Assembly: GCA_947379755.1 (NCBI GenBank)
Contig: CANCOC010000027.1
Location: 1 to 39,569, forward strand
Source: Alcaligenaceae bacterium
GTDB taxonomy: Bacteria > Pseudomonadota > Gammaproteobacteria > Burkholderiales > Burkholderiaceae_B
DNA: 39,569 bases
Direction of reading: 5' to 3'
Under the pieces are notes generated by a model. It was not told the origin of the DNA. It made no database searches and saw nothing but the letters and a program-made list of their open reading frames with translations. Made by a program: the position numbers and the translations under genes. Shown piece by piece: positions 1 through 39,569 of this stretch. Within the stretch, counting starts at the first letter, position 1; each line of letters begins with the position of its first letter.

Positions 1-1560
1 GCGACTGGCACACTGACAGATACAGATATCGACAACGCAGCGAACACCTTTACGGCAATCTCGACGGCCACGCCATCCACCTCGGGTTATGGCACGTTCA
101 CGATGACAGCTGGTGGAGTTTGGACGTACACGTTAAATGATAGCAACGCTACCGTCCAGGCCTTGAACACTGGCAACACACTTACAGATACCTTTAGTGT
201 TACATCTGTTGATGGCACCGTAAAAGTAGTCACGGTCACAATTAACGGCGCCAACGATGCTGCAGTGATCAGTGGAACAAGTACCGTAAGCTTGACGGAA
301 ACAAATGCCGTCTTGACGACTGGCGGTAGCCTTGCTGCAACAGATGTCGACAGCGCGACAACCTTTACGGCTCAGAGTAACGTTGCAGGTGATCACGGCT
401 ACGGTAAATTTAGTATCAATGCCGCAGGCGCCTGGACATATACGGCGAACACTGCCCACAATGAGTTTGTAGGTGGCACGACCTATACGGATAGCGTGAC
501 GGTTGCGACAGCTGATGGCACGACCCAAATTATTACAGTCAGTATCCTTGGCACCAACGATGCCGCTGCAATCATCGGGACGAGTACGGGAACCGTCACT
601 GAGGCGAGCGGAGTCTTGAACGGTACAGCTGGCACACCAACCGCCACAGGTACATTGACTGATACAGATGTCGATAACCCTGCTAATACGTTTACCGCAG
701 TAACGACATCGACTGCCTCAGATTCAGGTTACGGTACCTACACGGTGACAGCAGGTGGTGTTTGGACCTACGCACTCAATAATGCCTCTGCAAGTGTTCA
801 AGCACTGAATACGGGTGGCACGCTGACTGATACATTCAGTGTGACGTCAATTGATGGCACACCAAAAATTGTGACGGTGACGATTAATGGTGGTAACGAC
901 GCAGCAATCATTAGCGGGACCAACACAGGCTCCGTCACCGAAGCAAGTGGAGTCGCAAACGCAACGCCCGGTACTCCCACGGCAACAGGAACGTTGACCG
1001 ATACTGATGTGGACAATGCCGCAAATACTTTTACCGCTGTTTCTACTGCGACAGCATCGATTTCCGGGTATGGCACGTACACAATGACAGCTGGAGGGGT
1101 ATGGAGTTACAACCTGAATAATAGCAATGCGTCAGTGCAAGCCTTGAATACGGGAAGCACACTGACAGACTCATTTAACGTCAGTTCGGTTGATGGGACA
1201 ACCAAAACAGTCACAATTACGATAAATGGTGCAAATGACGCTGCCGTGATCGGAGGGACAAGTACTGGCAGCCTGACAGAATCAAATGTTGTCCAGACCA
1301 AGAGTGGCACATTGACTGTGACAGACATTGATAATACTCCTGCTACTTTTGTTGCTCAGAGTAATGCTGCCGGTGATCATGGTTACGGTAGCTTCGGTAT
1401 CACAACTGCTGGCGTGTGGACATATACGATGAATACCGCTCACAATGAATTTGTGGGTGGTACGCATTATACGGATAGCGTCACAGTGGCGACTTCAGAT
1501 GGCACGACACAAGTCGTGACTGTCGATATTGTGGGCACCAATGATGCGCCTGTTTTGATT
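1..1560 (+). repeat. VCBS repeat array, two alternating unit types
   Basis: Five repeat ends are marked by the codons for N-D-A at nt 253, 556, 895, 1234 and 1540. The spacings are 303, 339, 339 and 306 nt, that is 101, 113, 113 and 102 residues. The long unit carries the motif VQALNTG and the short unit carries TAHNEFVGG, giving the order long (cut by the window edge), short, long, long, short. The DNA of like units is similar but clearly diverged, so these are not fresh duplications. Confidence 0.9.
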
Positions 1561-3318
1561 ACATCGATCAACCCTACAATGACAGGTATTCTGGCCAGTG
1601 TTGGGAGTGGAGCCCCAGTTGGTGCGGTAGGTACGCTGGTATCCAGTCTGGTTGATAGCTCGACAGTAGCAGGTGGCTGGGATAATGTAACGGATGCCGA
1701 TACCGGCTCAGCATTTGGTATTGCCATTACTTCGGTCGTTACCAATAAGGGAACCTGGTATTACACAATGGATAATGGCGCACATTGGACAACGGTCGGG
1801 ACTGTATCAAATTCAGCTTCCTTATTGCTTGCCGCAGATGCGAACACGCGTGTCTACCTTGCACCGAGTGGTTCGGTGTCCGCTCCAACCATCACCTTCC
1901 GCGCATGGGATCAAACTTCAGGAACAGCTGGATCAAAAGTTAGCACATCTACCAATGGTGGATCCACTGCGTTTTCAACTGCCACGGATACGGCTTCAAT
2001 TGCAGTGACCCCCATTGCCATAGATCTTGACGGTAACGGTATCCATTATCTCGACACCAATGCAGGTGTGACTTACGACTATAACCACGATGGTACGCAA
2101 TACGCGACTGCATGGGTAGGACCAGAAGACGGAATGCTTGCGCATATGAATACCGATGGGACACTCCAGATCGTATTTTCATTGCACGATGGTCAGACCG
2201 ACATGCAAGGATTGGCTGAAAAATACGATACGAATAAGGATGGCGTGCTGGATGTGCATGATGCCGAATTCAAGAATTTCGGTGTCTGGCAGGATTCGAA
2301 TTCAGATGCGGTAACAGCCAAGGGTGAATTCACGACTCTGACGGAGAGAGGCATCACAAGCATCTCGCTCGTCACAACTGGCGACATCACGACGGCTGCC
2401 AATGGTGACGTTACAGTATTTGGTAAATCGACATATACGATGAAAGACGGAACTACGATGGGGGTTGAAGATGTTGCGTTCAACATTGGAGTAACAGATA
2501 AAAGCTTAACCACTTCAACTCTTGCGAATTCGTTAACGATTACGCAAACAGATGCATCCCATTCTGCTGCATCGGATCTGACCGCACATAGCGATCCTAC
2601 CTTGCTGGCAACGGATCATTCGACCCTGTCGAGTGCCTTGCTGGCGGACTCAATGACCACCGACTTGACTCAACATACAGCTGGCTTGGTCGCAACTTCT
2701 GCGTCGCCAGGTACATCGACTGCGACAACTCCGGATCTGCCTTCACATCCCGACACAACAATACAGGCTACAGATCACTCAATACTCGCCAGTGCATCAA
2801 CCGCATTGGCAGGTTTGGACGCTACGCATGTAGACTTGACGGCATTGCTCTCGAATACAGCTCAATCAACGATAAGTGGTGATTCTGCAGATTTGAGCCA
2901 CACTGCTACCACGCCATTTATGCTGGATCTTGGTGGCACAACCTACGAAATCGGTGCTTCGGCGTTACCCTCGGATCACACGAGTTCATATATCGTGTCG
3001 ACTGATCCGATAGATCCTCATTCACTTGCCACACCCTTTGCTGGAGTGAGCTGGACGGAGGTGGTAGACATCACGAGTGTGCATGGCGGGCCTGCCTCAG
3101 TCACTGCTGCGGATGCCAGTGCGTTGGTCAACTCTGATCATACGAGTACGACGGGTGACTGGACGGTTATTGTGACTGCAGGGACGGCAACGGTAGATCC
3201 AGTTAACCAGGAAATCGCGCTGACGCCTGATCCGGCTCCGGTTGCGGCCACCGTCGTGACCTCTGACGGTACATCTTACGATGTGGCAACAGCAGATAAA
3301 ATTCAGTGGCATGCCTAA
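1..3318 (+). CDS. VCBS-repeat giant adhesin / RTX-type surface protein, 3' portion (5' end outside window)
   Basis: The reading frame is open from base 1, so this is the C-terminal 1105 residues of a longer protein. The first half is built of VCBS (cadherin-like) repeats, each closing on an N-D-A motif. After them comes a segment around nt 2010-2510 with calcium-binding style loops (IDLDGNG, DTNKDGVLD) of the kind found near the C-terminus of type I secreted RTX proteins. The last 270 residues are rich in Ser, Thr, Ala and Asp and contain an imperfect duplication around the motif ATDHS. Such proteins are normally secreted by a type I ABC exporter and act in surface attachment or biofilm. The exporter is not in this window. 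The export signal is presumably at the extreme C-terminus, but I cannot identify one with certainty. The gene ends 28 nt before a periplasmic binding protein and a diguanylate cyclase. Confidence 0.88.
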   Translation, partial: ATGTLTDTDIDNAANTFTAISTATPSTSGYGTFTMTAGGVWTYTLNDSNATVQALNTGNTLTDTFSVTSVDGTVKVVTVTINGANDAAVISGTSTVSLTETNAVLTTGGSLAATDVDSATTFTAQSNVAGDHGYGKFSINAAGAWTYTANTAHNEFVGGTTYTDSVTVATADGTTQIITVSILGTNDAAAIIGTSTGTVTEASGVLNGTAGTPTATGTLTDTDVDNPANTFTAVTTSTASDSGYGTYTVTAGGVWTYALNNASASVQALNTGGTLTDTFSVTSIDGTPKIVTVTINGGNDAAIISGTNTGSVTEASGVANATPGTPTATGTLTDTDVDNAANTFTAVSTATASISGYGTYTMTAGGVWSYNLNNSNASVQALNTGSTLTDSFNVSSVDGTTKTVTITINGANDAAVIGGTSTGSLTESNVVQTKSGTLTVTDIDNTPATFVAQSNAAGDHGYGSFGITTAGVWTYTMNTAHNEFVGGTHYTDSVTVATSDGTTQVVTVDIVGTNDAPVLITSINPTMTGILASVGSGAPVGAVGTLVSSLVDSSTVAGGWDNVTDADTGSAFGIAITSVVTNKGTWYYTMDNGAHWTTVGTVSNSASLLLAADANTRVYLAPSGSVSAPTITFRAWDQTSGTAGSKVSTSTNGGSTAFSTATDTASIAVTPIAIDLDGNGIHYLDTNAGVTYDYNHDGTQYATAWVGPEDGMLAHMNTDGTLQIVFSLHDGQTDMQGLAEKYDTNKDGVLDVHDAEFKNFGVWQDSNSDAVTAKGEFTTLTERGITSISLVTTGDITTAANGDVTVFGKSTYTMKDGTTMGVEDVAFNIGVTDKSLTTSTLANSLTITQTDASHSAASDLTAHSDPTLLATDHSTLSSALLADSMTTDLTQHTAGLVATSASPGTSTATTPDLPSHPDTTIQATDHSILASASTALAGLDATHVDLTALLSNTAQSTISGDSADLSHTATTPFMLDLGGTTYEIGASALPSDHTSSYIVSTDPIDPHSLATPFAGVSWTEVVDITSVHGGPASVTAADASALVNSDHTSTTGDWTVIVTAGTATVDPVNQEIALTPDPAPVAATVVTSDGTSYDVATADKIQWHA

Positions 3319-3346
3319 ATCATAAAAATAATGTTCCTCAGGAAGC

Positions 3347-4210
3347 ATGAATATGCAGACATTCGTTATCAAAATTTCTTTGGTATGTATGACGTTTCTG
3401 TGTATGTCTAATCTATGTAGCGCAACATGTTTTGGCAACCAAAATGCTAAGAAAATATACTCGGTGGGGATTGTTCCTCAGTTTCCCGCGTCTGAAATTT
3501 ATACTTACTGGTCGGTATTGCTGACAAAAATTGGTTTGCAGACAGGCGAATGCTTTAGTTTGATGATCATGAATTCAATTCCAGAGTTCGAATCGTCACT
3601 CTTTAAAGGCGAATTTGATTTTGCATTTATGAATCCTTATCACCAGGTTATTGCAAAAAGAACTGCAGGATATATTCCCCTTGTTCGCGATGATAAAAAT
3701 AAACTGATCGGAATTGTTGTTGTTCGCAAAGATAGTCCGTTTCAATCATTAAAAGATCTTGAGCATGCTGTGGTTGTATTCCCGGCTCCGAATGCGTTTG
3801 CCGCATCTCTTTTAATACGGGCAGCTTTGGCAAGGGACCATGTTGATTTCACTGCTGAGTATCTTAAAAACCATACAAATGTTTATCGATCTGTATTGGT
3901 AGGGGATGCCCAGGCAGGTGGTGGGATCAATAATACCTTTGTACAGGAGCCCATAAATTTACGTGATCAGCTTCGTATTATTTTTCAGTCTCCCCCCTAT
4001 GCTGCACACCCTTTTTCTGCACAGCCTCGGGTGCCTGAATCTGTGAGGGATGCTTTTGCCAACGCCCTGATCAGGCTTAAGGCCGATCCGGCGAATCAGG
4101 TGCTGTTAACCAAAATTCAAATTCCTGATCCTGTTCTGGCTAATTGGGAGACAGATTACGCGCCTCTGGAAAAATTAGGAATTGACCAGTTGGTTGTTTT
4201 TAAAGATTAA
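3347..4210 (+). CDS. PhnD-like periplasmic phosphate/phosphonate-type binding protein
   Basis: A 287-residue protein with an N-terminal hydrophobic signal sequence (about residues 5-26). It is followed by a PhnD-like type 2 periplasmic binding fold, including the motif FAFMNPYHQV near residue 93 and an early G-I-V-P-Q segment. The start has a good ribosome site (AGGAAG) just upstream. No ABC permease or ATPase gene is adjacent. Instead a diguanylate cyclase follows after 5 nt, so the protein is more likely a sensory ligand-binding partner than a transporter component. That role is inference from context. The ligand could be phosphonate, phosphite or something unrelated. Confidence 0.8.
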   Translation: MNMQTFVIKISLVCMTFLCMSNLCSATCFGNQNAKKIYSVGIVPQFPASEIYTYWSVLLTKIGLQTGECFSLMIMNSIPEFESSLFKGEFDFAFMNPYHQVIAKRTAGYIPLVRDDKNKLIGIVVVRKDSPFQSLKDLEHAVVVFPAPNAFAASLLIRAALARDHVDFTAEYLKNHTNVYRSVLVGDAQAGGGINNTFVQEPINLRDQLRIIFQSPPYAAHPFSAQPRVPESVRDAFANALIRLKADPANQVLLTKIQIPDPVLANWETDYAPLEKLGIDQLVVFKD

Positions 4211-4215
4211 TCAGT

Positions 4216-5355
4216 ATGGCAAATCAATCGAATTCTGCTGCGTATGCACAATCACTGCTTTGTGTTGGACTGGTACTGTTGTCGCTTTTGTTGGGAGGCA
4301 GTACCTGGAATTATCTTCAAACCATTCAATTGATTCAGCAGTCTCAACTCCGGTTAAGTAACCAGCTCGCGGATAGTGTGGCCTATTCACTGACGGATGA
4401 TTTAGTGACGCGCGATTATGGCGGGCTCGAATCCCGACTGAAGTTGATTCTATTGAATGAAGGAATACGATCAGCGATGGTGGCCGATCTGGATGGAAAG
4501 GTTATTGTCTATCTGAGACGTGAACCGGAGAGTGGTGCGCTGCAGTTTGTGTATGACCAAAAAAGTGTCAAGATTCCGGAGCCGGAAAAAGTTTCTTTGA
4601 ATAAAAATTCAAGTGGCCAGACGAATGAGATCTGGAAGCAGATTGTTTCTGGTATGCCAGTTGGCTGGATTCGCTTGAGTCTGAATGATACGCAGGCAGC
4701 ATTAATTCTGACACAATTTAAAACACAGGCAATCGTGATTGGTGTGTTTAGTTTGCTGATTGTTCTAAGTGTGATGATTGCTTTTTTATTGAAATACTAT
4801 AGAAAGGCACATGCACAGGAGTTGATCATGCTCGAAAAACATGACGCGCTCGAACATGATGCTTTACATGATTTTTTGACTGGGTTACCAAACAGAAAGT
4901 TGATTGATGATCGCATTCAACATGCTATTTTTGAATATGAGCGCTATCAGACAAAGTTTGTGGTCTGTTTTCTGGATCTTGATGGATTTAAAACAGTCAA
5001 TGACCAGTATGGTCATGAAGTGGGGGATTTGTTGCTCATAGAGGTTGCAAAAAGGCTGAAAACCACTTCGCGGCGAACAGATACGATTGGACGACTGGGC
5101 GGCGATGAATTTGTGCTGCTCCTTTCTAATCTTTCCGGGCGAACTGAAATTGAAAAAATTATTCAATATCGGCTGCGTGAAATTGCGAAACCCTTTGTCT
5201 GGAATAAGACTTCAATGCAAGTGACCGCCAGTATTGGAATCACATGCTATCCCGATGATCTTGTTTCCACGGTTGGTTTGCTCAAGCATGCAGATGCGGC
5301 AATGTACGAGGCAAAGCAACGCGGTAAAAATACATTTTTTATGTATCAGACCTGA
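4216..5355 (+). CDS. membrane-bound diguanylate cyclase with periplasmic sensor region
   Basis: A 379-residue protein made of a transmembrane segment near residues 13-32, a periplasmic stretch of about 140 residues, a second transmembrane segment near 172-192, a short linker and a GGDEF domain. The catalytic motif GGDEF is intact, and an RxxD inhibitory-site motif (RRTD) lies five residues before it, so active, product-inhibited c-di-GMP synthesis is expected. There is no EAL domain. It starts 5 nt after the PhnD-like gene and is probably co-transcribed with it. The periplasmic part may read the state of that protein (inference). Confidence 0.93.
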   Translation: MANQSNSAAYAQSLLCVGLVLLSLLLGGSTWNYLQTIQLIQQSQLRLSNQLADSVAYSLTDDLVTRDYGGLESRLKLILLNEGIRSAMVADLDGKVIVYLRREPESGALQFVYDQKSVKIPEPEKVSLNKNSSGQTNEIWKQIVSGMPVGWIRLSLNDTQAALILTQFKTQAIVIGVFSLLIVLSVMIAFLLKYYRKAHAQELIMLEKHDALEHDALHDFLTGLPNRKLIDDRIQHAIFEYERYQTKFVVCFLDLDGFKTVNDQYGHEVGDLLLIEVAKRLKTTSRRTDTIGRLGGDEFVLLLSNLSGRTEIEKIIQYRLREIAKPFVWNKTSMQVTASIGITCYPDDLVSTVGLLKHADAAMYEAKQRGKNTFFMYQT

Positions 5356-5360
5356 GTGGC

Positions 5361-6317
5361 TTAGGGCTTGAACATGCCGATGAATATGGCGGGATCGACT
5401 CGGGCATCATTCAGACTGACATTCCAGTGCAGATGCGCGCCAGTCACACGACCCGTTGCGCCCACTTGACCCAGTACCTGACCGCGCTTTAGTACATCGC
5501 CAACTTTGACGCCAATTACTGAGAGGTGGCAATACATGGTGATGAGTCCTTGTCCGTGGTCGACAAAGACTGTGTTGCCGTTAAAAAAGTAGTTGCCTGT
5601 GAGGGTCACGGTACCTGCTGCAGGTGCGTGAATAGGTGTTCCTGTAGCAACGGCAAAATCCATTCCAGAATGGGGTGCGCGCGCTTCACCATTAAAAAAA
5701 CGTTTTAAACCAAAAGAACTTGAATGTGGCCCCTCAACAGGTTTGTCAAATATCACATTGCTCGGCTCGATTTGAGTAAATTGCTGGTAGGCGCTGTTTT
5801 GTGCCTTGAGCTCCGTATTGATGCGCTTGAGATCGCCTGAGTTTGGGTTGACTTGTCTGGTATTTTTTATAGTCAGCCGCTGCTCTTTATATTTTTTATC
5901 CTGTACTTCAAAATGAATGGTGCGACTGTTTGCGTCATTTTTAACTTCAACGCTTTGCTGCATTGCCGGTGTGGATAGTGAAATCCCAATAATCGCAATC
6001 CATCCTCCTGACTGATCTGGAATAACGAGTACGGGTTTATTTTGAAACGCAACTGAAGGTCTGGTGGGTGAGCGACCCAGATCTATTACCGCCACCCCGC
6101 CAGGGACACGATGGTCCAGCGAAAATATGGGATGTGTGTCGGGCGCAGCGGGAGCGCTAGCCGTCTCTGCCTGTGTGGCAGGTGAATCCGGCGTCGTGCC
6201 TGTTGAATCCGCCTGCGCGCCAGTGTATGCAAGTGCGGTGACAAGCAGTACAAAAATGACCGAAGCAGATTTCAAGCTTTCGGTCATTTTGACTGCGACA
6301 TCAGGCAGCATCATCAT
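5361..6317 (-). CDS. M23 family zinc metallopeptidase (LytM-type endopeptidase)
   Basis: A peptidoglycan endopeptidase-type protein. The C-terminal Peptidase_M23 domain has the zinc-ligand signatures HSGMD and HLHW, so it should be catalytically competent. An N-terminal signal sequence (hydrophobic run ending TGAQA) and a Thr/Pro/Ala-rich linker precede a beta-rich middle region. I place the start at the first of three consecutive ATGs, 4 nt after the dsbB stop, with GGAAG upstream. A longer frame to 6416 would run into dsbB, and a start at 6287 is a weaker alternative. It is the last gene of the DUF5993-dsbB-M23 operon. It ends 5 nt from the stop of the convergent cyclase gene with no obvious terminator between. 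Confidence 0.88.
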   Translation of the reverse strand: MMMLPDVAVKMTESLKSASVIFVLLVTALAYTGAQADSTGTTPDSPATQAETASAPAAPDTHPIFSLDHRVPGGVAVIDLGRSPTRPSVAFQNKPVLVIPDQSGGWIAIIGISLSTPAMQQSVEVKNDANSRTIHFEVQDKKYKEQRLTIKNTRQVNPNSGDLKRINTELKAQNSAYQQFTQIEPSNVIFDKPVEGPHSSSFGLKRFFNGEARAPHSGMDFAVATGTPIHAPAAGTVTLTGNYFFNGNTVFVDHGQGLITMYCHLSVIGVKVGDVLKRGQVLGQVGATGRVTGAHLHWNVSLNDARVDPAIFIGMFKP

Positions 6318-6321
6318 TTTG

Positions 6322-6894
6322 TCAGAACTTCCAGAGATATTCAGTAGGATTGTCCGGGCAGGGGCCAAACTTGCAGACCATGACAGAGCTAACAACGTTT
6401 GCAGTCGCGAGGGCAAAAAAGAAATAGATCACGATCGCAGCCAGCCCGGTGAGGACTGCATTGACCGTTGTTTTCATATTGTTGCGATCAATGCAGAGCA
6501 TGACACAACAAAAAACCATCATCACAACAAATGAGATAAAGCCCCATGTGTAGAAGTGCAGACCAAACAGGGCGGTGCCGTAACCCGCATCTCCAGGAGC
6601 GATGTGCAATAAGTCCTGACGCATGGAAGTCGCTGCGCCCGCCAGTGCTGAAGCGAGAATGATTGCATAATGCACCGCGCTTGGCCCATATCTCAGATTC
6701 AGCATGAAGCCGATCCCAGCCAGAATCAGGCCGACGCGCTGTAGCTGGCAAAGCGGGCAGGGCATTTCGCCAAAGGCAATCTGCCAGTAAAACGCAATAG
6801 CGAGCGAACCGCATACTGCTAACAGGGCACCCATGTTAAGCCAGTATGACCATATCAAAGAGGAGTCCTGATTGAGAGTATTCTGATGATTCAT
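6322..6894 (-). CDS. dsbB: disulfide bond formation protein B (DsbB family)
   Basis: A four-helix inner-membrane protein that normally reoxidises DsbA and passes electrons to quinone. The first periplasmic cysteine pair is CPLC, followed by QLQR as is usual for the family. A second pair, CKFGPC, lies near the C-terminus. I chose the ATG preceded by GAGAGG (start MNHQN); the 19-residue longer frame upstream lacks support and overlaps the preceding gene. The gene sits 11 nt after DUF5993 and 4 nt before the M23 peptidase. No dsbA is in the window. The late position of the second Cys pair fits the DsbB subgroup that accompanies DUF5993 proteins. Confidence 0.9.
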   Translation of the reverse strand: MNHQNTLNQDSSLIWSYWLNMGALLAVCGSLAIAFYWQIAFGEMPCPLCQLQRVGLILAGIGFMLNLRYGPSAVHYAIILASALAGAATSMRQDLLHIAPGDAGYGTALFGLHFYTWGFISFVVMMVFCCVMLCIDRNNMKTTVNAVLTGLAAIVIYFFFALATANVVSSVMVCKFGPCPDNPTEYLWKF

Positions 6895-6905
6895 CGTGTG
6901 GCCTC

Positions 6906-7064
6906 TCAAAGAGAAATGTCTAAAACGTCTGTCATGTGATATTTCATCCACGCCAGAAATATGATGAAGGTCACAACCCAGGCGCCAATAGCAGCTGATC
7001 GTTTACCTCGGATGCTGAGCCAGATAGAAACGACTGCAGTGAAAAACGGCAACATCATGATCAT
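6906..7064 (-). CDS. DUF5993 family small membrane protein
   Basis: A 52-residue protein starting MIMMLPFF, with two hydrophobic segments separated by a short basic loop (RGKRSA) and ending in a KYHMTDVLDISL-like tail. I recognise this as the DUF5993 family, which often lies directly before a dsbB gene. Its function is unknown. The start is chosen because AAAGGAA precedes it; a longer frame to 7112 begins inside a likely -10 box. It may assist DsbB or its redox partner, judging only from conserved neighbourhood. Confidence 0.75.
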   Translation of the reverse strand: MIMMLPFFTAVVSIWLSIRGKRSAAIGAWVVTFIIFLAWMKYHMTDVLDISL

Positions 7065-7102
7065 GTATTCAGTTCCTTTAACGCTTTTTTTAATATGATC
7101 GG

Positions 7103-7129
7103 ACTTTAGCATAGGGGTTCGATCGTCAA
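7103..7129 (-). promoter_or_regulatory. candidate promoter for the DUF5993-dsbB-M23 operon
   Basis: Read on the minus strand, TTGACG (7129-7124) and TAAAGT (7108-7103) are separated by 15 nt, and a TGC just before the second box gives an extended -10. It lies 38 nt upstream of the DUF5993 start. The spacing is short, so the call rests partly on the extended -10. Confidence 0.4.
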
Positions 7130-7133
7130 TACC

Positions 7134-7997
7134 TTATTCAATCTTGTAATCCGCCTCAAAAGGCTGGCCTGTATGCAGAGTCAGTCCAGCACCTCCAGTC
7201 ACAATGGCGTTCATGCCAAAGCAGATCGCCCCATCCATTCTGGATAATGAACGATAGGACCGCAGCATCTCGCTGACCTCGGGTGAAGATTGCGCCGTAA
7301 AGGGATCGATATTGGGAATCGGGCAGCGAGTGCAGGGTTTGACCATGCTCAGCTCAATCAGGCCCGCTGCAGTGTGGATACGCATGTTTTTTAAATCATC
7401 TTCATCATGCGCATCAAGTCCTTCAATCACAATATTAGGTCTGAAACGGTGCATGCTGACGGGTAATTGTCCCGCTTCAGTCATGCGCTTGTTGAGCACA
7501 TCTAATGCACTTTGAGTGATAACGAGTGCTGCAAACCCGTCACTGAACATGTTGGGCGCATCAATCCCGTCCGTCCATAGTGTGGAGGATATTCGGCTGG
7601 CTTGCACAGAAAATCGTACCAGCCGGAATTGTTTGCCTGGTACTGCCAAAAATTGGTCGAGCCACTTTGCGGCAGCATCTCCCATGTCATCTGCCGGCAA
7701 AGTGTCGCGCCATACCGTGACTGGCCGTGATGGGCCCCGTTTGTCTAGCGCGATGGTGATGTCAGCCTGACCTGGGGCACGCAGGATCAAGCCTTCGGCA
7801 TTTAATTCGGGTGTAATCCAGACCATGTGTGGAATCTGGCGCTGGGTCAGAAACATGCCGTACTGATCCACGATCATCCATTCCCGGTCCCTCTGCAGGC
7901 CCGTGTAGTCAAGAACAGACTGACTGACTTCAATTCCCGCGCAGGACTTCACAGGATATATAAAAAGCTGCGTAATCACGCCAGTGCAATCGGCCAT
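7134..7997 (-). CDS. MOSC domain-containing protein (YcbX / mARC-like)
   Basis: A 287-residue protein with an N-terminal MOSC_N beta-barrel domain (motif YPVKSCAG near residue 15) and a C-terminal MOSC domain. The latter has the conserved cysteine region KPCTRCPIPNID around residue 218, the likely molybdenum-cofactor ligand. Relatives reduce N-hydroxylated compounds with electrons from a ferredoxin or flavin partner. No ferredoxin domain is fused here, so a separate electron donor is needed. The start has AAGGAAG upstream. It is a single gene, divergent from the YajQ gene. Confidence 0.87.
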   Translation of the reverse strand: MADCTGVITQLFIYPVKSCAGIEVSQSVLDYTGLQRDREWMIVDQYGMFLTQRQIPHMVWITPELNAEGLILRAPGQADITIALDKRGPSRPVTVWRDTLPADDMGDAAAKWLDQFLAVPGKQFRLVRFSVQASRISSTLWTDGIDAPNMFSDGFAALVITQSALDVLNKRMTEAGQLPVSMHRFRPNIVIEGLDAHDEDDLKNMRIHTAAGLIELSMVKPCTRCPIPNIDPFTAQSSPEVSEMLRSYRSLSRMDGAICFGMNAIVTGGAGLTLHTGQPFEADYKIE

Positions 7998-8091
7998 TTT
8001 GGGCTTCCTTTGAAGGATGGGTTCAGGATATTCTAAACTGGGCGATCCCGCTTAAACTACTGTTATTGACCACTTGCCAGGATATAGAACC

Positions 8092-8574
8092 ATGCCTTCT
8101 TTTGATGTTGTTTCTGAAGTTGATAAACATGAGCTGACCAATGCAGTCGATCAGGCCAACCGGGAGCTCGTCACCCGTTTTGATTTCAAGGGTACGGATG
8201 CCAAGTTTGAACTTGAGGGCTTCGTGGTCACGCAGATTGCCTCAAGTGCTTTTCAGCTCAAGCAGATGCTGGATATCTTGCGTGGCAGATTCAGTGCCCG
8301 CGGGATTGATACACGTTGTCTGGACGTTGCGGATCCCCTTGAAAATCTGGGTGGTGCGCGTCAGAAAGTGACCGTCAAGCAAGGCCTCGAACAACCTGTC
8401 TCCAAAAAGCTGATTGCTGCAATAAAAGACGCCAAGCTCAAGGTCGAGACGCAAATTACCGGCGATAAACTGCGTATTACAGGTAAAAAGCGCGATGACC
8501 TCCAGGATGCCATCGCGCTATTGAAAAAAACTGATGTTGAACTGCCCTTGCAGTTCAACAATTTCAGGGATTAA
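8092..8574 (+). CDS. YajQ family nucleotide (c-di-GMP) binding protein
   Basis: A protein of 160 residues, the normal family length, beginning MPSFDVVSEVD, which is the diagnostic N-terminus. The upstream in-frame ATG at 8074 would add six residues not seen in the family. Two RNA-recognition-like folds are expected. Some homologues, such as Xanthomonas XC_3703, bind c-di-GMP and act with a transcription factor; others were reported to bind nucleotides or tRNA. Whether this one senses c-di-GMP from the cyclase at 4216 is not known. Confidence 0.93.
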   Translation: MPSFDVVSEVDKHELTNAVDQANRELVTRFDFKGTDAKFELEGFVVTQIASSAFQLKQMLDILRGRFSARGIDTRCLDVADPLENLGGARQKVTVKQGLEQPVSKKLIAAIKDAKLKVETQITGDKLRITGKKRDDLQDAIALLKKTDVELPLQFNNFRD

Positions 8575-8611
8575 CCAGCCTCCCGTCATTTTTCCCGGGG
8601 GTTAACGCTGG
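8571..8611. terminator. possible bidirectional terminator between YajQ and ene-reductase genes
   Basis: Convergent stops flank an imperfect hairpin. CCAGC with CTCCCG pairs with CGGGGG and GCTGG across a T-rich loop, and TTAACC/GGTTAA mirror each other over the two stop codons. There is no long T-run after the stem on either strand, hence low confidence. Confidence 0.35.
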
Positions 8612-9714
8612 CCGCTTGTGACATCGTTAAATAAGTCGGCTAATCCCCTAGGTTGCGAACGCCAGTATTGCCTGGGTGCAGAGACGCTCGCACCGAGTTC
8701 GGCTGCAGCATGCCAGGGCCAGCGAGGGTCGTACAGCATGCCTCGTGCCAGTGCCACCATATCGGCTTCGCCATTTGCAACAATACCTTCTGCTTCCTGG
8801 GCCGTGGTGATCAGTCCGACCGCCATGGTTGGTAGTCCTGTGCCTTGTTTGATTTCCTGGGCGAGTGGGACTTGATATTTTGGACCCAGCGTAATTTTTT
8901 GCAGTGGGGATACTCCTCCGCTTGATACGTCTATAAAGTCGCATCCGCGGGCTTTCAGGATCTTGCCGAACTCCACGCATTCCTGCACCGTCAGGCCACC
9001 TTCGACCCAGTCGGATGCAGAGATTCGGATGCCGAGCGACATTGTGGCAGGTGTGGCGGCACGAACTGCATCGTAGACTTCCAGGGGAAAGCGCATGCGG
9101 TTTTGGAGCGAGCCACCATATTCATCTGTGCGTTGATTTGCAATCGGTGACAGGAACTGGTGCAACAGATAACCGTGTGCGGCGTGCAGCTCGATTCCGT
9201 CAAAACCAATGTTTGCTGAGCGCTTTGCGGCTTGCACAAAGGCTTCGCGAATGCGCTTGAGTCCCTCATGCGTCAGGGCCTCAGGTGCAGGTTCGGTCGC
9301 CAGGTGTGGGATGGCTGAAGGTCCGACTGTTTGCCAGCCTCCATCGGCAGGTAATTGCAATTGCGCGCCATCCCATGGACGATAGCTCGAAGCCTTGCGA
9401 CCCGCATGTGCCAGTTGAATCATGATCGGCATTTTTGAGTATTTACGAACGGAGGTAATCGTTTTTTGCAGTGCTGACTCGGTTTCATCCGAATACAGTC
9501 CCAGGCAGCCGTGCGTGATACGACCAATAGGCTCGACTGCAGTTGCTTCGATAATCAGCAGACCCGCTCCTGAGAGCGCCATCTGACCCAGGTGGATCAG
9601 ATGCCAGTCTGTCGCCTGTCCATCCTCGGCGCTGTACTGGCACATCGGGGCAATGACAATGCGGTTTGCAAGTTTCAGTGGACCCAGTTCAATGGGTGAA
9701 AAAAGCTGGCTCAT
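8602..9714 (-). CDS. NADH:flavin oxidoreductase / old yellow enzyme, YqjM-like
   Basis: A 370-residue FMN-dependent TIM-barrel ene-reductase. Features seen are the N-terminal IELGPLKLANRIV strand, the MCQYSAEDG segment with the cysteine typical of the thermophilic-like (class II) OYEs, HAAHGYLLHQFLSP with the substrate-binding histidines, and a C-terminal GLITTAQEA / ARGMLYDP phosphate-binding part. It reduces activated C=C bonds such as enones with NAD(P)H. The ATG at 9714 has GGAAGA at good spacing; the upstream in-frame TTG does not. It stands 125 nt after the aconitase-like gene on the same strand and is probably transcribed separately. Confidence 0.92.
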   Translation of the reverse strand: MSQLFSPIELGPLKLANRIVIAPMCQYSAEDGQATDWHLIHLGQMALSGAGLLIIEATAVEPIGRITHGCLGLYSDETESALQKTITSVRKYSKMPIMIQLAHAGRKASSYRPWDGAQLQLPADGGWQTVGPSAIPHLATEPAPEALTHEGLKRIREAFVQAAKRSANIGFDGIELHAAHGYLLHQFLSPIANQRTDEYGGSLQNRMRFPLEVYDAVRAATPATMSLGIRISASDWVEGGLTVQECVEFGKILKARGCDFIDVSSGGVSPLQKITLGPKYQVPLAQEIKQGTGLPTMAVGLITTAQEAEGIVANGEADMVALARGMLYDPRWPWHAAAELGASVSAPRQYWRSQPRGLADLFNDVTSGQR

Positions 9715-9839
9715 GTAGTCTTCCAAGTCTTAGATTGAATGTGATGCTAATGCCTGGCAGGGCTGGCGGCAAGTCAGAATCCTGAGCGCCTGAACCCTTC
9801 CCGGGAGAGTGGGTGTCTGGAGACTGTTTGCCTTTGGGT

Positions 9840-11816
9840 TCAGATATTTCTTTTCAATTCTTCAAAAGAAGTGAGTCGTCCTGCGATCGCGCTGGCCGCC
9901 ACTGTCGCCGGACTGGCTAGCCAGACTTGCCCCGGGCCGGAGCGCCCCGGGAAATTGCGGTTAATCGCACTCACGGTGACTTCTTCTGGCTCGCTTGAGG
10001 ACCCTGGACCACAGTTGGCACAGGCGCCACAGGCAGGCTGCAGGATTTCCGCCCCAACGGCTTGGAAAACTGCAAGATATCCTTTGTCTGTGCAATAGTC
10101 GCGCACGCCCTGCGTACCGTACTGTAAGTAGAGCTTGACGCCGGCTGCAGTTTTTAAACCCCTCTGAGCTGCCCAGGACAATACCGCGTGGTACTGATCG
10201 AAGTCTTCACGTTTACCCGCTGTGCATGACCCTCCATAGGCGATGTCAATGGTGACACGCTCAGACAGGCTCGACAGGGGGACACCGTTGCCGGGATCGC
10301 CTGGTCGTGCCACCATGGGTGAGAGCTGCGTGCCGTCAATGTCGATGATTGCCGCATAGGTGGCGCCGGTATCGCTGCGCATCCACGGCTCAAGTGTGAT
10401 GTCCTGATGGCGTCGTTCCCTGATGAAGCGGACAGTTTCCTGATCCGGTTCGACCAGGCCGGTAAACCCTCCCAGTTCTGCTGTCATGTTGGTCAGCGTC
10501 GCGCGTTCATCGGTAGACATGGATTGCACTGCAGTCCCTGCAAATTCAAAGACTTTTCCTACCCCCGCGCCAGCACGAATCTTTGGATCGGCAAGCAGGT
10601 GCAGCACAACATCCTTGGCGCTGATGCCCGCAGGAAGCGGGCCCGCGACATTAATGCGGAGGGTTTCGGGCATGGTGAAGCGCACAGCACCTGTGACAAA
10701 GGCGTTTGCCATGTCTGTCGTGCCAACACCAAACGCCACGCAGCCCAGCGCTCCGCTATGTGGCGTATGGGAATCTGTTCCAGCAATCAGTGTGCCGGGC
10801 AGGGCGTAATTTTCTGCCATGAGTGCATGCGAAATTCCCTCTGAACCCGTGTTGTTCGGATCGCCTGCTTCGAGTTGCTGCAGATAGCCGTGATCAGTCA
10901 GCCCATGGCGTGAGACAAAGTTTCGATGGGCAACAGAAAGATTTTTAACGCCTCCCACGAGTCCGTACTTCAGGTGAGCCGGACTACGGTGTACATAGGA
11001 CAGGTGGTCTTCAAAGCAGACGATGCTGGGCGTGTCATGCAGAGTGAGTGCATCACCAAAGTGGCTGTCCAGTGCGTGTGCACACATTCCCGTGTAGTAC
11101 TCGTGAATGAAGCGGATATCGGCCCGGACAAAACCGCCTTCACCTGGCTTGAGCCAGCCGGGGGCATCCTCAGTAGAGAGCAGGTGACGTGCGATTATTT
11201 TTTCAAATAGTGTCTGAGGTGCCTCGTCCGATCCTGTGGCCGGTTCGCTCTGATTGTCTGGAGCAATATTTTTTAGCCGTGCCTGACCGTAGCTGAGCAA
11301 GCCCCCCGCCCGAAGAATGGCTGCGGCGACCGCATCTCGTCCGACCAGCAGGTCATCGAGCAAAATGGACTCGCCACGTTCGATCTGATCGAGCAGTGCA
11401 AAGTTTGTGGAGGTATACAGCCCGAGGTTGTCCGCATTCTGGCGATATATACGCTCAAAACTTTCTGCAATGACCAGTTTGATGCCTGCTGCGCGCTCAG
11501 CCACGACACTGTGCTCACGTGAGCTGCCTTTGCCGTAGCGCTTGCCACCCACGACCACTTCAATTTTTGCGTGACGCACCGCGTCGCGCGCGATAGGGAG
11601 TTGGCCTGCTGCGCTAAAGCCTGTGTAGGGATAACGGCCCAGTTCCTGATCGAAGTGGACCATGATGGGCAGAGGCGATATTTCATCGGTCGAGATATCG
11701 TCGCGCAAATTGCTGACCGCTTCGCGCCGCAGTCTCAGGCCGGACAACTGCTGCCGGACGGCTTCAGGGTCCTGTGTCAGGTACAGGATACGCGGTGCAA
11801 AGTTGAGGGTGTGCAT
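9840..11816 (-). CDS. aconitase-family hydro-lyase with permuted domain order (swivel domain first)
   Basis: A 658-residue [4Fe-4S] dehydratase of the aconitase / isopropylmalate dehydratase superfamily. Residues about 1-170 are the small LeuD-like swivel domain (motifs YGKGSSREHS and AESFERIYRQN). Residues about 195-655 are the LeuC-like catalytic domains with GTDSHTPHSG, YGGSCTAGK (cluster cysteine near 529) and CGACANCG (cluster cysteines near 595). In canonical AcnA and mitochondrial aconitase the swivel domain is C-terminal. The order here resembles AcnB without its N-terminal HEAT-like domain. All cluster cysteines are present, so activity is expected, but the substrate cannot be read from sequence. 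It lies 51 nt after the LysR gene on the same strand. Confidence 0.87.
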   Translation of the reverse strand: MHTLNFAPRILYLTQDPEAVRQQLSGLRLRREAVSNLRDDISTDEISPLPIMVHFDQELGRYPYTGFSAAGQLPIARDAVRHAKIEVVVGGKRYGKGSSREHSVVAERAAGIKLVIAESFERIYRQNADNLGLYTSTNFALLDQIERGESILLDDLLVGRDAVAAAILRAGGLLSYGQARLKNIAPDNQSEPATGSDEAPQTLFEKIIARHLLSTEDAPGWLKPGEGGFVRADIRFIHEYYTGMCAHALDSHFGDALTLHDTPSIVCFEDHLSYVHRSPAHLKYGLVGGVKNLSVAHRNFVSRHGLTDHGYLQQLEAGDPNNTGSEGISHALMAENYALPGTLIAGTDSHTPHSGALGCVAFGVGTTDMANAFVTGAVRFTMPETLRINVAGPLPAGISAKDVVLHLLADPKIRAGAGVGKVFEFAGTAVQSMSTDERATLTNMTAELGGFTGLVEPDQETVRFIRERRHQDITLEPWMRSDTGATYAAIIDIDGTQLSPMVARPGDPGNGVPLSSLSERVTIDIAYGGSCTAGKREDFDQYHAVLSWAAQRGLKTAAGVKLYLQYGTQGVRDYCTDKGYLAVFQAVGAEILQPACGACANCGPGSSSEPEEVTVSAINRNFPGRSGPGQVWLASPATVAASAIAGRLTSFEELKRNI

Positions 11817-11867
11817 TGAAGTTGTCTTGTATATGTTTTATATAAATGTAACTTAATGCGAGAGGTC

Positions 11868-12821
11868 TTAGGGCAACCGATGCTGCTCAAGGAGCGCCAC
11901 GCGCGTTGCAGGCTGGGCTAGCTGCTGCAACCACCACTGAAGTGCCCGGCCCGGTACGCTGGCACTCTGGCGCCAGGCATACCGCGAGTTGGTTTGGCGG
12001 TCTGTCTGTGTGACCTCCTTTTGTACCAGACGACCGGATTCCATATAGGGCCTGGCCATTGGCTCGGGGATAAAGCCGCAGCCTAACCCGCGCATCTGCG
12101 CATCAAGTTTAGCGCTCATGCTGGGGACCGTGAGCACATCTTGTCCGGGTGCCACGCCGATGGTCAGGCCTGCACCACGCTGAACGGAATCTGCGACAGA
12201 GACAATTCTGTGCTGTGCAATTTGAGCGGGAGTAATAGGGCTACTTTCTTTAGCCAGCGGGTGATGAGGGGCTACAACAAAAATAAAGTTCACGCTGCCG
12301 ATAGGCTTGTGATGAATGTCTTTTCCGACGATTCGCGCCACATCTGCAACACCGATCGCAAGGTCGGCCAGTCCACTATCCAGGGCCTGGATGGTGCCAG
12401 ATAGTGCCTCGTCCCGCAGACGCAGTCGCGTCGGTGGCTGAGTCGCCAGAAATGCCTGGCAAAGCTCCATCATGACTGCTGGAGCAATGATGGTATCTAC
12501 GGCGATGGTGAGTTGAGCCTCCCATCCGGTAGCAATGCGTCGGACCCGGCTGGCAATGGCATCCATGTCGTCCAGCAGGCGCAAACCTTCGCGCAGTAGC
12601 TCGATCCCCGCCGCTGTAGGTTTTGCCTGACGTGCGCTACGGTCAAACAGCAAAACGTCCAGCGCATCCTCAATCTGGCGCACACGGTAGGTCAGGGCGC
12701 TCGGGACCAGGCCTAGTTTGCGGGCGGCGGCGGCAAAACTCCCTGACTCTGCAATTGTTTGCAGCATATTCAAAGCTTCAGGTGTGAGTGCTTCAAGAGG
12801 ATTTTTATGTGATTTTTGCAT
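11868..12821 (-). CDS. LysR-type transcriptional regulator, YhaJ-like
   Basis: A 317-residue protein with an N-terminal winged helix-turn-helix (GSFAAAARKLGLVPSAL, near residues 27-44), a linker helix and a periplasmic-binding-like effector domain. The wording of the DNA-binding helix, FDRSARQAKPT and GWEAQLTIAVD strongly recall E. coli YhaJ, which lies beside the pirin gene yhaK and responds to aromatic quinone-type compounds. Here too a pirin gene is divergent, with a palindrome between. It probably controls the pirin-DoxX-flavodoxin genes. Control of the downstream aconitase-family gene by read-through is possible. Confidence 0.9.
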   Translation of the reverse strand: MQKSHKNPLEALTPEALNMLQTIAESGSFAAAARKLGLVPSALTYRVRQIEDALDVLLFDRSARQAKPTAAGIELLREGLRLLDDMDAIASRVRRIATGWEAQLTIAVDTIIAPAVMMELCQAFLATQPPTRLRLRDEALSGTIQALDSGLADLAIGVADVARIVGKDIHHKPIGSVNFIFVVAPHHPLAKESSPITPAQIAQHRIVSVADSVQRGAGLTIGVAPGQDVLTVPSMSAKLDAQMRGLGCGFIPEPMARPYMESGRLVQKEVTQTDRQTNSRYAWRQSASVPGRALQWWLQQLAQPATRVALLEQHRLP

Positions 12822-12836
12822 GATTATTCTATTTTA

Positions 12837-12853
12837 ATTCAAATAATTTGAAT
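12837..12853. promoter_or_regulatory. candidate LysR operator (T-N11-A palindrome)
   Basis: A perfect 17-nt palindrome, ATTCAAA-TAA-TTTGAAT, contains the LysR consensus T-N11-A (T at 12839, A at 12851). It lies 16 nt upstream of the LysR gene start and about 90 nt upstream of the divergent pirin gene, a standard position for autoregulation plus activation of the divergent target. Confidence 0.6.
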
Positions 12854-12944
12854 GATGCCGTCAAAATGAAATGATGCACAACTCTTGCGCAGGATTTAAA
12901 GTTCTATCCATACCAATTAGCATTGACCGCATTGAGGAATCATC

Positions 12945-13646
12945 ATGATCAAGCTTCGCAGATCGCAGGAACGTGGGTACGCCGATCACGGCTGGCTCAA
13001 ATCTTTTCATAGCTTTTCGTTCGCAAATTATCATGACCCCGCGCATATGGGCTGGGGTAATCTGCGTGTCATCAACGAAGACAGGATCGCACCAGGCACG
13101 GGCTTTGGCACGCATGGTCATCGGGATATGGAAATCATCAGTTATGTGTTGACGGGCAACCTGGCGCATCAAGACAGTATGGGTAATGTCAAGGGAATCC
13201 CACCCGGCGATGTGCAACGTATGAGCGCTGGGCGCGGCGTGCAGCACAGCGAATTCAATCACGCGGAGGGTGAGACAACGCACTTTTTGCAGATCTGGAT
13301 TGAACCCAATGTGAAAGGCATTGCGCCTGGGTACGAACAAAAAACAATTGCACAGGAAGACAAACGCGGCCATCTAAAACTAGTGGCTTCACCTGAGGGC
13401 GCCAATGGTGCGGTCAAAATCCATGCGGATGCCCGCCTGTATGCAGGTTTGTTTGATGCTGATGAGCAAACCGAACTTGCGTTGGATCCTGCACGCAAAG
13501 GGTATGTGTTCCTGATCAAGGGCGAGCTGCATGTCAACGGCCATTCGCTTGTTGCCGGTGATGCCGCCCTGCTTGAGGGCGAAAGCCTGATCGCGCTAAG
13601 CGCAGGTGTAAACGCTGAAGTGCTTGTATTTGATCTGGCTGCCTGA
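12945..13646 (+). CDS. pirin family protein (YhaK/YhhW-like)
   Basis: A 233-residue bicupin. The N-terminal cupin has the metal-binding signature GTHGHRDMEI and the later HSEFNH. Together these supply the usual His/Glu ligands of an iron-binding pirin. Relatives act as quercetinases or redox-sensitive proteins. TGAGGA precedes the ATG. The gene is divergent from the YhaJ-like regulator and followed after 123 nt by DoxX, suggesting a quinone-stress response. Confidence 0.92.
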   Translation: MIKLRRSQERGYADHGWLKSFHSFSFANYHDPAHMGWGNLRVINEDRIAPGTGFGTHGHRDMEIISYVLTGNLAHQDSMGNVKGIPPGDVQRMSAGRGVQHSEFNHAEGETTHFLQIWIEPNVKGIAPGYEQKTIAQEDKRGHLKLVASPEGANGAVKIHADARLYAGLFDADEQTELALDPARKGYVFLIKGELHVNGHSLVAGDAALLEGESLIALSAGVNAEVLVFDLAA

Positions 13647-13690
13647 GTGCTTGCAGAGCCAGACAGGTTTTAGTTTTACGCACGTTATTT

Positions 13691-13722
13691 ATTGATTTAT
13701 TGATTTATTGATTTATTGATTT
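13691..13722. repeat. tandem octamer repeat (ATTGATTT x4)
   Basis: Four perfect copies of ATTGATTT, with partial copies on both sides, lie in the 123-nt gap between the pirin and DoxX genes. The array is 48-79 nt upstream of the DoxX start, where it could set promoter spacing. Simple repeats of this kind can vary in copy number by slippage. Confidence 0.85.
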
Positions 13723-13769
13723 ATTTATCATTCACTGATCCATAGCTTTCAAATAAAGGGAATTCCACC

Positions 13770-14180
13770 ATGTTCAATACACTTCAAAATCCGTTTGCCC
13801 TGATTGGTCGCTGGTTACTGGCGGCTCTTTTTCTACCTGCAGGTATTGCAAAAATGACAGGTTTTGCAGGGACGGTTGGCTATATCGCCTCGGTCGGACT
13901 GCCAGCGCCCACTCTCGGTGCAGTGATTGCGCTGATTGTCGAAGTCCTGGGTGGCTTGTCACTGGTGCTCGGTTTTGGCACACGCGTTGCCGCAGTTGTC
14001 CTGGCGATTTTCACGCTCGTCGCATCCTTCTTTTTTCATCCTTACTGGAATGTTGAAGCTGCACAACAATTGATTCCATTCCTGTTGTTCTACAAAAATA
14101 TCGCTGTAGTAGGTGGCCTGCTGATTCTTGCCGCCTTTGGACCAGGCGCTTGGAGCCTCGACGCAAAACGCGCCAACTAA
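13770..14180 (+). CDS. DoxX family membrane protein
   Basis: A 136-residue integral membrane protein with four predicted hydrophobic segments and the family motif LPAGIAKMTGF near residue 24. DoxX-family proteins such as YqjF and YphA are linked to thiosulfate:quinone oxidoreduction or to resistance to electrophiles. E. coli yqjF is a known YhaJ target, in keeping with the YhaJ-like regulator nearby. AAAGGGA precedes the ATG. It is followed after 33 nt by a flavodoxin-family gene. Confidence 0.9.
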   Translation: MFNTLQNPFALIGRWLLAALFLPAGIAKMTGFAGTVGYIASVGLPAPTLGAVIALIVEVLGGLSLVLGFGTRVAAVVLAIFTLVASFFFHPYWNVEAAQQLIPFLLFYKNIAVVGGLLILAAFGPGAWSLDAKRAN

Positions 14181-14213
14181 CCTTCGTTTTTATCTTATTC
14201 AGGAGTTACAACG

Positions 14214-14765
14214 ATGTCTAAAATTATTGTGGTGTATCACTCAGGTTACGGTCATACCAAGCGCATGGCTGAGTCGGTGGCAGAGGGCGCAGCAGCCCAG
14301 TTGCTGGCGATCGATGCCGAAGGCAATGTATCCGAGCAGGGCTGGGAAACCCTCGCTGCAGCAGATACGATTGTGTTTGGTTCGCCGACCTATATGGGTG
14401 GCCCAAGCTGGCAATTCAAGAAATTTGCAGATGCAACATCAAAGCCCTGGTATGGCCGTGTCTGGAAAGACAAGCTGTTTGCAGGTTTTACCAATAGCGC
14501 CAGCTTGAACGGCGACAAAGGCAGCACCTTGAATTATTTTGTCACGCTTGCGATGCAGCACGGTGGTTTCTGGGTCGGAACAGGCATGTTGCCTGCCAAC
14601 TCAAAGGCTGCAACACGTGGCGACCTCAACAACCTGGGCAGCTCAATCGGTGCCATGGCGCAATCGCCGTCTGACGCAGGCGTGGATGAAATGTTTGCGG
14701 GTGATCTTGAGACAGCCAAACAGTTCGGACAGCGTATCGCTGCTGCAACCGCTAAACTGGCCTGA
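14214..14765 (+). CDS. flavodoxin-family NAD(P)H:quinone oxidoreductase (WrbA-like)
   Basis: A 183-residue flavoprotein. The N-terminus has the FMN phosphate-binding loop HSGYGHTKRM, and the GSPTYMGGPSWQ segment matches the second FMN loop. The family performs two-electron reduction of quinones, avoiding semiquinone radicals. An AGGAG ribosome site lies upstream. With pirin and DoxX it forms a three-gene quinone/electrophile defence set ended by a hairpin at its stop codon. Confidence 0.9.
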   Translation: MSKIIVVYHSGYGHTKRMAESVAEGAAAQLLAIDAEGNVSEQGWETLAAADTIVFGSPTYMGGPSWQFKKFADATSKPWYGRVWKDKLFAGFTNSASLNGDKGSTLNYFVTLAMQHGGFWVGTGMLPANSKAATRGDLNNLGSSIGAMAQSPSDAGVDEMFAGDLETAKQFGQRIAAATAKLA

Positions 14766-14791
14766 TCCTTCAGGCCTGGTTTGTAGTTTTT
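14759..14791 (+). terminator. Rho-independent terminator after the flavodoxin gene
   Basis: The seven-base arms GGCCTGA and TCAGGCC enclose a TCCT loop and overlap the stop codon. They are followed by a T-rich stretch ending in TTTTT at 14787-14791. It probably closes the pirin-DoxX-flavodoxin unit. Confidence 0.6.
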
Positions 14792-14806
14792 GCATGACTT
14801 TCATGG

Positions 14807-14825
14807 TCGCCCGATAATCGGGCGA
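14807..14825. promoter_or_regulatory. GC-rich palindrome upstream of otnK, candidate operator
   Basis: The inverted repeat TCGCCCG-ATAAT-CGGGCGA is centred about 56 nt before the otnK start. It lacks a following T-run, so a regulator-binding site is as likely as a second terminator hairpin. No regulator gene is adjacent to the otn genes. Confidence 0.4.
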
Positions 14826-14871
14826 TAATATTGAAAATAATGCTGAAGCGCCAGCAAACTGGGCCTGAAAA

Positions 14872-16122
14872 ATGAACAACATACTCTTGGGTTGTATCGC
14901 GGATGATTTTACCGGTGCAACCGATCTTGCCAATAATCTTGTACGTGCTGGTATGCGGGTGGTGCAAACCATCGGCGTACCTGATGGACCGCTCGATGCC
15001 GAGGTGGATGCTGTCGTGGTCTCCCTCAAGTCACGCACCATTGCACCCGACGAGGCCGCGAGCCAGTCTGTTCGTGCGCTGAAATGGTTGCAGGAGCAGG
15101 GCGCGCAACAAATCTATTTCAAATACTGCTCGACCTTTGATTCGACGCCCCAGGGCAATATTGGTCCGGTCACTGATGCGCTGATGGCCGCGCTGCAGAC
15201 TGACTTTACGATTGCAACACCAGCATTCCCGGATGCGGGACGAACGGTCTTCAAGGGCTATTTGTTTGTTGGTGATGTGCTGCTTCACGAAAGCGGCATG
15301 CAGGATCACCCGCTTACGCCGATGACTGATCCCAATCTTGTGCGTGTATTGCAAGCTCAGACCCGTCACAAAGTGGGCCTGATTGATTACAAGGTGATTG
15401 CAAAGGGGCCCGCCGCTATTCAAGACCGTATCGCCGTCTTGCGCGAGCAAGGTGTTGGCGTTGCTGTCGTGGATGCAGTGAGTAATGAGGATCTGATGAG
15501 CCTGGGTCTCGCACTCAAAGGGATGCCTCTTGTGACTGCCGGCTCGGGTGTTGCAATCGGTCTGGCGCAAAATTTCGGTATTGCGCCCAATCTCCAGGCC
15601 GCTGTTTTGCCTGCACCACAAGGTTTTCAAGCCATTCTTTCTGGCAGCTGTTCGCGTGCAACCAATTTACAAGTCGCAGACTTTATTTCGACTGGACGCC
15701 CAGCTTTCGTGCTCGACCCCCTGCGATTGGCGGATGGTTCGACTCTGATCGAGCAGGCACTTGCCTGGGCCGCACCTAAATTGAAAGACGGCCCGCTATT
15801 GATTTACTCGACTTCACAACCAGAACATCTCAAACAGATTCAGGACAAGCTGGGCGTAAAGGTTGCGGGGGAGATTGTTGAGCATGCCCTGGCACGTATT
15901 GCGCAGGGTCTGGTCGAAATGGGTGTTGGTCAGCTTGTCATTGCTGGTGGTGAAACCTCAGGTGCTGTCGTCCAGGCGCTAGCCATGAATCAGTTGCAGA
16001 TCGGTTCGCAGATTGATCCCGGTGTGCCATGGTGTGCTGGTAATGGGATCCACATTACGCTGAAGTCCGGTAATTTCGGGACAACAGACTTTTTTACAAA
16101 AGCTTTTAGCTGGATTGCCTGA
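14872..16122 (+). CDS. otnK: 3-oxo-tetronate kinase (four-carbon acid sugar kinase, DUF1537)
   Basis: A 416-residue cytoplasmic kinase. The N-terminal substrate-binding domain starts with the signature CIADDFTGATDLANNL. The C-terminal nucleotide-binding domain has AGGETSGAVVQAL near residue 365. It phosphorylates 3-oxo-tetronate at C4 in the breakdown of D-erythronate or L-threonate. Its stop overlaps the start of the next gene (TGATG), implying coupled translation. The otnK-otnC-denD order supports the tetronate assignment over other acid-sugar kinases. Confidence 0.92.
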   Translation: MNNILLGCIADDFTGATDLANNLVRAGMRVVQTIGVPDGPLDAEVDAVVVSLKSRTIAPDEAASQSVRALKWLQEQGAQQIYFKYCSTFDSTPQGNIGPVTDALMAALQTDFTIATPAFPDAGRTVFKGYLFVGDVLLHESGMQDHPLTPMTDPNLVRVLQAQTRHKVGLIDYKVIAKGPAAIQDRIAVLREQGVGVAVVDAVSNEDLMSLGLALKGMPLVTAGSGVAIGLAQNFGIAPNLQAAVLPAPQGFQAILSGSCSRATNLQVADFISTGRPAFVLDPLRLADGSTLIEQALAWAAPKLKDGPLLIYSTSQPEHLKQIQDKLGVKVAGEIVEHALARIAQGLVEMGVGQLVIAGGETSGAVVQALAMNQLQIGSQIDPGVPWCAGNGIHITLKSGNFGTTDFFTKAFSWIA

Positions 16123-16811
16123 TGGTACTCTCGACAGCAGACTCTGAACTGGATGCTTTACGACACGAAATATGCCGTGTCGGTAAAAGTCTGTTTGAGC
16201 GCGGTTATGTGCATGGTTCGACTGGCAATATAAGCGTCCGGATTCCGGATACTGCAGGTGGGGGTTTTCTCATCACGCCAACCGATGCCTGCCTGGGCTT
16301 TCTTGCGCCAGAGCGTCTTTCACACATCGATTCACAAGGCCAGCAGACTGGTGGGGATCGTGCTAGCAAAACCCTGACTTTGCACCAGCGTATTTATGAC
16401 GCGGCACCCTGGGCGATGTGCGTGATTCATACCCATTCGACTCATCTGGTCGAGTTGACGCTGCGCGGCGTCTGGGACCCGGCAGACATTGTTCCGCCCC
16501 TCACACCTTACTATGTAATGAAGGTCGGGCATGTACCACTGATTCCTTATTTTCTCCCCGGTGATTCGCAGATCGCGACGTGCGTCAGTCAAATGATTGG
16601 TGATTATGCGGCACGCGGCCTGACCTTGCGAGCGGTGATGTGTGAGCGGCTGGGACCGCAGGTCTGGAATGCAACATTAGCCAGTGCCATGGCCACACTT
16701 GAAGAACTCGAAGAAACTGCCAGACTCTGGCTGCGTGGGAATTGCAGTGCTACGCCTTTATCCGAAGCTGCGATCGAAGATCTGCGTCAACAATTTAAAA
16801 TTTCCTGGTAA
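16122..16811 (+). CDS. otnC: OtnC-like class II aldolase-fold protein (3-oxo-tetronate 4-phosphate decarboxylase homologue, altered active site)
   Basis: A 229-residue class II aldolase/adducin-fold protein in the position of OtnC, which converts 3-oxo-tetronate 4-phosphate to dihydroxyacetone phosphate. Seen are STGNISVR (phosphate binding, near 33), the HTHSTH metal motif (His103, His105) and TPYYVMKVG. Two expected residues are changed. The usual SKE catalytic Glu is Thr84, and the usual late His of an N-H-G motif reads R-L-G (Leu177). The fold is clear, but normal decarboxylase activity is uncertain. Translation is coupled to otnK by overlap. Confidence 0.82.
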   Translation: MVLSTADSELDALRHEICRVGKSLFERGYVHGSTGNISVRIPDTAGGGFLITPTDACLGFLAPERLSHIDSQGQQTGGDRASKTLTLHQRIYDAAPWAMCVIHTHSTHLVELTLRGVWDPADIVPPLTPYYVMKVGHVPLIPYFLPGDSQIATCVSQMIGDYAARGLTLRAVMCERLGPQVWNATLASAMATLEELEETARLWLRGNCSATPLSEAAIEDLRQQFKISW

Positions 16812-16816
16812 ACATA

Positions 16817-17800
16817 ATGAATATTCTGATCACTGGTGGTGCAGGCTTTTTAGGGACCTTGCTGACGCGTGCAATTCTGGAACGCGGCACTTTGCGCGGT
16901 CAGACCGTCACGTCCCTGACGGTGACTGATCTGGTTGCACCTTCACATCCCTCTGTAGTCGGGCATCCCTTGTTGCGTGTGGATACAGGCGACCTGCTGG
17001 ACCGGATTGATCCACTGTTTGCAAAAGATTTCGACGCAGTATTTCATATGTCCTCTGCAGTTTCTGCTGAATGCGAGACGAATTTTGATCTGGGCTTACG
17101 ATCAAATCTGGATGTAACGCGTCGTTTACTGGATGCCTTGCGTGCGCAGCAGGGCCGTACAGGCGTGGCACCGTTATTTTTCTTTTCAAGTTCTGTAGCT
17201 GTATTTGGTTCTGATCCTGCGCTGCCACTTGCCTCTGTCGTGCAGGATGGCAGCTTGCCTACACCACAATCGAGTTATGGCATTCATAAATTTATCTGTG
17301 AGCAGCTCGTAGCCGACTACACACGTAAAGCGTATATTGATGGACGTGTGGCACGACTGATGACAGTCTCTGTCAGGCCGGGTCGCCCGAACGGGGCCGC
17401 TTCGAGCTTTCTCTCGGGCATTATTCGTGAGCCTCTGGCGGGCGTTGCGTCGGTATGTCCGGTTGAGTTATCGACTGCCGTGGCATTGTCATCACCTGCA
17501 ACCACGATTGCAGGGATACTTGCAGTGGCAGAGGCCTCTCGTGAGGCCTTTGGCGGACGTACTGCCCTGAATTTACCTGCCCTGACCGTGACTGTTGGGG
17601 AGATGTTGCAGGCGCTCGAAGAGGTCGCTGGCAAAGAAGTTGCCAGGCTCGTGACCGTTCAGCCTGATCCGGCAATCGCACGGATTGTGGGTGGCTGGCC
17701 TGCGCGTTTTGATTGCCAGCGCACCCATCGTTTTGGCTTGAAACCTGATGCCTCTTTTAAAGACATCATCCTGCAATATATCCAGATGACGCGTGCTTAA
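16817..17800 (+). CDS. denD: D-erythronate dehydrogenase-like NAD-dependent epimerase/dehydratase family protein
   Basis: A 327-residue extended SDR. The Rossmann motif GGAGFLG is at the N-terminus. The catalytic Ser lies in FFFSSSVAVFG, and the YxxxK pair is in SSYGIHKF near residue 155. The family, shown for D-erythronate dehydrogenase, oxidises C2 of a four-carbon acid to 2-oxo-tetronate. It starts 5 nt after otnC. Its TAA overlaps the stop of the opposing SDR gene inside a shared TTAA. No isomerase (otnI) or L-threonate dehydrogenase (ltnD) is present in the window. Confidence 0.86.
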   Translation: MNILITGGAGFLGTLLTRAILERGTLRGQTVTSLTVTDLVAPSHPSVVGHPLLRVDTGDLLDRIDPLFAKDFDAVFHMSSAVSAECETNFDLGLRSNLDVTRRLLDALRAQQGRTGVAPLFFFSSSVAVFGSDPALPLASVVQDGSLPTPQSSYGIHKFICEQLVADYTRKAYIDGRVARLMTVSVRPGRPNGAASSFLSGIIREPLAGVASVCPVELSTAVALSSPATTIAGILAVAEASREAFGGRTALNLPALTVTVGEMLQALEEVAGKEVARLVTVQPDPAIARIVGGWPARFDCQRTHRFGLKPDASFKDIILQYIQMTRA

Positions 17801-18597
17801 ACCACAATTGCGTGTGCGGCGCCATCCATGGTGATGATGGTGCCGGTGATATAGCTTGCGCGATCCGATGCCAGATAGACAACAGTGTCTGCGACTTCTT
17901 CAGGTGTAGCCAGACGGCCCATTGGCACTTTTTTAGTGGCTTGTTCCATCGCCTGACCTTCGGTGATTTTTTCGTGCTTTGCGGTGACGGACATGCCTTC
18001 TTTCAGGCGCTCAGTCAGGGTGGCTGCAGGATTGACGGCATTGACACGCACGCCGTATGGCGCATAGGCTGCCGCCAGACCTGCGCTCGCCAGCATCAGG
18101 GCCGCATTGGCGCTGCCACCCGAAATATGCAGGGTAGACGCGACTTTTCCACCCGCACCGACCACGTTGACAACAACACCTTTGCCGCGTGCGCCCATGC
18201 GCTTGATGGCTGGATCCATCATATTGATATAGGTAAAAAATTTCGAATCCATTGCGTCGCGCCAGACCGAGGGAGTCAGGTCTGGTGCTGCAGCTCTTTT
18301 TGCCGCACCGGCCGAGTTGACCAGCACATCCAGAGGACCGAGCGCTTGTTCAGCGAGATCAAGGGCTTGCAGCGCTGACTCGGCATTTTTGAGGTCTGCG
18401 GAAAACACAGCAATCCGATCGGCGGATCCTGGAACCTGGGCCGTCAGGGATGTTTTGGCAGCCTCAAGTGTGGCTGGATCGCGCGAAACCAGGCTGACCT
18501 TGGCACCTTCTTCGAGAAATAACTTGGCACATGCCAGTCCAATTCCTTTGCTGCCGCCAGTAATCAGGACATGATGATTTTTTAAATGTAAGTCCAT
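17797..18597 (-). CDS. SDR family protein lacking the catalytic YxxxK
   Basis: A 266-residue classical-type SDR fold, with the NAD(P) loop TGGSKGIG at the N-terminus, the NSAG strand motif, and a C-terminal VNAVNPAAT and TGTIITMDGA. Where YxxxK is expected the protein reads GGSAN. Gly160 stands in for Tyr and Asn164 for Lys, and the preceding catalytic Ser region is VGAGG. It is therefore a divergent SDR whose chemistry is unclear. The start is the ATG preceded by TGGAG; a longer frame to 18648 has no support. It is the last gene of the CoA-transferase/Bug/enolase operon and is separated from it by 128 nt. Confidence 0.85.
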   Translation of the reverse strand: MDLHLKNHHVLITGGSKGIGLACAKLFLEEGAKVSLVSRDPATLEAAKTSLTAQVPGSADRIAVFSADLKNAESALQALDLAEQALGPLDVLVNSAGAAKRAAAPDLTPSVWRDAMDSKFFTYINMMDPAIKRMGARGKGVVVNVVGAGGKVASTLHISGGSANAALMLASAGLAAAYAPYGVRVNAVNPAATLTERLKEGMSVTAKHEKITEGQAMEQATKKVPMGRLATPEEVADTVVYLASDRASYITGTIITMDGAAHAIVV

Positions 18598-18725
18598 TGC
18601 TGCTCCAGTTGCTGTGGGTGATCTTGCCTGCGCGAATCGGTGTCGCAAGTTCTCAGGTGAGAATGATTGATAGTTTATGGGTTGAACAACTGCAAATGTC
18701 TAAATATATTTTTAGCTTGCTGTGA

Positions 18726-19835
18726 TCAGTTTGCCCTGATTTTTTCAATGAGTGTTTCATCAAGCACCAGTCCCCAGCCTGGCAGACTGCTCAGTGTCAT
18801 ACGTCCTTCTTTAATTTCGGGACGATTGAGTACCAGGGTGTGATAAAGGGGATCGCGGTCAGGCTGCATGACCTCGACACACACGCCATTCGCAACACCC
18901 GCTGCAAGCGCGGCACCAACCTGGGTTTCAAGATGGGACATGATGCCAATGCCATAGGTGTCAGCCATCATGGCGACCTTGCGCCATTCAGTCGGTCCGC
19001 CCCCCCAGCTTGGATCAAAATTACAGATATCGATTCCCCCTCCTGCCATGAGTTCGCGGCAACCTGCACTGCTGATCTCACTTTGACCCGCGCACAGAGG
19101 AATCGGTATGGTGCGGCGCAAACGCGCAAGATCGAGTTTGTCGTTCTGCCAGTGGCAGGGCTCTTCCATCCAGCGAATATCGTATTGCTCGACCGCGCGC
19201 GCAAAGCGTAGCGCTTCTGCAAATGACCAACCCTGATTCGGATCGGGCATGAGCCAGAATCCTGCCCCTGCACCATCGCGTGCCGCGCGGACGCGCTCGG
19301 CATCCTGCTCGGGCGTCAACGCACCGACCTTGAGCTTGCAGCCTGCAAATCCTTGCGCACGTAAATTTGCCATTTCGCGCGCGACTTCGAGTAAGTCATC
19401 TTTGGGTTTGTAATAGCCACCCATCGCGATGGCAGGGATACTGTCACCCTGGCCGCCCCATACGTGATGCAGGGGCGCATGCATGGATTTTCCGACTGCA
19501 TCCCAGATTGCGGCATCGACACAGGCGATTGCCCGGATGGCCATGCGTCGATCACGCAAGATATCACGGGTGATCGGGTGCATGGCTTGCCAGCAGGCCT
19601 GGACATGCAGCGCACTGAGACCGGTCAGCCGGGGAGTGATTTCATCGTGGATCAGTCGGACGATTTCCTGTTGACCCGTATCTTCGTTATTGCTAAAGCA
19701 TTCCCCCACAATCCCGTCACGTGTCGTGACTCGCGTCAGAATGGTGCATCGCATGGTAATCGTAGCCGTCGCGGCCCGCAGCGGCCTGGCCAGGGGCATT
19801 CGCAGGGCAATTGCTTCAATTTTTTCTATTTTCAT
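18726..19835 (-). CDS. enolase superfamily protein, mandelate racemase / sugar-acid dehydratase type
   Basis: A 369-residue protein with the capping domain followed by a TIM barrel. The catalytic set is complete and spaced as in mandelate racemase: Lys167-x-Lys169, metal ligands Asp198, Glu224 and Glu253, and the Asp274/His301 dyad. This points to an alpha-proton abstraction reaction on a carboxylate, such as racemisation or sugar-acid dehydration, rather than muconate cycloisomerisation. The substrate is unknown. The context of two Bug binding proteins suggests an organic or sugar acid imported by the cell. It starts 17 nt after the upstream Bug gene. Confidence 0.9.
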   Translation of the reverse strand: MKIEKIEAIALRMPLARPLRAATATITMRCTILTRVTTRDGIVGECFSNNEDTGQQEIVRLIHDEITPRLTGLSALHVQACWQAMHPITRDILRDRRMAIRAIACVDAAIWDAVGKSMHAPLHHVWGGQGDSIPAIAMGGYYKPKDDLLEVAREMANLRAQGFAGCKLKVGALTPEQDAERVRAARDGAGAGFWLMPDPNQGWSFAEALRFARAVEQYDIRWMEEPCHWQNDKLDLARLRRTIPIPLCAGQSEISSAGCRELMAGGGIDICNFDPSWGGGPTEWRKVAMMADTYGIGIMSHLETQVGAALAAGVANGVCVEVMQPDRDPLYHTLVLNRPEIKEGRMTLSSLPGWGLVLDETLIEKIRAN

Positions 19836-19852
19836 AATGGGGTGGAGCGTTG

Positions 19853-20842
19853 TTATTCGGGCTGGATGCCTTGTTGTCGAATTAGAGCCGCCCAGCGGTC
19901 AATCTCCCCGTAAACAACCTTTGCTGCGCCATCAGGCGTGCCGGCCACTTTGGTCAGTCCCATGTCGTTCAGGCTCTTTTGTGCCTCGGGCGTATTCAGC
20001 CCTGCGTTGATCTCCCGATTGAGTTTTTCAATAATCGGCGCAGGCGTGCCTTTAGGCGCAGCAAAAGCGACCCAGAAATCCATTGTCATGTCTGGCAGCC
20101 CGACTTCCCTGGCTGCCGGCACATCTGGCAGGGCGGGAGAACGCTGGTCTGACAGGACCATCAGCGGACGTAATTTTCCACTTTGAATGTAAGGCAGGAC
20201 GGTTGTGACCGTGCTGACCAGGATCTGAACCTGACCGGCCATGAGATCCGCAAGCACAGCACCCGCACCTTTGTAAGGAACATGCATGACTGAAACACCC
20301 GTCATACTTTTGAATAATTCACCACCCAGGTGGGTGTTGGTGCCAATACCACCTGAACCAAAGTTCAGTTTGTCGGGCTGCGCCTTAGCCAGTGCAATTA
20401 ATTCTTTCATGTTTTTGGCGGGAACTGCAGGATTCACGACAAGCACATGTGGCACCGAGACCGCCATGGTGATGGGCACAAAGGCTGTCTTTGGATCATA
20501 GGGCAGGTTAGGTGTCAGACCTGCTGCGGTGGAATAAGACATATCCATGGTCAGGATGGTGTTGCCATCTGGTGCTGCACGTGCAGCAGCGCTGCGTCCG
20601 ACCACTCCACCGCCACCAAGTCGATTATCAACAATAACGGGGATATTCAGACGTGGACCCAGTTGCTGGGCGACAAGTCGCGCCACGATATCAGTTGCAC
20701 CCCCCGTCGCAAAAGGAACGATAATGGTCATTGGCTTGCTTGAGGCTGTCTGTGCAAGAGTTGAACCAGGCAGACTGATGACCAGAGTCATGCAGGCAAT
20801 GGGCATTGTGAACAACTGGCGAATCAATGTCTTGTAAAGCAT
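19853..20842 (-). CDS. Bug family tripartite tricarboxylate transporter substrate-binding protein (1)
   Basis: A 329-residue periplasmic binding protein with a signal peptide ending near TLAQTA and the Bug motif IIVPFATGGATDIVARLVA. The later GLPDMTMDFWVAFAAPKGTPAP segment is typical. Bug proteins bind small carboxylates. Most Burkholderiales carry far more of them than TctA/TctB membrane pairs, and none of those is here. GGAGA lies before the ATG. Confidence 0.94.
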   Translation of the reverse strand: MLYKTLIRQLFTMPIACMTLVISLPGSTLAQTASSKPMTIIVPFATGGATDIVARLVAQQLGPRLNIPVIVDNRLGGGGVVGRSAAARAAPDGNTILTMDMSYSTAAGLTPNLPYDPKTAFVPITMAVSVPHVLVVNPAVPAKNMKELIALAKAQPDKLNFGSGGIGTNTHLGGELFKSMTGVSVMHVPYKGAGAVLADLMAGQVQILVSTVTTVLPYIQSGKLRPLMVLSDQRSPALPDVPAAREVGLPDMTMDFWVAFAAPKGTPAPIIEKLNREINAGLNTPEAQKSLNDMGLTKVAGTPDGAAKVVYGEIDRWAALIRQQGIQPE

Positions 20843-20884
20843 CTTGTTGTCTCCGGATTATTTTTATATTTGATATTCTTTTGT

Positions 20885-20912
20885 AACGTATCTGGATATT
20901 TTTTTATACGTT
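20885..20912. promoter_or_regulatory. inverted repeat between the two Bug genes
   Basis: The seven-base arms AACGTAT and ATACGTT are separated by 14 nt of AT-rich sequence in the 87-nt gap between the Bug genes. This could be an RNA hairpin tuning expression of the two binding proteins or a regulator site. The evidence is the symmetry only. Confidence 0.35.
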
Positions 20913-20929
20913 TTTATGACTTTACTGAA

Positions 20930-21913
20930 TTAGAACTTCAGTCCATTTTGCTGAATCAACGTGCTCCACTGTACTTGTTCGGCACCAATATAGTCACGTG
21001 CCTGTTGAGATGAACCACCGATGGCCACACTGCCTTCGGCTTCGAGTTGCTGAATCATTGCAGGATTCTTTAAAGCCTGGTTGATCGCGAGATTCAAGGA
21101 TTGAACTGTTGTCTCAGGCATCGCGGCCGGACCGACCACGACTTTCCAGTCCACCGCATCAAATCCGGGGAAACCTGATTCTGCGATCGTGGGAACATCT
21201 GGATAAATCGGCAGCCTCTGTGCAGAGGTCACTGCAAGTACGCGCAGTTTGCCTGACTGCACCAGTGACAGGATGCCCTGGGGCGTTGTCATCATGAAGT
21301 CTGTCTGTCCGCCGATCAGGTCGGTCAGTGCTGACGAAGCTCCCTTATAAGGCACGATGAGTACTTTGTAATGCCCGCGCTGAGCGAGCAGTTCCCCTGC
21401 GAGATGACCGACCGTTCCGAGTGCTGCCACAGCCTGTCGCAAGCCATCGGGATGAGCCCGGGCGGCATCCACCAGATCAGCTAAAGATTTCAAGGTGGAT
21501 TGCTGACGGACGACCAGCAACATTGGTACTTGGGCGACCAGGGCGATTGGAGTCAGGTCTGTTTTCGCATTAAATGGTATGGAGGACATCATCGCCGGGT
21601 TGATCGCCAGATTGGAAGTCTGGCCCATGCCAATGGTGTAACCATCCGGTCTGGACTTCGCAACCTGATCGATACCGATATTGCCACCCACACCTGGCTT
21701 GTTTTCTACCACGATGGTCCAGTGCATCTCGCGCGCCATTTTGTCTGTCAGGTTGCGACTGACAACGTCTGTTCCGCCGCCTGGGGTATATGGCACCACA
21801 AAACGGATCGCATGCTCAGGCCATACCTGATCTGCCAGGGCATTGCTGGTGAGCGCGAGGAACAGTGCAAGGCACAGAGCCGGGCCCGCAGGCCAGCGAG
21901 CGGGCCGTATCAT
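20930..21913 (-). CDS. Bug family tripartite tricarboxylate transporter substrate-binding protein (2)
   Basis: A 327-residue periplasmic binding protein with a clear signal peptide (cleavage near SNALA) and the motif RFVVPYTPGGGTDVVSRNL. It is clearly diverged from the neighbouring Bug protein, so the pair probably has different ligands rather than being a recent duplication. Its ATG overlaps the stop of the CoA-transferase gene (ATGA), so the two are translationally coupled. Confidence 0.94.
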   Translation of the reverse strand: MIRPARWPAGPALCLALFLALTSNALADQVWPEHAIRFVVPYTPGGGTDVVSRNLTDKMAREMHWTIVVENKPGVGGNIGIDQVAKSRPDGYTIGMGQTSNLAINPAMMSSIPFNAKTDLTPIALVAQVPMLLVVRQQSTLKSLADLVDAARAHPDGLRQAVAALGTVGHLAGELLAQRGHYKVLIVPYKGASSALTDLIGGQTDFMMTTPQGILSLVQSGKLRVLAVTSAQRLPIYPDVPTIAESGFPGFDAVDWKVVVGPAAMPETTVQSLNLAINQALKNPAMIQQLEAEGSVAIGGSSQQARDYIGAEQVQWSTLIQQNGLKF

Positions 21914-23118
21914 TGCTGGGTCCCCACCACACCATCGGCACGCAGTTGGGCAATATCCTGGTCGCTGTAGCCGATGCTGTGCAAGAGTTCGATGGTGTCT
22001 GCGCCGAGTTTTGGCGGATCTTTGCGCAACGGCAGTCGCTCACCATTTAAAGCAAGCGGCAGCAGTGCGACACGTGTCTGTATTTCCCGACCCGCGCCAG
22101 TGTTGTCTGCAGCAACAGTGACAGGGGTCAGCCCACCTGTCGCAAGTAAGTGCGGATCATCAAACAGATCCTGAGGGCGTGTGATCGGAGCATAAGGAAG
22201 GCCGGTTTTTTCAAAACGGCGGCTGAGTTCTTCTGCGCTGAAAGGCTTGAAACGTTCACGCAAGACCGGAATCAGCCAGTCGCGCAATTTGACGCGATCA
22301 TTGTTTGTGACCAGCCTGGGATCATTTTTCAAGTCATCAAAAGAAAATTCTTTGCATAGAATGGCCCATTGTGTATCGCTGACCGCAGACAGGAAAATTT
22401 GTTCGTCATCCTTGACTTTGAATACGTCGTAGACTGCCCAGGCACTGATCCGTTCAGGCATAGGATTGGCTGCAACACCCGTAACGGCGTATTGCATCAT
22501 ATGCTGTGCCACCAGGAACACGTTGTTTTCAAACAGTGCACTTGCTACTTCGCCGCCGCGACCCGTACGCGCGCGCTGCTGTAATTGTGCGAGCACTCCG
22601 ATTGCACCAAACATGCCGCCCATGATGTCATTGACGCTCGTGCCCGCGCGCAAAGGCCGACCTTCCGGTCCGGTCATATAAGCCAGTCCCCCCATCATCT
22701 GGACCACTTCGTCGAGCGCGGTGCGATGATCGTAGGGGCCAGGTAAAAAGCCTTTATGTGAAACGTAAATCAGTGAGGGGTTGAGCGTTGACAGCGCAGC
22801 ATAGCTAAAGCCGAGGCGGTCCATCGTTCCGCTCTTGAAATTCTCGCTAAACACATCCGCGCCCGCCAGCAGCTTTAGAATGATTTCTCGCCCGCGAGGA
22901 TCCTTGACATCGACAGCAATGCTTTTCTTGTTCCTGTTGAACATGGGGAAAAATCCCGCACCTGAACCCAGCAGTTTGCGTGTATTGTCGCCAGCGAGTG
23001 GTTCAACCTTGATGACTTCGGCACCCAGATCGGCCAGAATCATTCCGCATGTTGGGCCCATGACCATATGTGTGAATTCAACGACACGGATGCCGGCAAG
23101 CGGAAGCGGTTCAGACAT
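21910..23118 (-). CDS. CaiB/BaiF family (class III) CoA-transferase
   Basis: A 402-residue class III CoA-transferase of the formyl-CoA transferase type. The N-terminal motif PLAGIRVVEFTHMVMGP, the GAEVIKVEPLAGD segment and FNRNKKSIAVDVKDP are all typical, and an Asp lies at the catalytic position in the ALDEVVQMMGG stretch. It moves CoA between carboxylic acids. The start MSEPLPL is chosen because an 80-residue longer frame to 23358 would run past the divergent GNAT start. It is the first gene of the minus-strand operon with two Bug proteins. Confidence 0.92.
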   Translation of the reverse strand: MSEPLPLAGIRVVEFTHMVMGPTCGMILADLGAEVIKVEPLAGDNTRKLLGSGAGFFPMFNRNKKSIAVDVKDPRGREIILKLLAGADVFSENFKSGTMDRLGFSYAALSTLNPSLIYVSHKGFLPGPYDHRTALDEVVQMMGGLAYMTGPEGRPLRAGTSVNDIMGGMFGAIGVLAQLQQRARTGRGGEVASALFENNVFLVAQHMMQYAVTGVAANPMPERISAWAVYDVFKVKDDEQIFLSAVSDTQWAILCKEFSFDDLKNDPRLVTNNDRVKLRDWLIPVLRERFKPFSAEELSRRFEKTGLPYAPITRPQDLFDDPHLLATGGLTPVTVAADNTGAGREIQTRVALLPLALNGERLPLRKDPPKLGADTIELLHSIGYSDQDIAQLRADGVVGTQQ

Positions 23119-23133
23119 GATTGACCTTGATTG

Positions 23134-23156
23134 TTGCATTTGGAATTTGAATGCAA
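23134..23156. promoter_or_regulatory. candidate operator upstream of the CoA-transferase operon
   Basis: TTGCATT and AATGCAA form a 7-nt inverted repeat with a 9-nt centre. It starts 15 nt beyond the CoA-transferase start codon, in the 152-nt divergent region shared with the GNAT gene. It would suit a dimeric repressor such as a GntR or IclR protein. None is encoded nearby. Confidence 0.45.
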
Positions 23157-23270
23157 AAGATATGTGTGATTTTTGCGGACGGGTTGTTATACCATCGAGA
23201 AGTTGGTGATATTGGTTTGTGCAAAGCAGCAAATGTGATTTTTTATTAAGTGCAACGAACAGGGTGATGT

Positions 23271-23759
23271 ATGCAGAACAAGCTTCAGGTCCGTCAAGTC
23301 GATTATCGCAATGCAGAAGATCAGGTCGCCCTTGTCGGACTGCTTGACATGTATGCACGCGATCCGATGGGCGGTGGTGATCCCTTGTCCGAGCATGTCA
23401 AGGCCACCCTCTGTCACGATCTGGCTGAACACCCCGGTGCAGTGAGCTGGATTGCCTATCTGGATCAGCAGCCTGTTGGCTTGTTAAATGCCTTCAGAGG
23501 TTATTCGACCTTTAAGGCGCGACCACTGATGAATGTGCATGATATTGCCGTGGATCCGGCTTGCAGAGGACAGGGCGTCGGCCAGTCTTTACTGGACGCG
23601 CTTGAAACTTACGCAAAGGATCTGGGATGCTGCAAACTCACGCTGGAAGTGTTGAGTGGCAATCAGCCCGCACAGGGTTCTTATCAAAAATTTGGATTTG
23701 AACAATATGCATTGAGCGCCGCCACCGGGCAGGCGCTCTTTATGCAAAAGTGGCTTTAA
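23271..23759 (+). CDS. GNAT family N-acetyltransferase
   Basis: A 162-residue acetyl-CoA-dependent acyltransferase. The core motif A is seen as DIAVDPACRGQGVGQSLL, holding the Q/R-x-x-G-x-G/A pyrophosphate loop, followed by LTLEVLSGN and a YQKFGFEQY motif B. The substrate is unknown. It is a single gene, divergent from the CoA-transferase and tail to tail with the gamma-glutamyltransferase-like gene 4 nt away. Confidence 0.92.
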   Translation: MQNKLQVRQVDYRNAEDQVALVGLLDMYARDPMGGGDPLSEHVKATLCHDLAEHPGAVSWIAYLDQQPVGLLNAFRGYSTFKARPLMNVHDIAVDPACRGQGVGQSLLDALETYAKDLGCCKLTLEVLSGNQPAQGSYQKFGFEQYALSAATGQALFMQKWL

Positions 23760-23763
23760 TTCG

Positions 23764-25365
23764 TTAGAACGAGGCAACAGCCCCGTTCGAACGGGGGTCA
23801 TAACCACCTTCCAGTACGCCATTTTTATGTCGGATCAGCATGCCGGCGTGACCAACTGCTTCATCCCAGGCGCCGATGGTTTCTACCTCGTGACCAAGCG
23901 CACGCAACTGGTTGATCGTGCCTTCGCTAAACCGGCTTTCAAGTTTGAGCGAATCGCTCGACTGTCCCCAGGTTCGGCCCAACAGCCAGCGTGGACGCTC
24001 GATTGCCTGCTGAGGATCATCGCCAAAGCGCATGACCCGATTAAAAATTGTTGCTTGTGTTTGCGGCTGCCCATCGCCGCCCATCGTGCCATAGACCATC
24101 GTGCCGCCGTCAGCACGCTGTGCCATCGCGGGATTGAGCGTGTGGAAAGGTTTTTTGCCAGGCTCAAGGGCATTGATATGTTCGGGGTTGAGTGAAAAAC
24201 TGCATCCACGATTTTGCCAGTTCACCCCTGAGGCGGGCAACACCACGCCAGAACCAAACTCGTGATAAATGCTTTGAATGAATGATACGGAAATACCCTG
24301 CTGATCAATTGCACCCATCCAGACTGTGTCGCCCGGAGATGTCTGGGTACCCCAGGGGGCGGCCCGCTCGGTGTTGAGTTGTGCCGCGAGGGCATCAATG
24401 CGCTCTGAGGACAGCAGTTCCTGAGGTGCTATTTTCATGAAGGCGGGATCGGTCAGATACTGATCGCGGATACTGAAAGCAAGCTTGGTTGCTTCGACCT
24501 GAGCATGAATGAATGCGGCGCCTTCAGGATCGTGGTCCCAGCCGTGTATCCGGTCCATGATGCCCAGAATCAGCAGGGAAATCATCCCCTGTGACGGTGG
24601 CACCATGTTGAATAGTTTGGACTGACCGAATGTGGTCGTGAGCGGGTCAATCAGACGCGCCTGGTGCGCCTTGAGGTCTGCAAGCGTCAGCGGACTACCT
24701 GCCTGTGCAAGATCTGCGGCCATGCTTTTGGCAAGTTTTCCGCGATAAAAGGATTCGCAGCCATCTTTTGCAATCGCACTCAGCGTGTCAGCCAGACGGG
24801 GCTGTTTAAAAAGACCGCCTGCAGCGGGTACGTCGCCCTGCGGTAAAAAGGTATCGGCAAAACCGATGTGACCTTTGAGTTCTTCAAGTTTGAGTTGCGT
24901 GCAGTTTGCCTGGCTTTTGGTTACGGGGATTCCGTTTGTTGCCAGAAAGACTGCGTCGGCAACCAGACGCGACATTGGGAGCTTTCCACCGAGGTGTTTG
25001 CTGGAGAGGGCATGGGCGGCACCCCAGCCAGAAATCGTGCCTGCAACGGTGAGTGCGGCAACGCCACCCCGGAAGGGGATGCTCTGCGTGATGTCGCGTT
25101 GGCGGTACCAGTCGAGGGTTGCCGCTTGTGCGCTGCGTCCACTTGCATCGATCCCGCCCGCGCGGTTATTTGGACCGTTTATGACCCAGAAGCCATCTCC
25201 GCCGATCGAATTCATGTGCGGATATACAACGGCGATGGTCGCTGCCGAGGCGATCATCGCCTCAAGCGCATTGCCGCCCTCGCGCAAGACGGCCACAGCA
25301 GACTCTGCAGCGAGTGAATGCGGTGCGACGGCAATTCCGCGCACGCCATAAACGGATTGGCTCAA
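23764..25365 (-). CDS. gamma-glutamyltransferase family protein (YwrD-like), TTG start
   Basis: An Ntn-hydrolase of about 533 residues. GIAVAPHSLAAESAVAVLREGGNA and MNSIGGDGFW mark the large subunit. The autoprocessing region reads GDTVWMGAID, with Thr as the likely nucleophile, and MVYGTMGGDGQPQ lies in the small subunit. No signal peptide is visible, so it is probably cytoplasmic, unlike classical periplasmic GGT. I place the start at TTG 25365 because GAGGAG lies six bases upstream and similarity begins there. The 40 extra residues of the frame to 25485 look like non-coding sequence and include a hairpin. Family members act as acylases or amide hydrolases as well as transferases. Confidence 0.87.
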   Translation of the reverse strand: MSQSVYGVRGIAVAPHSLAAESAVAVLREGGNALEAMIASAATIAVVYPHMNSIGGDGFWVINGPNNRAGGIDASGRSAQAATLDWYRQRDITQSIPFRGGVAALTVAGTISGWGAAHALSSKHLGGKLPMSRLVADAVFLATNGIPVTKSQANCTQLKLEELKGHIGFADTFLPQGDVPAAGGLFKQPRLADTLSAIAKDGCESFYRGKLAKSMAADLAQAGSPLTLADLKAHQARLIDPLTTTFGQSKLFNMVPPSQGMISLLILGIMDRIHGWDHDPEGAAFIHAQVEATKLAFSIRDQYLTDPAFMKIAPQELLSSERIDALAAQLNTERAAPWGTQTSPGDTVWMGAIDQQGISVSFIQSIYHEFGSGVVLPASGVNWQNRGCSFSLNPEHINALEPGKKPFHTLNPAMAQRADGGTMVYGTMGGDGQPQTQATIFNRVMRFGDDPQQAIERPRWLLGRTWGQSSDSLKLESRFSEGTINQLRALGHEVETIGAWDEAVGHAGMLIRHKNGVLEGGYDPRSNGAVASF

Positions 25366-25443
25366 AATAAACTCCTCAAATAAGTCGCAACATGATACCC
25401 AGAGTTTGGGCGTTTCTGTTGCTGTTTGCCAGGAGTTGACAGC

Positions 25444-25469
25444 AATTCTCCCCAAAAAAGGGGAGAATT
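25444..25469 (-). terminator. strong hairpin between the serine hydrolase and GGT-like genes
   Basis: A perfect 10-base inverted repeat (AATTCTCCCC / GGGGAGAATT) with a six-base homopolymer loop. It lies 31 nt after the stop of the serine hydrolase gene, transcribed toward the GGT-like gene. A U-tract after the stem is lacking on the minus strand, so it may be a weak terminator or an RNA 3' end stabiliser. Confidence 0.5.
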
Positions 25470-25499
25470 TAATACGGATGATCAAAAGGACTGACTTTT

Positions 25500-26798
25500 T
25501 TATTTTTCCAGTGCGCCGTAGATCAGTGCGCTGAGGCGTTCCCGATATTCCTTGCGCATTTCGCCAGGTGTGGCGGCCATCATCACAACGACCATTTTTT
25601 CCTTGGGATCAGCCCAGAACGTTGTACCGTAGGCCCCATTCCAGGTGTAATCGCCAATGTTGCCATTGATCGCAGCAACCCCGCGCTCTTTCCTGACTGC
25701 CACGCTCAAGCCAAATCCATAACCGGCACGTCCAGCTTCTGTCGCCGTGATGTCGTTCTTGATGGCGGTCCCCAGATGATCCGCAGTCATGAATGCAACG
25801 GTTTGAGGACCCAGCACCCGTTTGCCGTCCAGTGTTCCACCATTGAGCAGCATCTGGCCAAACCTCAGGTAGTCGCCGGCGGTTCCGTAGGAGCAACCGC
25901 CACCACAATCGTATTTCAGTTGTGCAGTCAGGATCGCCATGGATTGAGGTTTGCCGGTCCGTGGATCGGTTGGCAACGGTTGGGCAAAACGTGACTCATT
26001 TTTGGCCGTCTTGGTAAAACCCGTGTCGACCATGCCAAGTTTGTTCCAGATGCGTTCGCGCATAACTTCACTCAGGGGCTTGCCAGTGATTTTTTCCTGA
26101 ATCAGACCAAGCACATCCAGGCCAAAGCCATAATTCCAGACTGTACCGGGTTCATGCAGGAGCGGTGCTGCCGCCAACTTATCCAGCACCTGAGGCCCTG
26201 TATATTCGATGGCCGAGGCAACGGATCCTTCTGGGAATTGTTTGTGAATGGCGGTCGCTCCACGACCACCATATGTCAGTCCACTCGTGTGTCGCATCAG
26301 GTCCTGCACGGTGATCGGATTTGTTGCAGCTGAAGTAGTGAGCGTGCCATCGGAGCCGAGATGCCCGACTTTCATGTCCTTAAACTGCGGAAACCATAGA
26401 GAGACTGGACTGTTGAGTGTAAGTTGACCGGCCTCATAAAACGTGAGTGCGCTGACGGCAGTCATGATTTTGGTCATTGAGGCTAATTCAAAAATCGTAT
26501 CTTTTGTCATTGCCACATTGGCAGCTTTGTTGCGAAAGCCATACGCTTCGTAGATCACCAGTTTGCCGTTTTTTGCGACGGCCAGAACTGCACCCGGCAT
26601 CTGGTTGTTGGCAATCTCGTGCTTGAAAAACGCATCAATACGTTTGAGGCCTTCGGCAGTGAAGCCCTGCGACTGTGCGGTCGCAAGTGGCAGGGGAATC
26701 TGTGGTGTCGGTTGGGCCTGAACTGATGCGCACAGACCCGCTGCCAGCGCTGTCGTGAGCGTCCATACGCCGACGAAGCCATTCATCTTTTTATTCAT
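25500..26798 (-). CDS. serine hydrolase, class C beta-lactamase-like fold
   Basis: A 432-residue protein with a signal peptide (cleavage near ASVQA). The SxxK motif is SMTK in FELASMTKIM, and the second active-site Tyr is in WNYGFGLD. Penicillin-binding-protein-like esterases and D-aminopeptidases of this fold usually hydrolyse esters or peptides, and most are not true beta-lactamases. The ATG at 26798 is preferred over an in-frame TTG four codons earlier. It is divergent from the DCC gene. Confidence 0.88.
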   Translation of the reverse strand: MNKKMNGFVGVWTLTTALAAGLCASVQAQPTPQIPLPLATAQSQGFTAEGLKRIDAFFKHEIANNQMPGAVLAVAKNGKLVIYEAYGFRNKAANVAMTKDTIFELASMTKIMTAVSALTFYEAGQLTLNSPVSLWFPQFKDMKVGHLGSDGTLTTSAATNPITVQDLMRHTSGLTYGGRGATAIHKQFPEGSVASAIEYTGPQVLDKLAAAPLLHEPGTVWNYGFGLDVLGLIQEKITGKPLSEVMRERIWNKLGMVDTGFTKTAKNESRFAQPLPTDPRTGKPQSMAILTAQLKYDCGGGCSYGTAGDYLRFGQMLLNGGTLDGKRVLGPQTVAFMTADHLGTAIKNDITATEAGRAGYGFGLSVAVRKERGVAAINGNIGDYTWNGAYGTTFWADPKEKMVVVMMAATPGEMRKEYRERLSALIYGALEK

Positions 26799-26944
26799 GA
26801 TGTCTCTCAAATGTTGTTGTAATTGATTGTTGCGTAATATCTTAAACCGTAAAGCCTTTTCATTTGCCCGGCAAGGTAAGATGTAGCTATTGTCAGGATT
26901 CAGGCATATTTAAGTATTTTCACCATTTCATTGTTGGTGGCTGT

Positions 26945-27334
26945 ATGAGTAATCAGAATCAAGCGATGGTCAACAATACGCATCCTGTCACGGTCTATTT
27001 TGATGGGTCCTGTCCGTTATGCCGTCGGGAGATAGGGTTTTACCAGCGCTGCAGCGGCGCCTCGGATATAGTCTGGCAAGATGTCAGTGAGAGTGCGCAG
27101 GGTCAGCCCGCCGAGGATTTGACCTGTCGTCAGGCAATGGCAAGATTCCATGTCCGCGATACTCAGGGATCGTTAACAAGCGGTGCGGCCGCCTTTGTGC
27201 AATTGTGGCTCGCATTAAAGAATTGGCGCTGGCTCGGCAAGCTTTGCAGCGGGCCCCTGATGCTTCGTGCACTTGAGCATGGTTATGTTTTCTTTTTACG
27301 TTGGCGTCCGGCATTGCAACGCCGTTTGAAATAA
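26945..27334 (+). CDS. thiol-disulfide oxidoreductase DCC family protein (DUF393)
   Basis: A 129-residue protein with the DCC signature near the N-terminus (YFDGSCPLC, giving D-x-x-C-x-x-C) and a C-terminal hydrophobic helix region. Family members are predicted thiol-disulfide oxidoreductases of unknown partner. The start MSNQNQ is preferred to the longer frame at 26864, which adds residues not seen in the family. It ends 35 nt before folE and may be the first gene of the folE-BLUF unit. Confidence 0.87.
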   Translation: MSNQNQAMVNNTHPVTVYFDGSCPLCRREIGFYQRCSGASDIVWQDVSESAQGQPAEDLTCRQAMARFHVRDTQGSLTSGAAAFVQLWLALKNWRWLGKLCSGPLMLRALEHGYVFFLRWRPALQRRLK

Positions 27335-27369
27335 GTCATCCACATTTTTCAAGTTTGATTAAACACAAT

Positions 27370-28071
27370 ATGAACGATTCAGATCAAGACAAAGGCACTC
27401 CCGTTTCGCTCGTGATTCGAAAGCGGCTGCAGGATGCGCGTAAACGCTTCCACGCGAATGACAATATTTCGGATTTTATTGAGCCAGGCGAGTTAGAGTT
27501 ATTGCTCGATGAAGTCGAATCAAAAATGAAAGGCGTGCTCGAAAGTCTGGTGATCGATACGGTCTCTGACCACAACACCAATGACACCGCCCGACGTGTA
27601 GCCAAGATGTACCTGAAAGAAGTCTTTGGCGGTCGCTACGCGGTTCAGCCCAAAATCACAGAGTTCCCTAACGTTGAACACCTCAGCGAGCTGATGATTG
27701 TCGGCCCTGTTACGGTGCGCAGCGCCTGCAGCCACCATTTTTGTCCGGTGATTGGCAAGGTTTGGATTGGCATCATGCCCAATGAACATACAAACGTGAT
27801 TGGCTTGTCAAAATACGTTCGCCTGGCTGAATGGATCATGAGTCGTCCACAAATTCAGGAAGAGGCTGTTGTACAACTGGCTGACCTCATCCAGGAAAAA
27901 ACACAGCCGGACGGTCTTGCCGTCGTCATGAGCGCGACACACTTTTGCATGTCCTGGCGCGGGGTCAAGGATCCCGATAGCCGCATGATTAATTCTGTCA
28001 TGCGTGGTGCATTTTTGAAAGACGCTAATTTGCGTCGTGAATTTCTGTCTCTAATTCCACGAGAGGTTTGA
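27370..28071 (+). CDS. folE: GTP cyclohydrolase I, divergent FolE
   Basis: A 233-residue enzyme making dihydroneopterin triphosphate from GTP, the first step of folate and pterin synthesis. Zinc and catalytic residues are present: Cys-x-His-His in CSHHFCPV, and His-Phe-Cys in THFCMSWRG. Triphosphate-binding Ser, Lys and Arg lie in GLSKYVRLA. It differs from housekeeping FolE in reading CSHHFCPV instead of the usual CEHH(L)xPF, and its C-terminus reads MINSVMRGAF rather than the usual Thr-rich stretch. It is thus probably a second, pathway-specific copy. No good ribosome site precedes the ATG. BLUF follows after 2 nt. Confidence 0.9.
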   Translation: MNDSDQDKGTPVSLVIRKRLQDARKRFHANDNISDFIEPGELELLLDEVESKMKGVLESLVIDTVSDHNTNDTARRVAKMYLKEVFGGRYAVQPKITEFPNVEHLSELMIVGPVTVRSACSHHFCPVIGKVWIGIMPNEHTNVIGLSKYVRLAEWIMSRPQIQEEAVVQLADLIQEKTQPDGLAVVMSATHFCMSWRGVKDPDSRMINSVMRGAFLKDANLRREFLSLIPREV

Positions 28072-28073
28072 TC

Positions 28074-28499
28074 ATGCTGGTACGTTTACTTTATGTCAGT
28101 CGCGCACTGGATCCGAATGATCAGGTGGCAACCCAGTCTATTCTTGAAAGTGCCCGTGAACACAATGTGGTCAATGGCATTACTGGGATACTGTGCTACG
28201 GCGGTGGTATCTATCTTCAGGCGATAGAGGGTGGTCGGCAAAAGATTAATGAACTCTATGGTCACATTGTCCGTGATCCCCGCCACAAAGAGGTCGAACT
28301 CTTGCATTACGAGGAAATCACCGAACGCCGGTTCGGTGGCTGGACGATGGGTCAGGTGAATTTATCCAAACTCAACACGTCTATAGTGCTCAAGTACTCC
28401 GAAAAAGCCGAACTGGATCCTTATTCTGTCTCAGGTTACGTGTCGATGGCCCTGCTTGAAGAACTGATGCTGACGGCATCCATTATGGGACGTGCCTGA
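28074..28499 (+). CDS. short BLUF-domain blue-light photoreceptor
   Basis: A 141-residue stand-alone BLUF protein that binds FAD. The light-switch residues are all present at the spacing of Rhodobacter AppA: Tyr7, Asn31, Gln49, Trp90 and Met92. A C-terminal helical extension of about 45 residues follows and has no output domain. It should therefore act through a separate partner, possibly by binding a regulator. The start is the ATG with GAGAGG upstream, inside the end of folE, suggesting coupling. The neighbours are pterin synthesis and photolyase genes. Confidence 0.94.
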   Translation: MLVRLLYVSRALDPNDQVATQSILESAREHNVVNGITGILCYGGGIYLQAIEGGRQKINELYGHIVRDPRHKEVELLHYEEITERRFGGWTMGQVNLSKLNTSIVLKYSEKAELDPYSVSGYVSMALLEELMLTASIMGRA

Positions 28500-28563
28500 A
28501 ACACTTTACGGTGCCTTGCCTGTTGCCATATCCCTTCGTACCCTTGAACGTTAAATATAAAAA

Positions 28564-29754
28564 ATGAATTCTCACGATCACTCACTTGCAGTGCGGTTGT
28601 TGTTGAATGTCGGGCATGGGCTGGATCATATGTTTCTGCTCATATTTGCCGCTGCGGTGGGTGTGATTGCAAGTGACTTTGGCTTGCAGAGCTGGGAAGA
28701 TCTTATGCCCTATGGTGTAGGGGCGTTTGTCATGTTTGGCTTAGGTTCGATTCCATCCGGACGTTTGGGTGATCTGTGGGGCAGGCGCCGGATGATGGTC
28801 GTTTTTTTTGTGGGCATCGGCGTCTCGACACTGCTTGTCTCAATGGCGCAAAGTGCCTGGCAGCTGGCCGTCGCGTTAACGCTTGTAGGGACCTTTGCTT
28901 CGATCTATCATCCGGTCGGTATTCCGCTGCTTGTTCAAAAGTCTGCGAATCCGGGGCTTGCGATTGGCGTGAACGGCTTGGCGGGCAACCTCGGCGTGGC
29001 ACTCGCTGCGATGCTGACGGGGTTTCTGATCCAGTGGTTTGGTTGGCGTGCCGCCTTCGCTGTGCCTGCGATCCTGTCTGTCATCTGTGGCGGGTGGTTT
29101 GCCTATATTTGTCCTGCAGAGACCGAAGCTCCAGCCAAAAGAAAAGCGGGTGTCAAAGTCGCCTTGTCGCCCGCAATGCTGGCGCGCGTGCTGGCAGTGA
29201 TGACAGTCAGCGCAGCCACAGGCAGTATCTTGTTCAATCTCACGACCAACGGTAATGGCCAGTTGATGGCCGAACGCTTTCAGGGGGTTGTGGATGATCC
29301 TGCAACGCTCGGTATGCTACTCGCAGTCATCTACACGGTTGCTTCGCTGATGCAAGTACTTGTGGGTAAGTTGCTTGACCACTTTGCAGTCAGACCCATA
29401 TTCCTGGGGATTGTATTGTTGCAGATCCCCTTGCTGCTCATGGCTTCATTTGCTCAGGGCTGGTGGTTGTTTGCAGCACTGCTGGGTGTGATGGTTTTTA
29501 TATTCGGCGCAGTCCCTTTTGTAGACATCATGATTGTGCGTTATGTCGATGATCGCTCCCGCTCACGCGTCGCGGGAATCCGGTTGGCTGTTTCACTCGG
29601 GATCAGTTCGTTTGCGGTATGGCTGCTCGGGCCTGCAGTCAAAGGCCTCGGTTTTGAAACCTTGCTCTGGGTGATGGCAGGTTGTGCAGGCTGTACTGCA
29701 ATCGTTGTGTTATTTTTGCCAACAGAATCTTCTCCTCCAAGGATCCCTACATGA
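28564..29754 (+). CDS. MFS transporter
   Basis: A 396-residue, 12-helix major facilitator. Motif A is seen as [13 protein letters not shown] between helices 2 and 3, and a charged central loop (AKRKAG) separates the halves. It is somewhat like the fosmidomycin-resistance group in its SIYHPVG segment. The substrate is unknown. Its ATGA overlap with the pterin dehydratase gene suggests a functional link with pterins. Confidence 0.87.
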
Positions 29755-30047
29755 GTACGGTCGCTAAACTTGAATACGCCGAGGCTCAGCCTTTGCTTGC
29801 TACGCTGCCAGAGTGGCAATACCAGAAAGACCGAGGTGGCTTGATCAAGCGGGATTTTAAATTTTCGAATTTCATCGAGGCCTTTGGCTTTATGTCACGT
29901 GTGGCATTGCTTGCCGAAAAGTCCGACCATCATCCTGAATGGTTCAATGTCTATAACCGTGTCTCGATCACACTGACTACACATGATGCACAAGGGCTAT
30001 CCATGCGCGATATCGAACTTGCCCGCTTGATTGACGATATCGCTTAA
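29751..30047 (+). CDS. phhB: 4a-hydroxytetrahydrobiopterin dehydratase (pterin-4a-carbinolamine dehydratase)
   Basis: A 98-residue protein, the normal length. The active-site motif E-K-S-D-H-H-P-E-W is followed by VYNRV and a TTHDA histidine, fitting the family pattern. It dehydrates 4a-carbinolamine pterins and so regenerates the oxidised dihydropterin. No aromatic amino acid hydroxylase gene is in the window, so a role in pterin-cofactor recycling or photolyase chromophore supply is considered (inference). Its ATG overlaps the MFS stop, with AAGGA upstream. Confidence 0.93.
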
Positions 30048-30095
30048 GGCTCTTTCACGATGCACTGGCTGTTGTGTGTGCCGGCTACCCAGAGT

Positions 30096-31625
30096 TTATA
30101 AGTCATTTAATCTGTTTCTTGTGATGTTAGCCTGATCTGTCAGTGCCTTGAATGATTCTGTATCCATCTTTTCAAGGGTGCGATAGACCATGCCAAGGCG
30201 GAAGTTTTTTGACAACTTTTCCTTGTGTCGTGCAAAAAAATCCCAGTACAAGGCGTTGAACGGACAGGCTTTTTCGCCTTCTCGCAGTTTTTTGTTGTAG
30301 TGACAGCCTTTGCAATAGTCGCTCATCCGGTCAATGTAGGCAGCACTCGAAACATAAGGCTTTGTCGCGAGCAGCCCACCATCCGCGTACTGGCTCATGC
30401 CAACCGTGTTGGGCAATTCAACCCATTCAAATGCATCGATATAGACCCCCAGATACCAGCGGTGAACTGCTGCCGGATCCAGCCCCGCGAGTAAAGAGAA
30501 ATTGCCGATAATCATCAATCTCTGAATGTGATGGGCGTAGGCATGTTCAAGAGATTGCCCGATCGCATGTGACATACAGCGCATGTTTGTCTGCCCGGTC
30601 CAGAACCATTCTGGCAGCGCATTCTGGTGTTCAAAGACATTATGGTTTTCGTAGCCCGGCATCTGGGCCCAGTAAATCCCGCGAACATATTCACGCCAGC
30701 CGATTATTTGCCGGATAAAACCTTCCGCAGTGGCAAGTGATACGCGTCCCTCCTGCCAGGCCCGCTCCGCGCGTTCAACGACTTCATGCGGGTTGAGCAT
30801 TTTGGTATTCAGTGCAAAAGAGATGAGCGCGTGAAACAAGCGCCAGCCTTTGATGCTCATGGCATCCTGATAGTTACCAAAATCGGGCAGAATCTGTTTA
30901 ATAAAGGTGTCGAGTTGTTTGAGCGCCTCAGCGCGATCAACAGGCCAGGCAAAGGACTGGGCTTGTGGATTGCCAAAGCTCTTGACGCCCGCTGCCTCAA
31001 TACTTTTCCAGAGTGCGCTGTGATCGTGCCGGCTGCGGCAATCCTCGGGCTCAGGTGGCGTACCCGTCCAGGCCTTGCGGTTTTCCTGGTCAAAATTCCA
31101 CTGGTCACCCATGGGTTTTTTAGCATCTTGCATCAGGACCCCGTGCCGGGTGCGGATCTGGCGATAAAAACGTTCCATCAACCATTGCTTCTGACCGACA
31201 AAAAGTTTGGCTGTTTCGAGCCGCTCGGTGTAGAAATGCTCGCTTGAAACCATTGCTGATTCAATTTGCAATGTTTGGGTAAATGTTTTGAGCTGTTCGT
31301 CGAGTCGCCATTCATCAGGCTCCTGATATTCAAAGCGCTGACACTGGTATTGCGCGATGAGTTGTTCAATGTTTGCTGTGAGAGACTGTTGATTGTCACT
31401 GTCATCGATTGCGATGTAATGCACGCGATGACCTCTGGTCTTGAGCGCACCAGCCAGTGCTCGCATCCCCGCAAAAACGCCAATGATCTTTTGCGCATGA
31501 TGCAGGACATAGTCCGTTTCCTGCCGAATTTCCATCAGGGTGTAAATGGTGTCGGGGGAGGGCGTGATCAACCAGCTATGTTCTGGATTCAGCTGGTCGC
31601 CGAGTATGAGTCTGAGAGTGGTCAT
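30096..31625 (-). CDS. FeS-BCP family photolyase/cryptochrome, (6-4) photolyase PhrB type
   Basis: A 509-residue protein of the iron-sulfur bacterial cryptochrome/photolyase group. The four [4Fe-4S] cysteines stand at 350, 438, 441 and 454, which I recall as the same numbers as in Agrobacterium PhrB. The N-terminus LRLILGDQLN is diagnostic. PhrB repairs (6-4) photoproducts using FAD and carries 6,7-dimethyl-8-ribityllumazine as antenna. The start MTTLRL is chosen because the longer frame upstream is an out-of-frame reading of the DUF2256 gene. It lies 7 nt after that gene. Confidence 0.94.
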   Translation of the reverse strand: MTTLRLILGDQLNPEHSWLITPSPDTIYTLMEIRQETDYVLHHAQKIIGVFAGMRALAGALKTRGHRVHYIAIDDSDNQQSLTANIEQLIAQYQCQRFEYQEPDEWRLDEQLKTFTQTLQIESAMVSSEHFYTERLETAKLFVGQKQWLMERFYRQIRTRHGVLMQDAKKPMGDQWNFDQENRKAWTGTPPEPEDCRSRHDHSALWKSIEAAGVKSFGNPQAQSFAWPVDRAEALKQLDTFIKQILPDFGNYQDAMSIKGWRLFHALISFALNTKMLNPHEVVERAERAWQEGRVSLATAEGFIRQIIGWREYVRGIYWAQMPGYENHNVFEHQNALPEWFWTGQTNMRCMSHAIGQSLEHAYAHHIQRLMIIGNFSLLAGLDPAAVHRWYLGVYIDAFEWVELPNTVGMSQYADGGLLATKPYVSSAAYIDRMSDYCKGCHYNKKLREGEKACPFNALYWDFFARHKEKLSKNFRLGMVYRTLEKMDTESFKALTDQANITRNRLNDL

Positions 31626-31632
31626 TAAGTGC

Positions 31633-31800
31633 CTAAGTTGTTGCCCTGGCCGATATGCGGCATTTGTCTGAACAGTATTTGACCTGATCCCAGTCGCGTG
31701 CCCATTTTTTGCGCCAGGTAAAGGGCCTGGAGCAATGCTGGCAGGGCTTGCTGGGTAACTGATTTTTTTTAAGGCCACGCATGGCGGAGTCGTTGCTCAT
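31633..31800 (-). CDS. DUF2256 family zinc-ribbon-like microprotein
   Basis: A 55-residue protein with four cysteines in two pairs (Cys20/Cys23 and Cys43/Cys47) around RPFTWRKKWARDWDQVKYC, the family core. I recognise DUF2256, often found beside FeS-BCP photolyase genes; its function is unknown. The ATG shares an A with the upstream photolyase stop (TGATG), and the next photolyase starts 7 nt downstream, so all three are surely one transcript. A nucleic-acid or protein-binding zinc ribbon is a reasonable inference. Confidence 0.88.
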   Translation of the reverse strand: MSNDSAMRGLKKNQLPSKPCQHCSRPFTWRKKWARDWDQVKYCSDKCRISARATT

Positions 31801-33338
31801 CAGAACTCAAACGACTGTTGCGGCGAAGGAAGCCCGGCAGCGCTACGCGCACTGCCCGTGCGAGGCAGTGTACGCTTGCGCGAGGCGTGTTTTTCTACGA
31901 CTGCGGCTTTTCCAGCCCTCACCTCTGATTGTGCACGCAGTGTGAATAGTTTTTTCTTTGCTGCCCGAGTCGCTTCGTCCAGATTCACGAGTGGTTGTGC
32001 AATATCCTGAGTGAGATGCAAGCCGTGCTGCGTGAGTAATGAGTCTGGCATACGCCAGGGCTCAAAAATCCAGGTGTCAGGCACTTTTTTTAAGGCTGGA
32101 ATCCAGCGACGCACAAAAACGCCTTGAGGGTCATGGTCGCGTGCCTGTTTGATCGGGTTGTAGATCCTTGGAATGTTGATCCCTGTTGTGCCTGATTGCA
32201 TCTGGATCTGGCTCCAGTGGATTCCAGGTTCATAGTCCAGGAATTGTCGTGCCAGCCAGTTGCCAATGGGTTTCCAGTGCAACCATAACGGATAGCCCGC
32301 TGTAGAAACCAGCATGGCACGCATTCTGAAGTTCAACCAGCCTGTTTCTCTGAGCATGGCCACGCATGCATCAATCAGCGGCCAGCCCGTGCGTCCTGAC
32401 ACAAGTGCCTCAAAGTGTTCTGCATTCCAGTCGTTTTCCCGCAAGCCGTCGTAGCCCCGGTGCAGGTTCTGATGTTCAAGTGCGGGCTCGCTTTCCAGTT
32501 TTTGAATAAAGTGGCAATGCCAGTACAGACGGCTGACAAACGCATTGAGCCCTTTGGAGCGCTGAGTGTCACCAGGATGCAGGCACGCGAGTTGTGCGGC
32601 TGTAGCTTGCACCACTTCACGCAAACTGAGGCAACCGTAGGCCAGGTAGGCTGAAATCCGCGAGCAGGCTGTGGGTGCAGAAAGTGGCGATGAAATTCCG
32701 CCCCGATACTGATTGCTGCGCGAAGTCAGAAAGCTTTCAAGTACGGTTAAGGCGTGTGTGCGGCCACCAGCTTGTCTGTTGGGTGGGTCGTATGGATCCA
32801 GGCCCAGCTCAGCAGGGCTGGGTGGCCTGGGTTCTTGCCAGGGCAGCGTCACGCCTTGAATTCTTGTGGGTGCATCGATCTGCGGCATGCTGACATGCGT
32901 ATCCCAATGATTTTTCCACAAATTGCGATCTTTGAGACGTCGCACCACGCCGAACTGTTGAAACTCGCACCACTTAACGTCTGTCGCCTTACACCACCGT
33001 GCGATGTCAAGGTCGCGCTGATAACTCAGTCCATTTCCTGTTTCTTCGTGCGAGTACAGACGGTGAAAAGGTTGCAGAGAATGAAGCCGTTGCAGGACCT
33101 CACTGGCCTGTCCTGTTACTACATACAGGATTGCACCACATCGCTTGATGGCGAGATAGAGTTCTCGCAGACTTTCAAGAATGAACTGGTAGTGCTGGGC
33201 GGCGGCATCCGGCGCCGACCACAGTTTGGGTTCTATCACATACAGGCACAGGACAGGGCCAGACTTGAGGGCGGCGTTCAGCGCTGCATGATCGTGCAAG
33301 CGTAAATCACGTTTGAACCACACTACGCTGTAAGACAT
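31800..33338 (-). CDS. FAD-binding DNA photolyase/cryptochrome family protein
   Basis: A 512-residue protein. The N-terminal Rossmann photolyase domain begins SYSVVWFKRDLRLHDH. The C-terminal FAD-binding domain includes the segment IHWSQIQMQSGTTGINIPRIYNP. It resembles the CPD-photolyase group in which that segment replaces the W-x-x-G-T-G motif of E. coli PhrB. It probably repairs cyclobutane dimers using light, but a cryptochrome sensor role cannot be excluded. The basic C-terminal tail (about residues 465-512) is longer than in E. coli PhrB. The start MSYSVV is chosen over a 22-residue longer frame. Confidence 0.9.
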   Translation of the reverse strand: MSYSVVWFKRDLRLHDHAALNAALKSGPVLCLYVIEPKLWSAPDAAAQHYQFILESLRELYLAIKRCGAILYVVTGQASEVLQRLHSLQPFHRLYSHEETGNGLSYQRDLDIARWCKATDVKWCEFQQFGVVRRLKDRNLWKNHWDTHVSMPQIDAPTRIQGVTLPWQEPRPPSPAELGLDPYDPPNRQAGGRTHALTVLESFLTSRSNQYRGGISSPLSAPTACSRISAYLAYGCLSLREVVQATAAQLACLHPGDTQRSKGLNAFVSRLYWHCHFIQKLESEPALEHQNLHRGYDGLRENDWNAEHFEALVSGRTGWPLIDACVAMLRETGWLNFRMRAMLVSTAGYPLWLHWKPIGNWLARQFLDYEPGIHWSQIQMQSGTTGINIPRIYNPIKQARDHDPQGVFVRRWIPALKKVPDTWIFEPWRMPDSLLTQHGLHLTQDIAQPLVNLDEATRAAKKKLFTLRAQSEVRAGKAAVVEKHASRKRTLPRTGSARSAAGLPSPQQSFEF

Positions 33339-33356
33339 GAAAATGACCTGGAACAA

Positions 33357-33385
33357 AGTACTTAAAGCAAAATGCCTGGAGTCAA
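33357..33385 (-). promoter_or_regulatory. weak promoter-like pair upstream of the photolyase gene
   Basis: On the minus strand TTGACT (33385-33380) and AGTACT (33362-33357) are 17 nt apart in the 49-nt gap before the photolyase start. The -35 is good and the -10 poor. A dedicated, regulated promoter here would separate the photolyase set from the formate dehydrogenase operon. Confidence 0.25.
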
Positions 33386-33387
33386 TC

Positions 33388-33855
33388 TTAACAGCCGAGC
33401 TCACTCAGGCTGGGATGCTCGTCCGGACGTCTGCCAAGTGGCCAGTGAAACTTGCGCTCGGAGGCTGTGATATTGAGATCATTGATGCTTGCAAAACGAT
33501 TCATCATGAAACCCTGATCGTTGAACTCCCAGTTTTCATTACCATACGAGCGGTACCACTGACCCGCTTGATCATGCCACTCGTAGGCAAAACGCACGGC
33601 AATTCGATTGTGATGGAATGCCCACAACTCCTTAATCAGGCGATACTCCAGTTCCTTTGCCCATTTGGTCTCCAGGAATTCTTTGACTTGTTCGCGGCCA
33701 ATCGGGAACTGGGTACGGTTGCGCCAGTGCGTGTCCTCGGTATAGACGAGACTGACACGTGCTGGATCGCGGCTGTTCCAGGCGTCTTCGGCCATGCGAA
33801 CTTTCTGGGTGGCGGTCTCGTGGTTAAAAGGCGGGAGGGGTGGTTTGGTTTCCAT
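33388..33855 (-). CDS. DUF1348 / nuclear transport factor 2 (SnoaL-like) family protein
   Basis: A 155-residue cone-shaped fold protein. Typical features are [11 protein letters not shown] at the N-terminus, [28 protein letters not shown] and SYGNENWEF. The function of DUF1348 is not established. AAAGGAA precedes the ATG. It starts 10 nt after fdsD and ends 49 nt before the photolyase gene, so it bridges the formate dehydrogenase and photolyase sets on one strand. Confidence 0.9.
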
Positions 33856-33865
33856 CTTGATTCCT

Positions 33866-34090
33866 TTATACCCAGCTTTCCATATTGTTTGTTAACGCTT
33901 CGAGCACAAAGGGATGCAACGCACCACCACCGGTGCTTTCGATGTGGGCGACTAGCGCTTTGCGCATGCGTGGATCCCAGAATTTGCGGATGTGATCAGC
34001 AAGGCCGTGCTGGGCCTCGGCACGATCAGGCATTGCCTGAAAGAAGTCACCCATGCGATTGGCCATGTGTACGAGATTATCGATATCCAT
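33866..34090 (-). CDS. fdsD: formate dehydrogenase delta subunit
   Basis: A 74-residue protein beginning [17 protein letters not shown], with the family [12 protein letters not shown] motif. The small delta subunit associates with the soluble NAD-dependent molybdenum formate dehydrogenase and may help cofactor insertion. The start overlaps fdhD by 14 nt, which supports the short start over the frame to 34192. Confidence 0.93.
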
Positions 34091-34961
34091 ATTTTTTACC
34101 GCCTGATAATGAATTGATACATGTTTGTTCTGCCAGCTGCATTTTTTCAGCGTGACTGTAAATCGTCCATTTGCCTGGCCGCGCAAAACCAATCAGGCAC
34201 AGGCCATGTTCTTGCGCGAGCTGCACGGCCAGGCTGGTGGGTGCAGAGATCGCAACCAGAAAGTGAAAACCCGCAATAATCGTCTTTTGCACCATTTCCA
34301 TACTTGCCCGGCTGGTGATGATCAGCATGCCTTCTCGCCAGTCCTGACGCCCGCTACGCAGTCCTGCACCAATCAGTTTATCCAGTGCATTGTGACGACC
34401 AACGTCTTCTCGCATCAGCATGAAGGCGCCATGCATATCAAACCATGCTGCTGCGTGGGTGGCTCCAGTCGACTGCTGCAAGATTTGGTGCTGACGCAAG
34501 TCTTTGAGTGCCGCCTCAATACTGCCCGCTTCAAGTTTTGCGTGCGAAGCAGGCAAAGAGGGCATCTGACGGACAACCTGCGTCAGGTTTTCCGTCCCAC
34601 ACAAGCCGCAGCCCGTACGCCCAGTCATATTGCGGCGCTTTTCTTTCAAACTGACGAAATTTTCTGCGGCAATATCAATTTGTGCGGTGATACCGTCAGG
34701 CCCGGATTCAAGCTCGATGTCATAGACCTGTGACACGTGATCCACGATGCCTTCCGAGATCGCAAAACCCAACGCAAAATCCTCCAGATCCTGAGGCGTC
34801 GCCAGCATTACCACATGTGAAACACCATTGAACTCAAGCGCAATGGGTGTTTCTTGTGCCAGCTCATCCTGCATGCGATGAGGCTGGCCGTCTTGCACGA
34901 CCTCAACGACAGCCTTGCAGCTTGCCTCAATGGGCCACCTGAAAGATTGATCCGGACGCAT
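34077..34961 (-). CDS. fdhD: formate dehydrogenase accessory sulfurtransferase FdhD (FdsC)
   Basis: A 294-residue protein that transfers sulfur to the molybdenum bis-MGD cofactor before insertion into the alpha subunit. The catalytic motif CGLCGTENL, with its C-x-x-C pair, is intact near residue 118. DVGRHNALDKLIGA matches the nucleotide/MGD-binding part. AGGAG precedes the ATG, 5 nt after fdsA, and it overlaps fdsD at the other end. The order matches fdsGBACD of Cupriavidus necator. Confidence 0.94.
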   Translation of the reverse strand: MRPDQSFRWPIEASCKAVVEVVQDGQPHRMQDELAQETPIALEFNGVSHVVMLATPQDLEDFALGFAISEGIVDHVSQVYDIELESGPDGITAQIDIAAENFVSLKEKRRNMTGRTGCGLCGTENLTQVVRQMPSLPASHAKLEAGSIEAALKDLRQHQILQQSTGATHAAAWFDMHGAFMLMREDVGRHNALDKLIGAGLRSGRQDWREGMLIITSRASMEMVQKTIIAGFHFLVAISAPTSLAVQLAQEHGLCLIGFARPGKWTIYSHAEKMQLAEQTCINSLSGGKKYGYR

Positions 34962-34966
34962 TGCTC

Positions 34967-37885
34967 CTATTTTCCCTGTCCAGTTGTGGCAACTTGCCGG
35001 ACCGCTTCATCTTTGTGATGCAGCAACTCCATTTGCTCGGTATTGAATGCGCTGTAATCCTTTTGCCAGACCGAAGGTTGAGATACAGGCATGACCTGAA
35101 CAGCCGTGACTTTATATTCCGGACAGTTGGTGGCCCAGTCTGAACTGTCTGTCGTGATGACATTGGCGCCGGACTCAGGGAAGTGGAAGGTGGTGTAGAC
35201 CACACCTGGTTGCATCCGTTCTGTGACTTTTGCACGCAGAACGGTGTCGCCTGCACGGCTCTGAATTCCTACCCAGTCGCCATCATTGATGCCGCGGTCT
35301 TCTGCATCCTGAGGATGCAGTTCGAGCAGATCTTCATGGTGCCACTGGCTGTTAGCGGTACGGCGGGTTTGTGCGCCAACGTTGTACTGGGACAGAATCC
35401 GTCCTGTTGTCAGAATCAACGGGAATTTGCGGGTCACCTTTTCGTCGCTTGCCACGTATTGCGTGATGATGAAGCGTCCCTTGCCGCGCACAAACTTGTC
35501 AATGTGCATGATCGGTGTGCCAGCTTCTTCGGTATCTTCGTTGCAAGGCCACTGCACACTACCGAGACGATCGATTTTTTCAAAGCTGACACCGGCAAAA
35601 GAGGGGGTCAGTGCGGCAATCTCATCCATGATCTCGCTAGGGTGCTTGTAGTCCATGGGATAGCCCAATGCATTGGAGAGCAGCATAGTGCCCTGCCAGT
35701 CTGCATAGGTTGCCATGGGAGGCATGACCTGGCGAACCCGGCTGATTCGTCGTTCTGCGTTGGTAAAGGTCCCGTCTTTTTCGAGGAAAGATGAACCAGG
35801 CAGGAACACATGTGCATATTTGGCCGTTTCGTTCAGAAAGATATCTTGCACGACGATACATTCCATCGCCATCATTGCTGCGGCCACATGCTGCGTATCC
35901 GGATCGGACTGAACGATGTCTTCGCCCTGGCAATAGAGACCCTTAAAGGTTCCATCCATTGCTGCGTCGAACATGTTTGGAATCCGCAAACCAGGTTCAG
36001 CTTGCAGTGTGACGCCCCAGGCAGACTCAAACAGCGACCGTGTGGTGGTGTCTGAGATATGACGGTAGCCTGGCAGTTCGTGTGGAAAGCTCCCCATATC
36101 GCAACTGCCCTGGACGTTGTTCTGACCACGCAGGGGATTGACCCCCACACCTTCTCGTCCAATGTTGCCCGTCGCCATGGCCAGATTTGCAATGCCCATG
36201 ACGGCTGTTGAGCCTTGTGCATGTTCGGTCACACCAAGACCGTAATAGATTGCGCCGTTGACCTGACCTTCCGGCCCACTGAGCTTTTGTCCGGCGGCAC
36301 CCTTTGCAAACAGACGGGCAGCACCCCTGACCAGTTCAGCAGGCACGCCCGTGACCGCTGCAGTGGCCTCGGGTGAGTGTTCATCTTTGCTGACAAACTC
36401 ACGCCATTCGCCAAAGGATTTGTCCTCGCAACGTTCGGCAATATAGGCGGCATCCATCAGGCCTTCTGTCACGATCACATGCGCCAGTGCAGTCACCATT
36501 GCAACGTTCGTACCGGGTTTGAGTGCCAGATGAAAGTCAGCCTTGATATGTGGGGACTCGACTATGTCAATACGGCGTGGATCGATCACGATCAGGCGAG
36601 CACCCTGGCGCAGGCGGCGTTTCATGCGCGAGGCAAAGACTGGGTGGCCATCTGTCGGGTTTGCGCCCATTACCAGGATGACATCAGCTTTTGCAACGGA
36701 CTTGAAGGTTTGTGTGCCGGCAGACGTGCCAAGTGTCTGGCCCAGTCCATACCCTGTTGGTGAATGACATACACGGGCACAGGTATCGACGTTATTGTTG
36801 CCAAAGGCCGCACGGATGAGTTTCTGGACCAGATAGGTTTCTTCGTTGGTGCAGCGCGATGAGGTAATTCCTCCAATGGAATCACGTCCATATGTCGACT
36901 GGATGCGTTTGAATTCGCTTGCCGCGTAGCCGATTGCTTCTTCCCAGCTGACTTCCTGCCAGGGATCCTTGATGCTCTTGCGAATCATCGGTTTGGTGAT
37001 GCGATCCTTGTGTGTCGCATAGCCCCAGGCAAAGCGACCTTTGACACAAGAGTGGCCTTCATTGGCCTTGCCGTCTTTCCAGGGCGTCATGCGTACGACT
37101 TCGTTGCCTTTCATTTCGGCTTTAAAGCCGCAACCGACGCCACAATAGGCACAGGTCGTGATGATGCTGTGCTCGGGCTGACCCAGCCAGATAATGGATT
37201 TTTCCTGTAGCGTCGCGGTCGGGCAGGCTGATACACAGGCGCCACAGCTGACGCATTCGGACTCCATGAACGGCTCGTCCTGACCAGGCGAGACACGAGA
37301 GTCAAAACCCCGGCCACTGATTGTCAGGGCAAAGGTCCCTTGCGTTTCTTCACAGGCACGCACGCAGCGGTTACAGACGATGCACTTCGAGGCATCGTAG
37401 GTAAAGTATGGATTGGATTCGTCTTTGGTGCTATTGAGGTGGTTTGCACCGTCCGTGCCATAACGCACGTTGCGCAGGCCCGTGACCCCGGCCATGTCCT
37501 GCAGCTCGCAATCGCCGTTGGCCGCACAGGTCAGGCAGTCCAGTGGATGATCGGAGATGTAGAGTTCCATCACGCCTTTGCGCAAATCTTGCAGCTTAGG
37601 CGTTTGTGTGCGTACTTTCATCCCCGCCTCGGCGGGGGTTGTGCACGAAGCAGGAAAACCCTTTCGTCCTTCGATTTCGACCAGACACAGGCGACATGAA
37701 CCAAACGGTTCAAGGCTGTCCGTGGCGCAAAGTTTTGGAATTTGCGTGCCGGCCATCATGGCCGCACGCATCAGTGAGGTGCCAGCCGGAACGGTGACTT
37801 CGCAACCGTCGATATCCAGCGTCACCATCTGTGTGGATTCGCTTTCGGGTGTGCCAAAATCTCTTTGTATGATTTGCTCAATCAT
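34967..37885 (-). CDS. fdsA: NAD-dependent formate dehydrogenase alpha subunit (Mo bis-MGD)
   Basis: A 972-residue catalytic subunit. The N-terminal NuoG-like part has a [2Fe-2S] cluster (Cys53, 64, 67, 81) and a His113/Cys117/120/126 [4Fe-4S] site. Two ferredoxin clusters follow (Cys168-178 and Cys211-221), then a [4Fe-4S] at Cys245/248/252/280. The molybdenum ligand is Cys373 followed by His374 in ARVCHSPT, so it is a cysteine, not a selenocysteine, enzyme. It oxidises formate to CO2 and passes electrons to FdsB for NAD reduction. AAAGGA precedes the ATG. Confidence 0.96.
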   Translation of the reverse strand: MIEQIIQRDFGTPESESTQMVTLDIDGCEVTVPAGTSLMRAAMMAGTQIPKLCATDSLEPFGSCRLCLVEIEGRKGFPASCTTPAEAGMKVRTQTPKLQDLRKGVMELYISDHPLDCLTCAANGDCELQDMAGVTGLRNVRYGTDGANHLNSTKDESNPYFTYDASKCIVCNRCVRACEETQGTFALTISGRGFDSRVSPGQDEPFMESECVSCGACVSACPTATLQEKSIIWLGQPEHSIITTCAYCGVGCGFKAEMKGNEVVRMTPWKDGKANEGHSCVKGRFAWGYATHKDRITKPMIRKSIKDPWQEVSWEEAIGYAASEFKRIQSTYGRDSIGGITSSRCTNEETYLVQKLIRAAFGNNNVDTCARVCHSPTGYGLGQTLGTSAGTQTFKSVAKADVILVMGANPTDGHPVFASRMKRRLRQGARLIVIDPRRIDIVESPHIKADFHLALKPGTNVAMVTALAHVIVTEGLMDAAYIAERCEDKSFGEWREFVSKDEHSPEATAAVTGVPAELVRGAARLFAKGAAGQKLSGPEGQVNGAIYYGLGVTEHAQGSTAVMGIANLAMATGNIGREGVGVNPLRGQNNVQGSCDMGSFPHELPGYRHISDTTTRSLFESAWGVTLQAEPGLRIPNMFDAAMDGTFKGLYCQGEDIVQSDPDTQHVAAAMMAMECIVVQDIFLNETAKYAHVFLPGSSFLEKDGTFTNAERRISRVRQVMPPMATYADWQGTMLLSNALGYPMDYKHPSEIMDEIAALTPSFAGVSFEKIDRLGSVQWPCNEDTEEAGTPIMHIDKFVRGKGRFIITQYVASDEKVTRKFPLILTTGRILSQYNVGAQTRRTANSQWHHEDLLELHPQDAEDRGINDGDWVGIQSRAGDTVLRAKVTERMQPGVVYTTFHFPESGANVITTDSSDWATNCPEYKVTAVQVMPVSQPSVWQKDYSAFNTEQMELLHHKDEAVRQVATTGQGK

Positions 37886-37931
37886 GATGTCGTCCTTTTA
37901 TCGCAAGTGTGTCGGATCGCAATAGATCCGT

Positions 37932-39467
37932 TCACGCAATTCCAAAATCTTCAGGAAAGTGGTTCAACGCTGAAAGCACAGGATTGGGTGTCATGCCGCC
38001 CATTGCGCAGAGAGAGCCGTATGTCATGGTGTTACACAAGTCGCGTAACAGCACGACGTGCTGCTCCCGGTTTGTATTGGCGGTGATTTTGTCAATGACC
38101 TCTACGCCGCGCGTCGATCCGATTCGACAGGGAGTGCACTTGCCACATGATTCAATTGCACAGAATTCCATTGCGTAGCGTGCAAGCTTTGACATGTTGG
38201 CCGTATCATCGTGCACCACAATGCCACCGTGGCCAAGTGTGCCACCAATCGCGAGATAGGCCTCATAGTCCAGCGGCAGATCCCATTGTGATTCTGGAAT
38301 ATAAGTGCCGAGTGGACCGCCAACTTGTATGGCCTTGACCGGGCGGCCGGATTTTGAGCCGCCACCAAAATTAAAGACAAGTTCGCGCAGGGTCAGGCCA
38401 AATGCCTTTTCGACCAGGCCACCTTGTTTGATATTGCCAGCAAGCTGAAAGGGCAGCGTGCCAAGCGAACGGCCCATACCGTAGCTTTTGTAGGCTGCAG
38501 CACCCTTGGACAGGATGACCGGCACACTGGCCAGCGTGATGACGTTGTTGATGACCGTGGGTTGTCCAAACAGCCCCTCGATTGCAGGCAGCGGCGGCTT
38601 GGCACGCACGATGCCGCGACGGCCTTCGATACTTTCAAGTAGCGCAGTTTCTTCGCCACAGACGTAGGAGCCGGCTGCTTTGCGCACCTGCAGCGTAAAT
38701 GAATGACCGCTGTCCAGAATGTCATTGCCCAGGAATCCCGCCAGTTCAGCGGTCGCGATGGCTTCGTTCAAGGCAGCGATGGCATGAGGATACTCAGAGC
38801 GCACATAGATATAGCCCTGCGTTGCGCCTGTTGCCAGTCCGGCGATCGTCATGCCTTCGATCAGCATATAGGGATCACCTTCCATCGTCATACGATCGGA
38901 AAATGTTCCAGAATCGCCTTCGTCGGCATTGCAGACAACATATTTTTGATCTGCAGGGGTGTTAAGCACGGTCTTCCATTTAATACCGGCTGGAAAAGCC
39001 GCACCGCCACGACCACGCAAACCTGCCTCGAGCACTTCCTGCACAATGTCGGCCGAAGACATGCCTAGCGCACGGCGCAAGCCATCAAAGCCCTGGTGAT
39101 TTTCATAGTCGTCGAGCGACACAGGATCTGTGATGCCCATCCGTGCAAAGGTCAGACGTTCCTGATTTTTAAGATAGGGAATTTCTTCAGTGCGTCCGAG
39201 GCAGAGCGGATGTGCCTTGGCATCGATCAGTCCTGCATCAAACAAACCGGCAACATCGCCAGGCGTGACGGGGCCGTAGGCGACACGTCCTGCCGAGGTG
39301 TCGACCTCCACGAGTGGTTCGAGCCAGAACATGCCGCGTGAACTATTGCGCACGATCTTGACGGTCTGACCGCGTCTGGCGGCTTCTTGAGAAATGCTGC
39401 GGGCAACCCGATCGGCACCGACCGCAAGGGCGGCAGAGTCGCGAGGAATATAAATGGTGGTGCTCAT
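37932..39467 (-). CDS. fdsB: NAD-dependent formate dehydrogenase beta subunit (FMN, NADH site)
   Basis: A 511-residue NuoF-like subunit. After a thioredoxin-like N-terminal part come RGRGGAAFPAG (NAD binding), CNADEGDSGTFSDR (FMN binding) and a C-terminal [4Fe-4S] motif ESCGKCTPCRIG. It reduces NAD with electrons from FdsA. Its ATG overlaps the fdsG stop, so translation is coupled. fdsA follows after 46 nt. Confidence 0.96.
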   Translation of the reverse strand: MSTTIYIPRDSAALAVGADRVARSISQEAARRGQTVKIVRNSSRGMFWLEPLVEVDTSAGRVAYGPVTPGDVAGLFDAGLIDAKAHPLCLGRTEEIPYLKNQERLTFARMGITDPVSLDDYENHQGFDGLRRALGMSSADIVQEVLEAGLRGRGGAAFPAGIKWKTVLNTPADQKYVVCNADEGDSGTFSDRMTMEGDPYMLIEGMTIAGLATGATQGYIYVRSEYPHAIAALNEAIATAELAGFLGNDILDSGHSFTLQVRKAAGSYVCGEETALLESIEGRRGIVRAKPPLPAIEGLFGQPTVINNVITLASVPVILSKGAAAYKSYGMGRSLGTLPFQLAGNIKQGGLVEKAFGLTLRELVFNFGGGSKSGRPVKAIQVGGPLGTYIPESQWDLPLDYEAYLAIGGTLGHGGIVVHDDTANMSKLARYAMEFCAIESCGKCTPCRIGSTRGVEVIDKITANTNREQHVVLLRDLCNTMTYGSLCAMGGMTPNPVLSALNHFPEDFGIA

Positions 39468-39569
39468 GCTTGACTCCGGACTTCAGCAACAAGTGCATCA
39501 AAGGCTTCGGGGGTCATGCGGGCATGGACCTCCTCGTTAATTGACAGCGCAGGAGATGAGGCGCACAGG
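39464..39569 (-). CDS. fdsG: formate dehydrogenase gamma subunit, C-terminal end (5' part outside window)
   Basis: The last 34 codons read LCASSPALSINEEVHARMTP and on to the stop, which is the end of a NuoE-like [2Fe-2S] subunit. The visible Cys is a cluster ligand; the others lie beyond the window. The stop overlaps fdsB (ATGA). Confidence 0.88.
   Translation of the reverse strand, partial: LCASSPALSINEEVHARMTPEAFDALVAEVRSQA

Follow-up and report, generated by a model that had tools for sequence, protein, structure and literature searches.

Pairing of folE with a BLUF photoreceptor gene suggests light control of folate (pterin) production in an Alcaligenaceae bacterium and many of its relatives

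Described systems and the folE-BLUF locus

In the PixD-PixE system of Synechocystis, the BLUF protein PixD signals via light-dependent binding to a separate protein, according to PMC5899715. Animal GTP cyclohydrolase I (GCH1) is described in PMC7750480 as a D5 decamer that sits between two pentamers of the small regulator GFRP. The LitR / short-LOV regulon of Pseudomonas (folM-folE-folX, phrB, cryB) contains folE and photolyase genes reported as light-induced in PMC9758184, and folE2 of P. putida is named in PMC8508746. No description of a folE-BLUF pair was found in the open literature, a search that most subscription papers and all preprints lay outside; PMC4844311 mentions neither folE nor a cyclohydrolase.

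The window, a stretch of 39,569 nucleotides on contig CANCOC010000027.1 of an Alcaligenaceae bacterium, possesses a gene neighbourhood of two layers, a folE-BLUF core and peripheral genes at the genus level. The core begins with folE (27370-28071, plus strand; PF01227, 147.7 bits), which encodes a GTP cyclohydrolase I of 233 aa from a divergent CSHH subfamily. According to the ORF calls of the window, only 2 nt separate its stop from the gene of a 141 aa, PixD-like BLUF photoreceptor (28074-28499, plus strand; PF04940, 99.9 bits). An MFS transporter gene (28564-29754, plus strand; PF07690) follows, its stop overlapped in an ATGA by the start of phhB (29751-30047, plus strand; PF01329, 112.4 bits), which encodes a pterin-4a-carbinolamine dehydratase (PCD) of 98 aa. 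On the minus strand, facing folE, BLUF, MFS and phhB, lie the facultative neighbours: an FeS-BCP-type photolyase (DPRP; 30096-31625; PF04244, 242.3 bits), a DUF2256 microprotein of 55 aa (31633-31800; PF10013, 75.6 bits) and a photolyase with DNA_photolyase and FAD_binding_7 domains (31800-33338; PF00875 and PF03441). Another facultative neighbour, a DCC1-like thiol-disulfide oxidoreductase (26945-27334, plus strand; PF04134, 79.8 bits), is located 5' of folE, just outside the span of 27370-33338 considered in the earlier note. All of these genes are complete ORFs, each above its Pfam cut-off, and the gene list of the earlier note, with its approximate coordinates, is borne out by the ORF and Pfam calls. 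An Rfam scan of the window gave 0 matches, and a promoter and terminator scan returned fewer sites than in shuffles.

FolE passes the curated cut-off of PF01227 (147.7 bits vs 27) and stays under that of the NCBIfam equivalog TIGR00063 (149.6 bits, cut-off 181.6). It belongs by its sequence features to a divergent subfamily and is best named GTP cyclohydrolase I-like FolE. Its CSHH motif corresponds to CEHH in three canonical FolE proteins aligned to it, and Ser instead of Glu follows the first Cys in 110 of 110 aligned subfamily members (a set that excludes L080, L194, L195 and the three canonical rows). In 12 of 12 aligned rows C120, H122, H123, S147, K148, Q163, E164, H191, C193 and R197 are invariant, and the positions that we take to be the zinc ligands and catalytic residues of E. 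coli FolE are kept with the exception of one Glu replaced by Ser. The enzyme is predicted to convert GTP to dihydroneopterin triphosphate, the entry to folate and pterin synthesis. A short N-terminal motif occurs in 42 of 88 BLUF-plus members and in 18 of 22 BLUF-minus ones and is therefore no defining mark of the subfamily. A contrast of FolE residues between BLUF-plus and BLUF-minus members is confounded by phylogeny and uninformative.

The best solved matches of the BLUF protein are 1x0p, 8i98 and 2hfn, and its profile aligns through the C-terminal part (positions 2-132 with 1x0p, 2-130 with 2hfn). Y7, N31, Q49, W90 and M92, which we take to be the Tyr/Asn/Gln/Trp/Met positions of the flavin network, are invariant in 87 of 87 BLUF sequences; the presumed photochemistry residues are intact. 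The C-terminal tail is conserved as well as the domain (0.86 vs 0.81). AlphaFold models from shallow alignments (mean pLDDT 61.5 for BLUF, 44.2 for FolE) were too poor and remained unused.

The pair across the order and beyond

Among 300 genomes sampled from the order of the window's bacterium, 49 of 71 matches to the FolE subfamily have BLUF directly 3' on the same strand, with gaps of 5-69 nt, an adjacency that recurs beyond chance and upholds the tie of the BLUF sensor to a pterin enzyme proposed earlier. In the same genomes BLUF matches above 165 bits number 50, 49 of them next to folE, and the next-best matches reach at most 131 bits. The fiftieth (G056) is 352 bases short of a contig end, and the folE match of that genome stops 146 bases before another contig ends, as expected of a broken pair. 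No adjoining BLUF is present at 22 of the 71 FolE matches (21 should G056 be a broken pair), and FolE therefore functions without BLUF. The dependence is one-sided: FolE occurs without BLUF, while BLUF genes of this type, one broken contig apart, were seen only beside folE in the genomes searched. The best 80 of 581 relatives, chosen by similarity and hence biased, are all paired, one of them with BLUF cut by the contig end, and the pair also occurs in three genomes outside the order (G482, G593, G672). On a FolE tree built by a quick method, excluding L080, L194, L195 and 48 of the 73 loci L096-L168, the BLUF label needs 4 changes as against 20.2 in shuffles; L088, having no FolE match at 1e-5, was dropped. 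FolE and BLUF distances correlate with r = 0.83, a value confounded by species history.

For the comparison across families, 23 loci from 16 families, selected for holding the pair, were searched in flanks of up to 5 kb on each side at 1e-15, a threshold that would miss weak flank homologues. No common flanking gene was present in 237 of 245 between-family comparisons, and the folE-BLUF gap is 8-44 nt throughout the 23 loci; the pair therefore persists while its surroundings change. Other than FolE, no neighbour beside BLUF is conserved across families in these loci. The 43 full-length Comamonadaceae-type loci have conserved flanks too (in 42/43 and 39/43), so that within this group the pairing amounts to ordinary synteny and the case has to be made by the cross-family comparison. 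G129 and G168 possess the syntenic locus without BLUF, and in both the divergence of FolE relative to three neighbour genes exceeds that of all BLUF-bearing loci compared (0.70 and 0.74, maximum 0.53, n = 54; 0.63 and 0.77, maximum 0.59, n = 24; 0.60 and 0.62, maximum 0.54, n = 47), a test based on one BLUF loss in two genomes of one genus. G168 carries FolE2, which may relax FolE; G129 does not.

Peripheral genes in Zwartia and pterin supply

In the genus, taken here as Zwartia, 28 loci including the window were counted by hand. The MFS gene occurs in 27 of 28, phhB lies downstream in 23 of the 25 testable loci (L035, L046 and L053 are left out), and a photolyase gene in 20 of 22, a count leaving out six loci on short contigs (L035, L037, L046, L053, L054 and L061). 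Photolyases are absent from L043 and L049, which keep the core, and the FeS-BCP type was not found in L043, L049 and L050. DUF2256 is continuous with FeS-BCP in the relative L048; nothing on DUF2256 together with a photolyase was found in the open literature searched. A third photolyase-family gene, presumably DASH-like by its motifs, is present in L033 and similar relatives, and in many genus members the place directly 5' of folE is taken by a GGT gene instead of the DCC1-like gene. Outside the genus, photolyase, phhB, this MFS and DUF2256 were found near the pair in 0 of 73 loci, many of them on short contigs, and in 0 of 22 loci. The conservation of neighbours in relatives, which the earlier note had named as a check, holds inside the genus, and outside it the larger neighbourhood was not seen. 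The MFS gene, phhB and the facing photolyase cluster are peripheral gains of the unit in Zwartia.

In the window's genome (G000) PhhB is the only PCD match, and a phenylalanine hydroxylase (PAH) gene is present on another contig, which gives PhhB an ordinary possible job. Among 32 genus genomes, PCD occurs in 26 and PAH in 7 above the cut-off, with one more below it, and a role of PhhB as a mere PAH helper was rejected on these counts. All 7 PAH genomes carry PCD, so PhhB may help PAH where PAH exists.

The genome of the window, which also possesses FolK, has a single PF01227 match and no PF02649 match, and FolE is its sole GTP cyclohydrolase candidate; none of 32 genus genomes yielded FolE2. 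That FolE is a spare copy for the light response was rejected for this genome, no second copy having been found. As the only GTP cyclohydrolase found, FolE must serve folate as a whole and is not dedicated to photolyase pterin. Of 47 pair-bearing genomes searched outside the genus, 28 have FolE2, 5 have only another PF01227 match and 14 have neither; light-linked FolE would thus not always be the sole supply.

Possible partners of BLUF and comparison with known systems

We favour, on balance, the reading that BLUF is a dedicated light-responsive regulator of FolE, most likely by direct binding of the FolE decamer. The functional core would be the two-gene unit folE-BLUF, in which a short blue-light sensor of PixD type, with FolE as its dedicated partner, would bind the decamer directly and raise or lower FolE output by light. 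Homology, intact BLUF residues, retention of the pair amid differing flanks in 16 families and the one-sided dependence were computed; from them we infer the action on FolE rather than elsewhere, the direct binding and the direction of the light effect. Five-fold rings in both families, and the capping of animal GCH1 by pentameric GFRP, make a light-gated cap plausible. By this analogy we tentatively suggest that a PixD-like BLUF ring could cap the five-fold faces of the FolE decamer in a GFRP-like manner, blue light then setting the entry step to folate and pterins in many Burkholderiales and a few relatives.

Alternatively, the target of BLUF might be another protein, for example a transcription regulator whose gene lies elsewhere, and BLUF would share an operon with folE only for co-production. 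This is a possibility of some weight, if a minor one: there are precedents in BluF-BluR and AppA-PpsR, where a BLUF protein acts on a regulator (PMC5899715), and joint transcription would likewise hold the pair together. However, across families the pair has no further conserved neighbour, and BLUF of this type turned up nowhere apart from FolE in the genomes searched, though a regulator partner would not require FolE. Far less can be said for a pair kept by synteny with no functional link at all, which the conserved flanks of the 43 Comamonadaceae-type loci would allow, but which the 237 of 245 comparisons across 16 families, with flanks that differ and a pair that is kept, render highly improbable.

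BLUF domains are known to work with flavin alone, and FolE is retained where BLUF is lost; that FolE serves BLUF, its pterin being a ligand or second chromophore of the sensor, is hence very unlikely, even if BLUF was not found away from FolE while FolE occurs without BLUF, and even if pterins are discussed as sensory chromophores (PMC3546692). Hardly more probable is the model of the earlier note, in which the photolyase antennas would receive a pterin of their own, made or recycled by FolE and PhhB, with BLUF in control. It would fit the photolyase gene found downstream in 20 of the 22 genus loci that could be assessed, as well as the third, presumably DASH-like photolyase-family gene of the L033-type relatives. 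It would also fit the light induction of folE and photolyase genes that PMC9758184 and PMC8508746 report for Pseudomonas. Against it, the genus yielded no GTP cyclohydrolase other than FolE, which is hence not dedicated, and the pair stood without a detected photolyase nearby in 73/73 and 22/22 loci outside the genus, as it did in L043 and L049. A pterin dedicated to the photolyases was rejected on these grounds; the genes themselves, the tie of BLUF to FolE and the conservation within the genus stand.

Partners are, to our knowledge, not known for many short BLUF proteins. A BLUF gene that accompanies one enzyme in many families points to such a partner, testable with two purified proteins. 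If BLUF indeed regulates FolE, the first step of a vitamin pathway, the one that antifolates target, would come under light control, and the pair would provide a bacterial counterpart of GFRP and a new light-switchable enzyme. The locus also illustrates that a striking neighbourhood of sensor, photolyases and pterin enzymes can resolve into a broadly retained core plus local neighbours.

With the LitR / short-LOV regulon the locus shares folE and photolyase genes, light induction being a feature of Pseudomonas; there, transcription is controlled by a LOV sensor with a MerR-type regulator, and folE is part of a folM-folE-folX operon. In the present locus folE is instead coupled to a BLUF gene, and no LitR or LOV gene was found beside folE in a Pfam scan of the ten proteins around the pair. 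BLUF-enzyme fusions, the photoactivated adenylate cyclases and BlrP1, resemble the putative unit in that a BLUF sensor controls an enzyme, and the BLUF protein has such chains among its solved matches; unlike the separate chains and vitamin-pathway enzyme found here, they are single fused chains working with nucleotide second messengers. PixD-PixE is similar in its short PixD-type BLUF, with Slr1694/PixD (2hfn) and Tll0078 (1x0p) among the solved matches, but the conserved neighbour here is a folate-synthesis enzyme instead of a response-regulator-like protein, with no other conserved neighbour. The animal GCH1-GFRP complex has its enzyme in the same family as FolE, and its geometry could be copied by a PixD-like ring in the putative complex; BLUF, in contrast, has no known kinship to GFRP and would sense light, not phenylalanine or BH4.

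Gene neighbourhood inside and outside the genus

The forward strand of the window carries genes for a DCC1-like protein (26945-27334), folE (27370-28071), the short BLUF protein (28074-28499), an MFS transporter (28564-29754) and phhB (29751-30047), the reverse strand those for an FeS-BCP-type photolyase (30096-31625), DUF2256 (31633-31800) and a second photolyase (31800-33338). ORF and Pfam calls confirm that all genes named by the earlier note are real. Only 2 nt separate the folE stop from the BLUF start, and the MFS stop is overlapped by the phhB start. The assembly (3.37 Mb, 154 contigs, 94.6% complete) possesses two further, distant BLUF-like ORFs in tandem on contig C17 (locus L059; 8010-8498 and 8517-8969, +; 162 and 150 aa).

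BLUF is found in 28 of the 32 genomes of the genus, taken as Zwartia, with the window counted. Of the four BLUF-less genomes, three are without folE too and the fourth carries a folE fragment, which fits gaps in incomplete assemblies. When 27 further genus loci were set against the window (hand counts, window included), the pair was followed by the MFS gene in 27/28 loci and, where the contig was long enough, by phhB in 23/25 (missing in L043 and L054) and by a photolyase gene in 20/22 (missing in L043 and L049). Locus L050 possesses a photolyase and lacks FeS-BCP. The neighbourhood is well conserved within the genus. In locus L048, DUF2256-like and FeS-BCP-like stretches form a single continuous 569-aa ORF (14378-16087, -), which suggests that DUF2256 works with the FeS-BCP-like photolyase. 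The Zwartia panacis-like locus L033 contains a third photolyase-family ORF between FeS-BCP and DUF2256 (13188-14585, -; 465 aa), absent from the window and, judging by its motifs, DASH-like.

BLUF is present in all of the top 80 among 581 FolE relatives from genome_contigs. Seven are Zwartia-like (FolE at least 88% identical, same neighbours) and 73, of which 43 are full-length loci, are not (FolE at most 83% identical). This MFS gene, phhB, DUF2256 and either photolyase were detected in none of these 73 loci (tblastn, 1e-5, up to 7 kb each side), and in none of 22 loci of a second set from other families; more distant photolyase types might be missed by such a search. The island described by the earlier note, in which FolE and PhhB were to supply or recycle a pterin dedicated to the photolyases under BLUF control, is a conserved neighbourhood inside the genus and was not seen in the loci searched outside it. 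Of the Zwartia neighbours checked in the cross-family set, only a DCC1-like gene (40% identity) turned up outside the genus; it is situated near folE-BLUF in L203, from another family. In L183, a BLUF-less folE belonging to this subfamily has a DUF2256-like stretch in its vicinity (42% identity, 2.8e-12).

Pairing of folE and BLUF

Among 300 genomes of the order, taken as Burkholderiales, 71 matches to the FolE subfamily were detected (1e-60). BLUF lies directly downstream on the same strand in 49 of them, with a gap of 5-69 nt, and does not adjoin the other 22. BLUF matches above 165 bits number 50, the next score falling to 131, and 49 of the 50 are those paired with folE. The unpaired one, in genome G056, sits 352 bases short of a contig end, and the folE match of this genome stops 146 bases before the end of a different contig, as would be seen in a broken pair; apart from this case, no BLUF of this type was detected separate from folE in the order-level genomes searched. 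At class level, 8 of 369 genomes match the FolE alignment at 1e-40. Three genomes outside the order (G482, G593, G672) have BLUF directly downstream of folE, and two of the class-level set (G520, G686) show weak FolE matches without BLUF. In G148 (C112, 12786-13541) and G314 (C35, 8380-9129) folE-BLUF is preceded on the same strand, at a distance of a few hundred bases, by a FolE2 match, which places both GTP cyclohydrolase kinds next to one light sensor.

Synteny largely explains the pairing in Comamonadaceae-type loci, where 42 of 43 full-length loci share a downstream gene and 39 share upstream genes. Because these flanks are conserved, a cross-family set was compared: in 23 loci from 16 families, selected for holding the pair, folE and BLUF remain 8-44 nt apart, and 237 of 245 between-family comparisons have no other gene in common (1e-15, up to 5 kb each side). 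This persistence of the pair while its surroundings changed is the strongest evidence of a functional link.

As to the direction of dependence, the data fit a BLUF that serves FolE. No shared replacement gene was seen beside the BLUF-less folE when flank gene lists were read by eye. On a tree of 65 FolE rows built by a quick method, presence of BLUF is clustered, with 4 changes vs 20.2 in shuffles, a pattern that does not by itself separate gain from loss. BLUF is missing from the otherwise syntenic folE locus of G129 (L169) and G168 (L170), a single loss event in which FolE divergence relative to three neighbouring genes exceeds that of all 54, 24 and 47 BLUF-bearing loci compared; FolE2 is present in G168 and absent from G129.

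FolE, PhhB and pterin supply

As a GTP cyclohydrolase I, FolE is divergent and scores below the TIGR00063 cut-off. The ligand and catalytic residues of the E. coli enzyme are invariant in 12/12 aligned rows, and the residue after the first zinc Cys is Ser, not Glu, in 110/110 subfamily members. PF01227 has one match in 29 of the 32 genus genomes (one a fragment) and none in three, FolE2 occurs in 0/32, and FolE is the only GTP cyclohydrolase found in the genus. The window's genome also has FolK. Among 47 pair-bearing genomes outside the genus, 28 possess FolE2, five another PF01227 match and 14 neither; G039 and G048 have no further GTP cyclohydrolase, and G040 a canonical FolE in addition.

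No pterin-4a-carbinolamine dehydratase (PCD) besides PhhB was found in the genome of the window, which has a phenylalanine hydroxylase (PAH) gene on a different contig. Since PCD occurs in 26/32 genus genomes and PAH over the cut-off in 7/32, PhhB may have a role beyond PAH in the 19 genomes with PCD but without such a PAH. A folate product might, as a secondary role, serve as photolyase antenna in Zwartia. In Pseudomonas, folE and photolyase genes are reported to be induced by light through LitR and short-LOV regulators (PMC9758184, PMC8508746).

BLUF and its putative action on FolE

The BLUF protein is PixD-like, with 1x0p, 8i98 and 2hfn as best solved matches, to which its alignment extends into the C-terminal part. 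The five photo-network residues are invariant in 87/87, and the tail is conserved like the domain (0.86 vs 0.81). The proposed mechanism is that BLUF binds FolE and sets its activity according to light. Homology, pairing and intact photo-residues come from the sequence comparisons; binding, geometry and the direction of the light effect are inferred. No account of folE-BLUF pairs was found in searches of an open-access library. BLUF sensors that work through a separate partner protein are known. PixD signals by binding another protein in a light-dependent manner and crystallizes as two stacked pentameric rings (PMC5899715). GCH1 forms a decamer of D5 symmetry, with a pair of GFRP pentamers flanking it along the five-fold axis (PMC7750480). 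FolE and BLUF thus both belong to families whose members assemble into five-fold rings, and a BLUF-FolE complex might be arranged likewise, since GCH1-GFRP shows that enzymes of the FolE family can be capped by a small regulator in pentameric form.
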